Shown one piece after another: positions 1 to 64,000 of a stretch of DNA of 64,000 nt. The translations under genes and the position numbers were made by a program. Source of the DNA: a candidate division KSB1 bacterium (GTDB lineage: Bacteria > Zhuqueibacterota > Zhuqueibacteria > Residuimicrobiales > Krinioviventaceae); the NCBI GenBank assembly GCA_034521575.1, contig JAXHMJ010000005.1, positions 1,674,001 to 1,738,000 of the forward strand, read 5' to 3'. The notes beneath the pieces are model-generated. The model ran no database searches. It had not been told where the DNA came from and saw nothing but the letters and a program-made list of their open reading frames with translations. The stretch's first letter is position 1; each line of letters starts with the position of its first letter.

Positions 1-544
1 CAGCCCGGAACAGCAGCTCCAGATTCATCATATTGTCAATGATCACCGGATACTGCCACTGATCGGACCAGTCCCAGGATTGGATACAACCCACAATCGG
101 ATTGTACCGGGAGATCAGCGTTTGCGCGCTCTGCAGCAGAACATCCCGATACTGACGATTCCCGGTAAGGCGAAACGCATTGCCGAAACTGCAATACATC
201 ATAAATCCGAGATCATGAGTGCTGTCATTGTATTGCTCATCTTTTAGAGGCATCGTGTAATTTTGAGCGGCCTCTTTCCAGTTTTCATTTCCAGTCCATT
301 CATAGAGATACCACAGCGAACCCGGGAAGAATCCGCTTGTCCAGTCTGACGATGTAATTAGCTTTAACGAATCATCTTCCAGACTTCTTGGGTATTTATC
401 AAAGCTATCAAGTTTTTCCAGCATGATTTTGTATTGCGCTTCGGCCCGCTCAAAATTATCTTGGACCGAAATATTTGGCGCTTTTTCACAGCACGGCAGA
501 AAAACAACAATCAGAATAAAAATAAGACTATACACGGTTCTCAT
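1..544 (-). CDS. Glycoside hydrolase family 88-like lipoprotein, partial (C-terminus beyond left edge)
   Basis: Reading leftwards from the ATG at 544-542, the frame stays open to the edge (181 residues). The first ~18 residues are a hydrophobic export signal ending in LPCC, so a lipoprotein is likely. SDWTSGFFPGSLWYLYE (about residues 65-81), THDLGFMMYCSFGNAF (about 110-125) and VIIDNMMNLELL near the edge are the motifs of GH88 unsaturated glucuronyl hydrolases. In that family the aspartates of the HDLGF-like and IIDxMMN motifs act in hydrating the 4,5-unsaturated uronate left by polysaccharide lyases. GH105 is the main alternative, but the IIDNMMN motif favours GH88. The 208 bp to the signal peptidase gene hold nothing I recognise. 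Confidence 0.8.
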   Translation of the reverse strand, partial: MRTVYSLIFILIVVFLPCCEKAPNISVQDNFERAEAQYKIMLEKLDSFDKYPRSLEDDSLKLITSSDWTSGFFPGSLWYLYEWTGNENWKEAAQNYTMPLKDEQYNDSTHDLGFMMYCSFGNAFRLTGNRQYRDVLLQSAQTLISRYNPIVGCIQSWDWSDQWQYPVIIDNMMNLELLFRA

Positions 545-752
545 AACTTTCTCTTTTTTGTAATGAAATTTTCTTATTTGTCCTGCAGGAGAGATTGAAT
601 GCTTTAATCTATAATATTCACAAAACCATGTCCCTGCATTCCAGCAGAACAAGCAGAGTTTTGCGGCCCGTACTCTATCGAGTTCAGGCAAGTCATCTGA
701 CCAAGATCAGAGGGTCTAAAGGATCAAGCTCAGGCAAGGCAGGACAGCTTGT

Positions 753-1478
753 TCAAAGAATGACTTTGAAAATGCGGTTCCAGCGGATAGCATCCAGCAG
801 ATCCAGCATGGGTTCATGTTTATCCCAGGAAAAATAAATCACCAACGCTTCGCCCTCAACATTGTCTCTCGGCATAAAGCCCCAGTAACGGCTGTCCGAA
901 CTGTTGTCCCGGTTGTCTCCCATCATAAACAGATGGTCTTCCGGAACAACGACCGGGCCAAAATTACTTTTCGGAGAATGAACGTCCGCATATTTTCGAA
1001 TGGTATAGGTTTTACCACTCTTTTTCTCGACTTGAAAGTAATTGACATACCGGCCCTCTTCAGGGTCAAACTCACGTTTGAGAAACGTTTCTTTCCCTTC
1101 GGGTTCACCGTTTACATAGACTGTATTGTTTTTGACCAGGAGGGTATCGCCTTCCAATCCCACACACCGTTTGATATAGTCCAGACGCTCATTTTTCGGA
1201 TATTTAAAAATAACAATATCACCATGTTTGGGTTGACTCAAGGCAGGCATACGAAAATTGGGGATCTCGATATCCGTACCCCAAATCCTACGGGGTGTTT
1301 GTGCGCCGTAAACGAATTTATTCACCAGTAAAAAATCTCCAATCAATAGCGTATCTTTCATAGACCCTGATGGTATTCGAAACGCCTGAATGACAAACGC
1401 GCGTAACACCAGGGCGGCCAGCACAGCCACTGCTATAGCTTGAAAATAATGCCGTATTGCTCCTTTTTTCTTGCTCAT
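753..1478 (-). CDS. lepB: Signal peptidase I
   Basis: This 241-residue protein is the type I leader peptidase that cleaves signal peptides from Sec-exported proteins at the outer face of the inner membrane. One transmembrane helix lies at residues 12-32. The catalytic serine is S39 in PSGSM and the general-base lysine is K103 in DYIKRCVGLEGD. The conserved box MGDNRDNSSDSRYWGFM follows near residue 190. All catalytic boxes are present and the length fits the family. It lies 26 bp downstream of the ABC permease gene on the same strand and may be co-transcribed with it. Many cargo proteins of this window carry Sec signals that it would process. Confidence 0.96.
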   Translation of the reverse strand: MSKKKGAIRHYFQAIAVAVLAALVLRAFVIQAFRIPSGSMKDTLLIGDFLLVNKFVYGAQTPRRIWGTDIEIPNFRMPALSQPKHGDIVIFKYPKNERLDYIKRCVGLEGDTLLVKNNTVYVNGEPEGKETFLKREFDPEEGRYVNYFQVEKKSGKTYTIRKYADVHSPKSNFGPVVVPEDHLFMMGDNRDNSSDSRYWGFMPRDNVEGEALVIYFSWDKHEPMLDLLDAIRWNRIFKVIL

Positions 1479-1504
1479 TTACATCCTCATTTCGTCATCA
1501 GAAT

Positions 1505-3094
1505 TCATACTTGATAATCCCATTCGAGCCGTGTCAAGTATTTGACAGAAGTATCAAAAAATGCTTTATAAATCAAGCTAACATAGAGAAAAAATAGCAA
1601 AAAAGCAACAGTTTGGTGCCCGGTTGTCCACCCTATGCCGAGCATGGTCCATCCCAACACTGCAAATATCATTGTCAGGACCGTAGTCAACACCGAAAAC
1701 CCGCTCTGGAGCATATATCTCGGATCAGACCAGTCAAACTTTGCAGCTCTGGCTCCGCCCCACAGTCCAATAGCGCCGGCGCCCATGCAAATCAAAATCT
1801 GAATAATGAACACAAAAAGCAAGTCTGTAAACGGAATTCGGTCATGGATTCCCATAACAGACAATCCCACTGCGCCTGCAGATAAAATTAACAGAGAGAC
1901 TTTGATTTGTTTAACCCACAAAAACACTTTAATTTTGACCGGCGCAATTACAAGATATAAAAAGGCGTATTGTTCTTTGGGTATACTGTTGCGCGCCAGA
2001 GCAACCGTCAGCATTGAAATCACCAGAGACATCACGATATACGTCGAAAGATTCGGCAAGGTTTCCACAAAATGATCCGAAGACCGTTGCAGAAAAATCG
2101 GCAAAAAGACCACGAATGCCATGGCCAGAATATCCGATTGTATAAAGCGGGTATCTCTAAAATCAATCCGAATTTCTTTTGATAAAAGCACTCTGACAAA
2201 GCTTTTAGGACGGTATTCGGCTTTATGCCGTTTTCCCCGTTTATTCAATCTATGCTGTGCAAACTCGAAACGGCTCAGCAGCGCCCCCGACATGTAAATA
2301 AAAAGCACGGCGCTTGCACTCAAAAGCAAGCTGTATTTCACAAAATCATAGAGATTCAAAGTTTCCGGAAAAAAAATAATCTCTGAAATCCAGGTGGAAG
2401 GTATCATGCCACCGGACACCACTGAACTGATGTGATGCAGCGTATTTAAAGTCTGATTATCAAATTCAGCAGAAAGCGGATCCAGTGTAGCGGTACGTAC
2501 CCATTGCAACGCCAGCCACCCCCCTATAATGACGACTCCCACCAGTATGGACGTCAATCTCCTGCTCGAATTTACAGGAGCAATCCGGACAATCAAGAGT
2601 GCGATCAGGGTTGAAAACCCGGTCGGGATGACCACGTAGAGAGCGGAGGCAACAAGCAACACCGGATAATACCACGCCGGCATCTGCAAAACCCGGGCAG
2701 CGGCAAGAACAACAGGGCCGCCGAACATGATAAAAAAAGCCATATTGCTGAAACACGTATCCATAAACTTGTATCGATAGATACTGTTTGACGTTAAAGG
2801 CAAGACGCGCAGCAAAGCCATATCTTTATCCAGATACTGTTTTTGAAACACAACAGAAAGTCCGGAAAACATCAAAAACACCCCCAGGCCAAACAGGGTC
2901 CCTGAAATCATTTCGGGCCCGAAATTGATTTCAGGAGAATAATACCAATTGGAAAACAAATAAATCAGCCGATTGTAGATGATTGCAGGTACAATCAGCA
3001 AACCGGCGACCGTTAACAGCGTACGCTTTTTCAAGACAGAATGATGCAGAGGACTCTTGAACAAGGTCCAGCGAAGCATTAAAAGTTTAAGCAT
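1505..3094 (-). CDS. ABC-2 type transporter permease
   Basis: A 529-residue polytopic membrane protein with about twelve hydrophobic segments and no signal peptidase site. The N-terminus (LRWTLFKSPLHHSVLKKRTLL) and overall pattern resemble large ABC-2 permeases such as putative ABC exporter families of unknown substrate. Its start codon overlaps the stop of the upstream ATPase gene by one base (TAATG), so the two are translationally coupled and form one exporter. The substrate cannot be read from the sequence. A cytoplasmic basic stretch near residues 280-300 (NKRGKRHKAEYRPK) separates two membrane halves. Confidence 0.8.
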   Translation of the reverse strand: MLKLLMLRWTLFKSPLHHSVLKKRTLLTVAGLLIVPAIIYNRLIYLFSNWYYSPEINFGPEMISGTLFGLGVFLMFSGLSVVFQKQYLDKDMALLRVLPLTSNSIYRYKFMDTCFSNMAFFIMFGGPVVLAAARVLQMPAWYYPVLLVASALYVVIPTGFSTLIALLIVRIAPVNSSRRLTSILVGVVIIGGWLALQWVRTATLDPLSAEFDNQTLNTLHHISSVVSGGMIPSTWISEIIFFPETLNLYDFVKYSLLLSASAVLFIYMSGALLSRFEFAQHRLNKRGKRHKAEYRPKSFVRVLLSKEIRIDFRDTRFIQSDILAMAFVVFLPIFLQRSSDHFVETLPNLSTYIVMSLVISMLTVALARNSIPKEQYAFLYLVIAPVKIKVFLWVKQIKVSLLILSAGAVGLSVMGIHDRIPFTDLLFVFIIQILICMGAGAIGLWGGARAAKFDWSDPRYMLQSGFSVLTTVLTMIFAVLGWTMLGIGWTTGHQTVAFLLFFLYVSLIYKAFFDTSVKYLTRLEWDYQV

Positions 3095-3849
3095 TAATCA
3101 TCCTTTAAAAACTCTGCGACCTTGGCTTTGGATACATTGCCTGTAAGTTCCAGAAAAACAGATTCCAGGGTTTCCGGACTGCCGCTCTGCTGCCGGATAT
3201 GATCCGGTCCGCCGAGTGCGACAAGCTCGCCTTGATTGATGATTCCGATTCGATCACACATAGCTTCTGCGATTTCCAGGATATGAGTAGACATGAAAAT
3301 AGTTGTGCCCTTTTGGATCAGACCATTCAAAATATCCTTTAAATTGCGGGTTGCTTTGGGGTCCAGCGAGACAGTGGGTTCGTCCAGAAACAAGACTTTG
3401 GGTTGATGGACAAGCGCGGCGATAAGCGATACTTTTTTCTTCATCCCTCCGGAAAGATTCTCGATCAGTTCATCTCGAAAATCAGTTAATTCAAAAATAT
3501 CCAAAAGACGATTCATACGCTCAAGTCCGCGATCCATCGGCACACCATAGGCCTTGATGATAAATTCCAGAAACTCATGCGGAGTCAACTTTTCATACAA
3601 AACAGGGTTTTCAGGAACAAACCCAAACTGTTGCTTTGCCCTTAACGGTTCCCGCACGATATCAATCCCATTGATCTCAATACGTCCGGCATCCGGCCTT
3701 AACAATCCCGTCATCATCTTGATGGTTGTGGTTTTCCCCGCGCCATTCGGCCCTAAAAACACAAACAATTCGCGATTGATCCAAAGATTGAGTGAAACGA
3801 CAGCCCTCACATTTTCAAATGTTTTGGATACATTTTCAAGCTTTATCAT
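3094..3849 (-). CDS. ABC transporter ATP-binding protein
   Basis: A 251-residue ABC ATPase of the CcmA/drug-export class that powers the coupled permease. Visible motifs are Walker A GPNGAGKTT (residues 33-41), signature LSGGMKKK (132-139), Walker B VLFLDEP (152-158) and the switch histidine in MSTHILE. The loop before Walker A (NRELFVFLGPNG) lacks the glycine usual there, which is a mild oddity. It begins 17 bp after the DUF4838 lipoprotein gene ends in the direction of transcription... in fact that gene lies upstream (3867-5849), so the order of transcription is DUF4838, ATPase, permease and then lepB. Confidence 0.93.
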   Translation of the reverse strand: MIKLENVSKTFENVRAVVSLNLWINRELFVFLGPNGAGKTTTIKMMTGLLRPDAGRIEINGIDIVREPLRAKQQFGFVPENPVLYEKLTPHEFLEFIIKAYGVPMDRGLERMNRLLDIFELTDFRDELIENLSGGMKKKVSLIAALVHQPKVLFLDEPTVSLDPKATRNLKDILNGLIQKGTTIFMSTHILEIAEAMCDRIGIINQGELVALGGPDHIRQQSGSPETLESVFLELTGNVSKAKVAEFLKDD

Positions 3850-3866
3850 AGGAAACCGGTGTCCTG

Positions 3867-5849
3867 TTATTCCAGGGTTTCAAGGAGTTTTTCAAGATTC
3901 AAAGCGTTAAAGGCATTGTCGGTTCCAAATAAAGGAGTTTTTACAGTATGTTGCTTCAATTGTTCAGCATATTCTCGAACCTGGACCAACGCTTCCTGTC
4001 GCATCTCCGGTTCATTATTGCCAAGAGTTGTATAGAGAATAATTCCGTCCATCATATTCATCACCAGTTCTGCATGCTTTAGGTGTTCATTGTGCAAATC
4101 GAGCTTGCGTTTCATGGCTTTAGGCAGTTCATGGCTCATCGCCTTGTCCAGTAAAAATCTTGCCTCGTAAATATTATAATAGCTTTTTTCCCAGACCTTG
4201 TTAAAATTTACATCATCCGCACCAGCAGGTTGATATTTTTCATTTCTAATAATTGTGCTGTCTCGCAGACTCCACCCCTGCTTTAGTTGAATGGGCAGAT
4301 AATACAGCCAGGTTGTGATACTCTGCAGTGAAGCTTCCATATACAGATAGAATTGCTTCATCAGAGGAGCGATCGGACCATAAGAATGCGAGAAATATTC
4401 GCTGTTTAAAGAATCAATGGCGATTTTTGAATTCCATGTCTGGTTGGCAAATTGATAATGCACCAATTGCTGAACTCCCGGTTCTTTAATTTTGGGATTC
4501 ATGTACAGCAGAGCCGTTGCGCCAAGTTCCCGATAAGCGGGTACATCCAGCCGCATAACAGAGGGAAACGCCGTAACCAATTCACTCATATAGGGGGCAT
4601 TGAACAGTTCGCTTATCCCTGTTTTTCTGTCTGTCTGATTAAAAAGCTGCATACAGCTATCCGCGAACGGATAATTGATGTTGACGCAATTCGGATCGAT
4701 ACTGTAATGATTAAAACACCGGGGACCGGCATAAAGCAGCAAAGTAAAATTGTCCCCGGCAACGGCGCGATCAAAAGATTGGAAATCTTTTATATAGTCT
4801 GAAGGATAATGAACCAAAAAATGAGGCGGATTCTCCTCGTTTTGCAGCAGCGTTGCTACAGACTGATCTACAACCCTCAGCAGCTTTGCGTATTTTTCGG
4901 AATCAGTTGATAACGAACATTCAGAACATTGGCACCAGGTGTCCGGAGGCCACAGTGCAACTGTCGTGCAATTCGCATCGGCAAACTCTGCTTGCAATAA
5001 AACTCTTAAACGATCAAGGTGTGCAGCCTTATTGATACAAAACAATGAATCCGGGTTATTTCCTAAAAGTTGTTCATAGAACGGCAATATGGAAAACACA
5101 GTTTTTACACCGCCCCGGTCAAGCAGAGGATTAAGTTGATGTTGATTGGGAAACACATTAATCCGATTCCGAATCATCCAGACACAAAATGATGAATCCG
5201 CCGGGATATTCAAATCCATATTTTTCAAATAGCCTCTCAGCTCAAACTCTGGCTGTTTTTCAAGTCGCAATCCGGGTAAGGTGATATTATAGTTGCGCGG
5301 TATAGTTGTGCCTGTTTCTCCGGGGAAAAACCACCGGACACCGATCATTTGCAGCAGCTCATATCCGGCATAAAGCGGCCCGATCGAAGTATTGCCGCTG
5401 AGTACCAGCACAGTACGTTTTTCATCAACAAACGAATCTATTCGAAACGCTTGCGGATTGTTAACATCCTCCCGACTTTTCAGTACAGATTTACGAATGG
5501 CTCTGAATTCACTGCGGTCTGAGGGCAGACCGACATGAATGACCATACCTTCTGGAACAGGATCTTTTTCATCAAAAATGGGTATTCTCGATTCGCGCAT
5601 TTCCACACTGCGGGCAAGATGAGATCGAAGTTCGAGAGCGCAAAAGGCATGACGCGAAATGGCAAGCAAAGAATCCGGAAGGTCCGTCTCGCTCGAATGA
5701 ATGGCATGAGCGGCCTCCAGCGCGCTTTCAAAAGGCCCCAGATCAAGCATAATAGCGCAAGGCGTTTCATGATCGATTAATAGAAATGACTGTGGCGGAT
5801 TGCTGCAGCTGAAAACCAGGGCAAGGCACAACCACCATATTTTTTTCAT
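3867..5849 (-). CDS. DUF4838 domain lipoprotein (alpha-glucuronidase-like N-terminal fold)
   Basis: The start is placed at the ATG at 5849, giving MKKIWWLCLALVFSCSN, a lipoprotein signal. An upstream in-frame start at 5906 would add 19 residues with no signal character. The mature protein of about 640 residues has an N-terminal region like the beta-sandwich domain of GH67 alpha-glucuronidases (LVLSGNTSIGPLYAGYELL, VRWFFPGETGTTIP). It is followed by a DUF4838 barrel with WCQCSECSLSTDSEKYAKLL and NFTLLLYAGPRCFNHYS. The family occurs in polysaccharide-degradation loci but its activity is not established. A role on uronate-containing glycans at the outer membrane is an inference supported by the nearby GH88 gene. 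Confidence 0.8.
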   Translation of the reverse strand: MKKIWWLCLALVFSCSNPPQSFLLIDHETPCAIMLDLGPFESALEAAHAIHSSETDLPDSLLAISRHAFCALELRSHLARSVEMRESRIPIFDEKDPVPEGMVIHVGLPSDRSEFRAIRKSVLKSREDVNNPQAFRIDSFVDEKRTVLVLSGNTSIGPLYAGYELLQMIGVRWFFPGETGTTIPRNYNITLPGLRLEKQPEFELRGYLKNMDLNIPADSSFCVWMIRNRINVFPNQHQLNPLLDRGGVKTVFSILPFYEQLLGNNPDSLFCINKAAHLDRLRVLLQAEFADANCTTVALWPPDTWCQCSECSLSTDSEKYAKLLRVVDQSVATLLQNEENPPHFLVHYPSDYIKDFQSFDRAVAGDNFTLLLYAGPRCFNHYSIDPNCVNINYPFADSCMQLFNQTDRKTGISELFNAPYMSELVTAFPSVMRLDVPAYRELGATALLYMNPKIKEPGVQQLVHYQFANQTWNSKIAIDSLNSEYFSHSYGPIAPLMKQFYLYMEASLQSITTWLYYLPIQLKQGWSLRDSTIIRNEKYQPAGADDVNFNKVWEKSYYNIYEARFLLDKAMSHELPKAMKRKLDLHNEHLKHAELVMNMMDGIILYTTLGNNEPEMRQEALVQVREYAEQLKQHTVKTPLFGTDNAFNALNLEKLLETLE

Positions 5850-5968
5850 AATGAAAAACACTCTATTCTTTTTAAAGCAACGATAGATACATTCACAAAA
5901 CCACACATTTTCGGCACAGATAAAAACAGCGCCTGCCTTTGAGTAAAGTCACAAACGCTGATTTTCCC

Positions 5969-5990
5969 TCCCTCCTGATATCAGGAGGGA
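5969..5990. repeat. 22-bp perfect palindrome overlapping the end of the DUF362 gene
   Basis: Bases 5969-5979 read TCCCTCCTGAT and 5980-5990 are their exact reverse complement. The centre is TGATATCA with no loop. The stop codon of the DUF362 gene (5981-5983) lies inside it. No T-run follows on either strand, so it is not a typical intrinsic terminator. It could be a protein-binding site for the downstream DUF4838 gene or a transcription-end structure. Confidence 0.7.
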
Positions 5991-7063
5991 TAAGACTCGA
6001 ACAGCTGTCCCCATGGACTGGTTTTGCGAAATTTACTCTGACGAGGTTTTCCCAACATCGGCCACCAGAGATAGTCATGGTAAAAGAAACTGCCGAAAAC
6101 AAACAGATAAACCAGAGGCGTGTGGAAAAACAGCTTTTGCAGACGTTTCAACGGACTAAACCACAACGCGTCACCCACGCGACTCGCCATATTATCACCC
6201 ACTGTATAATTGAGATTGATATCAGCGATATCCTCACCCACAATTTCAATTTCATCCATAACACCCGTTCCCAGACCTTTCTCAGTGGCAATGCGGATAT
6301 AAGATAATGACATCGGATCAAACCCCATCATTTTGGCGGCAACCGCATCAATCGCAACCTGGTCGGCGCCGGCAAGCATAAAATGGGTATCGTGCGGCGT
6401 CATCGTGCGCGGCCCCGGCCCCGAGCCTGAAACCGTGCCGTCCATAACTGCAAACAAACCGCTGTGAATCTCCTGCTGTATGGCCAGTAAATCAACCAGG
6501 GTTTCATGAATCACAGAGTGGGTGTAATGGCGTTTTTTACTCAGCAACCCTCCGAATGCATTTTTCATCGCCCCGGTCGTGGTGGTGTAAATATGCGTTT
6601 TCATCGTGGGCAGATGAATAATATTCTTGTCCATAAAATAAGAAGGAATTTCTATACCGTTTGGAAATATTTTGTCGAGGACCAGCATTTCCGCCTTGGG
6701 TTCAAAGACAGTCCAGGTTATTTCTTTTTTGTTAAAGTTTTCATATTCGGGGATATGATATTTTTGATACAGCGGTTTTAATTTATTCATCCGCTGTCCC
6801 TTGTCCGCATTGGTAACAACCGTGTTATTGTGAACCGATGAAATATCCGTGTATCCCATGGCCTGCAACGACTGAATTGTGCCTTCCAATTGCCAGGGTG
6901 TCGTGTTGGCGCTCAAGTAGGGAAAATGCCAGGAAATATTATCTTTTAATATAGTGGTTTTGTTTTTATCCAGCGCCTTGCCGGCTTCAGCCTGCATAAA
7001 TAATTGCTTTGTATCATCGATCACCTGATCGGGTGATGTTTTAATGACAGCCACTTTACTCAT
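5981..7063 (-). CDS. DUF362 domain protein
   Basis: A 360-residue protein matching the DUF362 family across residues 1-290. Typical boxes are VAVIKTSPDQVIDD at the start, IHLPTMKTHIYTTTTGAMKNAFGGL (the Lys-Thr-His box, residues ~150-175) and HFMLAGADQVAIDAVAAKMMGF (~225-250). No ferredoxin-type cysteine clusters are present, although many family members carry them. The C-terminal 60 residues include a hydrophobic patch (LVYLFVFGSFFY) and are not recognised. A GGAG ribosome site precedes the ATG. The gene follows the phosphoribosyltransferase gene by 24 bp, so they are probably co-transcribed. The biochemical function of the family is unknown to me. Confidence 0.85.
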   Translation of the reverse strand: MSKVAVIKTSPDQVIDDTKQLFMQAEAGKALDKNKTTILKDNISWHFPYLSANTTPWQLEGTIQSLQAMGYTDISSVHNNTVVTNADKGQRMNKLKPLYQKYHIPEYENFNKKEITWTVFEPKAEMLVLDKIFPNGIEIPSYFMDKNIIHLPTMKTHIYTTTTGAMKNAFGGLLSKKRHYTHSVIHETLVDLLAIQQEIHSGLFAVMDGTVSGSGPGPRTMTPHDTHFMLAGADQVAIDAVAAKMMGFDPMSLSYIRIATEKGLGTGVMDEIEIVGEDIADINLNYTVGDNMASRVGDALWFSPLKRLQKLFFHTPLVYLFVFGSFFYHDYLWWPMLGKPRQSKFRKTSPWGQLFESYPS

Positions 7064-7087
7064 TTTAATTCTCCACTGTTTAGAGTT

Positions 7088-7963
7088 TTACAAATAAATA
7101 ATAAAAAAAATGGATAATATATATAATAAAATTGCCGCAAATAATGAACGGTCTTTAAAGATAACGGTTTCCGGTGTTTCACCGGAATTTTTATTGTAAA
7201 CAAGATAGACATAGCGAAATAATCCATAAATAACAAACGGCAATGTCCAGAGCAAATTTTGATTGCCGAATTTTTCAACAGTTTGCTCATCCAGTGTGTA
7301 AAGCGCATATGACATCAGACAGCTTGTTGTCACAATCGTCAAAATCTGGTCAAGGAACTGACCCTGATACTGATGCAGAGACGGACGCGTTGATCCGGCC
7401 TCTTTACCTAATGATAAAATCTCAGCCTTGCGTTTACTCAGAGCAAGGAACAAGGCTAAAAACAGAGCGCAGAGTAAAAACCAGGATGAAATAGGTTCGT
7501 TGATAGCCAGTGTGCCCCCCACAGCGCGAAACATAAATCCGGAGGCAATAATCATGACATCAAGAATCACAATGCGTTTTAAATAAAACGAGTACAGGAT
7601 ATTGAGAAAAAGATAAGCCGCAAAAACAACGGTCAGATAAACGTTGTAAAAGTAGCCACCAATCAAGGCGATCGTCATAAACACGAGGGCTGCAATAATG
7701 GCGGAAACCGGGGACAACTTTCCGGCAGCCAGAGGACGGTGTTTTTTTACCGGATGCCGGGCATCCTTTTTCCTGTCAAATACGTCATTGATCAGATAGA
7801 CGCTGGAAGAAACCAGACAAAAATAGACAAAAGCAATGATGGCGCTGGACAATTTATCAATGACAAAAACATCCCGGGCAAACACCAGCCCCGCAAAAAC
7901 CAGCACATTTTTGACCCATTGCCTGGGTCTGGCAGTGGTAAGGATATACCGTAGCGTTTGCAT
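7088..7963 (-). CDS. Decaprenyl-phosphate phosphoribosyltransferase (UbiA family)
   Basis: A 291-residue UbiA-superfamily membrane enzyme with about eight to nine hydrophobic segments. The Mg-diphosphate motif is NDVFDRKKD (N59, D63, D67). The N-terminal RPRQWVKNVLVFAGLVF and the RHPVKKHRPLAAGKL box are specific to the family that joins 5-phosphoribosyl diphosphate to polyprenyl phosphate. In actinobacteria this is the first step to decaprenyl-phosphoryl-arabinose. In other phyla it is assumed to supply an activated pentose for cell-envelope glycans. No epimerase or oxidase partner (DprE1/DprE2) lies next to it here. Length and motifs are normal. Confidence 0.88.
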   Translation of the reverse strand: MQTLRYILTTARPRQWVKNVLVFAGLVFARDVFVIDKLSSAIIAFVYFCLVSSSVYLINDVFDRKKDARHPVKKHRPLAAGKLSPVSAIIAALVFMTIALIGGYFYNVYLTVVFAAYLFLNILYSFYLKRIVILDVMIIASGFMFRAVGGTLAINEPISSWFLLCALFLALFLALSKRKAEILSLGKEAGSTRPSLHQYQGQFLDQILTIVTTSCLMSYALYTLDEQTVEKFGNQNLLWTLPFVIYGLFRYVYLVYNKNSGETPETVIFKDRSLFAAILLYILSIFFIIYL

Positions 7964-8032
7964 TTTCGTTCCTTTTTCATTCTAGTAGACTGTATAACCA
8001 AAAAAATGAATCATGCCGTGCTCCAGATAAAA

Positions 8033-8069
8033 TATAAAAAAAGGCGGGCAAAAAAGCAATCCGCCCGCC
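8033..8069 (-). terminator. Intrinsic terminator of the large T9SS gene
   Basis: Read on the minus strand, the perfect stem GGCGGGC/GCCCGCC (8063-8069 with 8043-8049) encloses a 13-nt loop and is followed by a run of T residues (8042 down to 8033). It begins 12 bp past the stop codon of the gene ending at 8082. Confidence 0.9.
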
Positions 8070-8081
8070 TGATTCTGCGCA

Positions 8082-11000
8082 TTATTTTAGCAATAAAAGC
8101 TTTCGGGTAAACTGTTTTTCATGATCCAGTCTTAGCTGATAATAATAAACACCACTCGAGACCGGTTCACCGGCGCTGCTGCCGGCGTTCCACATAATTG
8201 AGTGAATGCCTGCATTCATTTTGCGATCAATCAGTGTCTTGACCCGCTCTCCGCGGATATTGTAGATAATGAGTTCAACCCGGACATTTTTCGGCAATTC
8301 AAATCGAATGGTTGTTGACGGATTAAACGGATTGGGATAATTCTGATGCAAAGCCACACGCGTCGGCAGTGCAATTAGGGCCTGCGCCATTCCATACTCG
8401 GTTTCATAACCGTAACGGTCCACTTCCAGCAGTTTATAATAGTAGCGTTTGCCCGCCGTCACCTCGTTGTCGCGACAGGAATAAACACCCTGTTCGTTGG
8501 GCTTGATCATTTCGGGATTGATCCGGGTAAAACCGGAATTCTTATTGGCGCTCCTAAGCACATAAAATCCGGATGTGTTTACCTCCCTGGAGGTTTCCCA
8601 GGACACGACAACGTGGTTATCAATAGACTCTGCAGTAAAAGTTGACAGGTCCACAGCGTTCGGTGTGCGCAAGTGTACGTGCCAGCGCTCTTTGGTGTTG
8701 CATTCGTTATCCGAGACAACACACTCGACCACAAGCGCGGAATCCGGGAATTGTGCCTTGGTAAAGACCACCGGCAGCATCGGAGTATCTCCGGCAAAAA
8801 TATCATCAATCATCCAGGTATAATACACCGCATCGCCATTCGGATCAGAAGCTTCCACTTTGAAAGAGAGGGGTTGATTGTAATCAATCACAAGCACGTC
8901 CTCTTCCGGTTCCCGCAATGTGATTTCCGGACACATATTCTGAACACTGGTATGGATCATCACCGTACCGCTGTCGGCGGCGCCGAACTTGTCGCGGACA
9001 ATAAAGGTAATGCTATAATCACCTTCATATTCCATAGTCGGGGTCCAGGTGAACAGATAATTCTGAGCGGTATCAACGGTCGCGGATTCGGGCATATTTT
9101 TGAATTCATAATGCAGAGGATCATCATCCGCATCTTCAGCCCGGATGGAAATGTTAACCGTTTGTCCGGCTTCCACAGCTAAATTACGCGGCAGGGGCGG
9201 ACTAAATTCAGGCGCACTGTTGACCACGATTGCCGTATAGCTCACCTGAGATTCGATGGCGGCATTCTGCGGCTGCACATTGACTTGCTGCGCCCCCAGA
9301 TTGCCGGTTTGCCAGGTCACCTCGGCAATCCCTTGATTGTTTGTAAACGCGGGCAACGGTTCCTGGATCGACCCTGTTCCTTTCACCACATCAAATTGAA
9401 TGCCTTCAGCTTCCAGGACGCGGTCGAACACATCCATGGCTTTGATCTTGAGCGGTATCTCGGAAAACGGTCGAACGGTTTCCACATCCGCTGACAGTTT
9501 TTGCAATTTAATGGTTCGCGTGCTCTGAACATAACAATTGAACGTCACACTTCCATAACTGCCGGCGGTGGCGCGAATCTTGTGCAATCCCGTGACCGTA
9601 CCGGTTTTGAACACAACCGCAGCCATGCCGTTCGCATCTGTCTTGACCGGATTCAGGGTCAGCCAGGCGCCCTCGCCCACCAAAAGTTTAAACTCGACAG
9701 AAATATGGGAAATAGGTTCGCCGTTCTTTTCCGTGACCTGAACCGCAAATGAATCCGGCATAGTTTTATTGATCAGCCCGATTGTTGAATCACCGGACTG
9801 TTTGCTCACAAGACCATCGGCGGGTGGAGAAGCATAGGCCATAAAATATGTATCCGTGGGAATGCCGGTAACATTGGCGCGCACATGCTGCTCTCCCAGA
9901 ACAGGTCCCAAAACCCAATGCACGCTGACGCGCCCTGTGCTGTCCGTCCGTACCGGTTGATTTTCCTGAATACTGCCGCCGCCGTCTTCGATGGCGAATG
10001 TCACCTCAACATTTTCTACCGGATGATTCCATTCATCCAGAACCCGCAATCCAATGGGATCCGGCAGCATTTTTTCCTTTTCATAATACTGGTCCGTTCC
10101 AAAGGGGACCACGTGATGCGGCGGACCGTTGATAAAAGAGATTTCGGTTTGTACCACGATCTGATTATTGACCAGCGCCCAAACCATCACGGCTCCTACG
10201 TTGGTTGATGCCACTGAAGCCTGTATGCGTCCATTGGCATCCGTTGGTGAATCGGGTTGATCAATAAACACTTCCAGCCCGCTCGCCTGCAGCGTGACCT
10301 GCAGACCGCTCAACGGATTTTCAAATTGATCTTTTAATTCAACGACGATATTGGATTTATCCTGACCATTCGCCAGGATATCCGTAGTTGCCGTCATGCT
10401 GCTGTTTTCAGAATCCGGTTCTCCCGGCAGAGCTTCCACCGTATATGAAATCGTTCCGGGTTTTAGAGGATCCACGCCGTCATCCGACGTGACACGGATT
10501 GTACTGGTGCTCGGCGCATCTCCGAGATACACCTGAGCCGCGGCAATGCCATGCCGATTGGACAGGACATTATGACTGGTATACTGTCCGTTAATCAGAC
10601 AGTTTCCGGATTCGATCGTAAAAGTGACCGGATGCCGGGACACCGGATTGCCGTCATCATTCAGAACCAGTATTTTCAAAGAATCCGGCAAAACAGTTCC
10701 CACTTGCCCGGTGAATTCATCATCCGAATTCACGCGCTGCATGGAAACAGCCAGACTTTTGCGTCCGGAGGCAAAAAACTGCATGGGAGAGCCTTTCAGG
10801 CTTTTTCCGTCAAAGCGGGCCATGGCCTCGAATACATAATTATTTTCGCCATAATCCGTTCCCAATGTGGGTCGGACAGAGGCCATACCGTTTTCATCCG
10901 TATGAACCGTTATAGTGTTTTCACCATTAAAACGGGCTCCGGAGAATGTCATAAACTGGACGGGCCGATCCTCAAGTCCAATGCCGTTTTGATCCACGAT

Positions 11001-14000
11001 CCGCACCTTGAACGGCTCCGGCAAAGGTTCATTGATACGGCCTTTTTGATGATTCCCGCTTACATATTTTAATTCATAGGGGTCACCCGGACCGGTATAG
11101 GCGGTAAAAATCAGGGGACTGCCTATCAGGTCTCTGCCTTCATACTGGCTGCTCACCGCAACTTTTTGTTCATGTTCAGTCGGACCCATGGTATAGGTCA
11201 CAGCCACCTGTCCCCAAACATCCGTATTGCGCGTCAGGCGGGTCTGGCCGGAAAGGGTGCCGTTACCCTGAACCACCTCATACGTGACAGGATGACCGGA
11301 GATCGTATTCAGAAAGGAATCGGTCACGGTTATCTTGAACGGCTGCAACAGGGGCTGGCCGGCATCACCGGACTGGGTGTCACCGGAGACTTTCATAATA
11401 CGCGCCGGCGGACCGGGATTGCCGGTTGCTGTAAAAATGACCGGAGATCCGTCCAGGTCTTCAGCGGTGGCCACGACCACGTTTTCACCGGCCTTGGTTC
11501 CCAGTTTCAAACGTACGGAGGCATGTCCGTCCGAATCGGTTTCTACCAGCACAGTCTGCAGACCCTGAATGGTTCCGCCCCCCTGAGTTACAGCAAATTC
11601 CACATCGAATCGACGCACCGGATTTCCAAAGGTATCCAAAATTTGTATGACAAACGATTCAGGCAGCAATTGTCCCGCGGTACTGGTTTGCTGATTGCCG
11701 CTGACCATGACAATTGAGGTCGGTTTCCCGCCTGTCGCCGATGCATAAAATACAATGGGAGAATTCTGCGCACTCGGTACTACGGCATGGAACACATACA
11801 GTGAATCGCCGATAGAGGAGCCCAGTGTAGGAGTGACTCCCGCAATACCCTGGTTGTTGGTCTGAACCTGTACCGTATCCTGGCCGGAAAAATGGCCGTC
11901 GCCGGACATGACGATAAACGTAATATTCTCGCCTTCCACCGGATTGTCCTGCATATCCGTCAACTTTACCGTTAGCGGTTCATCCAGTTCTGAACTGATA
12001 TGTCCGATCTGGTCATTACCGGAAATATAATTTATTTTCCGGTTTGGCTCACCGGCGGAAGCATTGAATGTATAGGGACTGTTTTGCAGTTCGGTGCCGT
12101 TGTAAAAAGAAGAGGCTCGCAGTGCATTCGGCCCGATCTGCGGCCCCATCTGCCAGTTCACCTCGGCATAGCCGTTATTATCTGTTTGCACATTGACAGA
12201 GGCCGCCGTGTCTGAATCGGTCACACAAGCGCCCAGTCCCTGCTGAATGGTGTATTGAACCGTATGACCGGAAATCGGATTGCCGTATATATCAGTGATT
12301 TGAGTGATAATCGGCTGGCTGAGCGCCCTGTTGATAAATCCGGTTTGGTTGTCACCGGACACATAATTCAGGCGATAGGGATTCGCCGGCTGCGGTGTGA
12401 CGGTGATGGTTTCCGGGGAACCGGCCAGATGCAGTCCGTCCTGAAGCGAAGACACCCGCAGAGAATTTTGTCCGTCAGCGCCGCTGACCGTACCCATCAT
12501 CCAGGCCACACTGACCAAACCCTGTTGATCCGTTGTTTTGGAAAGGGTCGAATTCCCGGTTTGATCCAGGTCGCCGCTGCCTTGAGTAATATCAAAAGTA
12601 ACCTGATGCGCGGGCACCGGCTGATCATCAGCCGACAACACTTTGAATGTAACCGTCACTTCCTGCCCGACAACCGCACCGGGTGTGCCAACCGGAGAGA
12701 CCCGGATTAGCTGGTCAGGAACCTGTTCAACAGGACGAACCGTGAGTGTCTGATTGGTGGTCACACTTTCAAAAGTCCGAACATCTCCATTCGGGAGTTC
12801 AACCTTGACATCCACGCTGGCCGTTTGTCCGGCGCCAACATGCTGTACCATGGAACTCTGACTCTGATAGCCATTGTTTGCCAATATCTCCCGATACCCC
12901 AGCAGACTGTTCGCATCATCCAGGCCGCCTGCCTGATAAACCCAGATTTTAGCGCCGAGTCCCACAGCAATACCGTTATCATTGACGACTTTGACCTTGA
13001 CAAAGCTATTGCTGCCGCTATAATCGTTTCGGAAAAGATGATTTCGGGAGTACAGCTTACCATCAGTGATCCCGCCCCGGGCCACAGCATAAATATCGAG
13101 ATTACCGTCGTCATTCACATCAAATACACCCGAACCACGGCCGTCCGCAAAGAAGGCTTCAACGCCGCTGTTCGAGCCGGGCGCAAACGCGCCGTTCCCG
13201 TCATTAAAATATAATCTGGCCGGCTTGTATTTATCAATCCCGAACAAATCAATATCACCATCGTTATTCCAATCCCCGGTTAAAAGCCCAAAGGTCTGAA
13301 GGGAATTCACCCCGAGATTGGAAATATTAACAAATGATCCGTTGTTGTTTTGAAAAACTTCAATACGTGAGTTCGCTCCGGCATCGGAACCGACCACCAT
13401 ATCCAGATCGCCATCATTATCCACATCACACAGGCTTACCGAGTTCACACCGGCGGCCAGGGTCAGGGATGCCATGGAGGAATACCCGCCGTTCTGTGTG
13501 TTACGTGCGATATCAACACCGTCATTATGACAGATGACCAGATCCTGGTAACCATCATTATCCAGGTCTCCCGCCGTGACTGCCGCGTAACTTTTACCTG
13601 AAGAACGAAAGGCTTGTAAAATTTGTGTATTGACCGTAAAGTTGGCATTGCCGTCATTTAAATACATTTGGTGAGGCGATCCGCCATTGACCACAATAAT
13701 ATCCAAATCACCGTCTTTTTCTATATCCGTTAATGTGGCGCCTTTGGAATCCGAAGCGATATTGGAACCCAAACGTCCGGTTGCATTTGAAAAACTGCCG
13801 GTTCCGGTATTTAAATACAGATGATTGGGTTCATTGGGATAAGAGGAACTGTGATAGTTCATGACAAATATATCCTTGTCGCCATCCGCATCAAAATCAC
13901 CCGCCAGCGAGGCGTAAGAATAGGACGGATCATTCACACCACGATCCGCGCCCAATTCGTCAAAACCTCCATTCTGAGCCATAAACAAAAGATTTTCAGT

Positions 14001-14831
14001 GTCATAATCTTTGGCAAAAAAGTGTGGTGTGTACAAATCAGAGGCCCCGTCGGCATCGAAATCCGAAATCAAGACACCCTGGGCGCCCACTTTTTGATGC
14101 GCCATTTCAGCCGAGGGATCAGCAATATTGGTAAACGGATAATTGCTCGCAGGTTTATATAGTTTCAAATCTTTATAGATGACGCCGGCGTTACCGGAAC
14201 CATAAGTATCATCTTTACCCAAAAAGATGTATCCAAATGTTTCAACTTGTCCCTCGAACTCCTGCCGGGCCAACGTTTCTCCGTTCAGAGTCAGCCAGAT
14301 TTCAGTTGTAGTCCAGATAATCCGAAAGGTATAATCAGTATTGCTATTCCAATTCCGACTGTTGATACGGGTTTCCCGGCGTTCATGGGGCGCTTTTTCT
14401 CCGTAAAAGGAAGAGGAGATAAACTTGAAATCGATATTGTATTGATTGACCAGTTTTTCATCGGATTTCAGCATCACGTATGAACCCGGAGAGGGGTCGA
14501 CATCAAAAAAGGACCCGTCCCCTCTGGAATACAGAGAAATGGGGACCCAGTCATCCGTCACCTCCGGCATCATGTTGGTCAATGTGATTTCCATGGTGCC
14601 TTCCGGCGGCAGGAAATGATTCAGGTCAATCCGCAATTGCGCATTATCCCGATCGGCGGTCCAGCCGTTATTTGAAAAACTGCCTCCAAACGTGGATATC
14701 TGTCCGATGGAATTCTGATCATTGTTTCGCAACGCATGCGAATGTACAAGCACGTCATGATCCGGTTGCGCATATATAAGAGAAGTGATTATCAGCAAGG
14801 ACATCACCAGAAAAAGACATGAGCGTATCAT
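8082..14831 (-). CDS. Giant T9SS-exported protein: FG-GAP repeats, ASPIC/UnbV domain, eleven Big_1 Ig repeats
   Basis: 2249 residues with an intact frame. Residues 1-21 are a signal peptide ending IYAQ. About 22-225 form a LamG-like jelly-roll. About 230-595 hold seven FG-GAP/VCBS calcium loops such as DFDADGDKD and DVDNDGDLD. About 600-695 match ASPIC/UnbV (VGLGAKIWVYQAGG, LPNGDVRTFESV). About 700-1865 hold eleven invasin-type Big_1 repeats of ~105 residues, many opening with VSGDxQxG and containing GNPVxxxxVxF. Cadherin-like (~1868-1960), PKD-like and Fn3-like modules follow. The last ~95 residues are a T9SS sorting domain (NYPNPFNPSTTIRFELP ... SGVYYYQL ... KLLLLK). It is probably a long surface-attached stalk or adhesin. 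A GGAG ribosome site lies 5 bp before the ATG. Confidence 0.92.
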   Translation of the reverse strand: MIRSCLFLVMSLLIITSLIYAQPDHDVLVHSHALRNNDQNSIGQISTFGGSFSNNGWTADRDNAQLRIDLNHFLPPEGTMEITLTNMMPEVTDDWVPISLYSRGDGSFFDVDPSPGSYVMLKSDEKLVNQYNIDFKFISSSFYGEKAPHERRETRINSRNWNSNTDYTFRIIWTTTEIWLTLNGETLARQEFEGQVETFGYIFLGKDDTYGSGNAGVIYKDLKLYKPASNYPFTNIADPSAEMAHQKVGAQGVLISDFDADGASDLYTPHFFAKDYDTENLLFMAQNGGFDELGADRGVNDPSYSYASLAGDFDADGDKDIFVMNYHSSSYPNEPNHLYLNTGTGSFSNATGRLGSNIASDSKGATLTDIEKDGDLDIIVVNGGSPHQMYLNDGNANFTVNTQILQAFRSSGKSYAAVTAGDLDNDGYQDLVICHNDGVDIARNTQNGGYSSMASLTLAAGVNSVSLCDVDNDGDLDMVVGSDAGANSRIEVFQNNNGSFVNISNLGVNSLQTFGLLTGDWNNDGDIDLFGIDKYKPARLYFNDGNGAFAPGSNSGVEAFFADGRGSGVFDVNDDGNLDIYAVARGGITDGKLYSRNHLFRNDYSGSNSFVKVKVVNDNGIAVGLGAKIWVYQAGGLDDANSLLGYREILANNGYQSQSSMVQHVGAGQTASVDVKVELPNGDVRTFESVTTNQTLTVRPVEQVPDQLIRVSPVGTPGAVVGQEVTVTFKVLSADDQPVPAHQVTFDITQGSGDLDQTGNSTLSKTTDQQGLVSVAWMMGTVSGADGQNSLRVSSLQDGLHLAGSPETITVTPQPANPYRLNYVSGDNQTGFINRALSQPIITQITDIYGNPISGHTVQYTIQQGLGACVTDSDTAASVNVQTDNNGYAEVNWQMGPQIGPNALRASSFYNGTELQNSPYTFNASAGEPNRKINYISGNDQIGHISSELDEPLTVKLTDMQDNPVEGENITFIVMSGDGHFSGQDTVQVQTNNQGIAGVTPTLGSSIGDSLYVFHAVVPSAQNSPIVFYASATGGKPTSIVMVSGNQQTSTAGQLLPESFVIQILDTFGNPVRRFDVEFAVTQGGGTIQGLQTVLVETDSDGHASVRLKLGTKAGENVVVATAEDLDGSPVIFTATGNPGPPARIMKVSGDTQSGDAGQPLLQPFKITVTDSFLNTISGHPVTYEVVQGNGTLSGQTRLTRNTDVWGQVAVTYTMGPTEHEQKVAVSSQYEGRDLIGSPLIFTAYTGPGDPYELKYVSGNHQKGRINEPLPEPFKVRIVDQNGIGLEDRPVQFMTFSGARFNGENTITVHTDENGMASVRPTLGTDYGENNYVFEAMARFDGKSLKGSPMQFFASGRKSLAVSMQRVNSDDEFTGQVGTVLPDSLKILVLNDDGNPVSRHPVTFTIESGNCLINGQYTSHNVLSNRHGIAAAQVYLGDAPSTSTIRVTSDDGVDPLKPGTISYTVEALPGEPDSENSSMTATTDILANGQDKSNIVVELKDQFENPLSGLQVTLQASGLEVFIDQPDSPTDANGRIQASVASTNVGAVMVWALVNNQIVVQTEISFINGPPHHVVPFGTDQYYEKEKMLPDPIGLRVLDEWNHPVENVEVTFAIEDGGGSIQENQPVRTDSTGRVSVHWVLGPVLGEQHVRANVTGIPTDTYFMAYASPPADGLVSKQSGDSTIGLINKTMPDSFAVQVTEKNGEPISHISVEFKLLVGEGAWLTLNPVKTDANGMAAVVFKTGTVTGLHKIRATAGSYGSVTFNCYVQSTRTIKLQKLSADVETVRPFSEIPLKIKAMDVFDRVLEAEGIQFDVVKGTGSIQEPLPAFTNNQGIAEVTWQTGNLGAQQVNVQPQNAAIESQVSYTAIVVNSAPEFSPPLPRNLAVEAGQTVNISIRAEDADDDPLHYEFKNMPESATVDTAQNYLFTWTPTMEYEGDYSITFIVRDKFGAADSGTVMIHTSVQNMCPEITLREPEEDVLVIDYNQPLSFKVEASDPNGDAVYYTWMIDDIFAGDTPMLPVVFTKAQFPDSALVVECVVSDNECNTKERWHVHLRTPNAVDLSTFTAESIDNHVVVSWETSREVNTSGFYVLRSANKNSGFTRINPEMIKPNEQGVYSCRDNEVTAGKRYYYKLLEVDRYGYETEYGMAQALIALPTRVALHQNYPNPFNPSTTIRFELPKNVRVELIIYNIRGERVKTLIDRKMNAGIHSIMWNAGSSAGEPVSSGVYYYQLRLDHEKQFTRKLLLLK

Positions 14832-15080
14832 GAGCTCTCCTCTGATTCATTATTAGAGATAAATATTGACATTTTACACAGTTCAAACAGGAATGCAAAA
14901 ACCAGGCCGATATTTAGAATTTATAATTTTATCTTTTTCAGTTCAGGCCCCATAATGTGTTAATTTTTAATCTTTTTTGCAAGGTTTATCAACAAGGTGA
15001 GAGTTTTTTCAGCAAATTCCTTTTGCTGTTGCGCAGATGTGTTCCATCTGCTAACACGCTGTTTCAAACCGGGAATTTAA

Positions 15081-16130
15081 ACCCGGTCGGTCAAACAAGG
15101 AGCAGAGAATGACTTTTTCCGTATTCGCACCAATGTCTGGGGAAGCGTGTCCTATTCCTCGTTCACGGCAAAGGTGCGGTTTACCAATGAATTCCGCAAG
15201 TACCTGATCATTCCGGACGGCAAGGAAGGCGATTTCACGCTGGACGAGATCTTTATCGACAATCTGTACGTGAACTGGAAATCGCAGGGTGATATTCCTC
15301 TGTCCGTGACTTTGGGTCGCCAGAACCTGATCTATGGCGAAGGGTTTATTCTGCTGGACGGCAATCCCTGGGACGGTTCGCGCTCGATCTATCCCGATGC
15401 GATCAAAGTGTCGTTCAAACTGGACAACACCACTGTTGATCTTCTGGGCATTGGCGATAACCGGGTTGACAAACGTTTTCCGACAATAGCGCTCGGCGAC
15501 CTCGATAATTCGGAAGGCCTGCCGAAAAATGCAGACGAGCAACAATGGCTGAACGACAGCCATGAACAGGCACTTTGTGTATGCGGTGCAAAAACGCGAA
15601 TCATCGCGCTATGAAGGCTATTATTTTATGAAAAAAGAAGGGGCCAGGGCCTGGATCGGCAGTCCGTATGGTGATGAGGATTTGACATTGCACACTCTGG
15701 GCGGACGGGTTCAAGGTCCGGTTGAAGACAATCTCAGCCTGACCACGGAATGGGCCTACCCGTTCGGCAAACGCGGCGATTTCAATCAATCCGCTTACGG
15801 CGGCTATGCCTATTTGACCTATAACCTGAACCCTGAGAAAAAGATGAACGTGATGGGCGGATTCAATCTGCTCTCCGGCGATGATCCGTCAACGGATGAC
15901 AATGAAGGTTGGAACCCCATTTTCAGTCGCTGGCCCAAATGGAGCGAACTGTACATCTATTCCCAGGTCATGGAAACCGTACGCGGTAGGCACAAGGTCG
16001 CGTACTGGACCAACACCTTTTCTCCTTACGTCAAATACAATATGAACGTGACTCCCAATATCAGCATGCAGGCCTGTTATTACCACCTGCAGTCGCTGCA
16101 GGACGCGTCATTCTGGAATCCGGGGGCAAT
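15081..16130 (+). pseudogene. Alginate-export-type outer-membrane porin remnant, N-truncated and frameshifted
   Basis: The frame opens at 15081 after a stop, with no start codon or signal peptide. It reads ENDFFRIRTNVWG ... VRFTNEFRKYLIIPDG ... SVTLGRQNLIYGEGFILLDG, the beta-strand pattern of alginate_export (AlgE-like) porins. Near 15574 the homology passes from one frame (ending ...NDSHEQA) to the next (FVYAVQKRESSRYEGYYF), so one base is inserted or two are lost. The second frame continues with GARAWIGSPYG and GWNPIFSRWPKWSELYIYSQV to about 16130. There the porin homology breaks off in frame into a symporter tail. No functional product is expected. Its former role would have been uptake or export of uronate oligosaccharides. 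Confidence 0.75.
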
Positions 16131-16578
16131 GTGCGCGGCGACGAATTTCATCACCAAAATGGGTATCCTGGTGGCCATTGTGGACAGTCTGGTGCTGGCC
16201 TGGGGCCTGCCGCTGTTCTTTAAAGGCGGCACCGCCATCTTTTTCGGGTTGTGCGCGTCCGCGTTTCTGCCGATCTTTCTCGGCGGACTGTATCTGAAAA
16301 ACATCAGCAAAGCCGCAGCCTTGTGGAGTTTTGCGTCCGGATTTATCGTCAGTTTTTTCTAACTGTTTTTTATGCACATCAAGGAATCCGCTCCGCTGCT
16401 GTTGTGCAACGCGCTGTTCGGCAAAGATTCCCTGGTTCAGGGCAGCATCTGGCAGGTGGTCGATCCGCTGGTGATCGCCCTGCCCGTGGCTGTGATTGTT
16501 CTTGTGGTCGTGAATTTTTTCGGCAAAAAACTGCCGGACGATCATCTGGACCGCTGTTTTCAGGATATCAAATCATGA
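16131..16578 (+). pseudogene. C-terminal remnant of a sodium:solute symporter fused to the porin remnant
   Basis: From about 16131 the same frame as the porin remnant reads ILVAIVDSLVLAWGLPLFF and GGTAIFFGLCASAFLPIFLGGLY, then ALWSFASGFIVSFF. This is the last part of an SSS-family transporter. An in-frame TAA at 16360-16362 interrupts it, and the homology resumes at once with LFFMHIKESAPLLLCNALFG up to the stop at 16576-16578. The first ten or so helices are missing. The gene after it encodes the matching small accessory protein, so this was a genuine symporter operon before a deletion joined it to the porin gene. The junction position is approximate. Confidence 0.75.
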
Positions 16579-16602
16579 TCAATTATTGTCAGGAGGCCGG
16601 AA

Positions 16603-16788
16603 ATGCTTGGATTAGTATTAGGCGATTTTTCCGTTTCACTCGTTTTTATACTCACTCTTTTGAGCGCTGTTCTCTGCGTGGTGTACGGTCTGTTGAACTG
16701 GAACCGCGGCGGACTGGATGATGATAAAATCGTTCAGGAAGACCAGCAATGGGAACAAGAAGAACACGAAATAGAAAAAAATTTATAG
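16603..16788 (+). CDS. Symporter small accessory protein
   Basis: A 61-residue protein, MLGLVLGDFSVSLVFILTL..., with one transmembrane helix (residues ~8-29), a conserved VVYGLLNWNRGG segment and an acidic, Gln/Glu-rich tail. Small proteins of this form follow SSS-family sodium symporter genes and are named symporter small accessory proteins. A strong ribosome site (AGGAGG) lies 9 bp before the ATG. It is intact although the symporter just upstream is truncated. Its target could be another SSS transporter, for example the one at 51-52.5 kb, or it may simply be left over. Confidence 0.75.
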   Translation: MLGLVLGDFSVSLVFILTLLSAVLCVVYGLLNWNRGGLDDDKIVQEDQQWEQEEHEIEKNL

Positions 16789-16793
16789 AATGA

Positions 16794-16826
16794 AAAGGGC
16801 GTCGGGATTCGGCGCCTTTTTTTTTG
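16794..16826 (+). terminator. Intrinsic terminator after the symporter remnant operon
   Basis: AAAAGGGCGTCG pairs imperfectly (one bulged G, one G-T pair) with CGGCGCCTTTT and runs into nine T residues. It starts 6 bp after the stop of the small accessory protein gene. Confidence 0.75.
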
Positions 16827-16869
16827 CATCGTTGGAGTGATGCTGCCGCGCGGCGGGATGGATATGGGA

Positions 16870-17165
16870 CAGGATAACCGGATTGGCCGGATTGACAGGA
16901 TCAAAAGCCAAAGCAGGAATTCTGAAAATAAAAATATCAATCCTTTAATCATACCGAGGCATCATGACGCTTTGTTTTGAATTGTGCCGCGACCTCTCGT
17001 CACAAAGCACCGGGGAATGTATTCTGTCCGGGAATACGGGCATAGGACACAGAGTGTCCGGGCTGCATTCCGCAAGAGACTGGCGGAACGATGGAAAGAA
17101 TCCTGTCAATCCTGTCATCCGGTCCAATGAAAGGCTGCGGGGCAGCAAAGAGTTTGAGTAGAGAT
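16870..17165. repeat. Intergenic repeat bracketed by inverted ATTGACAGGAT copies
   Basis: The 464-bp gap 16789-17252 has no convincing gene. ATTGACAGGAT at 16891-16901 is repeated inverted at 17100-17110. Between them lies a degenerate left arm of the GACC...CTCGTC hairpin family (about 16990-17002). The segment 17083-17165 (GGCGGAACGATG ... ATCCGGTC ... TGCGGGGCAG) recurs in diverged form at 23683-23754, so this is a dispersed element rather than unique spacer. Confidence 0.6.
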
Positions 17166-17252
17166 GGTTTTTAGACCGGATCGGAGAATGCATGTACACT
17201 CCCTAATCGGCGGCATTCCGGTTGGACACCAAAGCCCGGCCGGAGCAACGAT

Positions 17253-20178
17253 TCATTTGATCAATAACATTTTGCAGGATTTCGTGTAGCCGCTCGATGT
17301 TCTCAAACGATAGAAATACACGCCGCTGGCAGCAGACTGCCCAAGCGCATCACGGCCGTTCCAGCGAATCTCCCTGAATCCGGCATCTTTTTCCGCGTCC
17401 ACCAGCGTCGCGATCTCGCGGCCGCGCAGGTCATAGACCTTGAGCGTCACGTGCGCCGCTTCCGGTAGCTGGTAGGAAAGGGTGGTGGCCGGATTGAACG
17501 GGTTCGGGTGCGCCGGATGCAGACTGGCCTCGGTGATGGTCTGAGCCACCGGTTTGCTCAACTCCGGATTGGTCGCATATGGTTCCCCGTCGCCACGCGC
17601 CAGTGCCGTCAACCGGTGCTGCGGATAGCGCTGTGTGAGCTGATTCAGATACCTGTCGGCTTTTTGCGCGTCCGGCAGAAAACACCGGTACAGCTGCGTC
17701 ATCTGGTACAACGTGAAGGGTTCGTATCCGCTGCCTGTCAGGTCCTGCAAGGCCTTTAGACACAGACTCTCCGCGGCTTTATAATCGCGATCCTTGATCG
17801 CCCGGATCACAGACAAATCGTGAACCACGGCGCGCGTCTCCAGCGGCAGATTTTGCGAGCGCAGTGTTTTGAACCAGGATGACATCCCCGGGATATTGTG
17901 CTTGTCCGAGATATGAAACACCTGACACAACGCCTTGCGCGCGTACACCGACGCCGGAAACCGCTTGATGATCTGTTGGTTGATCTCCAGAGCCTGATCC
18001 GGGTCCTGATCGTGGTAACGCACGTACCGGCCCCACTGCCAGAGAGATTCGGGATCATCGGGGTTCAAATCAGCGGGATCGAATTTGGTGTCCGTTAGTG
18101 TCACTCCGGATTTGGCCAGCGGCGAACCGCCGCCGGGATCACTTGACAGATAGGGTGTATGATTGAACGTACAGCCGCTGCCGACATAGGTATCTATTAA
18201 AGCCGGATACTCACCCCAGTAGCAATTAATGGCATCGGAGGAAGCGCCTGCATACATATACAGATCATAGGACCCGTTGTTATCGATGCTGTTGTAACCG
18301 TGCATGGGGTAATAGGACCCGAGCATGGCTTCACTGTAACGGCACAGGAAAAAGCCATAGGTGTTGTTGTCACAGATCACGTTGTATCCCCGGTTCGGTT
18401 CACCCTCGGTGAACACAGCCTCGCTGTAATAATCACAATCCACACCAGTTGTATTGTCCATGATGCTATTGTGCAGCAGCAGTGGAGAAGCGCCGTCCCA
18501 GGTCTGCACCCCGATGGTATTGTCGTGAATGTAGGAATAGGTGATCTCCGGAGAACAGGAGTTGACAGTAATACCGGTTTCCGCATTTTCAATTTCACAG
18601 CAGGTTAGTTCGCTGTTGTCATTGGCGTTGATAAAGCGGATACCGTACCACGTACCGGAATTGCAGGTAAATTCAATGGGATTGGCAGATGTGCCCTGGG
18701 CATTGAGGGTGCCGTTGACGACGAGTTCGCATCGGGCACAATCAGAACCCGAGGATTGATCATCGGTATTAGAAAAAGAAACTAAAACCGATGGTAAAAT
18801 TGATAATGTAATTTCTGAGTTTACATGAACATCACCAGTAATATAAATATCATCAATCCAATAAACAGTTTGTGAATATCCACTAGTTGTTATAATGTCA
18901 CCTGAAAAGACATAATGACTTGGATACATGTGATGACCTCTAAAAGCATCCAAAATGTCGTCTTGGTGCGGTGTGCCATTATTCGGATTGCTATCCCCGT
19001 ATTCATCGTCATCAGCCTCCAGAATGCAACCGATGAGATTCCTGAAATCCTGAGTATATGGTGAAATTCCTAAATGGCAAAGCCCCTCAAAGATCAAGTT
19101 GTCTGTGATGGTGGCTCCAAGCTCTTCCCGTAAGTCCCAGGCCGCACCGGCCATTATCATTCCGTTATAATACCTATCACGCCATGTTCCCGTGGGATTC
19201 CAATCATCAGGATAAAGGTAACTGTTATCCAATGGTCTTCCTCCATGATAACCCTCGCCAAAGAGAAACTCTCCGACAATGGTGCAGGCAAAATAATCGC
19301 TGAAACCTTCATCTATTGCCCTACTATCATCTGCATTTATGTCATACTTGACGGCATGAGTATATTCATGGTAAATGACATCACTTGTTCTGGCATAATA
19401 ATATTGAGAAGGTTTTCCTGAGGCCACAGCTATACCAAAATAAATATTTCCACCAGAATAGAAAGCACTGGTACTGCTATAATAGACATACGCATCCATA
19501 GAAGGATTCCCGCCATAGTCCCATTCATAACCAAATTGATCCTTCTACTGTGCCATTGATTGATTTTCTAATGGTCTCTTCTTTGTGAACAAGGGATCCC
19601 TTATTGGCATCGATATAAAAGGCTTCACCCTTACCTGCCTCCAGGTTGGACAATTCAACTTTCCAGCACAACGTGTAACAGTTTTCTTTATCATCAGGAA
19701 CAATAATCATGGATGAAGATTCGACTTTGACTGATTCATCTAAATGATCTTTGAATAAATTTTTAGCAATATTCATAGCATTATCGTTAGTGATTGTGTA
19801 AGGAAAAGAAGATGGAAAGTTGAGATAAAAATGAACTCCAACCTTTTTAATCGTTCCATCAGTTGCTACTTTAATACCAACTTTAGAGGTATGGACCGGA
19901 ATTTCGGAATGATATTGTTCGTAAATCAGATAGTAATTGCCACAACTGAAATAGGATGATTTTAATTGTAGTTCTTTTGATTTAATACCAAATTCTTTTT
20001 CATGAGATTTTAGATAATTTGAAACTGCCTTCTCTACGCTTTCTGCATCATTCGCTTTTCCAATGGAATCATTCAATCTGTAACCGGGATAAGTTTTGAC
20101 ATGACTGATGCCGGCAAAGGAAAAGTTAGCCAATACAAAAAAGAGCAAAAACACTAAAAGACTGATTGACGTTCTCAT
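17253..20178 (-). CDS. M36-like (fungalysin/thermolysin) metalloprotease with FTP propeptide, beta-helix and T9SS tail; one frameshift
   Basis: Two overlapping-in-homology frames make one gene. 20178-19525 gives a signal peptide (residues 1-22) and an FTP/PepSY propeptide ending GTVEGSIWL-stop. Near 19530 a shift of one base leads to FGYEWDYGGNPSMDAYVYYSS, which continues to 17253. The zinc motif is HEYTH in VIYHEYTHAVKYD with the third ligand in DEGFSDYFA, as in M36/M4 gluzincins. After the ~190-residue catalytic part come a right-handed beta-helix region (EITYSYIHDNTIGVQTW), a helical repeat region and a T9SS sorting domain (HPNPFNPATTLSYQLP ... MLLIK). It is presumably a secreted protease if the shift is a sequence error. 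If the shift is real, the propeptide and catalytic part are uncoupled. Confidence 0.82.
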
Positions 20179-20205
20179 GAGCCTGTCCTCCTTTTAGTCA
20201 ATAGC

Positions 20206-21126
20206 TTATTGTGTAAAAACAACTTTTTTTGTAACCTGCTTGTTGTTAAAATTTAAAACAACGAAATAAACTCCCGATGGTAAGATGATGCCTCTTTCAT
20301 CTATGCCGTTCCAGTTAATTTCTGCTGACGTAGCTTGAGTAATGGAAAATGTTTTTACTTTTCGCCCTCTTATATCACAGATATAGATTTCCGGGTCGAT
20401 TCTACCCTCAGCTCTTGGCATGTTAAGAGCGATTCGGGCTGAAGAATTGAAAGGATTGGGATATACTGAAAGCATGGACCGACTGATTGCATCGTGTTTT
20501 GGTTTATTCTTTGAGTCAACTGAGGTGACCAAATCAGGGTAGGCGATATCGTTGATGACTCCGTTGCGGAAGCTATACCATCTTGGTAAAATTGAGATAA
20601 CATCAGAATACACGCACCCTATCTTCGGAGCCAATAAGTATGTCCAGCCATAATCAACAGCAAAATCAAAACCGAAAAAATAACAGTTTTCCAGTTTTCG
20701 ATTATTAACAGAAAAAGAGTAGTTTTTTTTATCCAGGGATACTTTTACTGGAACCAGTGTATCTTCAGCAACAAAATGAGTTTTTATTAGCCAAGAATCT
20801 CCTTCATTCGCACCAAGATCAAACCACAACTCCTCACGACCGTCATAATAGCGATACACTTTATCCGCTGAGGTTCTCACATAAACCGAGTCTTCTAATC
20901 TGTGAATGGTAAAAAAATGATCAAACAGGAAATACGTTTTGCCGTCAATTTCAAGCGAATCAATAATGGAAATTGTATCCTGAAGAACAAATTTATCCGG
21001 CCATTCATAAAGATCAAAGACCCAGGTATTACCGATCCGAAGGGGGAAGTAGTCTGAAGCTTTAAGCTGTTGTTCCATGGCATTTGTTACAAATAAGCAC
21101 AGAATCATAAGAATTATTTTGTTCAT
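20206..21126 (-). CDS. T9SS-exported protein of unknown function
   Basis: 306 residues. A signal peptide covers about residues 1-23 (ending QLKASDYFPL). The middle part is beta-rich, with FPLRIGNTWVFDLYEW, a pattern seen in small secreted FCB proteins that begin with 'PLxxGNxW'. From about residue 222 there is a T9SS sorting domain: SVYPNPFNSSARIALNMP, DIRGRKVKTF, GIILPSGVYFVVLNFNNKQVTKKVVF. It lies 27 bp from the protease gene and 29 bp from the next T9SS gene, all on one strand, so the three may be transcribed together. I do not recognise an enzymatic motif. Confidence 0.8.
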   Translation of the reverse strand: MNKIILMILCLFVTNAMEQQLKASDYFPLRIGNTWVFDLYEWPDKFVLQDTISIIDSLEIDGKTYFLFDHFFTIHRLEDSVYVRTSADKVYRYYDGREELWFDLGANEGDSWLIKTHFVAEDTLVPVKVSLDKKNYSFSVNNRKLENCYFFGFDFAVDYGWTYLLAPKIGCVYSDVISILPRWYSFRNGVINDIAYPDLVTSVDSKNKPKHDAISRSMLSVYPNPFNSSARIALNMPRAEGRIDPEIYICDIRGRKVKTFSITQATSAEINWNGIDERGIILPSGVYFVVLNFNNKQVTKKVVFTQ

Positions 21127-21155
21127 GTTTCATTACCTCCTTTTTCTGGTATCAT

Positions 21156-22872
21156 TTACTTGACATAAATGAGTTTCTTGCTATCAACAAATCTGCCGGC
21201 AAAAAGCCGATAGAGATAAATGCCGCTTGTCACCTCCCCTCCTTTTTGATTTTTACCCTGCCATTTTACCCGATGCAGACCGGGCGATTGGTTTTGATCG
21301 AAAGTGATCACCTCCTTTCCGGTTATATCATAAACCGTCAGTCTGACATGCTGATTTTTTGAAAGTTTATATTTAATGATGACCTCTGAATTGAACGGAT
21401 TGGGGTAGCTTTGATGCAAAATAGTTTGAGAGGGGAGACTGGAACTGTGTCTTTGAGATATAGAAGTTTTCAGCACCTCTCCCAAATTACCGTTTCGACT
21501 TACTTGTTGTGCAAAGATGCCCCAACCACTACCTGTACCGATCTCGTACCAGCAGACAATTGCACCACCTGAATTGTCTGAAATGGCCTTGGGTACACGT
21601 TGATAATGCTCTCTTGTTGAAATTGGTACATCATCAGACCACAATTTTAAACCGATCGAATTCAATTTTTGCCCAAACAAATCATTGTCTCCATTACGCC
21701 AGCCTTTCCATATGACCACAGGATTTGATGTTTCAACTGGTGCAATTCCATTTCCAAAAACACCTTTTAATAAATTGATTTTACTGAGCATGACACCATT
21801 ATTGGGCCATTGAGGTAAACCCTCAGGATTTAATTTCTGTACATAAACATTAGATTGTCCCGAATGTGAGTCGTCCCATATAACAAATAAATTTCCATCT
21901 TTATTAATTAAAACATTAACATCAGTTTGATCATCTGCATTTTTCGTAATTGTTATCCCGTTCTCTTCCCAAAGGACTTGGCCTTTTCTATCTATCCTTT
22001 GTGCGCCAACAATATACTCAGGACTAATTCCATCAAACGTCCATCGTACCCCTGCAATAATGGCGCCCCCTCTTTTGTCACTTATCATTTGCCGCCCAAC
22101 CGGATAGATCGCCACGCTATTATCATCCCATAAAAAGTATCCTTGCGAATTCAGTTTTTGCAGTTTTGTGTCCCAATTGGTTTCGCTGCTGTCGGAATAC
22201 AAAATAATGGCATTCCCGGACCCTCCACAAACTGCCGGATTGGAGATATTGTCAAATATGAAATTATCGGTAACCACAAGCCCCGTATCCGGCCAGGCAA
22301 GCTGACCATCGGAGGTTATCCTCTGCCCCCTCAGTTCAAAAGCGCCGTTGCCATCCTGATCCTCGCCCCAAAACACAAAGGCGCCTTTGTTCCCGTCACT
22401 GCAGGCGGAGACTCCGGTTTTGTCTTTTCCTTCGACAAAAGGAGAGAGTTCAATTCCGGCATCTCCCCAGAGTTTGGTTCCACTGCTGTCTATGCGTTGA
22501 GCATAGACAGCGTTATAGGTGACTTCGTAGGGGTCGCCCACCAGATGCCGGTCCTCGAACAAAACGATTACCCCGCCGGCGCTGTCACTGACCAGATAAT
22601 AATAAGGCGACTGATAACGGTTTGCACTGCTGATTCGGATTCCGTTTCAGGAAACCGGACATAACCATGCTTGTCCAGACGCTGCACCCATACCTGGCGC
22701 AGCAAAGCCGGGCTGTCCTGGTAAACAATAAACGCACCGCCAGCCCCGTCAGAGATCATTTGCGGCAACAGTCCGCCATGGGTCACCCGGGTGTTTTCCG
22801 CCCCGGATCGGCAGACCACTGAGAAAAAACCGTCCCAAACCAGAACAAAAATATCAGGATGTACTTCAGCAT
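21156..22872 (-). CDS. T9SS-exported repeat protein, two frameshifts
   Basis: The start at 22872 is set by AGGAGG seven bases upstream and gives the signal peptide MLKYILIFLFWFGTVFSQWS. Two single-base losses interrupt it. Near 22806 a G is missing from a G-run (restoring it gives SADPGAENTRVTHGG), and near 22652 a G is missing (restoring it gives PETGIRISSANRYQSPYYY). The corrected product is about 570 residues and consists of recurrent ~50-residue blades such as ISDGAGGAFIVYQD, QRIDSSGTKLWGDAGI, NSQGYFLWDD and NPEGLPQWPNNGV, a beta-propeller-like pattern. It ends in a T9SS domain (SYPNPFNSEVIIKYKLS ... SGIYLYRLFAGRFVDSKKLIYVK). Function is unknown. Confidence 0.8.
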
Positions 22873-23283
22873 AATCCATCCTCCTGACTGTTGTCACCTA
22901 TCCGATTAAACAAAAGGAAAAATCCGCATCCGCCCCGAAGGTGTTTTATGCCGTGTGTTTCGCAGTCCCGTGGTATTTCCTTTTTCTCTCCGACACCGCC
23001 CCGTAGCGCTGCGCGAATCCATTGTTGCATTCGGCGTCAGATGCTTCTCCCTGCCCTCAAAACCACCTCAAATCCTTTAGCTACTTTACAACCTAAACTA
23101 TTAAAAGTCAAGCCTTATTTTGATTGAATTGATCTGTTTGGCTTTTTGTGGTGAAAGACAAGTTCGAGCAACAAGAGTCGGTGTGTATGAAATGATGCCC
23201 GTGAACAGCAAAAACAAAGCATTGTTGCCAAACAGGCAAGTTCCGGGCCAATATTTTTGCATTGTTTTCAAATAATTTACTGG

Positions 23284-23348
23284 AAACCCGACCCCGGACC
23301 CTGCGAAAATGATTCGCAGCCGGTAAAAAAGTTTCGCAGGGCGGGTTT
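23284..23348. repeat. Long imperfect hairpin
   Basis: CCCTGCGAAA (23299-23308) pairs perfectly with TTTCGCAGGG (23332-23341). AAACCCG (23284-23290) pairs with CGGGTTT (23342-23348) outside it, with an 8-nt bulge on the left side. The structure encodes no protein and has no T-run. Confidence 0.65.
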
Positions 23349-23398
23349 TGCCGTATGGACCGTGAATTCAAAGTTTGGTTGCCCGTCAGAATCCATCT

Positions 23399-23431
23399 TT
23401 TGTCGTACAACTGTTTTTGTTGTGCGACAAA
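23399..23431. repeat. Hairpin with GTCGYACAA core
   Basis: TTTGTCGTACAAC (23399-23411) pairs with GTTGTGCGACAAA (23419-23431) with a single G-T wobble and a 7-nt loop. Its core GTCGYACAA/TTGTRCGAC is the same as in the hairpin family at 23479, 24641 and 26551. Confidence 0.65.
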
Positions 23432-23478
23432 TGAAAGGGGCAGGGCGCGGCCTGGTGCTTTTTATTTTATTGTGCTGC

Positions 23479-23518
23479 GACCATTCGTCGCACAATGGGG
23501 AAATTGTATGACGAGGTC
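23479..23518. repeat. Hairpin repeat family, copy A
   Basis: GACCATTCGTCGCACAAT, then a short loop, then ATTGTATGACGAGGTC. It matches copies at 24641 and 26551 in sequence and in stem layout. Confidence 0.7.
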
Positions 23519-24125
23519 CGTTTTGGAGTGCAATAGCCGGGATGTTGCCGTGCATGGCTTGCACTCAATAGAAATGTGTCCGTCAAGCAACCGGCACGGT
23601 ATGCGCAGTCCCTGCTGCGACGCGAATTCGTGAAATATCACGGATATTTCACTCCAAATCCCCCCGGCTAATTTGTATGACATGGCGGAACGATGATATC
23701 CTGTAAATCCCGAATATCCTGTGATCCGGTCTGATGAGAGACTGCGGGGCAGAAAACATCAAGTATGGTATAGTGAAGAATACCGGCACGTCCTGAAAAC
23801 AGAGAGGGTAGCGGAAGACAGGCAGCCGAGCGGCCGGCCTGCGTTGTTCAGCAGGACGGCAAACCGGCTGTCAAGTGTTTCCGGTCTGGGGTTTGTTTGA
23901 TCTATTGAAAAAATACTATATTATCACTTTGCAGATGCCGGTTTAGCGAGGCGGTGCCCGCCCCGGTCGGCAAACTTTGAATGATCAGTAGAAACTGCAA
24001 CGGGGCGGGCAGCCTGGCTGCAGCGAGGGGGAGACCTCCCCCTCAAGAAGATAAACCAGTCAACACCTTTGTACATGCCGAAAAGGGCAAAAAATACGAG
24101 TCATGTATTTTCAGGATTGTGCCGC

Positions 24126-24164
24126 GACCACTCATCGCACGTCTGAAGAGCCGTACGATGAGGA
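24126..24164. repeat. Hairpin repeat family, copy with compensatory pair change
   Basis: GACCACTCATCGCACG pairs with CGTACGATGAGGA across a 9-nt loop. Relative to other copies the stem has A-T where they have G-C (CTCATCG/CGATGAG against CTCGTCG/CGACGAG), which preserves the pairing. It lies at the left edge of the first ~500-bp direct repeat. Confidence 0.65.
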
Positions 24165-24680
24165 CAAGTTTTGCATGGCAACATCCGTGATGCTGCTGTG
24201 CAAGATCCAATAATCATGAAATAGCAATCATTCGGTATTTTGATATTATCCGATATCTTTTACCGGATTCGCCGTTGCAGTTCGTGCCGTTTGTTTTGTT
24301 TGCTGTTCAAAGAAAATCAGCAACGAACAAGACGAACAAATAAACAAACCCGGCATATTTAATTTAGCAGTTCCTGATAAAAATGAAACATGCAGCTCAG
24401 AGCATTCAGCAATACATGCCTGAATGTCAAAGATTGGTATTGCAAAAGTACCAACAATTCTAATAGTGGATTTTTAGAATTTCAGTTCGTGTCGTTCGTT
24501 TTGTTCGCTGCCCCGATATTCAGCAAGGAACGATACAAACAAAACATTTAATGATGAACAAAGAATAGCATCACAGGTAAAAAATTGAATGTCTTTTGCT
24601 TTATTGTGCCGCTCTCATTCACCGCACTCTATTGTGCCGCGACCACTCGTCGCATAATTGGGGAATTGTACGACGAGGTC
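24153..24680 (+). repeat. ~500-bp direct repeat, copy 1
   Basis: Apart from small changes and a ~30-bp partial duplication of the ATTGTGCCGC stretch near 24603-24640, this segment is nearly identical to 26098-26590. It has no long open frame. It ends exactly with the hairpin copy at 24641-24680, and the TetR remnant begins at that point. Confidence 0.85.
24641..24680. repeat. Hairpin repeat family, copy B
   Basis: GACCACTCGTCGCATAATT, a GGGG loop, then AATTGTACGACGAGGTC. The stem is about 17 bp with a bulge. It forms the right end of direct repeat copy 1. Confidence 0.75.
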
Positions 24681-24890
24681 TTGCAGCAAATCAAAACGCG
24701 CTATTTGAAAAACATCAAAAACGCGCAAGACACCGGCGAACTGCGCTCCGATATTGATCCCGAGTTTTGCTGAATGGTGGTCAGTAAATTCAACGAAATG
24801 TATTAGGTCAAACACTTTGATATTTATCAGAGTGAATGATTTGAACAGGATATTGCCGAACAGATCAGGTTTTTAAAAAAACAGTTATGA
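24663..24890 (+). pseudogene. TetR/AcrR regulator C-terminal remnant
   Basis: The frame reads VLQQIKTRYLKNIKNAQ, GELRSDIDPEF, then MVVSKFNEMY, VKHFDIYQSE and FEQDIAEQIRFLKKQL, with in-frame TGA, TAG and TGA between these blocks. The pattern of an RxDIDPEF block followed by an NxxxEMY block is that of the ligand-binding C-terminal half of TetR-type repressors. The DNA-binding half is absent. The upstream part ends at the edge of the direct repeat, so insertion or recombination there probably removed it. Confidence 0.5.
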
Positions 24891-24951
24891 ACTGTTATGA
24901 CTTAAATCTATAGCACTTTATTATTTATTTTACATGAATTTAAAATATACT

Positions 24952-24983
24952 ATAACAGTATATACTGCAGTACGTACTGTTAT
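24952..24983. promoter_or_regulatory. Inverted repeat, possible TetR-type operator
   Basis: ATAACAGTA (24952-24960) is repeated inverted as TACTGTTAT (24975-24983). Inside it are two 10-bp palindromes, AGTATATACT and AGTACGTACT, two bases apart. It lies 60 bp after the TetR remnant and 180 bp before the UbiA gene. It has the size and symmetry of a TetR-family operator, but binding is an inference. Confidence 0.5.
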
Positions 24984-25162
24984 GTTTTGGCCATCTCGTC
25001 GATATTCAACAATCACGAATTTCAAAAGACCGCGGCTGCATCCTTGACGTTTGTTAATAGAACACTCTTTCTGAATCGTAAAAAATCAGCAAATAACCCG
25101 GAATTTTCATATCCTGAAACAGGTTTTTAATTGAAACGATCTAAATAAAAAAAGGGACTTTA

Positions 25163-26091
25163 ATGCAAAAACCAAATTTACTAAAAACCATCCGGGCGCC
25201 GTTTTTATCGTCAATCCTGTCACCGCTGCTGGCCGGTACGCTGCTGGCAGTACTGAGCGGCGCTCCGTTTCATCTATTTAATTTCATTCTGGTGCTGATC
25301 ATGGGCATGGGACTGCACGCCGCCACCAATGTATACAATGACATCTATGATACCCTGCAGGGCACGGACCGCATCAACGAACATCGCAATGATTTCAGCG
25401 GCGGTTCGGGTCTGTTGGTGGAAAATCCGGACATGATATCCTACATGCGCAAGGTGGCTCGTGGCGGATTAATGGTCGCTCTGGCTGCCACCTTTGTTCT
25501 TTCCTTTGTCATTCGTCCCTCGCTTCTGCCCTTGTTGTGGATTTTATACCTGCTATCCGCGTTTTTCAGCAAATACTATACGGCAGCGCCGGTCAAGCTG
25601 GCCTACCGCGGATGGGGCGAAATCGCGGTCTGGTTTGCATTCGGTCCCATGGCCACGCTGGTGGCAGCGGTCAGCCAGAATGTAGCCGCACATCCTTATA
25701 TCCTGTTCGCGCTGCCCATCACCGGGCTCAGTACCGCATCAATTCTCCTCGTCGGAGAAATAATCGACGAAACCGCGGACCGAGACAGCGGCAAAATGAC
25801 AATTGTAGCGCGCACCGGCGCAAAAACCGGACGCTGGGTATACATGGGAATTCAGCTGATTTCATATTGAACACTGCCTTGTTATGCGGAATCCTCGGAT
25901 GGCCGGGACTGATTGCGTTGATCGGCCTGGTTCCCTATTTCCTTATTTTCCCCAAAGCAGTCGAAATCATCACCCGGCACTATCAGGACATGGATCTATT
26001 GAAAAAAGCAGCCGGATTGAACGTAAAAATTCATTTGTTGTTTGCAGTCCTGTTTAATCTGGGACTCTGGCTGGCCGTCATGTTGGCCTGA
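25163..26091 (+). CDS. UbiA-family prenyltransferase (MenA-like), one frameshift
   Basis: The first frame (25163-25870) reads through ATNVYNDIYDTLQGTD, the first Mg-diphosphate motif, and ETADRDSGKMTIVARTG, the second, then stops after GIQLISY. Adding one T near 25865 restores ISYLNTALLCGILGWPGLIALIG and the frame runs on to 26091, ending GLWLAVMLA. The corrected protein of about 309 residues has eight to nine membrane segments. It would transfer a polyprenyl chain to an aromatic acceptor such as 1,4-dihydroxy-2-naphthoate in menaquinone synthesis. The acceptor cannot be proven from motifs. It lies between the two ~500-bp direct repeats and has a GGGA ribosome site. Confidence 0.8.
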
Positions 26092-26097
26092 CCAAGC

Positions 26098-26590
26098 ATA
26101 CGATGAGTTCGGTGCATTTGCGGTGCAGCATCCGAGATGCTGCTGTGCAGGATCCAATAATCATGAAATAGCAATCATTCGGTATTTTGATATTATCCGA
26201 TATCTTTTACCGGATTCGCCGTTGCAGTTCGTGCCCTTTGTTTTGTTCGCTGTTCAAAAAAAATCAGCAACGAACAAATAAACAAACCCGGCATATTTAA
26301 TTTATCAGTTCCTGATAAAAATGAAACATGCAGCTCAGAGCATTCAGCAATACATGCCTGAATGTCAAAGATTGGTATTGCAAAAGTACCAACAATTCTA
26401 ATAGTGGATTTTTATAATTTCAGTTCGTGTCGTTCGTTTTATTCGCTGCCCCGATATTCAGCAAGGAACGATACGAACAAAACATTTAATGATGAACAAA
26501 GAATAGCATCACAGGTAAAAAATTGAATGTCTTTTGCTTTATTGTGCCGCGACCACTCGTCTCACAATTGGGGAATTGTACGACGAGGTC
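26098..26590 (+). repeat. ~500-bp direct repeat, copy 2
   Basis: It matches 24153-24680 almost base for base through its central ~400 bp. It starts 7 bp after the UbiA stop codon with TACGATGAG and carries a GCAGCATC/GATGCTGC hairpin near its left end (about 26127-26145). It ends with the hairpin copy at 26551-26590. Confidence 0.85.
26551..26590. repeat. Hairpin repeat family, copy C
   Basis: GACCACTCGTCTCACAATT, a GGGG loop, then AATTGTACGACGAGGTC. It is the right end of direct repeat copy 2. Confidence 0.75.
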
Positions 26591-26807
26591 AGTAATTTTG
26601 CAGTGCAGCATCCGCAATCAGCGGCGCGACTCGTTGTCAGTATCCGTGCTCTGTCTACGCAGGGCTTGGGCTGAATGCAGTCCGTGAAAACTCACGGATA
26701 TTTACCTCCAAAAAAATTAAAACCAAATCCAAAACCGCCATGAATTCAGCGGCCACAAGCACCTGTTCGCGCTTTGGCACGATGCGGCCGCTGAAATGGA
26801 GTCCTGC

Positions 26808-27329
26808 TTATAGCCTCCCGAGGGGTCTCCTAATAACACGAATATCGTCAATCCACACAGTGCCCTGGCCGTTGACCACCAGATTAAACTCAACGCTGTC
26901 CGGATTTTCACCTTCCTTGAGATTAAACAGGATCGCCCGCTGGACCCAGTCCGTATCCCCGGTTAAGGGATTTTGTAACCCCCGGGAAAAATAGCGGCCT
27001 TTTTCAGGAAACACACACCACATTTCCAGGTAGCAATTCCCCTGCAGGTCGCGGGTGCGCAGCTGCGCCTGATACACCAGCCTGGCATTCTCAACGTCGA
27101 TATCCCCGGCTTTGTACAATGGAACCACTGTTGTGTCTTCAACAGTCACCCGGAGCGCACCGTTTCCATCCGCCGTGACCGAGGTATCCAGTTCTACATT
27201 CTCAGAGGTAAGCAGGTTGTCCAGATTATCGACCGGGTAGTGTTTTAATTCCCGGACAGGAGATGCCTGTTCGCCGCAGGCAAACGATAAAGTTAGAACC
27301 GTGACAATGCAATACAAATACTTGCGCAT
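26808..27329 (-). CDS. Small lipoprotein with a jelly-roll (carbohydrate-binding-like) domain
   Basis: 173 residues. MRKYLYCIVTVLTLSFACGEQ is a lipoprotein signal with the acylated cysteine at position 18. The rest is beta-rich and includes GALRVTVEDTTVVPLY, LVYQAQLRTRDLQGNCYLEMW and the ending GQGTVWIDDIRVI, which is the closing strand typical of carbohydrate-binding jelly-roll modules. No catalytic signature is visible. It stands alone, 103 bp from the transporter gene upstream, so a binding or sensory role at the outer membrane is a guess. Confidence 0.7.
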   Translation of the reverse strand: MRKYLYCIVTVLTLSFACGEQASPVRELKHYPVDNLDNLLTSENVELDTSVTADGNGALRVTVEDTTVVPLYKAGDIDVENARLVYQAQLRTRDLQGNCYLEMWCVFPEKGRYFSRGLQNPLTGDTDWVQRAILFNLKEGENPDSVEFNLVVNGQGTVWIDDIRVIRRPLGRL

Positions 27330-27432
27330 ACGTCCTCCGCTGTTTTAGTTGAATGGATTGATTCTGCGTTAAAATTTCTATTACTAAAACAATAAAACAG
27401 GCATGAAAATTCAAACACAACCAAAACAAGGC

Positions 27433-29205
27433 TTAAAAATAAAAATGATACACCAGCCAAATGGTAACCACACCCACCAGCAGATTTAAAATAACGCCAA
27501 GTTTCATAAAGTCGGAGAACCGGTATCCGCCGGCTGAATAGACCATGAGATTGGTCTGATATCCGAGCGGCGAGGCAAAGCAGGTGGAAGCGCCCAGGGC
27601 CAGGGTGATGAAATAGGGCCGCGGGTCACCCGGCATTACTTCGGCAATCGACAGCACCACGGGAAACATAATGGCCGCCACCGCATTATTGGTAATCACC
27701 CAGGTAAAGCTGCTGGTCAGCAAAAACACCCCCGCGATCACACCCGCCGGACCGAACACATCCAGCACACCCACGATGGTCTGTCCCACGAGTTCGGACA
27801 AACCGGAATTGGAGATGCCTTTGGCGACCCCGAAAGAACAGGCGATATACAGCATCACATTCCAGTTGACATTTTCCCTGGCGTCTTTGACGCTGAGGAT
27901 TTTAAACAGGATCATAAGACTCGCCGTAATAGCCGAACCCAGGATAATGGGCACCACATTCAGTGAAGCGCCCAACACCATGAGCAGGATCAATCCCAGC
28001 GCCAGATTGCCCTTCCACCGGGGTTTTTCATAAATATCCAGACTGCGCGATACCAGGGCGAAATCGCGGTCGTGGTAAAAACGCTCTTCAAATCCGTGTT
28101 TGGCCAGAATAAACAGGGTATCGTTCGGCTGAAACACAATATCCCCGACCTTTTTATCGATACGACTGCCCGCCCGGTGAATGGCCAAAATAACGCCCTG
28201 ATAGGTATCGCGGAAATTGCTGTCGCGCACGGTTTGGCCGATCAGCCGCGAGGCGGATGAAACCACGGCTTCGTAGGTTTTCAGCTTGTCCGAATCGACA
28301 TTTTTCAGATCAAATTCCAGATCCCGCACCACATACAATCCCGGCGTTTTCTGCAGTTCATAAATAGTTTCGGGCAACCCGGTAAAAAACAACCGGTCTT
28401 CCGCCTGAACCATCTCGTCCGGCGCCACAGGCGCAATAACTTGTCCGTCTCTGGAAATCTGAAACAAGAACAATCCTTCCAGATGCCGCAAATTGGCATC
28501 CTGAACGCTTTTGCCCAGATGCGGGTATTCCTCGGAGACTTTCATCTCGACGACAAATTCACGGGTTTCTTCTCCGAGTTTGGCGGTCAGTTCCTTGCGA
28601 TTCGGCAGTAAAACGTGGCTGAACAAACTCAACACAATCAGGCTGATCACAGCCACCGGCACACCCACGCGTGTCAACTCGTAGAACGAGAATCCTTCCA
28701 GACCTTTTTCCAGCAACAGACCGTGAATAATCAGGTTCGTGCTCGTACCAATCAACGTACACATACCGCCGAGAATCGCGGCATAGGAAACCGGGATTAA
28801 AAATTTTGATGAGGACAGATTGTTTTTTTTCGCCCAGTTTTTGATCACCGGAATCAGAGAGGCGACGATGGGGGTATTGTTGAGAAACGCGGAAAACCCG
28901 GCAACCGCGGGCAACAGGCGCAAATACCGAAACACCACCGGAGTGGACCGGCCCCCCAGCAGCTTGACAATGCTTTTTTCAAAAATCCCCGAAGCCTGCA
29001 GTCCGGCGCTGACAATGAACAAAAATCCCACCGTGATCATACCGGTATTGGAGAACCCTTCAAACGCTTCATCAATGGTAATGACATTGCCGATCACCAA
29101 AAGCAGCAAAGCAACAAAAATCAACAGGGAAGGCTGATACACATCACGGATCAGTCCGATGATCAGCAAAACAAGAATGGCAGCTGTAAAATAAAGTTCA
29201 AACAT
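27433..29205 (-). CDS. SLC13-family permease with two TrkA-C domains
   Basis: 590 residues. Residues 1-~195 and ~395-590 hold about eleven to twelve membrane helices of the DASS/CitMHS type, with SAFLNNTPIVASLIPV and ILGGMCTLIGTSTNLIIHG in the first half and SSFTWVITNNAVAAIMFPVV with LGASTCFASPLGYQTNLMVY in the second. These are the paired substrate and Na+ loops. Between them, two TrkA-C (RCK_C) domains are seen (VEMKVSEEYPHLGKSVQD and YEAVVSSASRLIGQTVRD). Members of this subgroup carry sulfate, dicarboxylates or other anions. The substrate is not predictable. It is intact and of normal length. Confidence 0.9.
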   Translation of the reverse strand: MFELYFTAAILVLLIIGLIRDVYQPSLLIFVALLLLVIGNVITIDEAFEGFSNTGMITVGFLFIVSAGLQASGIFEKSIVKLLGGRSTPVVFRYLRLLPAVAGFSAFLNNTPIVASLIPVIKNWAKKNNLSSSKFLIPVSYAAILGGMCTLIGTSTNLIIHGLLLEKGLEGFSFYELTRVGVPVAVISLIVLSLFSHVLLPNRKELTAKLGEETREFVVEMKVSEEYPHLGKSVQDANLRHLEGLFLFQISRDGQVIAPVAPDEMVQAEDRLFFTGLPETIYELQKTPGLYVVRDLEFDLKNVDSDKLKTYEAVVSSASRLIGQTVRDSNFRDTYQGVILAIHRAGSRIDKKVGDIVFQPNDTLFILAKHGFEERFYHDRDFALVSRSLDIYEKPRWKGNLALGLILLMVLGASLNVVPIILGSAITASLMILFKILSVKDARENVNWNVMLYIACSFGVAKGISNSGLSELVGQTIVGVLDVFGPAGVIAGVFLLTSSFTWVITNNAVAAIMFPVVLSIAEVMPGDPRPYFITLALGASTCFASPLGYQTNLMVYSAGGYRFSDFMKLGVILNLLVGVVTIWLVYHFYF

Positions 29206-29297
29206 GGTGTTGTTCAGAGCGCTTCTTTTCTTTTATTCGCGTCAGAATAAAATACTGGTTTTTATATTTAGATGCAACGGGTATTCGAACAGCAGAA

Positions 29298-29402
29298 TCA
29301 GACCGGATATAAAAACAGGAGCAAGGTTCCCAGAGTCAGCGCCTCTTCCCCGACCTGTACGATCGCTTTTGATAAAAAAGACTGCAAATCTGATAGATTC
29401 AT
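29298..29402 (-). CDS. 34-residue ORF resembling the N-terminus of an MscS-type channel
   Basis: MNLSDLQSFLSKAIVQVGEE followed by ALTLGTLLLFLYPV and a stop. It is preceded by a good ribosome site (GAGGG, 5 bp before the ATG). The 'QxFLSK..V.VG...LTLGTLLL' pattern is like the start of small mechanosensitive channels, but nothing after it continues the homology. It may be a truncated remnant or a genuine small membrane protein. It lies 92 bp before the SLC13 gene on the same strand. Confidence 0.35.
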   Translation of the reverse strand: MNLSDLQSFLSKAIVQVGEEALTLGTLLLFLYPV

Positions 29403-29481
29403 GATACCCTCACATTCTGTTGACACAACATTAAAAAAACCTTGATTTTTCTCCCGAAATTCAGTAACATTCTAAATTAAA

Positions 29482-29553
29482 GCGGGAGTAATTCAGTGGT
29501 AGAATGCAAGCTTCCCAAGCTTGACGCCGCGGGTTCGACCCCCGTCTCCCGCT
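29482..29553 (+). tRNA. tRNA-Gly (anticodon CCC)
   Basis: A full 72-nt cloverleaf: acceptor GCGGGAG/CTCCCGC, D-stem ATTC/GAAT, anticodon stem CAAGC/GCTTG around loop TTCCCAA, and T-arm GCGGG-TTCGACC-CCCGT. The discriminator base is T and CCA is not encoded. Confidence 0.96.
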
Positions 29554-29558
29554 CTATG

Positions 29559-29591
29559 ACCGAAAACATAGAGCTATGTTTTCGGTTTTTC
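29559..29591 (+). terminator. Intrinsic terminator of tRNA-Gly
   Basis: ACCGAAAACATA pairs perfectly with TATGTTTTCGGT across a GAGC loop and is followed by a T-run. It begins 6 bp after the tRNA. Confidence 0.92.
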
Positions 29592-29679
29592 TGTTTTGAC
29601 AGGGCCACTGCAATATAATTATCCCTGTCATCCAGATCAATAATTAACTATTCCGATTTTAAAGGATTTTGTTGAATAA

Positions 29680-30917
29680 ATGTTAAACCCAAAAGAATTT
29701 TACAGACGTCTGGATGCATTGTTGGCAACCATCCGTATCGAAAAATCGGATGGGAATTTACTGCCCAATATTGTAAAAACGCTGGTCTCCAATTTTAAAG
29801 ACACCCTTCAAATCGATAAAGGGCGAATTTATGAACGACGCGCGAGCGAGCTTGTTCTGGTATACCCCAAATTGCCGGCGGAAGAAAGCATGTATGCCAC
29901 CCGCATCCCCGTAGACACGCCCATCATCCAGATGGCGATCACCAATCGCAGTTATATTTACGATCAGCCGCCGTTAAACACTGCGTTTTACAACAGCAGC
30001 AAGAAAACTCCGGATATGTGTACGGCCATTTGGGTTCACAATCAGGATAAAGAATGGATGCTGGTCTTTTCGCTAAAGGAAGGTTGGGTGCGAGAAGAGA
30101 TCAGTCTGTTTTTAAATTCAGTGCGCACCTCTATTAACTACCGTATCTTTACTGAACTCATGGAAGACCGGCTGGCACAGGCGCAAGAGATACAAAAGAG
30201 TCTGCTCCCCAAGAACAAATTTCAAATCGAAGGCTATGAAATTTTCGGGCGGTCGCAACCTGCAGAAATTGTCGGCGGTGATTTTTACGATTATTTTGAA
30301 TATGAAAAAGACTTTTTTGGCGTAGCCCTGGGAGATGCCAGCGGACACGGTATTCCCGCGGCGCTGCTGGTCCGGGATGTGGTGATCGGATTGCGTATGG
30401 GGCTGGCCATGGAAATGCGGCTGGTGCAGACCGTCAAAAAACTGAATACAGTCATTCAAAAAAGCACCTATTCAACCAATTTTGTTTCCATGTTTATTGG
30501 TGAGGTGGAACAAGACGGTCACGTTTTTTATATCAACGCAGGGCACCCGGCGCCGTTTTTGATCAAAGACAAGGAAAGCGTGGAACTGCCGGCCACGGGC
30601 ATCACGCTCGGATTTTTGCCGGACATCCCGTTGTCGCGTTCTCATATCCATATGCCGCCGTCCAGCATTCTGGTCATGTACTCGGACGGTATCATTGAGC
30701 GCACCAACGAAGCCGACCGAACAGTTTTGGGTACAAACGTCTGAGAAAACTGGCTGAAAAACACAAACAAAAAACAGCCAGGGAAATTGTTGATTTTATT
30801 TTCGATACGGTATACGAATTCGGCAACCGCACCAACTGGGACGATGACGCAACCGTGGTGGTTTTGAAACGCTCCGCGGTTTCTGAGGACAAACCTACTT
30901 TAACTCAATCACGGTGA
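29680..30917 (+). CDS. PP2C-family serine phosphatase (RsbU/SpoIIE type), one frameshift
   Basis: The N-terminal ~165 residues look like a GAF-type sensor. A linker helix (AQAQEIQKSLLPKNK) leads to a PP2C/SpoIIE domain with EIVGGDFYDYFE, VALGDASGHGIPAALL, NAGHPAPFLI and YSDGIIERTN, which carry the metal-binding aspartates. The frame stops at 30744 after ADRTVLGTNV. Adding one T to the TTTT run near 30737 restores FGYKRLRKLAEKHKQKTARE and NWDDDATVVVLKR, the expected last metal-binding motif, to a stop at 30915-30917. Such phosphatases act on anti-sigma-factor antagonists in partner-switching networks, but no such partner is adjacent. The corrected end overlaps the convergent phosphoesterase gene by 23 bp. 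Confidence 0.85.
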
Positions 30918-32346
30918 TCTCCGGGGGGCAGAACAGGCGTATGGGTACCCATGCGGTCCCCAGGCCCCGATTCACATACAAAGTTGTGTTGTTTTCCTGA
31001 AACAATCCCTGAGAATACATGCTTTCCATTTTATTCCGCCATACCACCGGCGATCCGACAAACGGCAGCCTGATTTGTCCGCCATGCGTATGTCCGCTCA
31101 GCTGCAAATCCACGCTGCTTTCCCGACTGTATTCAAAGGCTTTGGGCGAGTGTGCCAATAAAATTTTGTAAATTGACACTGAAATTTGATCCGCCATGAC
31201 AGGCACGGCCTGCTCTTCATAATTGAAATCAATCCAGCGGGCGGGCTGGGTGCCGCGCTCATAGCCTTCAAAATCGGAACCAGCCAGGGTATCGCCAGCC
31301 TGATCAAGTATACGCACATCATCAAACTGATTAATGCCCTGGCCGGCGCTCCAAAACCCGACGCTTCCTCCGTTCAGGCGGGTGATGGATGTATCAAACG
31401 CCGAAATGGCCCATTGCTCCGGCTGTTGTTCGCCCTCCGGCCAGATCACCGCGTTGATCCGGGTTTGACCGGCCGTATGTGTTACACGAATTTTGAACTG
31501 ATACCAGGTTTCAGCATGGACAGACAACGTCTGAACCGTCTCCCCCCACACCCGGGTATTATGAGGAGACAAAACAAACTCATCCTTGCCGGCACGCCTG
31601 CGGATGCGGTAAAAATGATCAAAGCCCTTGTCCATTTGTGAATAAAACGTGACGCCGATCCCGGACCAGTTTGGATTGAACTGACGGAATCGACCGTAAA
31701 CCGTATAGTTTTTCCATGACTGATCAAATCGCATCACATGAGTATATGAATTACGAGATTTGGCATTGGTCTGCAACACCTGATTGTCACGATCTGTGTT
31801 GATCCAGAAATCCGATACATCTTTCAATTCGGGGTCATCCACGCCCAGAAGCGCCAGGGAATTCCCGTTCACACTAATTCGTTTGATCCGGTTGGACAAT
31901 ACAGTAACACCAATCCGCTGCATTTCCTTCAGCAACAGATCGCTTTTTTCCTTATCGTTGCTGATATCGTTATTACCGCGGCACAGATAAACACCGTCTT
32001 TGGCCTGCAGGGTTTCCATAAATTTAGAGACATGCGCCAGGGTGGTTTCAAAATCATTTCCTGTGTTTTCCCAGAGTTCCCGTTTTAAAAACAGATCTCC
32101 GGTCACGGCAATGATATCCGGACGCAGGCTGTTTACTTTTTGCACAATTTTTTTTTCAAAGGACGATAGCCTGTAGATGTGTAAATCCGAGATATGCACA
32201 ACCCTGACCGGGTGTTTGATCTTTTCAGAGTCGATGGAAATCTCTTCAACAGAGATACCCGTTCGTTCAAACACAAAACCATAAACCAACGCCCCGGCCA
32301 CAATCAAAATCAACAAAAGAATAGTAATCATAACAGGTTTTTGCAT
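30895..32346 (-). CDS. Membrane-anchored metallophosphoesterase with an inserted beta-sandwich domain
   Basis: 483 residues. One membrane helix (5-26) precedes a calcineurin-like (YkuE-type) domain split in two. The first half has HISDLH (D54, H56), TGDLF (D84) and CRGNND (around 123-127). The second half has LLAHSP (H399) and SGHTHGGQI (around 418-425). Residues 180-386 are a separate ~207-residue jelly-roll/LamG-like module (IGVTFYSQMDKGFDHFYRIR, GGSVGFWSAG, FDDVRILD). The usual GNHD motif reads GNND, so the catalytic histidine is replaced by Asn. Family members hydrolyse phosphodiesters such as UDP-diacylglucosamine or other lipid/nucleotide substrates. Whether this one is active is uncertain. 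Confidence 0.85.
   Translation of the reverse strand: MQKPVMITILLLILIVAGALVYGFVFERTGISVEEISIDSEKIKHPVRVVHISDLHIYRLSSFEKKIVQKVNSLRPDIIAVTGDLFLKRELWENTGNDFETTLAHVSKFMETLQAKDGVYLCRGNNDISNDKEKSDLLLKEMQRIGVTVLSNRIKRISVNGNSLALLGVDDPELKDVSDFWINTDRDNQVLQTNAKSRNSYTHVMRFDQSWKNYTVYGRFRQFNPNWSGIGVTFYSQMDKGFDHFYRIRRRAGKDEFVLSPHNTRVWGETVQTLSVHAETWYQFKIRVTHTAGQTRINAVIWPEGEQQPEQWAISAFDTSITRLNGGSVGFWSAGQGINQFDDVRILDQAGDTLAGSDFEGYERGTQPARWIDFNYEEQAVPVMADQISVSIYKILLAHSPKAFEYSRESSVDLQLSGHTHGGQIRLPFVGSPVVWRNKMESMYSQGLFQENNTTLYVNRGLGTAWVPIRLFCPPEITVIELK
31194..31814 (-). other. In-frame 621-bp domain insertion inside the metallophosphoesterase
   Basis: On the coding strand CGGAT occurs at both edges (31814-31810 and 31193-31189). 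Deleting 621 bp between them rejoins DVSD with QISVSIYKILLAHSP in frame, a normal phosphoesterase sequence. The insert encodes residues 180-386, a beta-sandwich unlike the host fold. Its last strands (DFEGYERGTQPARWID) look like the usual opening of such domains, which suggests a circular permutation. Confidence 0.6.
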
Positions 32347-32428
32347 CTTTGCTTCCTTTTTCGTATTTTCTGGACACTCAATGTATCCCTATTCGCGCAC
32401 ATTTGCAATCATTTTTTCAGAGGGTAAT

Positions 32429-33334
32429 ATGTCAAATATCGGTCAAAAGCTTTCCAATATATCAGAAGAAATCGTCGAGACCTATGAACGGCACGGTGGC
32501 ATCAACCGGATCGACGGTCAAAATCTGCCGAACAATGAACTTGTGGTTGAAATATTGGACACTTTTCTACACATCTTGTTCCCCGGTTATTTCGGATCGC
32601 GCGTACCGCCGCGTTCCAATATGCTGTTTTATGTTCAGAGCATGATCGACCGTCTGTTTTTAAGCTGTGTGGATGAATTTCAGCGCGCCTGCCGCTATGC
32701 GGAATCAACGGACAACTATGACGGTGAAATTTCTCAGGATACCTGTGAAGAAAAAGCCTTTACTCTTATATCATCCATACCCTATATTCGCGGTATGTTG
32801 AAACTCGACACCCTGGCTGGTTTTGAAGGCGATCCGGCGAGCAAAAGCGTGGAAGAAGTGATCTCCTGCTACCCGTATTTGTATGCCGTATCCACATATC
32901 GTATCGCCCACGAAATATACAAAATGGGGTTGCCGCTCATTCCGCGTATTATGACCGAATGGGCGCACCGGCGAACCGGCATCGATATTCACCCGGGCGC
33001 TGTCATCGGAGAACGTTTTTTCATCGACCATGGCACCGGTGTTGTCATTGGTGAAACCTCGGACATCGGAGACCAGGTCAAAATTTATCAGGGAGTTACC
33101 CTCGGAGCGCTGAGCATTCCGCGCAATCCCGACGGCTCGATTGTCAAAGGCGGCAAACGTCATCCTACGGTTAAGGATAATGCGACCATTTACGCCGGAG
33201 CCACAATTCTGGGTGGAGAAACGGTTATCGGTGAAAACAGCGTCATCGGCGCCAATACGTGGATTACCGCCTCGGTTCCGCCGAACACGCTGGTGACGTT
33301 TCAGGAACAACAAAAATACAGAAAGCTGGAGTGA
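32429..33334 (+). CDS. cysE: Serine O-acetyltransferase
   Basis: The start at 32429 is chosen because AGAGGG precedes it by 5 bp; an upstream in-frame start at 32381 has no such site. The 301-residue product has the helical N-terminal domain and, from about residue 185, a left-handed beta-helix with the family boxes IDIHPGAVIGERFFIDHGTG, VVIGETSDIGDQVKIYQGVT and GGKRHPTVKDNATIYAG. It acetylates L-serine with acetyl-CoA, the first step of cysteine synthesis. No cysK lies nearby. The N-terminal domain is longer than in E. coli CysE, as in the EpsC-type enzymes of anaerobes and FCB bacteria. Confidence 0.9.
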   Translation: MSNIGQKLSNISEEIVETYERHGGINRIDGQNLPNNELVVEILDTFLHILFPGYFGSRVPPRSNMLFYVQSMIDRLFLSCVDEFQRACRYAESTDNYDGEISQDTCEEKAFTLISSIPYIRGMLKLDTLAGFEGDPASKSVEEVISCYPYLYAVSTYRIAHEIYKMGLPLIPRIMTEWAHRRTGIDIHPGAVIGERFFIDHGTGVVIGETSDIGDQVKIYQGVTLGALSIPRNPDGSIVKGGKRHPTVKDNATIYAGATILGGETVIGENSVIGANTWITASVPPNTLVTFQEQQKYRKLE

Positions 33335-33448
33335 TATAACGACAATCCCGGCTGCGGTGTGGCCCAGCACAGCACCCAAATCCCTTTATGAAACTCTGTT
33401 TTGATCTTTTCGTATACCGAGCTAAACAGAATAAAATGGAGTTTCAAA

Positions 33449-36070
33449 TTGAAGTTAATCACCTGTATACTCATTTCCCTGCCTGTTTTTATTGGTGCAA
33501 GTCCGCATTATCACAACTCGGGTATCGAACTCACTGCCACCCGGGTATCGGAAAGCATACAAATCGACGGAAATCTGTCAGAAACGGTTTGGCAGCACAC
33601 CCGGACCGATCTGCAGTTTTTACAGCGCGAACCCGAGGAAGGTTCACCCTGTTCAGAATCGACAGACATTTATATTGCATTTGATGAACATTCATTATAT
33701 ATAGCCGCCCGGCTTTACGACCGCGCACCGGATTCAATTGTTTCCCCGGTCGGCCGGCTTGATTCAGACACTCCTTCCGATCTGTTCGGTGTGTTTATTG
33801 ATCCTTACCACGACCACCGCAGCGGATACTATTTCGGCGTGAATCCCGCCGGCACCCGGTTTGACGGCACCTTGAGAAATGACGACTGGATGAACGATTC
33901 CTGGGACGGGATCTGGCAGGCCAAAGCCCGCATCGATTCTGCCGGATGGACTGCTGAGATGCGCATTCCATTCTCCCAGCTTCGCTTTAAACAATCCGGT
34001 CAGGATGTATGGGGAATCAATTTCAGACGCGATATTGTAAGAAAAAATGAAAAAGCCTATCTGGTGTACTCGCCCAAGAACAGCAGCGGCTTTACCTCGC
34101 GATTTCCGCATCTGTCCGGCATTGAAGGCATTTCCAGTCATCATAACATACAGATTACCCCCTATACCCGGACCAAGATACTGCAGGGCTATAGCTATCG
34201 GCAGAATCCGCTTATCGATCAGGGAATCAACTCTCCGGCCGCCGGATTTGACTTGCAATATGCGTTGAATTCGAAACTCACCATGAATCTGACTGTAAAC
34301 CCTGATTTTGGCCAGGTGGAAGTGGATCCGGCCGTGGTGAATCTGTCCGATTTTGAAACGTTTTTCCGGGAAAAGCGTCCGTTTTTTGTGGAAGGGTCTT
34401 CCACCTTTTTATTCGGATACGGCGGATCGAACAGCCATTGGGGGTTTAACTGGAGCACACCGGATCTCTTTTACAGCCGGCGAATCGGCAAACAGCCGTA
34501 CGGCGGACTCCCGGACAATGATTATGAAAAAATTCCGGATGCCACAACCATATACGGAGCCGGCAAAGTCACCGGCAAAGTGGGAAAAAACTGGAATGTA
34601 GGAGGATTGTATGCCCTGACGGCCCGGGAAAGCGGGGAATACCGAATTGACGGCACTCTGCACCACCAGACTGTCGAACCCCGAACCCATTTTGGCGTGG
34701 CACGGGCGCAGAATGAAATCCAGGAGGGTCGATACGGGATTGGATTTATCAGCACCGGCACCCGTCGGCAGTTTAAACATTCAACACTAAAAGACGAGAT
34801 GAATCAGGAAGCCTATACGCTGGGAATTGACGGCTGGGCCTTTTTGGATGCTGAACAAACCTGGGTGGTTTCCAGCTGGCTGGCCGGTTCGCAGGTTTCC
34901 GGTACAAACGAACGACTGCTCGACTTGCAGACCAATTCCACACATTATTTTCAACGTCCCGGCGTCTCTCATCTCTCTGTGGACAGTTCAGCCACCCGTA
35001 TGAGCGGTATGGCGGGTCGGGCGCTGCTGAACAAACAAAAAGGAAATTTTTTACTCAACAGCGCTATCGGTTTTGTCTCGCCCGGTTTCGAGGTCAATGA
35101 TATGGGATTTTTGTGGCGGACCGACATGATCAATGCACATGTCGGCGCCGGTTACAAATGGACAACACCCGGGAACTATTTTCGCGAGCTGTGGGTGATC
35201 GGCTCTGCCTTTCAAACGGTTGATTTTGGCGGACATTTGATGGCCCGCGGAATATGGGGCACAACGGATATCAAATTGCTGAATTATCACAATATTTCAG
35301 TAACCGGATTTCATGTATTCCCGACACTCGACAATCGGCTGACACGCGGCGGACCGTTGAGCAAATCCCCCTCCGCCCGCTATCTGGAACTTGGATACCG
35401 AACCGACAATCGCAGAAATCTGGTTCTGGGATTATCCACTGACCTGTCGACCGGCAGAGCAGAACAAAGCTATTCGCTTTCAGCGGAAATGACCTATAAA
35501 TCGGCAAAAAGTTTTTCACTGTCGCTCGAACCTGAAATCACCTGGCAGCACCGTCATGCCCAATGGATCGACGAGTTTCCCGATCCCCAGGCCGAGGCGA
35601 TGTTTGGAAACCGCTATGTGTTCGGTGAACTGGATTACACAGAACTGAGCGCAGACATCCGGCTGAACTGGGCTTTTTCTCCGACACTCACCCTGCAGTT
35701 GTATGCACAGCCCTTGATTTCGCACGGTGATTATCATCATTATAAAGAGCTCGCCCGACCGGAAACGTACGAGTTTTACGAATACCAATCGGATGAAATC
35801 AGTTTAAAAGACGGTGATTATACGGTTTCTGCAGGCGAGACCTCGTTCTCATATTCAGACCCGGATTTTCACTTTAAATCATTCCGGGGCAATGCCGTGT
35901 TACGCTGGGAATACCGTCCCGGCTCGCGTTTGTACCTGGTCTGGACACAGGAACGAAGCAATGACCGCTATTATCAGGATCTGCAGTTTTCAAATTCTTT
36001 TGAAAGGCTGATGCGAGACTCGGCGGACAATATATTTATGATAAAAATGACCTACTGGCTGAATATCTAA
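33449..36070 (+). CDS. DUF5916 outer-membrane-type protein with CBM9-like N-terminal domain
   Basis: A TTG start at 33449 is preferred because TGGAG lies about 8 bp before it and a signal peptide follows directly (LKLITCILISLPVFIGASP). About 873 residues. Residues ~25-210 match the CBM9-like domain (SIQIDGNLSETVWQ, IYIAFDEHSLYIAARLYD, GWTAEMRIPFSQLRF). The rest is the long beta-strand-rich DUF5916 region, including LTMNLTVNPDFGQVEVDPAVVNLSDFE and EKRPFFVEGSSTFLFGYGG, ending in aromatic-terminated strands expected of an outer-membrane barrel. The family is common in FCB bacteria and its role is not established. It is intact and monocistronic with a terminator after it. Confidence 0.88.
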   Translation: MKLITCILISLPVFIGASPHYHNSGIELTATRVSESIQIDGNLSETVWQHTRTDLQFLQREPEEGSPCSESTDIYIAFDEHSLYIAARLYDRAPDSIVSPVGRLDSDTPSDLFGVFIDPYHDHRSGYYFGVNPAGTRFDGTLRNDDWMNDSWDGIWQAKARIDSAGWTAEMRIPFSQLRFKQSGQDVWGINFRRDIVRKNEKAYLVYSPKNSSGFTSRFPHLSGIEGISSHHNIQITPYTRTKILQGYSYRQNPLIDQGINSPAAGFDLQYALNSKLTMNLTVNPDFGQVEVDPAVVNLSDFETFFREKRPFFVEGSSTFLFGYGGSNSHWGFNWSTPDLFYSRRIGKQPYGGLPDNDYEKIPDATTIYGAGKVTGKVGKNWNVGGLYALTARESGEYRIDGTLHHQTVEPRTHFGVARAQNEIQEGRYGIGFISTGTRRQFKHSTLKDEMNQEAYTLGIDGWAFLDAEQTWVVSSWLAGSQVSGTNERLLDLQTNSTHYFQRPGVSHLSVDSSATRMSGMAGRALLNKQKGNFLLNSAIGFVSPGFEVNDMGFLWRTDMINAHVGAGYKWTTPGNYFRELWVIGSAFQTVDFGGHLMARGIWGTTDIKLLNYHNISVTGFHVFPTLDNRLTRGGPLSKSPSARYLELGYRTDNRRNLVLGLSTDLSTGRAEQSYSLSAEMTYKSAKSFSLSLEPEITWQHRHAQWIDEFPDPQAEAMFGNRYVFGELDYTELSADIRLNWAFSPTLTLQLYAQPLISHGDYHHYKELARPETYEFYEYQSDEISLKDGDYTVSAGETSFSYSDPDFHFKSFRGNAVLRWEYRPGSRLYLVWTQERSNDRYYQDLQFSNSFERLMRDSADNIFMIKMTYWLNI

Positions 36071-36925
36071 GTTGCCTCCTGCAAAAGGCGCAGAGTTAAG
36101 GTCTGCGCCTTTATTAATTAACCACCACAATGCACCCCAGATTGACAACAGGTATCCGTTTGAGTCACTCCTGTCATAAACACCCAGTGTTTCTTCAACA
36201 TCAGGATCATTAGAGATTGTAACGGAGACGCGTCCGCTTCTCAACGCCTGCATGCGAAGGGTTGTCAGGTTACCGTTTCCGGAAACAGCGGAGGCTTTGG
36301 GTGTAATTTCCACATCATGGATCAGCAGCCCCTCTGTATCCGTCAATTGTACCGTGATATCACCGGCATTTTGTTTTAAAAAATGTTTATCTTTTTCCGC
36401 AGATCGAAACGAGAGAATATTCGGATCAAATTCAATCCGGGTGACTGCTTTATAAAATTTGGTCTGCATCGCCCGAACCGCCACATCAAAACTCACGCTG
36501 TCACCGGCCTGTACATCCTGAGTGGACGGTGTCGATATGACAGCCGGGGTTACAAATTTCAAAGATAAATACAAATCTATTTTTTCTCCGGACCCTGCCG
36601 TGATGGTTGTGTCTCCTTGCATGATCACACGTGAATCTTTGTATACATCTGCCAGGAAACGAACCGGGATACCGGATGGAATCGTAAGTTGAGTATCCGC
36701 TCTTGCCCCCTCAAACGGCAATGTTAAATGCAAGCTGTCTTTTTTATGCAAGACGCGCAAATTCATGCTATCGACCAAAGACAGGGACAATGAGTGTCCC
36801 GAACTCTCACGCAGTGACAGGGAGAACGACAGTTTTTTATCAGCGACAGGTGGAATTCGGACTTGAACAGCGCAAAAATACCAACAGGGTACCAAGACAG
36901 ATTATGGATATCATTGTACGTATCA
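35990..36925 (-). CDS. Cohesin-domain lipoprotein, one frameshift; 3' end uncertain
   Basis: The start at 36925 gives MIRTMISIICLGTLLVFLRC, a lipoprotein signal, with AGGA upstream. Near 36865 one extra base must be removed to pass from SSPN into PPVADKKLSFSLSLRES. Residues ~125-235 form a cohesin-like beta-sandwich (DVQAGDSVSFDVAVRAMQ, VTRIEFDPNILSFRSAE, GNLTTLRMQALRSGRVSVTI). After LGVYDRSDSNGYLLSIWGALWW the frame runs through a bidirectional terminator and 81 bp into the convergent DUF5916 gene, so the true stop is probably near 36122 and may have been lost by another shift. No dockerin partner is seen. It likely anchors or binds at the outer membrane. Confidence 0.65.
36084..36113. terminator. 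Bidirectional terminator after the DUF5916 gene
   Basis: AAAGGCGCAG pairs perfectly with CTGCGCCTTT across a 10-nt loop, 13 bp after the DUF5916 stop. The flanks are A-rich and T-rich on the two strands, so it can act in both directions. Confidence 0.8.
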
Positions 36926-36941
36926 TTCAGATCATTCCTGT

Positions 36942-37740
36942 TTAATCCCAATCCACATGTAAATTAACGGTGGCCGCTTTTTTCTCGTCGTCACCCGACA
37001 TGAATACGACAACCAACCCTCCGATGACAGCCGTCCCCAGCCAAAACAAAGGCCGTTTATAAAATGCTTTGGATTCGTCCCCGGTCTGAGGCGGACGAAA
37101 ATTTTGATACAGTCTTTGATATGCTTCCTGAGAGACAAAATGAGTTTTATGAGACACACTGGCGGTCTGACCGTTAACGGCAGTCGCTGTAATCTGGTAT
37201 TTTAGGGTATCCAGCCGGCTGTAGTAGGATTTCAAGCGAGCGCCGTACGTAAATCCACGTCGAACCACCCGGACCTGATTTTGCAGCACATATCCGCGTT
37301 CTCCGTTTGCATGGGTAACCAGGTAGTAGTACTTTGTTGTTTTATCAACAACAAGCTTTTCCCCGGTCATGACCCGGGCCACGATATTGGATGAAGGCGA
37401 TGGTCGTCCGGAGAGTGTGAGCGCCTGCAGGGGCTGGACCGGCGCCAGGAACCGGATGCTTGGGCGGTATGCGATTCAATTGTCCGTGCACCGTTTTTCC
37501 GGCTACTGACAAAGCGAGCGTAACAGACTGTAATTCCGGTTTTTCACTGACTCTTGCCTGGATCATCAGGGGGTCTCCACGCTTTCCGACAATGACCGGC
37601 TGGTGACCAATGAGTGGTTTTTCATCATTCTGTCCTGCCCTCAGATGATCGACAAAAACAGGGATAAAAATCATGTAACAGGATACCCACAGGCATAAAA
37701 TGACACGGGATATTATTATCAGCGTGTTATGACCTTTCAT
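36942..37740 (-). CDS. Membrane-anchored SH3-like domain protein, one frameshift
   Basis: The start at 37740 has AGGA 6 bp before it and gives MKGHNTLIIISRVILCLWVS, a signal or anchor. The first frame runs to about 37475 (SVAGKTVHGQLN). Removing one base there leads into AYRPSIRFLAPVQPLQALTL and then to the second frame, which ends at 36942. The middle part is an SH3-like unit (VMTGEKLVVDKTTKYYYLVT, NGERGYVLQNQVRVV). Near the C-terminus there is a membrane helix (PLFWLGTAVIGGLVVVFMSG) and a short tail. It lies 16 bp upstream of the cohesin lipoprotein on the same strand, so the two form an operon of unknown function. Confidence 0.7.
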
Positions 37741-37790
37741 TGCCATCCTATATTTTTGCAACTCGTACGAACCTGATTATACAACAGAAA

Positions 37791-38486
37791 TCATGCCAAA
37801 GTAGACACGGCCAAAACGCGACACGGCACGCCGGTCCCGCCTTTGACTGCAACAGCGCCGATGATCAGAGTAAACTCTTTATCAGTAAGCAAATTCAGCC
37901 GGGTCAGGTTTTCCAGGTGAAAGACATCATGTTCGGCCAAATACCGATTCACAATAAAATCCGCATCCCCGGCGCCAATATCCGGTGCGTCCATTCCAAC
38001 ACCATGAATCTCGCGTTCAACAAACAATTCTGCAGCATCCGCTGCGATTCCGGGCAGCATAGGCTTTTGCCCGGTTCCCATACAAGTAAACTCCCAGTAC
38101 TGATCCCAACCGGTATGAACCAGTACCACACTTTCGGCTTTGATTCTGTTGTGCTTTTGCTCCCAGTCCCGGACCATATCCGCAGTCAGTTGAAATCCCT
38201 TGTAAAACTCCGGGTACTGAACCGCATGAACACACACAGCAGGCCGGATTAAATCAGCAACCGGCAATTGATCCAGGGTTATGGCATTTGACACATAGTG
38301 AGCCGGCACCCCGATATGCGTCCCTGAATGTTCAGCCATTGAAATCCGATTCATTCGGAATCCATCCTGCAGTTTTGTCCAGGGCTGAATCTGCACAGGC
38401 GGATCACCCGGCCAGACAGGAACGGATTCGGACAACGGATGACTGCAGTCGATGACTTGCACGATATCTCTCTCCCGTTGGTTCAT
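37791..38486 (-). CDS. Cyclase / kynurenine formamidase-like metal hydrolase
   Basis: A 231-residue member of the cyclase family (PF04199). IDCSHPLSESVPVWPGDPP opens the fold and EHSGTHIGVPAHYV is the metal-binding motif. The canonical form is HxGTHxDxPxH. Here the Asp is Gly, so one metal ligand or neighbour is changed. ESVVLVHTGWDQYW and ITLDQLPVADLI are other family boxes. Members hydrolyse N-formylkynurenine, isatin or related amides. No tryptophan catabolism genes are nearby, so the substrate is open. It is transcribed divergently from the MATE gene. Confidence 0.8.
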   Translation of the reverse strand: MNQRERDIVQVIDCSHPLSESVPVWPGDPPVQIQPWTKLQDGFRMNRISMAEHSGTHIGVPAHYVSNAITLDQLPVADLIRPAVCVHAVQYPEFYKGFQLTADMVRDWEQKHNRIKAESVVLVHTGWDQYWEFTCMGTGQKPMLPGIAADAAELFVEREIHGVGMDAPDIGAGDADFIVNRYLAEHDVFHLENLTRLNLLTDKEFTLIIGAVAVKGGTGVPCRVLAVSTLA

Positions 38487-38586
38487 AACCTCCTGCCGTT
38501 TAAATTAACCGGCAGCTATGATATACAATTAATATAATGAAAAATACGGATTTTTTTTGTATTTTCAAGGCATTTAAGGAATGACG

Positions 38587-40011
38587 ATGAAAGAAGATAT
38601 CGTAACAGATTCAAGCCTGGAATGGCATGGAAATCCCGAGGTCTCGACCGTTTTGCCCGCGCCCGAGCAAGTGGACAATGTGCTGTCTCTTCCCCTCAAA
38701 CAGGCTATTTTTAAAATATCAGGCCCGGCCATCGGTTCCATGCTGATTATTATGGTTTTCAACCTGATCGACATCTGGTGGGTCAGTAAACTGGGCGCCG
38801 AGGCGTTGGCCGGCATCAGCGCAGCGTCTTTTATTCTTTGGGCTCTGCAGGCACTGGCTACACTGGCAGGCACGGGAATCAACTCTCTTGTAGCCCGCTA
38901 CATCGGCTCCGGGCGGCGCAGTCATGCCTCTACCTGTATCGGACAGGGACTCTTGCTGACTGTGTTGCTTTCCGTGGTTCTTACGCTACTCGGCCTCATC
39001 TTTCAGAAATCTATCTTTACAAAAATGGGCCTGGAGGGTATGATCTTTCAGCATGCGATTGACTATCAAAGTATCATTCTTTACGGCCTCTTTGCCATAT
39101 TTACAGCGTTTGCCGTTGATTCAGCATTCAGAGGCACAGGTGATACGCACACCCCTCTCAAAGTCATTGCAGCCGGTTTGACCCTGAATATGATTCTGGA
39201 TCCGCTGTTGATCTTTGGTTACGGTCCTTTTCCGGAACTGCAGGCCGGAGGTGCCGCCCTGGCGACTGTCATTGCACATTTACTCATAGCCGTCATCCTG
39301 ATTTTTCTCCTGCCCCGCCGGTCCTTGCATATTGCGATTCACTGGAAACGGCACTCCCTGGTTCATTTTCCAATGCTGAAACGGATCATACACATCGGTT
39401 CTCCTATTGCATTCAATGGCGTCATGTTCTGTCTGAGTTACATGATACTGACCACCATCATTACAGATTACGGATACAATTCTCTGGCCGCTCTCGGCCT
39501 TGGGCACCGCATTGAAGGAATATCCTATAATATGTCGGTGGGATTTTCATTTGCCGCCGCGACTCTGGTCGGACAATATCTGGGAGCCAGGCGCCCTCGC
39601 ACAGCAGAAAAAGCCGCATGGCTCTGTGTATTGTACATCTCTATTATTTTGGCAATTTTAAGTATTGTTTTCTATTTTTTCGGCAGCAGTCTGATTCGGT
39701 TGTTCATCAGCGATCCTGCCGTGATTGCAGAAGGAGCGGACTATTTAAAGATCATTGCCATTTTCGAAATTTTCCTGGGATTCGAAATTGTGCTCGAGGG
39801 TGCATTCGGCGGTGCAGGAAACTCACTCCCTCCCATGATGATTGCAGCGCCCCTGACCTGGCTCCGGATTCCGCTGGCCCTGTTTCTTGCCGGCACACTG
39901 GGATGGGGCAGTACCGGAATTTGGTGGGCAATATCCCTGACGACCGGTCTAAAAGGGATAATACTCGGGTTCTGGTTCAAACGAGGACGCTGGATGAAGC
40001 AAACCCTATAA
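38587..40011 (+). CDS. MATE-family multidrug/cation antiporter
   Basis: Start at 38587 is chosen because AAGGA lies 6 bp before it; the in-frame ATG at 38581 has no room for a ribosome site. 474 residues with twelve membrane helices arranged as two MatE repeats. Features are KISGPAIGSMLIIMVFNLIDIWWVSKLG in the first helix pair, ALAGISAASFILWALQALA, DSAFRGTGDTHTPLKVIAAG and, in the second repeat, GLGHRIEGISYNMSVGFSFAAATLVGQYLGA. It expels drugs or metabolites using Na+ or H+. It is intact, apparently monocistronic and followed by an AT-rich stretch (40012-40244). Confidence 0.93.
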   Translation: MKEDIVTDSSLEWHGNPEVSTVLPAPEQVDNVLSLPLKQAIFKISGPAIGSMLIIMVFNLIDIWWVSKLGAEALAGISAASFILWALQALATLAGTGINSLVARYIGSGRRSHASTCIGQGLLLTVLLSVVLTLLGLIFQKSIFTKMGLEGMIFQHAIDYQSIILYGLFAIFTAFAVDSAFRGTGDTHTPLKVIAAGLTLNMILDPLLIFGYGPFPELQAGGAALATVIAHLLIAVILIFLLPRRSLHIAIHWKRHSLVHFPMLKRIIHIGSPIAFNGVMFCLSYMILTTIITDYGYNSLAALGLGHRIEGISYNMSVGFSFAAATLVGQYLGARRPRTAEKAAWLCVLYISIILAILSIVFYFFGSSLIRLFISDPAVIAEGADYLKIIAIFEIFLGFEIVLEGAFGGAGNSLPPMMIAAPLTWLRIPLALFLAGTLGWGSTGIWWAISLTTGLKGIILGFWFKRGRWMKQTL

Positions 40012-40244
40012 GTGAATCATTTTGACACAGTGTCTATTTTTAAAGCAATCAAATGGAATTGCTGTATATATTAATGATAAATAATACTAAACCCTTTTGT
40101 AATTTTCATATTAATTTACTATTTTTATATAACTTATTAGACGCTTTTTTTCTTTGCGATTTGCAAACGTTTGGCCTAAAACATGCATGGGTTCTCTATG
40201 CTATTTCTGTTAAAAGTAATCCTTTTCAAAATACGGGGCAACAT

Positions 40245-43200
40245 ATGAAACATAGTAAGCTGTTTTTTGTCACATTGATTCTGATACTCGGTATTGTTGG
40301 TTCGGTGCAGGCAAGTCATTTTCAGCCGCCATCCAGTAATTTCCAGCCGATGAATATTTATATTATTCAGGCTGCATATCATGGAATGTCGTTAACCGCA
40401 GGTGATGAAGTCGCTGTCTTTGACGGTTCTCTCTGTGTGGGCGTTGCCGTATTATCCGAGCCGCCCACGGCATCAAGCCCGGCTCTTTTGAACGCCTACA
40501 AGCATGACGACGGAGATGCGGGGTTTACCGGGGGAAATCCCATGACATTTAAAATGTGGGATGCCAGTCGTTCACAAGTATATACTCTGAGTTCAGGAGA
40601 AGTGCAATTTTACGATCCCAACACAGGCTCTCCCATCAGCCCCGTACCCTTTGAGGGACTGGGAACCGCTGTGGTGGGGCTGAGCGGCGGTGTCACCGAT
40701 TATATGTATCTGACCACGCAGACCACCACCGGGGGGTCCACATCCCCTGCACCGGGAACCCATCCCTATCATTACACGGAAACCGTTTCTATTTCAGCCC
40801 TCCCTGAATCGGGATATGAATTTGATTACTGGGAAGGAGACGTTGCGGATACCCAGTCCGCTTCAACAACCATCACCATGACAGAAGACGAGACCGTCAC
40901 GGCACACTTTTCCTGTATTGGCTATACGGTCACCATGGGCGTTACCCCGGCGGGTACAGGCGCCACCGTGCCCACTGTCGGAGATACCAATGTATGCGCG
41001 GGCAGCGAAATCACAATCAAAGCCACTCCTATAAGCGGATACGAGTTTGTGCAATGGTATGGCACCGGAATTGCCGACAGCTACAGCGCCAACACCACGG
41101 CAACCATAACAGCAGATCAATCCATCACCGCTGAATTTCAGCCGATAACAGCGGATCAGTATACCCTGAACATGGATGTCAACAATTCAACCCGGGGCTC
41201 GACCACCCCCGCAGCCGGCAGCTATTCCATCAGCCGGGATTCCGTGGTCACCATAACCGCCTCAGCCAATGCCGGATATCGGTTTGTAAACTGGAGCGGC
41301 GATGTGGCGGATCCAAACAGTGCGACGACCACAGTGACCATGAACAGCAACAAAACCATTGTCGCCAATTTCGAGCAGGAAGAATATGATTTAACCCTTT
41401 CATCCAATCCCGGTGCCGGCGGATCGACTTCTCCTTCGGCTGGAACCTACACTTACGATGGCGGACAGATTGTAAGCATCGCAGCAAACCCGGTCGACGG
41501 ATATGTGTTTCAGGGATGGTCCGGAGCCGTAGAAGACCCTAACGCTCAGTCAACAACGGTAGTGATGAACGCGGACAAGGTGGTTACCGCGAATTTTGCG
41601 CCCAGTGACCATTACTTGACCTTGCAGGTCAATGAACCAGCATGGGGCACCACCAATCCGTCACCAGGAACCCATGCCTACGGCGACAATTATGTGGTAT
41701 CCCTGTTTGCCGTCCCGGCCAGCGGATATCAGTTTGTCGGGTGGCAGGGAGATGTCGCAGACCCCAATGATCCATCGACCAGCACAACCATGACATCAAG
41801 CAAAACAATCACCGCTTATTTTCAACGGCAGCAGGTCACGTTGACCATCGATGACACGCCCGGCGGCAGCACCACACCGGTTGCCGGAGGCCATACATAC
41901 AACTCGGGAGATGTGGTCAGTATTTCTGCAACCCCGGCTTCCGGATATTATTTTGTCCAATGGAATGGAGATGTAGCCGATCCCAATTCTGCAAACACCA
42001 CAGTGATCATGGATGAAGACAAAACCATTTCAGCCACCTTTGCAGAGATGGCAACCTATTCGGTCAACATAAGCGTGATGCCGAACGGCAGCGGTACGAC
42101 GGTTCCCGCGCCCGGAACGCACGCTATTGAACAAAACACACAAATCAATATAGAAGCCATTTCCAATGCGGGATATCATTTTTCCCGCTGGGAAGGTTCC
42201 GGCATTGCTGATCCGTTCGATTCAACAACCACGCTCCAGGTGGATGCAGCCAAGAACATTATTGCTCATTTTCAGTCCAATCAAACCACCCAGTATACCT
42301 TAACCATGGACATCAATCAAAGTGGTTGGGGCGCTACACAGCCTTCGGTCGGATCGCATCAATTCGGCGAAGGCGACGTGGTCACTGTGAGAGCCATACC
42401 GGAAAGTGGTTACCGATTTGCAAACTGGAGCGGCGCTGTCACTGATCCCAACAGCGCTCAGACCACTGTGCTGATCGATGGTGACAAAACCATTACGGCT
42501 AATTTTGAAGCATTGGATGAATACACAATCAGTGTGCTTCCTCCCGATCAAACCGACCGCGGCAGCACCACTCCCGGTCCCGGCAACTATACCCGTTTTG
42601 AGGGAGAAACGTTTGAAATTACAGCCACAGCCAACACGGATTACGAATTTGTAAACTGGAATAACAACAGCAGCCTGACCAATCCGACCCTGTCGTTTCA
42701 GGTCAATTCAAATCGCAGCTTAAAACCTTATTTTCAACTATCATCCACCGTTGAACTAACCATGCGGATGAATAACAACAGTTACGGCAGCGTATCTCCA
42801 GGTATTGGCAAACACACTTATACTCGTAATGACGTGGTCAACGTCGAAGCCTTTCCGAATCCGGGTTTCAGTTTTACACATTGGCAGGGAGATGTTGCCC
42901 ATACCAATCAGGCGCAGACCACGGTAACCATGGATGCCAGCAAACTGGTCAAAGCCTATTTTGATCACCTCCAGTACGATCTCACGCTGCAGGCATCTCC
43001 GTCCGCCGGGGGTGATGTAAATCCGTACACAGGCACCAAACAATATGATTCCTGGAGCGAAGTTCAGATCGAAGCGGTGCCGGCGCCGGGTTATAAGTTT
43101 GTCGGCTGGACCGGGGATGTAACCAATTCGTCCAGCGCCACAACAACGGTCACCGTGGACCAAAACAAGGCGGTAGCGGCCAACTTTTCTCAAATTAATG

Positions 43201-46200
43201 AATATACACTGACCCTGAACGCTTCTCCATCCAGCGGCGGCACAACCCAGCCTTCTGTCGGTTCGCATACCTATGAGAAAGACGAGACAGTGACAGTTCG
43301 GGCATTCGCTGCTGCGGGTTATCAATTCTCGCACTGGCAAGGCGATGTTGCCAATCCGTCATCGGCAACAACAACGATCAACATCACAGCGGACAAGCAA
43401 ATAACAGCGGTTTTTGAAGCGGACCAGCCGAATGAATACCAATTGACCGTTCAGGCGAATCCCGCAAACGGCGGAACCACCACGCCCCAGGCCGGGGTTT
43501 ACACCTATTCAGCCGGGACTTCTGTGCCATTGACTGCCGTTTCAAATGCGGGTTATACGTTCAGCAGCTGGAGCGGAGGCGTAGACAATCCGTCCAGCGC
43601 ACAAACGCATGTGGTCATGAACAGCAATAAAACGGTCACTGCTAATTTTGAAGCCGGACAAACCACCTATACCTTTACCATTGATGTGTACCCTGAAGCG
43701 ACCGGCACTACCCAGCCGGTTCGCGGGCAGCATCAGATAGTAGCGGGAACCACACTGACCATTATTGCAAATCCGGCTCAGGGGTATAAATTCGAATTCT
43801 GGACCGGTGATGTCGAAGAGCCTTATAATGACACAACACGCATTACCATTGATGCGGACAAGGGCGTCATCGCGCATTTTCGTGAAATAGAAGGCACCCG
43901 GCGGACATTGTCCATTGCCGCTAATCCTACCGACGGCGGAACGGTCATTCCGGCGCCCGGAAAACACGAATACAACAGCGGCGCCCAGGTGATGGTGCAG
44001 GCATTGCCCTGGCCCGGTTATCAATTCACCACCTGGCAAGGGCCGGTACAGCAACCGGACAGCAGTACGACGTCCATCACCATGAATCTGGACCACTCGA
44101 TCGCGGCGAACTTTCAGCAGGCGACGGGTCAGGTTTTTCTGACTATGCAGATAAATCCGGAAGGAGGCGGATTAACCGGTCCGGCTGTCGGCCAGCATTC
44201 ATTTGCCGTCAATGAAAAAGTAAACATCACGGCGGTTCCGACCGAAGGATACGAATTCTCACATTGGACCGGTGATGTCAATGCGATGGACAAGTCTTCG
44301 ACCTATATCAGAATGAGTTCCAACAAGACCGTGAGAGCGCATTTTACAACCGAACAAACCAGCAAAACCACATTAACGCTTTCGCATATTCCTGTAAACG
44401 GAGGCAGTACAACTCCGACAGCCGGTACGTACACCGGTGACAAAGACCGTGTGATCCCGATCAGCGCAAAAGCCGCATCCGGTTATGAATTTATCGGATG
44501 GCAGGGTGATGTGACAGATCCCACAGACAGCACCACCACGGTTGAGCTGGACCGGCATAAAAGCATTGTGGCTGTCTTTCGTCAAAAAGACATTCCCACT
44601 TCGATTCTAAGTCTGAGTGTCAGTCCCATTGATTACGGAACCACAGCGCCCGCAACCGGTATTCATTCTTATCAAGTGGGTGAAGTCGTCACGATAACCG
44701 CATTGCCGTATGAAGGCTATTATTTCAAAAAATGGATAGGTGAGGTCGCCAATCCCAACAGCCCGACAACAACCATCCATATGGAAAACAACAAATCGGT
44801 AACCGCGGTCTTTGAAAAGGGCGAGGCAGAACAGTTTACTCTGGAAATGATTGTCAATCCATCCGGAGCGGGAGTTACGGCTCCTGCAGTCGGTTCGCAC
44901 CAGTACCGCCAGGGAGAAACCGTCAATATTACCACCATTCCGTCCCCCGGTTTTGAGTTCACCGGCTGGAGCGGTGGTGTGGCTGAGGCCCAAAAACCGA
45001 CAACTGCTGTTGAAATGACCGGCAACAAACTCATCATTGCGAGTTTCAAGGCAGTTCAGCCGACAAGGCATACACTGACAATCGCGCTGAATCCGGATCA
45101 GGGCGGCATCACCGTACCCATGGCCGGTACGTACACGCTGAAAAAAGACAGTGTCATGACCGTAAAGGCGGTTGCAACCGCAGGCTATCGGTTCCTGGAA
45201 TGGAAAGGCGACGTGACGGACACCGACACCTCGGTCACCCAGGTGCTGATGAACAGCGATAAAAACATCACGGCTCGTTTCATCAAAGATATGTACACAC
45301 TGCAGATTAAAGCCAGTCCCTATGAAGGCGGCAGCACCACCCCGGTTTCGGGCGATACGATGGTCGTTTCCGGTGAAACCGTTGTGCTCGAAGCAAAACC
45401 GAAAAAAGGATTCAAATTTGCCTTTTGGAGCGGCGATATCGAAGACAATCTGAACCCCACTACCGTCGCGTTAACCGAGGACATGAACATTATCGCCAAT
45501 TTTGTTCAACAGGATGAAAACATCCAGACCCCGGAGATTTTCGGATTGTCGGATGCGTTCAGAAATGATGTACTGCATTTTCAAATCCATAACGCACTCA
45601 GCAACCTGGGCCACAACCTGCAATTCCAGTTTGACTGGGGTGATGGAAACCGTTCCGACTGGGTAGAACTCAACTCCCAGAGTGAGAACAATATCACCAA
45701 AATCACCTCGCCGAACGGAAACAGCGGCTTGCCGGGCACAGGCAATCTTTTGGATTATGAATCAGGGACCCGTACCTCGGTTACATTGACAGTAAAAGGT
45801 GGAACCTATAATCCGGAAAAACATGCGATGCTCGGCGCTGACCCGGCCACAGGAACAGATGCCTGGGATATCTTTAATCAAATTGTGGATTGTCGCGGAA
45901 CCATACAGCCCATAAATGAACCGAATGAACCGCTGCAGCTGACATTATCCGGTCTGGATCCGGACAAACGCTACACCCTTGCATTCTTTTCCGATCGCAA
46001 CAATTTCGGCTGGGATCGCGCCTCTGTTGTCACTTTGAAAGGAGCGGAAGAATTTATCAACAACAGTTCGCAGGGCAAGGATCAGTTTGGGCAATCTCTT
46101 TATACAGGAGCCCGGTCCGGCTCTGTCAAACTTCCGTCCGACAATTCCCAAACCGGCTATGTGGCGCAATTCCGAAACATTGCCGGCGGTAATGACGGAA

Positions 46201-46988
46201 AAGTCACACTTTCAATCGATTTTGGCGGAAGCATGGGCCATGAATACAAAGGCAAGCTGGCGAGTGCGCTGATGGTCAAAGAACTGGATCAATCCGGCGT
46301 TCCGTCATTCACAGCTTATAATGATCTGGCCTGGTCAGAAGATTTTTACAAACACAAGTATCTGGCTTCGGGCAGTTATCTGATCCGCGTCAGAGCCCGT
46401 TGCAAAACCCATCAGGACGTGTTGTCCGAGTGGTCGGAAACGCACAGTGTCATTGTGAGCGGATGTTTGCTGAGCACCCGGGTTGCTCCGGAAGGCTCCG
46501 GATACATCCAGAAAATGCCGGATCAACCGGATTATGCGTACAGCACTCCGATCACATTACTGGCCACACCGGCAGAAAATATGGTGTTTGATCACTGGAA
46601 CGATGATCCAACGGATTCATTGAGCACCAAAGTGATTACGCTGAACAATCACAAAACGATTACAGCACATTTCACCTATCCGTCCGCGGTAGAAGAAAAA
46701 ACAGTGCCGACGGAATTTGCGCTTGAGCAGAACTATCCCAATCCGTTCAATCCCACAACTGAAATCCGGTACGCACTGCCCGGTCCCGAGCACGTGATTC
46801 TGGATATTTATGATCTGCGCGGACGACATGTCAAACGCTTATGGGACGGACGCCAGACCGCCGGACACCACAAACTGCTCTGGAACGCGACAAATAATCA
46901 GGGACTGAAAGTGGCGACGGGATTGTATTTTTACAGATTAAAGGCAGGTGATTATACCGACGTCAAGCGCATGATACTTTTGAAATAG
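40245..46988 (+). CDS. Giant T9SS-exported protein with 22 divergent InlB B-repeats
   Basis: The start at 40245 follows an ACGGGGCA site and gives the signal peptide MKHSKLFFVTLILILGIVGS; an upstream in-frame ATG (40053) adds 64 residues of AT-rich spacer translation. 2247 residues. About 23-150 form a distinct N-terminal domain (SLTAGDEVAVFDGSLCVGVAVL). About 150-1755 hold 21 InlB-type repeats of ~75 residues with the consensus GGxTxPxxG...Y..GxxVxIxAxPxxGYxFxxWxGdVxDpxsxxTTVxMxxxKxxxAxF. Then comes a PKD-like domain split by an insertion (~1806-2029), a 22nd repeat and a T9SS domain (NYPNPFNPTTEIRYALP ... GLYFYRLKAGDYTDVKRMILLK). It is likely a surface adhesin or stalk. Confidence 0.92.
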   Translation: MKHSKLFFVTLILILGIVGSVQASHFQPPSSNFQPMNIYIIQAAYHGMSLTAGDEVAVFDGSLCVGVAVLSEPPTASSPALLNAYKHDDGDAGFTGGNPMTFKMWDASRSQVYTLSSGEVQFYDPNTGSPISPVPFEGLGTAVVGLSGGVTDYMYLTTQTTTGGSTSPAPGTHPYHYTETVSISALPESGYEFDYWEGDVADTQSASTTITMTEDETVTAHFSCIGYTVTMGVTPAGTGATVPTVGDTNVCAGSEITIKATPISGYEFVQWYGTGIADSYSANTTATITADQSITAEFQPITADQYTLNMDVNNSTRGSTTPAAGSYSISRDSVVTITASANAGYRFVNWSGDVADPNSATTTVTMNSNKTIVANFEQEEYDLTLSSNPGAGGSTSPSAGTYTYDGGQIVSIAANPVDGYVFQGWSGAVEDPNAQSTTVVMNADKVVTANFAPSDHYLTLQVNEPAWGTTNPSPGTHAYGDNYVVSLFAVPASGYQFVGWQGDVADPNDPSTSTTMTSSKTITAYFQRQQVTLTIDDTPGGSTTPVAGGHTYNSGDVVSISATPASGYYFVQWNGDVADPNSANTTVIMDEDKTISATFAEMATYSVNISVMPNGSGTTVPAPGTHAIEQNTQINIEAISNAGYHFSRWEGSGIADPFDSTTTLQVDAAKNIIAHFQSNQTTQYTLTMDINQSGWGATQPSVGSHQFGEGDVVTVRAIPESGYRFANWSGAVTDPNSAQTTVLIDGDKTITANFEALDEYTISVLPPDQTDRGSTTPGPGNYTRFEGETFEITATANTDYEFVNWNNNSSLTNPTLSFQVNSNRSLKPYFQLSSTVELTMRMNNNSYGSVSPGIGKHTYTRNDVVNVEAFPNPGFSFTHWQGDVAHTNQAQTTVTMDASKLVKAYFDHLQYDLTLQASPSAGGDVNPYTGTKQYDSWSEVQIEAVPAPGYKFVGWTGDVTNSSSATTTVTVDQNKAVAANFSQINEYTLTLNASPSSGGTTQPSVGSHTYEKDETVTVRAFAAAGYQFSHWQGDVANPSSATTTINITADKQITAVFEADQPNEYQLTVQANPANGGTTTPQAGVYTYSAGTSVPLTAVSNAGYTFSSWSGGVDNPSSAQTHVVMNSNKTVTANFEAGQTTYTFTIDVYPEATGTTQPVRGQHQIVAGTTLTIIANPAQGYKFEFWTGDVEEPYNDTTRITIDADKGVIAHFREIEGTRRTLSIAANPTDGGTVIPAPGKHEYNSGAQVMVQALPWPGYQFTTWQGPVQQPDSSTTSITMNLDHSIAANFQQATGQVFLTMQINPEGGGLTGPAVGQHSFAVNEKVNITAVPTEGYEFSHWTGDVNAMDKSSTYIRMSSNKTVRAHFTTEQTSKTTLTLSHIPVNGGSTTPTAGTYTGDKDRVIPISAKAASGYEFIGWQGDVTDPTDSTTTVELDRHKSIVAVFRQKDIPTSILSLSVSPIDYGTTAPATGIHSYQVGEVVTITALPYEGYYFKKWIGEVANPNSPTTTIHMENNKSVTAVFEKGEAEQFTLEMIVNPSGAGVTAPAVGSHQYRQGETVNITTIPSPGFEFTGWSGGVAEAQKPTTAVEMTGNKLIIASFKAVQPTRHTLTIALNPDQGGITVPMAGTYTLKKDSVMTVKAVATAGYRFLEWKGDVTDTDTSVTQVLMNSDKNITARFIKDMYTLQIKASPYEGGSTTPVSGDTMVVSGETVVLEAKPKKGFKFAFWSGDIEDNLNPTTVALTEDMNIIANFVQQDENIQTPEIFGLSDAFRNDVLHFQIHNALSNLGHNLQFQFDWGDGNRSDWVELNSQSENNITKITSPNGNSGLPGTGNLLDYESGTRTSVTLTVKGGTYNPEKHAMLGADPATGTDAWDIFNQIVDCRGTIQPINEPNEPLQLTLSGLDPDKRYTLAFFSDRNNFGWDRASVVTLKGAEEFINNSSQGKDQFGQSLYTGARSGSVKLPSDNSQTGYVAQFRNIAGGNDGKVTLSIDFGGSMGHEYKGKLASALMVKELDQSGVPSFTAYNDLAWSEDFYKHKYLASGSYLIRVRARCKTHQDVLSEWSETHSVIVSGCLLSTRVAPEGSGYIQKMPDQPDYAYSTPITLLATPAENMVFDHWNDDPTDSLSTKVITLNNHKTITAHFTYPSAVEEKTVPTEFALEQNYPNPFNPTTEIRYALPGPEHVILDIYDLRGRHVKRLWDGRQTAGHHKLLWNATNNQGLKVATGLYFYRLKAGDYTDVKRMILLK
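45659..46334 (+). other. In-frame 672-bp domain insertion inside the PKD-like domain of the InlB-repeat protein
   Basis: CTGG occurs at both edges (45659-45662 and 46331-46334), 672 bp apart. Removing 672 bp rejoins FDWGDGNRSDW with SEDFYKHKYLASGSYLIRVR in frame, which is a normal PKD-like domain. The insert encodes a separate beta-sandwich (LTLSGLDPDKRYTLAFFSDR, GYVAQFRNIAGGNDGKVTLS). The stretch TAYNDLAW at its C-terminal end looks like the usual opening of that domain, so it too seems circularly permuted. Confidence 0.6.
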
Positions 46989-46995
46989 ACTAAAA

Positions 46996-47025
46996 AAAAG
47001 CCCTTGTCATTGACAGGGGCTTTTT
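46996..47025 (+). terminator. Intrinsic terminator after the InlB-repeat gene
   Basis: AAAAAGCCCTTGTC pairs with GACAGGGGCTTTTT (one G-T wobble) across a 2-3-nt loop, 8 bp after the stop codon. Confidence 0.88.
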
Positions 47026-47090
47026 GGTTTTATCACGAATGATGACTGCTTTTCTTTGTATATGCGTGCTAATCCTTTAAAAAACCATAT

Positions 47091-47368
47091 CACGCAAAGA
47101 AGCAAAGGTCGCTGAGAAAAACAATATCATATCATGTCCCCGCTGCGTCTCAATATTTTAAATCTGGCTGCTCTTCCAAACCTCGTACAACTCGCGCAAT
47201 ACTATCCCGCATAACTGGTATATTGAGATCCAACAATAGGCCTGATTTCGTCCGGTTTTTTTGTAAACAGGATGCAGCCGTTCACAGGACTTGACATCTA
47301 CTACTACCGTTTCATCAACAAGCAATATATCCAGACTTTTTTTCTCTGCGTCTTTGCGCCTCTGCGTG
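47091..47368. repeat. GxxExxY-type element bounded by ~31-bp imperfect inverted repeats
   Basis: The left end (47091-47121) begins CACGCAAAGAAGCAAAGG. The right end, read on the minus strand from 47368, begins CACGCAGAGGCGCAAAGACG. The two agree at about 25 of 31 positions with one gap. Repeats of this CACGCA-GCAAAG-CGC-GAGAAAA type commonly border GxxExxY genes in many bacteria. The remnant of such a gene fills the interior. Confidence 0.65.
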
Positions 47369-47382
47369 CCGGTATTTTTCAA
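47150..47382 (-). pseudogene. GxxExxY protein remnant, N-truncated and frameshifted
   Basis: The first frame has KKSLDILLVDETVVVDVKSC, the conserved middle of GxxExxY proteins. At ACAAAAAAACC near 47265 the homology moves to another frame: TKSGLLLDLNIPVMRDSIAR and VVRGLEEQPDLKY, ending with TGA at 47150-47152, which is the normal C-terminus. The N-terminal third with the GxxExxY signature is missing and is replaced by the terminal repeat. The biochemical role of the family is unknown. It often moves between genomes as a short repeat-flanked unit. Confidence 0.65.
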
Positions 47383-48272
47383 GTCTCTAAAAACTGTTTC
47401 GAATTTTTAACGCCCAGCGATTGATAAATCCGCAACGTCGCGTTGGAACGGTTTAATGTATAAAAATGGATTCCCCTGACCTGATTTTCCACCAGATCCC
47501 GTACCTGCTCACTGGCCCAGTGCACACCGGCATGTTCCACATATTCTTCATTCACAGCACGCGTAATCAATCGATACAACGGAGCCGGAATTCGGGACCC
47601 GGCGGCCAGTTCCGACATGCGATGCATGCCTTGGGTGGAAATGATCGGCATGATTCCGGCGATGATCGGCGCCTCAATGCCGGCCAGTGAACAGCGTTCC
47701 TGATAATCATAAAAGTCCTGATTGGCAAAAAAGAACTGGGTGACGATATAGTCGGCTCCGGCGTCAACTTTGGCTTTTAGATGATCCAGTTCAACCAGCC
47801 GGTTTGGGGTTTCCGGATGACCTTCCGGGAAACCGGCGACGCCGATACAAAAATCCGGAAAATTTTTTCTGATAAAGGCAACCAGTTCACAGGCGTATTC
47901 AAACCCGCCCTCTGTCTTTGTCCATTTTTCATTGTCATCCGGAGCGTCACCGCGCAGGGCAAGTACGTTTTCGATGCCCTCTTTCTGGTAGCGCTCCATT
48001 ATTTTTGCAATCTCGTCTTTCGTAGACCCAACACATGTCAAATGGGGAACCACCGTTAATCCCAGTTCCTTGTGAATGCGCACCACCAGCTCGTGTGTGC
48101 GGTGACGCGTGGACCCTCCAGCGCCATAGGTGACGCTGACGTAGGAGGGTTTAAGAGGAAGAAGTTTTGAAATGTTATTAAACAGGTTTTCCCAGCCGTC
48201 CTCGCTTTTGGGCGGGAAAAATTCAAAACTAAATGTAGTGGGTGTTTGATCCAAAAGATCTTTGACTTTCAT
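47379..48272 (-). CDS. metF: Methylenetetrahydrofolate reductase
   Basis: 297 residues, the normal size for bacterial MetF. FSFEFFPPKSEDGWENLF carries the active-site glutamate; SVTYGAGGSTR, NVLALRGDAPD and GVAGFPEGHPE are the FAD-binding boxes; DYIVTQFFFANQDFYDY and PIIAGIMPI line the barrel. It reduces 5,10-methylene-THF to 5-methyl-THF for methionine synthesis. It lies 19 bp downstream of argH on the same strand, an unusual partner. The gene ends exactly where the GxxExxY element begins. Confidence 0.95.
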   Translation of the reverse strand: MKVKDLLDQTPTTFSFEFFPPKSEDGWENLFNNISKLLPLKPSYVSVTYGAGGSTRHRTHELVVRIHKELGLTVVPHLTCVGSTKDEIAKIMERYQKEGIENVLALRGDAPDDNEKWTKTEGGFEYACELVAFIRKNFPDFCIGVAGFPEGHPETPNRLVELDHLKAKVDAGADYIVTQFFFANQDFYDYQERCSLAGIEAPIIAGIMPIISTQGMHRMSELAAGSRIPAPLYRLITRAVNEEYVEHAGVHWASEQVRDLVENQVRGIHFYTLNRSNATLRIYQSLGVKNSKQFLET

Positions 48273-48291
48273 AATTCTCCAAAATTTTAAT

Positions 48292-49686
48292 TCACATTTT
48301 TATTAAAGGTTGTTTCAATAATTCGCGTGCTTTTTTGATCTGATGTTCTATAGAAACCGGCCCGGTGCCGCCGGCAATATTGCGATTCTTTAGAGCGTTC
48401 TGCGGATTAAAACACTCGTAAATATCCGCATCAATCAGTTCCGAGTGACGTTTCATAATGTCAAGGGATAAGCTATTCAATGCAGTTCCATTTTGTTCAG
48501 CGTTTGCAACGATTTTCCCGATCACACGATGCGCCTGACGAAACGGCATGCCTTTGCGAACCAGATAATCAGCCATATCCGTTGCAAACAGGTCAGGAGT
48601 CAATGCGGCGCGCATTCGATCCGGGAAAACAGCAAGTGTCTCCACCACTCCGGCCAATATCCGCACAGACAGGGTGGTCTGATATAAAGAATCGAATACC
48701 GGCGCTTTGTCTTCCTGTAAATCCCGAACATAGGCCGTAGGCGCGCCCTTTAGCAGGGTCAGTCCGGATACTTGATTTCCGATCACCCGCGCTGTTTTTC
48801 CGCGGATCAGTTCCAGAGAATCCGGATTTTTTTTCTGCGGCATCATACTGCTGCCCGTGGAAAACAGTTCATCGAGTTCAACAAACCGGTAGCCTTCGGA
48901 CGACACGATGATCAAATCCTCGGCCATTCGGCTGATATGTACCATAATCTGGCTGCAGCAGAACAAAAGGTCATTCACATAATCACGATCAGACGTGGCG
49001 TCATAACTGTTTTCAGTGATCCGGCTGAACCCCAGTTCTTTTGCCAGTTGAATACGGTCAATGTCAAACCCGGCGCCGGCAATGGCTCCGGCTCCCAGCG
49101 GCATGCTGTCACAGCGCTCAAAAGCCTGATTGAGACGGTCAACATCTCTTTGCAGTTGGAAAAAGAATGATAGTAAATAATGCGCAAATGAAATGGGCTG
49201 CGCCTGGCGCAGATGTGTTTGTCCCGGCAAAACAGTATCTCTGTGTTCCTCAGCTTTGTTGGTGAGCGCGGACTGGAGTATTAAAATGGCTTGCTGCAAG
49301 TCCAGATTCTTTTCTTTTAAATAGAGTTTTAAATCAGTTACCACCTGGTCATTGCGGCTGCGTCCTGTGTGAATGCGGGCTCCGGTTTCGCCGAGACGTT
49401 CTGTGAGCCAGTGCTCGTTGGCCGAGTGAATATCTTCGGCGTGATCCGGAAAGGTCAATTTACCCTCGTGATAATCTTTCTGAATCGCATTTAATGCATC
49501 GCGAACCTGCTTTGTCTGCGCATCTGTGTATATACCGGTCCTGCACAATGCGCCGGCCCAGGCTTTATTCACGGCAATATCCGCATCAAACAAATGCTGA
49601 TCAATGTCCAGTGAGACGCTGAACTCCTGCATCAGGGCATCCACGGATTTTGTAAAACGGCCGCTCCAGATTTTTTCACTGCTCAT
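48292..49686 (-). CDS. argH: Argininosuccinate lyase
   Basis: Start at 49686 gives MSSEKIWSGRFTKSVDALMQ, the family's normal N-terminus; the open frame continues upstream to 49836 only as overlap with argG. 464 residues. The signature GSSMMPQKKNPDS is at about residues 277-289, and HTGRSRNDQV and GQTHLRQAQPISFAHYL are the other active-site regions. It splits argininosuccinate to arginine and fumarate. The ATG is one base from the argG stop codon, so the two are translationally coupled. Confidence 0.96.
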   Translation of the reverse strand: MSSEKIWSGRFTKSVDALMQEFSVSLDIDQHLFDADIAVNKAWAGALCRTGIYTDAQTKQVRDALNAIQKDYHEGKLTFPDHAEDIHSANEHWLTERLGETGARIHTGRSRNDQVVTDLKLYLKEKNLDLQQAILILQSALTNKAEEHRDTVLPGQTHLRQAQPISFAHYLLSFFFQLQRDVDRLNQAFERCDSMPLGAGAIAGAGFDIDRIQLAKELGFSRITENSYDATSDRDYVNDLLFCCSQIMVHISRMAEDLIIVSSEGYRFVELDELFSTGSSMMPQKKNPDSLELIRGKTARVIGNQVSGLTLLKGAPTAYVRDLQEDKAPVFDSLYQTTLSVRILAGVVETLAVFPDRMRAALTPDLFATDMADYLVRKGMPFRQAHRVIGKIVANAEQNGTALNSLSLDIMKRHSELIDADIYECFNPQNALKNRNIAGGTGPVSIEHQIKKARELLKQPLIKM

Positions 49687-49687
49687 G

Positions 49688-50947
49688 TTAATCCCGCTTG
49701 AATTTGCTGTAATCCGGTTCTTTGTATTTCGGCTTTTTGCCCCAGTCCATCTCAACCAGCGAACGGACTTTGAGAGGCAATCCGAACAAGTTGATAAAGC
49801 CTTCAGCGTCTTTTTGTGCATACACATCTTCCGCACCGAATGTCGCCAGTTCTTCCCGATAAAGCGAGTAGGGTGAACGCCGGCCTTCGATCATAATGTT
49901 GCCTTTGTACAGTTTCAGACGCACATCACCCGTCACATTCTGCTGGGTTGATTCGACAAAGGCATCCAGAGACTCGCGCAGCGGTGTAAACCAGGCGCCG
50001 TTATAAACCAGTTCCGCGTACTTTGGTGATATCATTTCCTTGAAATGCATGGTCTCCTTGTCCAGGACCAGGGATTCCAGCTGCCGGTGCGCGTTGTACA
50101 GCAAAGTGCCGCCCGGCGTTTCATACACCCCGCGGGATTTCATACCGACGAGTCTGTTTTCAACCACATCTGCGCGACCGATGGCATGCTTTCCGGCGAT
50201 CTGATTCAGTGTCTGCAGCAGCGTGACAGCTTCCATCCGCTGACCGTTCACGCCCACCGGCACACCATTCAGGAATTCAATTTCGACAAACTCGGGTTGA
50301 TCCGGAGCCTGTTCCGGTGAATGGGTCAGCATGAACATATCATCTTTGGGCGCGTTCCAGGGATCTTCCAGATCGCCGCCTTCATGACTGATATGCCATA
50401 TGTTGCGGTCATTGCTGTAGATCTTTTCTGTTGTCGCGGTGATCGGAATCTTTTTATCTTTGGCATAGGCAATGGCATCTTCACGCGACCGGATATCCCA
50501 TTCGCGCCAGGGCGCCAGCACTTTAAGCTTTGGATTAAAAGCCTTGAATGTCAATTCAAAGCGCACCTGATCATTGCCTTTGCCGGTACAGCCATGCGCC
50601 ACTGCGTCGGCGCCTTCCGCCTCGGCAATTTCCACCTGACGTTTGGCGATGATGGGTCTGGCAAATGAAGTGCCCAAAAGATACTGATTTTCATAAATCG
50701 CACCCGCCTTGAGGGTCGGCCAGATATAATCTTCGATAAAGGGTTTGCGCAAATCTTCGATATAGCATTTGGACGCGCCCGTGGCAATCGCTTTTTCTTC
50801 CAGGCCGTCCAGTTCTTCACGCTGCCCCACATCGGCGGCAAACGCGATCACCTCACAGCCGTAATGTTCTTTCAACCACGGTATAATGACCGAGGTATCC
50901 AACCCGCCGGAATACGCCAATACCGCTTTATGAATGCGTTCTTTCAT
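49688..50947 (-). CDS. argG: Argininosuccinate synthase
   Basis: 419 residues, normal for the class. [15 protein letters not shown] (about residues 9-23) is the PP-loop for [18 protein letters not shown] binds citrulline and aspartate. It joins citrulline and aspartate to argininosuccinate. A GGAG site precedes the ATG. It leads an argG-argH-metF run and the 171 bp upstream of it, shared with a symporter gene's end, show no clear Arg box. Confidence 0.96.
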
Positions 50948-51118
50948 AATTCATCTCCATATCACTCATTTTATAATCTGGGGGAAACAGTGTGGTTTTC
51001 TGATTCGATAGCACAATGTACTAAATATTTGCCAAAAATGCAATATCCTGAGAATTACTATTTTACAACCGAGCCGAATGGCATCATCACAGGTAGAGAT
51101 CCAAGCCTGTCACTTGAA

Positions 51119-52519
51119 TCAACTGCGAAAGGACTTTTGCACCATCTGATCCGTCAAAAAAATGGCAACCGCGATGATCAAACCCGGATAAATCGGTTCA
51201 ATATTCCACAGATAGTCATGTGAGGTCAGGCCCAGAGCGCCTGAAAACGTCCAGACCGCAGAGATGCTGCCGGCACTGACCATGGTTAAAAAAGCCGAGC
51301 GGCTTTGCATGCGAATTCGATCAAAAAAGCTGGAAACCACAGGAAACAACAGCGCCGGGGTGGCAATAAAACCCAGCTCTTTCCAGAGCTGAACCACGGA
51401 ACGGCCGTACAGAGCCAGCAGTACACTCAGCACCGTCGTAACAGCCAACCCGATGCGGGTGTACTTGAAAACCTGCGCCTCTTCTTTTTTGGCAATCACC
51501 CATAAAAAATCCCGTCCCAGGGTCATGCCTGAAATGAACATCATACTGTCGAGTGTGGACATGACGGTTGCGGTTAATCCGGCCATGAACAAACCGGATA
51601 ATACAGGCGGCAGCACGCTTTGTGACAAGTGCAGATAGGCTGTGAGCGGATTATCCAGATTCGGAATAATAGCCCGGGCGTAAAGTCCGGCGCTGGTGGT
51701 TAAAAAATCAAACACAAACCAGAACAGGACGGACAAGAGCAATCCGGTGCGGGCCACATTCGTATCTTTGGCGGCAAAACAGCGCTGATAAAACGTCGGT
51801 TCCACAAAGGTTTGCAAGGCGATAAAATACCAGACGATGATATAGGCGGCGCCCTGTCCCCCATCCCATACGAAATGCGAATCCGGGCACTCTGTTGTAA
51901 GAAACGGCAACCCGCCGTATTCGCCGGCCGCAAAGGCGACCACCAGGATGAATCCGATGAACATCAGAGCAAACTGGAACATGTCGGTTTTGACCACAGA
52001 CTGGAATCCGCCAAAAAACACATAGACCAGACTAAACAGCGCGCCGGCGGATGCCCCGATCCACAGCGGCCAGCCGAAAAAAAAGTTAAGCAATACGCCC
52101 AGCATGAGCACATAGGGCGCCGGGGAGGTCATGAAAAACACAAACAAAGCGCTGACATAAGAAGCGCGCAGTCCATAAACTTTTGACATTTGGTCCGGGA
52201 TGGTATACACCAGTCGCGATCGGGCGCGGCGCGCCATTAAAAACGCAAATCCGAGCGCTGTGAGATAATAAGGAACACCGAATACCAGCCAATTGGAAAT
52301 ACCGTATCGATAAGTAAACTCGCCTACACCCAAAATACCGCCGTACCAGGAGGAAACCAAAGTGGCCACAAACAACGGCAGGGTCAGTCGCCGTCCGGCC
52401 AGTAAAAACTGTACCGCTTCGCTGCGCTTTTCACGAATCCGCAAAAAATAACCAAAACAGATGGTCAGTCCCAAATAGGTGAGAATAAAAATTGATTCCG
52501 TTAAATCGAGTTTTTCCAT
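51119..52519 (-). CDS. Sodium:solute symporter (SSS family)
   Basis: The start at 52519 has AGGA six bases upstream; the ATG at 52552 lacks one. 466 codons encode twelve to thirteen membrane helices. FLLAGRRLTLPLFVATLVSSWYGGILGVGEFTYRYG is typical of the first two helices (split in the real chain by no gap), and GLFMAGLTATVMSTLDSMMFISG with LGRDFLWVI are the sodium-site and helix-8 regions. It co-transports a small solute with Na+; the substrate is not predictable. The sequence is closer to sugar/uronate-type than to proline-type members by style only. It is intact, in contrast with the SSS remnant at 16.1-16.6 kb. Confidence 0.9.
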   Translation of the reverse strand: MEKLDLTESIFILTYLGLTICFGYFLRIREKRSEAVQFLLAGRRLTLPLFVATLVSSWYGGILGVGEFTYRYGISNWLVFGVPYYLTALGFAFLMARRARSRLVYTIPDQMSKVYGLRASYVSALFVFFMTSPAPYVLMLGVLLNFFFGWPLWIGASAGALFSLVYVFFGGFQSVVKTDMFQFALMFIGFILVVAFAAGEYGGLPFLTTECPDSHFVWDGGQGAAYIIVWYFIALQTFVEPTFYQRCFAAKDTNVARTGLLLSVLFWFVFDFLTTSAGLYARAIIPNLDNPLTAYLHLSQSVLPPVLSGLFMAGLTATVMSTLDSMMFISGMTLGRDFLWVIAKKEEAQVFKYTRIGLAVTTVLSVLLALYGRSVVQLWKELGFIATPALLFPVVSSFFDRIRMQSRSAFLTMVSAGSISAVWTFSGALGLTSHDYLWNIEPIYPGLIIAVAIFLTDQMVQKSFRS

Positions 52520-52798
52520 AGATATCCTGTTGTATTTAAACTCAAGGTACAAAAACAGCGATTTAAAACCAATACCTCAAGCCATTTATTTAAAGGGAAT
52601 CATCCGGGATTTCAAACTCGTGCAGAAAATAAAGCTGATGATTCAAGACGAATGGTGTGCGAGTTCGGTAACAGAGTATGATTTTTTTTAATACCTCAGC
52701 AATGATCTCAAATCGGTCTCTGATAAAAAGTATCTTGATTGTTCTGCGGAAATTTACTATTTTCGGCATGCATGCAATCACAATCAGAAAGGAAGACT

Positions 52799-54703
52799 AT
52801 GGCCGAATTTAAACCCTATGTGCCCGCTGATCAGACATTCAAAGATTTTACGCTCAAGAGTGTTATATTCGGAATTATTTTCGGAATTGTATTTGGCTCG
52901 GCCAATGCATATCTGGGACTGCGCGTCGGACTCACCATTTCCACGGCGATTCCGCTTGCCATTGTATCGGTTGCTGTGTTCCGTCTTTTGCAGCCGATTC
53001 TGGGAAAATCAAATGTTCTGGAACAAAATATCGCCGCGACCACGGGCTCGGCAAGTTCATCGCTGGCCTCCGGTATCATCTTTACCATACCGGCCCTGTT
53101 TCTATGGGGTTTTGCACCCTCGCTGCTGCAAATCGGACTGCTGGCCGGTTTGGGCGGCATCCTCGGTGTGTTGTTTATGATCCCGTTGCGCCGGTTTCTT
53201 ATTGTCAAAGAACATCTTACCCTGCCCTACCCGGAAGGCACGGCCGCTGCACAGGTTTACATCGCCTCGGATGCAGGCGGCGCCAAAGCCCAAAATGTAT
53301 TTGTCGGTCTGGGTGTAGGAGCCGGTTACAAGTTTTTTATGAGTTTTTTAAAACTGTGGCCGGAATCACTGAACCTCAAACTACCCATTATAAAAAAAGC
53401 CCAAATCGGTCTGGAAGCCGGCCCTGCTTTGCTCGGCGTCGGCTATATCCTCGGCTACCGTATTGCGGCGATCATGGTGGCCGGCGGTTTATTGTCCTGG
53501 GTGGGCTTGATTCCCCTGATCAACCATTTTGGACAGGGACTCGCTTCTCCCATGTTCCCGGAGACCAATCTACTGGTTCGCGATATGAGCGCCGCTGAAA
53601 TCTGGACCCGCTATATCCGCTATATCGGCGCCGGCGCTGTGGCATTCGGCGGGATCATTACCGTGGTCAAATCCGTCCCGACCATGTTCCAATCGCTTCA
53701 AGTCGGATTAAAAGAAATTTTGCACAAATCGAATATCGAGGCAAAACCGCTGAGAACCGATCATGACTTGCCGATGAATATTGTGCTGTTAGGTGTTTTA
53801 CTGGTTATTCTGGCGCTTATCCTGATTCCCACTATCCTGGGTATGGATACCACTCTGCTGATCCGTATTATCAGTGCGGTCTGTATCGCGATTTTTGCAT
53901 TTATGTTTGTCACGGTCTCATCCCGGATTGTCGGTTTGGTCGGTGTGTCTTCCAATCCCACATCCGGCATGACCATCGTCACGTTGCTGGGTACCAGTCT
54001 TTTGTTTTACGCGCTGGGCTGGACCGATGATTTCGGCAAGGCGACGGCTCTGACCATTGGCACCGTGGTCGCGGTGGCGTCATCGATTGCCGGAGATATC
54101 TCTCAGGATTTAAAAGCCGGGTATATCATCGGCGCCACACCCAAACGCCAGCAAATGTCGGAACTGATCGGAGCTGCCACTTCAGCCTTTGCCATCGCCG
54201 GGGCTGTGTGGCTTTTGGGGCATGCCTTTTCATTCGGCTCTCCCGAACTCCCCGCGCCTCAGGCCACATTGATGAAAACCGTGATCGAAGGCGTACTGCA
54301 GGCGGATCTGCCCTGGGGACTTGTACTGACCGGCGCCTCTCTGGCCTTGATGGCGGAGCTGCTCAGTGTACCGTCCCTTCCGTTCGCTGTCGGCATTTAT
54401 CTGCCGCTCTCCACCATGACCCCGGTATTTGTCGGCGGCTGTATCCGTTATTTCATGGAAAAGAAACAAAAAGCTGCAACCGTTGAGGAAAAAGGATCAG
54501 AACAAGGGGTTCTTCTGGGCTCCGGTTTCATTGCCGGCGAAGGGTTGATGGGCGTATTTATCGCGGCATTCGCCGCCTTTTCCGGTCATTTGCCCTATGG
54601 ACTGGGCATCAGCTGGCCGGAACCTCTGGGACAGTTTGTTTCACTAACTGCATTTGTCCTTTTGGCTGCGTTCCTGATCAACCGTTCACGTAAAAAAGCA
54701 TAG
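52799..54703 (+). CDS. OPT-family oligopeptide/metal transporter
   Basis: Start at 52799 follows an AAAGGAAG site; the ATG at 52739 lacks one. 634 residues with about fourteen to sixteen membrane helices. FGSANAYLGLRVGLTISTAIP, IAATTGSASSSLASGIIFTIPAL and LPYPEGTAAAQVYIA are OPT signatures in the first half, and GDISQDLKAGYIIGATPKRQQ with LPFAVGIYLPLSTMTPVFVGG in the second. OPT proteins import short peptides or metal chelates by proton symport. It stands alone with a terminator after it and is divergent from the SSS gene. Confidence 0.92.
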   Translation: MAEFKPYVPADQTFKDFTLKSVIFGIIFGIVFGSANAYLGLRVGLTISTAIPLAIVSVAVFRLLQPILGKSNVLEQNIAATTGSASSSLASGIIFTIPALFLWGFAPSLLQIGLLAGLGGILGVLFMIPLRRFLIVKEHLTLPYPEGTAAAQVYIASDAGGAKAQNVFVGLGVGAGYKFFMSFLKLWPESLNLKLPIIKKAQIGLEAGPALLGVGYILGYRIAAIMVAGGLLSWVGLIPLINHFGQGLASPMFPETNLLVRDMSAAEIWTRYIRYIGAGAVAFGGIITVVKSVPTMFQSLQVGLKEILHKSNIEAKPLRTDHDLPMNIVLLGVLLVILALILIPTILGMDTTLLIRIISAVCIAIFAFMFVTVSSRIVGLVGVSSNPTSGMTIVTLLGTSLLFYALGWTDDFGKATALTIGTVVAVASSIAGDISQDLKAGYIIGATPKRQQMSELIGAATSAFAIAGAVWLLGHAFSFGSPELPAPQATLMKTVIEGVLQADLPWGLVLTGASLALMAELLSVPSLPFAVGIYLPLSTMTPVFVGGCIRYFMEKKQKAATVEEKGSEQGVLLGSGFIAGEGLMGVFIAAFAAFSGHLPYGLGISWPEPLGQFVSLTAFVLLAAFLINRSRKKA

Positions 54704-54710
54704 CGCAAAC

Positions 54711-54739
54711 CAACGGATGCCTCTTCAGGCATCCGTTGA
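54711..54739 (+). terminator. Hairpin terminator after the OPT gene
   Basis: CAACGGATGCCT pairs perfectly with AGGCATCCGTTG across a CTTC loop, 8 bp after the stop. The following TTCTT is a weak T-run. Confidence 0.8.
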
Positions 54740-54791
54740 TTCTTAAAGTTTCGATTGCTCATCATTAGACCCTATACAAGGAGTTTCTGTT

Positions 54792-56993
54792 ATGGATACC
54801 GTTGCAATTCAGTCTCCTGATCAAATCGGGCGCAATTTCATTCCTTCCGAATTTCTGCCCAAAGGCCGGGATGAATATTATTTACGCAATCAACAAACGC
54901 CGATATCCGAATCCGTATGGCGGCACCTGGCCTCTACCGAAGTTGAGTATCTGGTCAAAAACGGCAACCGCGCCGCGGATTGGGATGACATCTGGGTGAC
55001 GGATGAATTCAATCCGGAACAGGTGAACAATACTGAATTTTTCGGCCAAGTCAGAATCGGCCGTCTATCAAATAAAGTGCTAAGCCATCATGATCTGCAT
55101 CTGCCCGTCGGGATCTATAACAGTAAAATTATTTCCTGTGATATTGGCAATGATTCTGCTATACACAACGTGCAATACCTGGCATTTTATATCATCGGCG
55201 AGCGCTGTATTCTGGCCAATATCGATGAAATGAACACCACCAATCACTCCAAATTCGGCAACGGCATTGTCAAAGACGGAGAACCGGAAGATGTGCGGGT
55301 GTGGCTGGATATTATGAATGAGACCGGATGCCGACAAATCATGCCCTTTGACGGCATGCTTCCCGCAGACGCCTATTTATGGGCCAAATACCGTGATGAT
55401 CAGGACCTGTTGAAAAAACTGGGCGAACTCACGCAAAATCAATTCGACTCCAGGCGCGGTTATTACGGCATGGTCGGGACGCAATCGGTGATTAAAAACT
55501 CGCGAATTATCAAAGATGTTAAAATCGGGTCACACTGCTATATTAAAGGCGCCAATAAAATCAAAAACCTGACCATCAATTCCACATCAGATGAATCCAC
55601 CCAGATCGGCGAGGGGGTTGAACTGGTCAACGGCATTATCGGCGTAGGTTGTCACATTTTCTACGGATGCAAGGCGGTTCGCTTTATTCTCGGTCCGCAT
55701 TCCAGTTTAAAATACGGCGCGCGCTTGATCAATTCGTATCTCGGCGACAATTCGACCATTTCCTGCTGTGAAGTGTTGAACAACCTAATCTTTCCGGCGC
55801 ACGAACAGCATCACAACAACTCGTTTCTCATCGCCTCGGTGGTCAAGGGACAGAGCAATCTGGCTGCGGGCGCCACCATTGGCTCCAATCATAACAGTCG
55901 GGCGAACGACAACGAGATTGAAGCCGGCCGCGGCTTTTGGCCGGGGTTATGCACCAGCGTCAAACATTCCAGCAAATTTGCTTCGTTTACTCTTTTGGCA
56001 AAAGCGGATTTTCCCGCGGAACTGAACATTCCCCTGCCCTTTTCACTGGTCAACAACAATGTCGGCCAGGATCAACTGGAAGTTCTGCCGGCGTTCTGGT
56101 GGCTTTACAATATGTATGCGCTGGCCCGCAACAGCTGGAAATTCACCAAACGCGACAAGCGCAAATTCAAACGTCAGCATATCGAATACGATTCCCTGGC
56201 GCCTGATACGGTGGAAGAAATTTTTCGGGGCCGTGAACTGCTCGAATGGTGGACGGGCAAAGCACTGGCGCGTACTCGAAAGCAAAAAACAGACGATCAA
56301 AACACGCACGAGTACATCAGTCTGGGACGCCAAACCCTTGCCGGTTCGAAATGGCCAACCGATCTCAAAGTAACCGGAGAGAACATGGAAAAGAGCAGCA
56401 GACGCAGCGTTGTTTTGAAACCATTACAAGGATATAAAGCCTACGGGGACATGCTGTGCCGCTATGCTGTGAACAATATCATGGATTTCATGTTCGACTA
56501 TCCTGAAATGAAATTCCAGGACGCAAGAGCGCGTCTGTCCGGCGACCGGGAAAAAAAATGGATGAATATCGGCGGACAGCTGATCCGCGAACGGGACGTA
56601 GACCAGCTGCGCAAAGAGATCCGCAGCGGCAAACTCTCATCATGGGCGAATATTCACAAACGGTACGATGAACTGTGGGAAAATTATCCCCTGTTGAAAC
56701 AACAGCATGCCTTTGCCACACTCTGTGAGTACCTGGGCACGGCAGAACCGTCCGATCAACAATGGCTGGATATGCTGGATAAAGCTTTGCATCTTCAGGA
56801 ATATGTCCGTGATCAGGTTTTCATTTCGAGAGAAAAGGATTATGAAAATCCGTTCCGGCAGGCGACTTTCCGGAATATGAATGAAATGCTGGCCGCGATC
56901 GGCACGGTTGAAGACAACAGCTTTATCAAACAGGTTCGCGAGGAAACCGAAACCTATAAAGATAAAATCAAACAACTTCAAGACAGAGAATAA
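54792..56993 (+). CDS. DUF4954 family protein (left-handed beta-helix)
   Basis: 733 residues matching DUF4954 over its length. Residues ~75-420 hold hexapeptide-like turns (DIGNDSAIHNVQYLAFYIIG, SRIIKDVKIGSHCYIKGANK, YGARLINSYLGDNSTISCCE, HNNSFLIASVVKGQSNLAAG), so a left-handed beta-helix related to nucleotide-sugar acyl- and glycosyl-transferases is expected. After ~435 there is a helical region rich in Lys/Arg and Glu, ending in a charged coiled stretch. The family is widespread in Bacteroidetes and relatives, and its function is not known to me. It is 21 bp upstream of the SIS gene, so both probably serve the same sugar pathway. Confidence 0.87.
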   Translation: MDTVAIQSPDQIGRNFIPSEFLPKGRDEYYLRNQQTPISESVWRHLASTEVEYLVKNGNRAADWDDIWVTDEFNPEQVNNTEFFGQVRIGRLSNKVLSHHDLHLPVGIYNSKIISCDIGNDSAIHNVQYLAFYIIGERCILANIDEMNTTNHSKFGNGIVKDGEPEDVRVWLDIMNETGCRQIMPFDGMLPADAYLWAKYRDDQDLLKKLGELTQNQFDSRRGYYGMVGTQSVIKNSRIIKDVKIGSHCYIKGANKIKNLTINSTSDESTQIGEGVELVNGIIGVGCHIFYGCKAVRFILGPHSSLKYGARLINSYLGDNSTISCCEVLNNLIFPAHEQHHNNSFLIASVVKGQSNLAAGATIGSNHNSRANDNEIEAGRGFWPGLCTSVKHSSKFASFTLLAKADFPAELNIPLPFSLVNNNVGQDQLEVLPAFWWLYNMYALARNSWKFTKRDKRKFKRQHIEYDSLAPDTVEEIFRGRELLEWWTGKALARTRKQKTDDQNTHEYISLGRQTLAGSKWPTDLKVTGENMEKSSRRSVVLKPLQGYKAYGDMLCRYAVNNIMDFMFDYPEMKFQDARARLSGDREKKWMNIGGQLIRERDVDQLRKEIRSGKLSSWANIHKRYDELWENYPLLKQQHAFATLCEYLGTAEPSDQQWLDMLDKALHLQEYVRDQVFISREKDYENPFRQATFRNMNEMLAAIGTVEDNSFIKQVREETETYKDKIKQLQDRE

Positions 56994-57014
56994 TTTATAA
57001 AGCAGGAGGACCCC

Positions 57015-58019
57015 ATGACATCGGATTCAAAATACGCACTCGTGCGTGAAATGCTGGACACGGTTGATGTTGTCAAACAATTCGATCCGTCCCAAACCCG
57101 TTCCGTCAGCTCGATCATTTCCAGTGTGGGACGGTTGCTGCTCACCGGAGAAGGCTCCAGCCGGTTATTCCCGGCCAAACACATGATACGGCGGGCATTG
57201 ACCTGGGGCGTTGACCTCAACCTGGTCACCGAGGGCTCACGCCAGGCCGCCCAGTACGATTTGTCGCGTTTTTCCGTGTTCTGCGCATCCAATTCCGGAC
57301 GCACCAAGGAAGTCGTGCTGTTGGCCAAAATGCTCGCGCAAGCCGGCAATCCGCACCGGTTTGCCCTGACTGCCAATCGGGATACGGTTCTGGAAAACAC
57401 CTGCACCCAAACCATCGTGCTGAACTGCGGCTGGGAACAGGCGGTTGCCGCCACCAAAAGTGTCGTGGAACAGGCGCTGGTCTATGACTCGATTCTCTGG
57501 AATATCGCGGGAAAAGATATGAAACCCGCCCTGCCGAAACTGGCCGACGCGATACAGAACGCACTGACCCTGAAAATTGATCCGGATATTATTAAAACAG
57601 CAGCCCAGGCGCCGACCATCTATTTCGCCGGATACAATGACGGCGCCGCCGAAGAATTGACACTGAAAACCAACGAAATTACGCGTGAAAAATCCGATTT
57701 CCTGGAAGGGACCTATGCGGTTCACGGCATCGAAGAAGTCATGAACGCCGAGGATATCGTGTTTGTCATGAATCCGATCGATGATGAAATCGAAAAATTC
57801 CAGGACGTGCTGGTCAAGGGCGTCGGTTTGAACGTTGTGGCGGTGGCGGACCGGGACACGCCGTTTCCGACCATCAAGGTGCCGCATGTGGATGAATTTA
57901 TGCCCTATATCTATTTGTGCGCCGGATGGAATCTGTTGGTGGATATCGGACTGCATCTGAATATTGATCTGGATAAACCGGAAAGAGCGCGCAAGGTGGG
58001 GAACGAGTTTACCGGGTGA
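57015..58019 (+). CDS. SIS-domain sugar isomerase-type protein
   Basis: 334 residues, preceded by AGGAGG. It contains two SIS (sugar isomerase) modules: LLTGEGSSRLFPAKHMIRRA and FSVFCASNSGRTKEVVLLAK in the first, and TIYFAGYNDGAAEELTLKTN with the C-terminal YIYLCAGWNLLVDIGLHLNI in the second. The SGRTKE loop would bind the phosphate of a phosphosugar. It belongs to the GlmS/AgaS superfamily by fold but lacks the glutaminase domain. Its neighbour DUF4954 suggests a pathway with an amino or keto sugar phosphate. Specific activity is unknown. Confidence 0.85.
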   Translation: MTSDSKYALVREMLDTVDVVKQFDPSQTRSVSSIISSVGRLLLTGEGSSRLFPAKHMIRRALTWGVDLNLVTEGSRQAAQYDLSRFSVFCASNSGRTKEVVLLAKMLAQAGNPHRFALTANRDTVLENTCTQTIVLNCGWEQAVAATKSVVEQALVYDSILWNIAGKDMKPALPKLADAIQNALTLKIDPDIIKTAAQAPTIYFAGYNDGAAEELTLKTNEITREKSDFLEGTYAVHGIEEVMNAEDIVFVMNPIDDEIEKFQDVLVKGVGLNVVAVADRDTPFPTIKVPHVDEFMPYIYLCAGWNLLVDIGLHLNIDLDKPERARKVGNEFTG

Positions 58020-58090
58020 GAAAAAACACATTCACATCAACCCCATAGTCGCCCGATAAAGGGTTGAGTGATAAAAACTGCAGGTGAATT

Positions 58091-58125
58091 AAATGGGCAG
58101 GACAGATAATAAATCCTGTCCATTT
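58091..58125 (+). terminator. Hairpin between the SIS gene and the polysaccharide locus
   Basis: AAATGGGCAGGA pairs with TCCTGTCCATTT (one mismatch) across an 11-nt loop. It lies 70 bp after the SIS gene and is followed by TTTGCGTTTTAA, so it may end that transcript. Confidence 0.6.
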
Positions 58126-58156
58126 GCGTTTTAACTTTAAGCGAACGGTATGAAAA

Positions 58157-59467
58157 ATGAATTTATCCATTTTTGGATTGGGCTATGTGGGCTGCGTAGG
58201 TATGGGTTGTTTTTCTCAGCTGGGCAACACTGTGATTGGTGTGGACAGGCAAAAGGATAAAGTCCGAATGATCAATCAAGGCATTGCGACAATTGAAGAA
58301 AAAGGAATCGATGAACTTGTTAAAACAGGCAGACAAGAAAACCGGATAAAGGCGACGGTTGATGCCGAATATGCAGTTTTGCATTCTGAGATATCTCTTA
58401 TCTGTGTCGGGACCTTGAACTCACCTGACGGTCATTTGGACTTGAATGCCGTTTACTCGGTCGCCGACTCCATAGGCGATACATTGAAAAAGAAAAAAGA
58501 GCATCATATTACAGTTATTCGATCTACCGTTCTACCGGGGACCCACAAAGAGATCATCTCTATTCTCGAATCGCGTTCCGGCAAATCCTGTAATAAAGAT
58601 TTTTCTGTCGTTTCCAACCCGGAGTTTCTGCGGGAAGGCACAGCTGTTCAGGATTTTTTATCACCGCCGTTTACGATACTGGCGTCTGAAAACAACTCTG
58701 CAATTGATAAATTAAAGAGCCTTTATCAAGAAATTCAGGGAGAGATTATTGTTACAGACATTGAAATTGCAGAACTCATCAAACTGGTCAACAATTCATT
58801 TCATGCTTTAAAAGTATCTTTTGCGAATGAGATTGGCAGAATCTGCAACAGACTTGGGGTGAACAGTCAGGATCTCATGCAGCTGTTTTGTAAAGACCAA
58901 GTCTTGAATATTTCTCCACAGTATTTAAAGCCGGGTTTCGCCTATGGCGGCTCCTGTCTGCCCAAAGATTTAAAAGCGCTGAACATTATTTCGCATGACC
59001 ATTATCTGCATACACCGCTGCTCAAAGCGATTTCTGAAAGCAATGATGCTCACATTCAGTTCGCCAAAGAACTTATTTTGGAAATAAATAAAAGCAAGAT
59101 CACATTTCTCTCAATTACCTTTAAACCTGGTACCGATGATTTGAGATGGAGCCCCGCATTGGAACTCGTTGAATATTTTTTAGGGAAAGGTTTTGATGTG
59201 AAAATCTATGACAAAAATCTCAATCTGTCAAAATTAATTGGAAGGAACAAAAGCTATTTGCTGGAAAGGCTGCCACATATTGAAGGTGTTTTGGTGGATT
59301 CTATAGAGGAAGCTGTTAAATTTGGTGATATTATTGTGATTGCTAACAAAGAACCATATATCTATAATTTTCTAATACCGAACAACTTGATCCAGGGCAA
59401 ACTTTATATAGATTTAGTCGGTATGCTAAAGGGTGACACAAGGGAAAATGTTTACAGAATTTACTAA
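58157..59467 (+). CDS. UDP-glucose/GDP-mannose-type nucleotide-sugar 6-dehydrogenase
   Basis: 436 residues. GLGYVG (residues 7-12) is the NAD-binding loop, RSTVLPGTH and NPEFLREGTAVQDFL the substrate boxes, LIKLVNNSFHALKVSFANEI the central helix, and YGGSCLPKD the catalytic region with Cys267. It oxidises the C6 of a nucleotide-sugar to a uronic acid. The style resembles AlgD-like GDP-mannose dehydrogenases, but sugar identity is not settled. It leads the polysaccharide locus and is convergent with the flippase gene. Its product would supply uronate residues for the capsule or O-polysaccharide. Confidence 0.9.
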   Translation: MNLSIFGLGYVGCVGMGCFSQLGNTVIGVDRQKDKVRMINQGIATIEEKGIDELVKTGRQENRIKATVDAEYAVLHSEISLICVGTLNSPDGHLDLNAVYSVADSIGDTLKKKKEHHITVIRSTVLPGTHKEIISILESRSGKSCNKDFSVVSNPEFLREGTAVQDFLSPPFTILASENNSAIDKLKSLYQEIQGEIIVTDIEIAELIKLVNNSFHALKVSFANEIGRICNRLGVNSQDLMQLFCKDQVLNISPQYLKPGFAYGGSCLPKDLKALNIISHDHYLHTPLLKAISESNDAHIQFAKELILEINKSKITFLSITFKPGTDDLRWSPALELVEYFLGKGFDVKIYDKNLNLSKLIGRNKSYLLERLPHIEGVLVDSIEEAVKFGDIIVIANKEPYIYNFLIPNNLIQGKLYIDLVGMLKGDTRENVYRIY

Positions 59468-59554
59468 AGCCGACATTGTCTTTTTCGCTTTCTTTAGGTC
59501 AATCACTGCTTCTTTTTTAGGAACAAAATAATTTTGGGGAGCATACGGACAAGA

Positions 59555-61018
59555 TTATAATACTGCAATTCTTTCAAGATCGAAAAGTACTGCCATGTAT
59601 AAAATTATTCCAGAGGGGATCAATAAAAAAACAACAACTATCAAATTACTGAAAAAGGAAGAGGATATATTTAAAAATATTCCAAATATTATAGACGCTG
59701 CAGCCACTTTTACTATAGATTTAACTGGAGGTATCCATTCAAGAATAGGTCGAGATAGCAAATATACAGCAATAAAATAGCACACATATGCTATCAAAGC
59801 TGAAATTGCTGCACCAAAGTATCCCAACTTGGGTATCAGAATAAAATTCAAAGAAACATTTGTAATACTACCAATTAAAGCAACCAGTGTAATTTTATAA
59901 CTTTGTTTTTGTAATTCAAACCCTTTGATTAGATATTGGCTCAACCCGAATAAAAATATACCCAGTGCTATCATAGGCAGCACTGTAGAACCTTCAATAA
60001 ATGAACGATCTGAGAAAATCAGCAATATGTGCTTTGGGATACTGACGAGAATTGTCAATAGTGGTGAACAAATCAGGAAAAAAAAGCGTGTCTGCCCGGT
60101 TATAAGCTGCTGAGTTCTAAAATTACCATTTTTTTCCCAACTGTCAATAATAAGCGGATATGCAGCTAACATTAAAATCATATAAACAAACTTCAGAGTA
60201 TTTTCGGATATCGTATACCCTACAGAATATAGGCCAACCTGAGAAGCATCAGCCAAAATGCCAATTAAATATCGATCAGAAAGCGAGAGCACCCAAAAGG
60301 ATAGAAAGGATAGGCTGAATGGTAAACCATATTTAATAAACTCTTTCATTAAATTAAATGAAACTGCTTTAAACTTGAGTACAGATTTCAAATTTAAATT
60401 GAAGGTTATAAAACCAAACACGAACAATGATACGACAGAGAAAGCGATAAAAACTGCTTCTGCCTTGACCCCCCAATATAAGACTAATATAACACTGACA
60501 ATGAACTTGCCTAAGGAAAAAAGACTCCATAATATTGAATAAAGTTTTGCTCTAAAAGATGCTCTGTAGACTTGAATGAATATCATAAAAAAAGAACTGG
60601 CAAAGGAAGCTATAATTACCATATTCAATATACCAAACAATTGTAAACTTAATTTGGACTTGAAAACTAGAACATTAAGAACAAAACTGAAAAGCGTTAC
60701 TATTACGATTCCAACAAATGATGTAATAACTAGTGTAGAAAGGAAAATATCTAGTTTATTTCGATTTTTATAGGCAATATAAAATCGCGACACACTGGAT
60801 GATAACCACATAACAGAAAAAACTTGAATAAAACCAAAAGTGGACAATCCAATTTGATAATATCCATATTCTTCTTGTGAAAAATATGCGGTAAGAAATC
60901 TAATGAGAAGTAATCCCAAAATCCCAGGGATTAATTTCGATGGTATGTAAACAAAAGAACTTTTGAGAGTATTTTTAAGACGATTATTTAAATCAACATT
61001 ACTTTCAGACTTGTTCAT
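59555..61018 (-). CDS. Wzx-type oligosaccharide flippase
   Basis: Start at 61018 follows GAGAAG by 6 bp; the ATG at 61072 has no clear site. 487 residues with about fourteen helices of the polysaccharide-biosynthesis (MVF) superfamily: SFVYIPSKLIPGILGLLLIRF at the start, KAVSFNLMKEFIKYGLPFSL, SLSDRYLIGILADASQVGLYS, and LIPKLGYFGAAISALIAYVC. It moves lipid-linked repeat units across the inner membrane. The gene start overlaps the end of the ligase/polymerase gene by 14 bp. AT-rich relative to the flanking genes, as usual for surface polysaccharide loci and possibly acquired. Confidence 0.85.
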   Translation of the reverse strand: MNKSESNVDLNNRLKNTLKSSFVYIPSKLIPGILGLLLIRFLTAYFSQEEYGYYQIGLSTFGFIQVFSVMWLSSSVSRFYIAYKNRNKLDIFLSTLVITSFVGIVIVTLFSFVLNVLVFKSKLSLQLFGILNMVIIASFASSFFMIFIQVYRASFRAKLYSILWSLFSLGKFIVSVILVLYWGVKAEAVFIAFSVVSLFVFGFITFNLNLKSVLKFKAVSFNLMKEFIKYGLPFSLSFLSFWVLSLSDRYLIGILADASQVGLYSVGYTISENTLKFVYMILMLAAYPLIIDSWEKNGNFRTQQLITGQTRFFFLICSPLLTILVSIPKHILLIFSDRSFIEGSTVLPMIALGIFLFGLSQYLIKGFELQKQSYKITLVALIGSITNVSLNFILIPKLGYFGAAISALIAYVCYFIAVYLLSRPILEWIPPVKSIVKVAAASIIFGIFLNISSSFFSNLIVVVFLLIPSGIILYMAVLFDLERIAVL

Positions 61019-62402
61019 TGTTTCTTCTCGGAATAATGATCTCAGACCTAACTTTAAGGTACACAATTTCAACAGCCGATATCATAAAGGCCCATACTAT
61101 TGTAAATTGATAAATAATTGAACATACACTTGTAATAGAAGCAATGTACAGTCCAATAAAACCAGAAAGTAATGATGCAGTGATATATTTAATAAATAAA
61201 TCCTGCGTATTTTTAAAAGCATAAAAACCTTTTTTAAACACTTTGAAACCAATCAAAAGAAAAGTCAATAATCCAACGAGACCCATCTTCCAAAAGATAT
61301 AAATATAAGTGCAGTCCACTTGGTAAGGATACGTCATATAAATTGAATTTCGATCATAAGATGCACCAAGACCTTTGCCAAATAGAATATCGACAATGCT
61401 TCCCTGCATTTGTTGCCAAGCCCGTCTTGTATCAGAGATGCGCATAATAATAGAATCATCTCCCATTACATCTGTAAAAGAAAGCCCTCGATTTAATAGA
61501 GACACAATAGCGGAACCAATAAAAAGCTGGTCAATTATCAGTATAGTTATAACCAAGGTTGTCATTATCAGTATTAAGAGAACAATAAACTTTAAGATTT
61601 TCTGAAATGAAAACTTGTCTCGATTCAACGCAAGAAAAACTACAGCAAATGAGGATATCAAAAATCCCAGCCAAAGCCCACGCCATTGACTGATTAAAAC
61701 CATTGCAATAATAGGAAACGCGGCTATAATCGATAAAATTTTAATCCAGATTCTTTTTTGAAAAAAGATATTGCTAACGAGAACGGGAACTGTGAATAAA
61801 GCAATATAAGGCTGACGAGTTACAATACGCTGGAGAGCAATAGTGGCGATCTTTCCTTCTTGGAAAGTAAGTAACAGATATTCAATTGAAACAATGAAAG
61901 AAAAAATCACCAAAGCCATAGTAAGCTTTTTAATTTGCAACAAAGACTTGTTGCGAAGAAAAACAAAATAGAATCCATAAAATAATATAAAGACCCCTTC
62001 AGTTATGACATGATAATATGCATATCCTTCCAAAAGGCCTCTCAATAAAGATACAGCAGCAATAACAAGAAATACAATGAGTAGATCGTCAAGGTCATGC
62101 AATTGAGTTCCGCTTTTTTCTCTGGTTAGCAAGTTATCCATCCAAATCCATAACAGAACAAAAAAAAGAAGTAACAACAAAACTGGTATTTTTATATAAA
62201 AACCATGAAAAAAATCATAATCTGCTCCAAAGGAGCTTGGCAGTATTATTATATAAAGAAATAAAAGTATGATTGTATTTTCGACCGAAAATAATAACCA
62301 ATATAATAAAGCAGCTGCCCCAATTAACCCAATAATATATAAATAACTATTAAAATGTAAATAAAAGAAAGAGAACCGCAACAAACAATAAATGAAAAAC
62401 AA
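61005..62402 (-). CDS. O-antigen ligase/polymerase-family protein
   Basis: 465 residues with about twelve helices. A periplasmic loop with RAWQQMQGSIVDILFGKGLGASYDR and NSIYMTYPYQVDCTYIYIFW is typical of the O-antigen ligase (WaaL) / Wzy superfamily. ALVIFSFIVSIEYLLLTF precedes it and VLISQWRGLWLGFLISSF carries the conserved SxxRG core (here SQWRG). It either polymerises repeat units or attaches the glycan. Sequence alone does not separate the two. It is in the run Wza-like, Wzz-like, ligase/polymerase, flippase and is AT-rich. Confidence 0.8.
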   Translation of the reverse strand: MFFIYCLLRFSFFYLHFNSYLYIIGLIGAAALLYWLLFSVENTIILLFLYIIILPSSFGADYDFFHGFYIKIPVLLLLLFFVLLWIWMDNLLTREKSGTQLHDLDDLLIVFLVIAAVSLLRGLLEGYAYYHVITEGVFILFYGFYFVFLRNKSLLQIKKLTMALVIFSFIVSIEYLLLTFQEGKIATIALQRIVTRQPYIALFTVPVLVSNIFFQKRIWIKILSIIAAFPIIAMVLISQWRGLWLGFLISSFAVVFLALNRDKFSFQKILKFIVLLILIMTTLVITILIIDQLFIGSAIVSLLNRGLSFTDVMGDDSIIMRISDTRRAWQQMQGSIVDILFGKGLGASYDRNSIYMTYPYQVDCTYIYIFWKMGLVGLLTFLLIGFKVFKKGFYAFKNTQDLFIKYITASLLSGFIGLYIASITSVCSIIYQFTIVWAFMISAVEIVYLKVRSEIIIPRRNNEQV

Positions 62403-62484
62403 ATAAAATAGTTTTTTTACCTTTATCAGGCTCTGTCAGGAAAGAGGTGTTTGCTAAAGACTTCATATTTTTTATGATTATATT

Positions 62485-63696
62485 TTAGCTTTTGTAGAAT
62501 CTAAAATCTTTTTTTAGCATTTTTGCCATCTCGACCAACTTTTCATATTCACCCGAGCTCTCATTCTTTTGATCATTAATATATTCAATAGTTAAAATGA
62601 GTATTATGCTGATAATAATACTTATAATGCTCCAGAAAATTACAAATATTGATCTATGAGGCTTTGATCGTTTGATCGGCTTGACAGCTTTATCGAGCAC
62701 TTGGAGTGTAGGCGTATCTTTAGCCTCCTGAATTTTTGCTTGTTCATATTGCGGTAAAATGAATTCCATAATTTTTTGCTGCAACATCACATCTCTCATC
62801 AGTCTTGCATATTGAATCTGCAATTCAGGAGCTTTGCCTAAGGAAACAAATAATTCATCCTGATCTGTAAAGAAATCATCTAATTTATCCTTTAATGCGC
62901 TTATTTGATTTTGGACACTCTTTACACGTAAATTCGACGGGCCAGCATTTTTTAATAATGCATTGAGTTCTATTTCTTTCAAAATGATCTGAGATTTGAT
63001 CTCAGCAGCAGCTGCTATAGTCGCATGGGTTTGTTGTTCAAAAGCGACTGTTTTATGCTTATTTTGAAAGGCTTTTAACTGTTCTTCAGCTTTATGCAGC
63101 TCATTGATATTCTGCATGTAGCGATTTTCAATAAAAATTCGATTACTCTTTGCACTTTCAATTTTCAGATTTTTATTAATACTATCCAATTTTTGTACAA
63201 ATAAATTGGTCATGTCTCGTGCAATTGTTTGAGCTTCAACAATATTACCTTTCTTGGGTATCCAATTTGTTTTCACCATACAGGCAACACTTAGGGTACC
63301 ATCATCATTGATATTTTCAGAAACATTTTCCCGAAGTATTTCTATAGCTTCTTCTATGTTTTCTACTTTATATCTTTCGACAAGATTATATTTTTCAATT
63401 ACAGATTCCATAATCGTTCTACTGTTCAAAATAGAAATAAATTGGTAAATTTCACTTGAAACCGAGCCTAGGCCCAATCCTGCCATGGGCATATTGCTCA
63501 GAAGAGAAGACAGGCCAAGTGGAGCAGCATCACTTTGCGGCGGTAAAATAGTTGTGTTTGCTTTATAGACATGCGGTAGTATTAAACTGATACCGGCGGC
63601 CAAAATGGCTACAATCAATAAATTAATAATAATCAATTTTCGCCATTTCATCATAATATAAATTAGGTCAATAATTTTTTTTTCTTTCTTACTCAT
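62485..63696 (-). CDS. Wzz-type polysaccharide co-polymerase / chain-length determinant
   Basis: 403 residues. Membrane helices lie at about 20-40 and 370-390, one at each end. Between them is a periplasmic domain with long coiled coils (NRIFIENRYMQNINELHKAE, VKSVQNQISALKDKLDDFF). The Pro-rich KPIKRSKPHRS segment before the second helix and the YKANTTILPPQSDAAPLGLS opening match Wzz/GumC-like proteins. There is no tyrosine-kinase domain. It sets chain length and contacts the Wza-like exporter, whose gene is 22 bp upstream. Confidence 0.87.
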   Translation of the reverse strand: MSKKEKKIIDLIYIMMKWRKLIIINLLIVAILAAGISLILPHVYKANTTILPPQSDAAPLGLSSLLSNMPMAGLGLGSVSSEIYQFISILNSRTIMESVIEKYNLVERYKVENIEEAIEILRENVSENINDDGTLSVACMVKTNWIPKKGNIVEAQTIARDMTNLFVQKLDSINKNLKIESAKSNRIFIENRYMQNINELHKAEEQLKAFQNKHKTVAFEQQTHATIAAAAEIKSQIILKEIELNALLKNAGPSNLRVKSVQNQISALKDKLDDFFTDQDELFVSLGKAPELQIQYARLMRDVMLQQKIMEFILPQYEQAKIQEAKDTPTLQVLDKAVKPIKRSKPHRSIFVIFWSIISIIISIILILTIEYINDQKNESSGEYEKLVEMAKMLKKDFRFYKS

Positions 63697-63718
63697 CTCA
63701 CACCTTATTTAAATTAGA

Positions 63719-64000
63719 TCAATTCCCTATTACACCAACTGCTATAGCAGAAATTAGCAATGAAGATAAAGTAGATACGATACCAAAATAACCTTGAAAA
63801 TACTGTTCAAAAGTACGGGGCATATGCACCATATCTCCCGGATAGACTGGAGTTTCTGGGCCTCTCTCTTTTTTGCCTGTATCTTTATGGAGCACCCAAA
63901 CTCCATTCATTCGACCATTTGCACCAGCCATAATGACATAGTCACGAGCAGTCAAGTTACGTACATAATTGAATGCACCTTGCTGATCAACTTCGCCTCG
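63719..64000 (-). CDS. Polysaccharide export (Wza-like, SLBB) protein, partial (N-terminus beyond right edge)
   Basis: The frame is open to the edge and its last 94 residues read RGEVDQQGAFNYVRNLTARD, YVIMAGANGRMNGVWVLHKD and VYPGDMVHMPRTFEQYFQGY, then a closing membrane segment (VSTLSSLLISAIAVGVIG). The first block is an SLBB-domain end. The protein would be an outer-membrane auxiliary or export channel component that works with the Wzz-like protein. The terminal membrane helix is unlike E. coli Wza, where the C-terminus is an amphipathic barrel. Confidence 0.8.
   Translation of the reverse strand, partial: RGEVDQQGAFNYVRNLTARDYVIMAGANGRMNGVWVLHKDTGKKERGPETPVYPGDMVHMPRTFEQYFQGYFGIVSTLSSLLISAIAVGVIGN

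Follow-up and report, generated by a model that had tools for sequence, protein, structure and literature searches.

How does a beta-sandwich come to lie in the middle of a phosphoesterase, and what might it be doing there? The question is raised by a gene in the 64,000-nucleotide stretch of candidate division KSB1 DNA analysed here (hereafter, the window), which belongs to a 5.26 Mb genome in 5 contigs. The gene is a single, unbroken open reading frame of 483 codons (1452 bp), the features of which are collected in Table 1. A preliminary description of the DNA had placed 207 codons of foreign, LamG/jelly-roll-like sequence between the two catalytic halves, and had attributed their presence to a clean, discrete recombination event at a short direct repeat, CGGAT.

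Table 1. Positions of the phosphoesterase gene, its parts and the two CGGAT copies in the window (aa, amino acid positions in the encoded protein).
Feature	Position in window	Strand	Basis or remark
Whole gene, 483 aa: metallophosphoesterase with inserted lectin-like domain	30895..32346	-	ORF, ortholog alignment
N-terminal transmembrane anchor, aa 3-26	32269..32340	-	AlphaFold helix H3-26; orthologs also hydrophobic there
Catalytic N-half, aa 45-178 (D54, H56, D84, N125), ending in GVDDP (aa 168-172)	31813..32214	-	Pfam Metallophos, invariant residues
Predicted ConA-like beta-sandwich insert, ~aa 180-373 (~194 residues)	31228..31809	-	Boundaries from alignment with insert-free paralogs
Putative permuted segment, aa 351-373 (GDTLAGSDFEGYERGTQPARWIDF), matching the first strand of free-standing relatives	31228..31296	-	Structural and profile comparison
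Catalytic C-half, aa 374-483: H399 (LLAHSP), GHTHGGQ 418-424, conserved C-terminal PPEIT	30895..31227	-	Orthologs, Mre11 match
CGGAT copy	31189..31193	-	Not a domain boundary; 8 copies in gene
Second CGGAT copy	31810..31814	-	Chance

The enzyme itself is readily recognized as a metallophosphoesterase. Pfam Metallophos (PF00149) matches aa 48-137 only, with 41.1 bits against a cut-off of 21.5 (E 3.5e-10), and the DxH, GD, GN(H/N)D, H and GHxH motifs are all present: SDLHI at 53-57, GD at 83-84, GNND at 124-127, LLAHSP ending at 401 and GHTHGGQ at 418-424. The metal ligands D54, H56, D84, N125, H399, H419 and H421 are invariant across 21 sequences. When the enzyme part of the AlphaFold model is compared with known structures using VIA-align, Mre11-type nucleases are retrieved with a Z score of 18.9 and a match that reaches residue 483. 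Catalytic motifs, an N-terminal membrane segment and the C-terminal PPEIT region are shared with YkuE/YaeI-type calcineurin-like phosphoesterases; these, however, lack the inserted domain, and insert-free paralogs of this type co-occur in the same genomes. The protein is not a member of the YaeI equivalog PRK11340 (NCBIfam; 120.9 bits, cut-off 188). Most orthologs carry 1-3 positive charges ahead of the N-terminal helix and several carry none, a weak topology signal from which the body of the protein may lie outside the cytoplasm, anchored by that helix.

The neighbouring genes are of the housekeeping kind (zwf, pgl, cysE and a SpoIIE-type phosphatase) and offer neither a functional link nor a clue to the substrate. 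The SpoIIE-type phosphatase gene (29680-30890, plus strand) contains an apparent frameshift near 30730, with an in-frame stop at 30744; its conserved C-terminus, AEKHKQKTAREIVDFIFDTVYEFGNRTNWDDDATVVVLKR, runs on in another frame and is intact in relatives, and so the gene could be broken or could contain a sequencing error. Elsewhere in the window lie two large proteins: one of 2311 aa (40053-46988, plus strand) that carries at least 22 divergent InlB B-repeats (Flg_new_2) and whose C-terminal sorting domain is FlgD-Ig / type IX-like, and a surface protein of 2249 aa (8082-14831, minus strand) with FG-GAP, ASPIC/UnbV and Big_1/invasin repeats, its tail again being FlgD-Ig type IX-like.

Sequence searches leave the region between the catalytic halves blank: no Pfam family covers the ~194 residues and no relative is found in the PDB. 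The closest approach is the 3-keto-disaccharide hydrolase family PF06439 (DUF1080), which is matched by one of 16 inserts (E 0.014) and for which the gathering score is missed. The structural model is more informative. An AlphaFold2 model of the full protein, built on an alignment of 11 rows (the alignments were generally shallow, at 11-12 rows), has a mean pLDDT of 84 and a pTM of 0.82, with 13 strands in the stretch from residue 181 to residue 357 and pLDDT mostly 80-95 in the insert. With residues 177-351 as the query, VIA-align gives CBM66 (4azz) as the best match (Z 15.6 and rmsd 2.4 over 143 residues); thrombospondin C-domains, galactocerebrosidase, ERGIC-53 and plant lectins come next, at Z 13-15. 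From a whole-model Foldseek ranking, which consisted mostly of lectins and galectin-like viral domains with poor rmsd, only CBM66 was taken. As modelled, the insert has the two-sheet jelly roll of the ConA-like lectin/glucanase fold, and is a concanavalin-A-like beta-sandwich.

CBM66 is the levan-binding module of Bacillus subtilis. The insert shares its beta-sandwich fold (4azz, 4b1m), as it does that of ConA-like lectins, and differs from it in three respects: the resemblance is one of fold only (13% identity), the insert carries strand 1 at its end, and it sits in an enzyme loop rather than being appended. Judging from the model, the insert is probably carbohydrate-binding, with the proviso that sharing a fold does not demonstrate sugar binding.

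The displaced strand became apparent from relatives in which the domain stands alone. When a collection was searched with four close inserts, ten KSB1-type orthologs came back, along with one protein of another kind: L062, a multi-domain protein of 1593 aa from a Thiohalobacter metagenome-assembled genome (a binning error is possible); among 274 genomes of the class around it, no free-standing copy other than L062 itself was found. Other KSB1 families provide weaker free-standing relatives, in the form of the C-terminal domains of PQQ-propeller proteins of ~750 aa. These proteins share a homologous core with the insert (up to 43% identity) and differ from it in having the canonical strand order and no enzyme around the domain. 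The free-standing domains have the order [DFE..(8)..P..W] [F.V...N.VL ... FDDL.V], and the PQQ-propeller proteins terminate right after FDN(V/I)KIT; in the phosphoesterase insert, it is [F.V ... FDDL.V]-GDTLL-[DFE..(8)..P..W]. A further free-standing-type relative, from another family of the same class, is a contig-end fragment that is 56% identical to the L062 domain (L084; G031 contig C85, 6173-6319), and is a possible in-phylum source of the domain.

Three comparisons bear on this change of order. Structural alignments of the insert begin at residue 16 of CBM66 and, in plant lectins, at about residues 17-21. Those of the modelled L062 domain, the N-terminal stretch of which is partly of low confidence, begin earlier: at residue 1 in these lectins and at residue 7 in CBM66. 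In profile-profile comparison (hhalign), the score is 157.9 for the original order, 156.5 for the core by itself and 177.0 once the order is restored; none of 200 shuffled tails reaches the restored-order score (mean 157.5, sd 1.3, maximum 164.1). Finally, a matrix built solely from seven 14-residue insert tails scores highest immediately ahead of the core in 11 of 12 free-standing proteins; in the twelfth, that site ranks second (example score: 22.9 versus 4.0 bits). These counts are not independent, because the PQQ proteins are related. Two of the picks are weak (1.9 and 6.3 bits), and four end in F, not W. A simpler HMMER test of the gain from permutation was not significant (640 versus 629 +/- 9 for shuffled sequences). 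Homologous segments thus occur in rotated order with respect to relatives, and a circular permutation of the insert, in which the strand that was originally first has become the last, is well supported by sequence and model comparison.

The age of the insertion was approached by searching for the whole protein in 60 related genomes and for the insert in 82 genomes of the KSB1 phylum. There are 24 insert-bearing genes in 23 of the 82: in 20 of 22 genomes of the host's order and in all three from one additional family of the class. None of the other 57 genomes of the phylum has an insert-bearing gene. All orthologs, which are roughly 35-45% identical, carry the insert at the identical site (one copy, in G003, is interrupted by a contig end). 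Genome G010 contains two insert-bearing paralogs, L055 and L061. Insert-free YkuE-like genes are common in the phylum and often co-resident (G002, G004, G006-G009, G013, G019, G022, G027, G032). In a tree of the enzyme part only, 21 insert-bearing and 19 insert-free sequences are fully separated (UFBoot 100), and the KSB1-phylum genomes yielded no gene that belongs to the insert-bearing clade yet lacks the insert. The insert-less alleles that the preliminary description had suggested seeking among YkuE-type homologs are therefore missing from the clade; the insert-free genes are paralogs. Since no insert-free member was found, a single insertion on the stem of the clade is most likely. Within the genome the insert is single-copy (the only other match, E 2.9, is unrelated), ruling out a mobile or repeated element. 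A phage or plasmid origin was likewise rejected: the protein has no PHROG match and the free-standing domain no plasmid match.

Both parts of the protein appear to have been maintained together. Mean pairwise identity is 40% for the insert and 43% for the enzyme, and pairs that are more alike in one tend to be more alike in the other (r 0.76). The closest pair yields dN 0.075 and dS 0.571 for the insert (dN/dS about 0.13), 0.073 and 0.500 for the N-half, and 0.063 and 0.379 for the C-half. The insert contains 22 invariant residues, including N199, H203, S236, D243, R247, R249 and H262. These similar identities and dN/dS values, alongside the invariant metal ligands and insert residues, indicate that the insert is under purifying selection, as are the enzyme halves.

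On balance we favour the view that an ancient, permuted ConA-like domain was inserted into a YkuE/YaeI-like two-metal phosphoesterase and has since been vertically inherited within candidate division KSB1, probably as a glycan-recognizing cap; a recent arrival is not what the sequences suggest. The sandwich, of a secreted type, sits in a loop that follows the GVDDP strand and precedes the helix running to the metal-binding H399. The original first strand would follow the original last strand via the GDTLL turn, such that both ends of the inserted domain would meet at the old strand 1/strand 2 loop. Permutation would thereby bring the domain ends together, which is the geometry needed for sitting in a host loop. 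In folds of the host's type, metal ligands lie at the C-terminal ends of strands, and a domain in the loop after the GVDDP strand would consequently lie beside the active site, where it might serve as a lid or substrate clamp. Such a cap could recognize a glycan or glycolipid bearing the phosphate ester that the enzyme cleaves; a glycan-bearing phosphoester is the simplest reading of the modelled lectin-capped phosphoesterase. More tentatively, and at clearly less than even confidence, we suggest that these proteins may be lineage-specific, glycan-directed extracytoplasmic phosphoesterases, in which permutation enabled the insertion and the lectin serves as a lid that selects the substrate, a phosphorylated glycan or glycolipid of the envelope.

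Other accounts of the origin fare less well. Recent recombination between two CGGAT repeats, placing the domain into this genome's gene, has practically no remaining likelihood. The two copies do lie 621 bp apart, as the preliminary description had it, and deleting the sequence between them preserves the frame. However, CGGAT occurs 8 times in the gene, the insert is present in all orthologs, including those from other families of the order, and it is under purifying selection. The repeat is also wrongly placed. The insert-free paralogs read GVDDPH..(helix)..ILLAHSP, with LAGVDDPHLYRTHDVAAAMRSVPPGEFTILLAHSP at the position where the insert-bearing gene has LLGVDDPEL-[domain]-NYEEQAVPVMADQISVSIYKILLAHSP, so that the true junction falls directly after GVDDP; the CGGAT-bounded piece includes NYEEQAVPVMAD, which aligns with an enzyme helix of the insert-free relatives and would be deleted by a cut there. 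The longest word common to both junction zones is 7 bases, a length equalled or exceeded by 448 of 2000 random zone pairs in the window. From the sequence comparison, then, the repeat is a matter of chance and not the mechanism. Of the preliminary description, the separation of the catalytic halves by unrelated residues and the jelly-roll character of a domain within a membrane-anchored phosphoesterase are borne out, respectively by the motif positions with the blank in Pfam and by AlphaFold with VIA-align; its 207 codons do mark an insertion, the extent of which was overstated by the enzyme helix. The circular permutation is something that the preliminary description had overlooked. It could alternatively be illusory, the C-terminal DFE..P..W segment being a linker whose likeness to the first strand is convergent. 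It is a short segment, some members lack part of it, and the HMMER result would fit such a linker, yet the profile-profile gain of 19, the placement of the tail-matrix sites and the missing first strand at the insert's N-terminus in structural alignments make this improbable.

With regard to function, the insert might instead be a structural or dimerization module without a ligand, kept solely for the sake of folding and protein contacts. Many of its invariant residues are W, G, Y or F, as in a fold core, and no carbohydrate genes adjoin; set against this are the seven invariant polar residues listed above and nearest folds that are carbohydrate-binding modules and lectins (bearing in mind that likeness of fold does not establish binding), and we regard a purely structural role as rather unlikely. 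A role in lipid A synthesis, as an LpxG-type UDP-2,3-diacylglucosamine hydrolase with an added domain, is less probable still. LpxG of Chlamydia is likewise a membrane-associated, calcineurin-like enzyme (PMC4807358), and the LpxG equivalog NF033458 (NCBIfam) matches with E 9e-30; KSB1 also makes LPS, with LpxC in 70 of 82 genomes and LpxI in none of the 82. Nevertheless, the score of 104.1 bits falls far below the equivalog cut-off of 350, excluding membership, and the Chlamydia enzyme lacks a comparable insert. In 74 of 82 genomes, including the host (gene at C5:568790-569470), there is also a distinct LpxH-like protein, about 250-300 aa long (these proteins score below cut-off, as does a Bacteroides control), so that a lipid A role for the phosphoesterase is unlikely to be needed. 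Moreover, the insert-bearing enzyme is restricted to a single order plus a single family, whereas LPS synthesis is phylum-wide. The LpxC frames are themselves unusual: throughout the phylum they are about 470-480 aa (e.g., G000:C5:735307-736197), longer than LpxC alone, and possibly represent a fusion with a second domain as in Bacteroidota.

The ancient insertion of a permuted domain thus remains our preferred reading, and of its elements the permutation is new and of more interest than the insertion itself. To our knowledge, natural domains that are both circularly permuted and inserted in an enzyme are uncommon. Circularly permuted jelly rolls and inserted domains are known separately; their combination inside a metallophosphoesterase appears to be new here, and searches of the open-access literature found no work joining a metallophosphoesterase and a concanavalin-like insert. 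Concanavalin A versus favin and the Fibrobacter 1,3-1,4-beta-glucanase, as cited in PMC2395249, are naturally permuted members of the same fold class and stand-alone proteins, whereas the KSB1 domain lies inside another enzyme. The pieces for a reconstruction are all present: an enzyme free of the insert, a free-standing domain in unpermuted order and some two dozen orthologs with the insert. They provide a natural test case for whether permutation, by joining the ends of a domain, lets that domain fit a host loop, and they predict, for a phylum without cultured physiology, a new sugar-phosphate activity.
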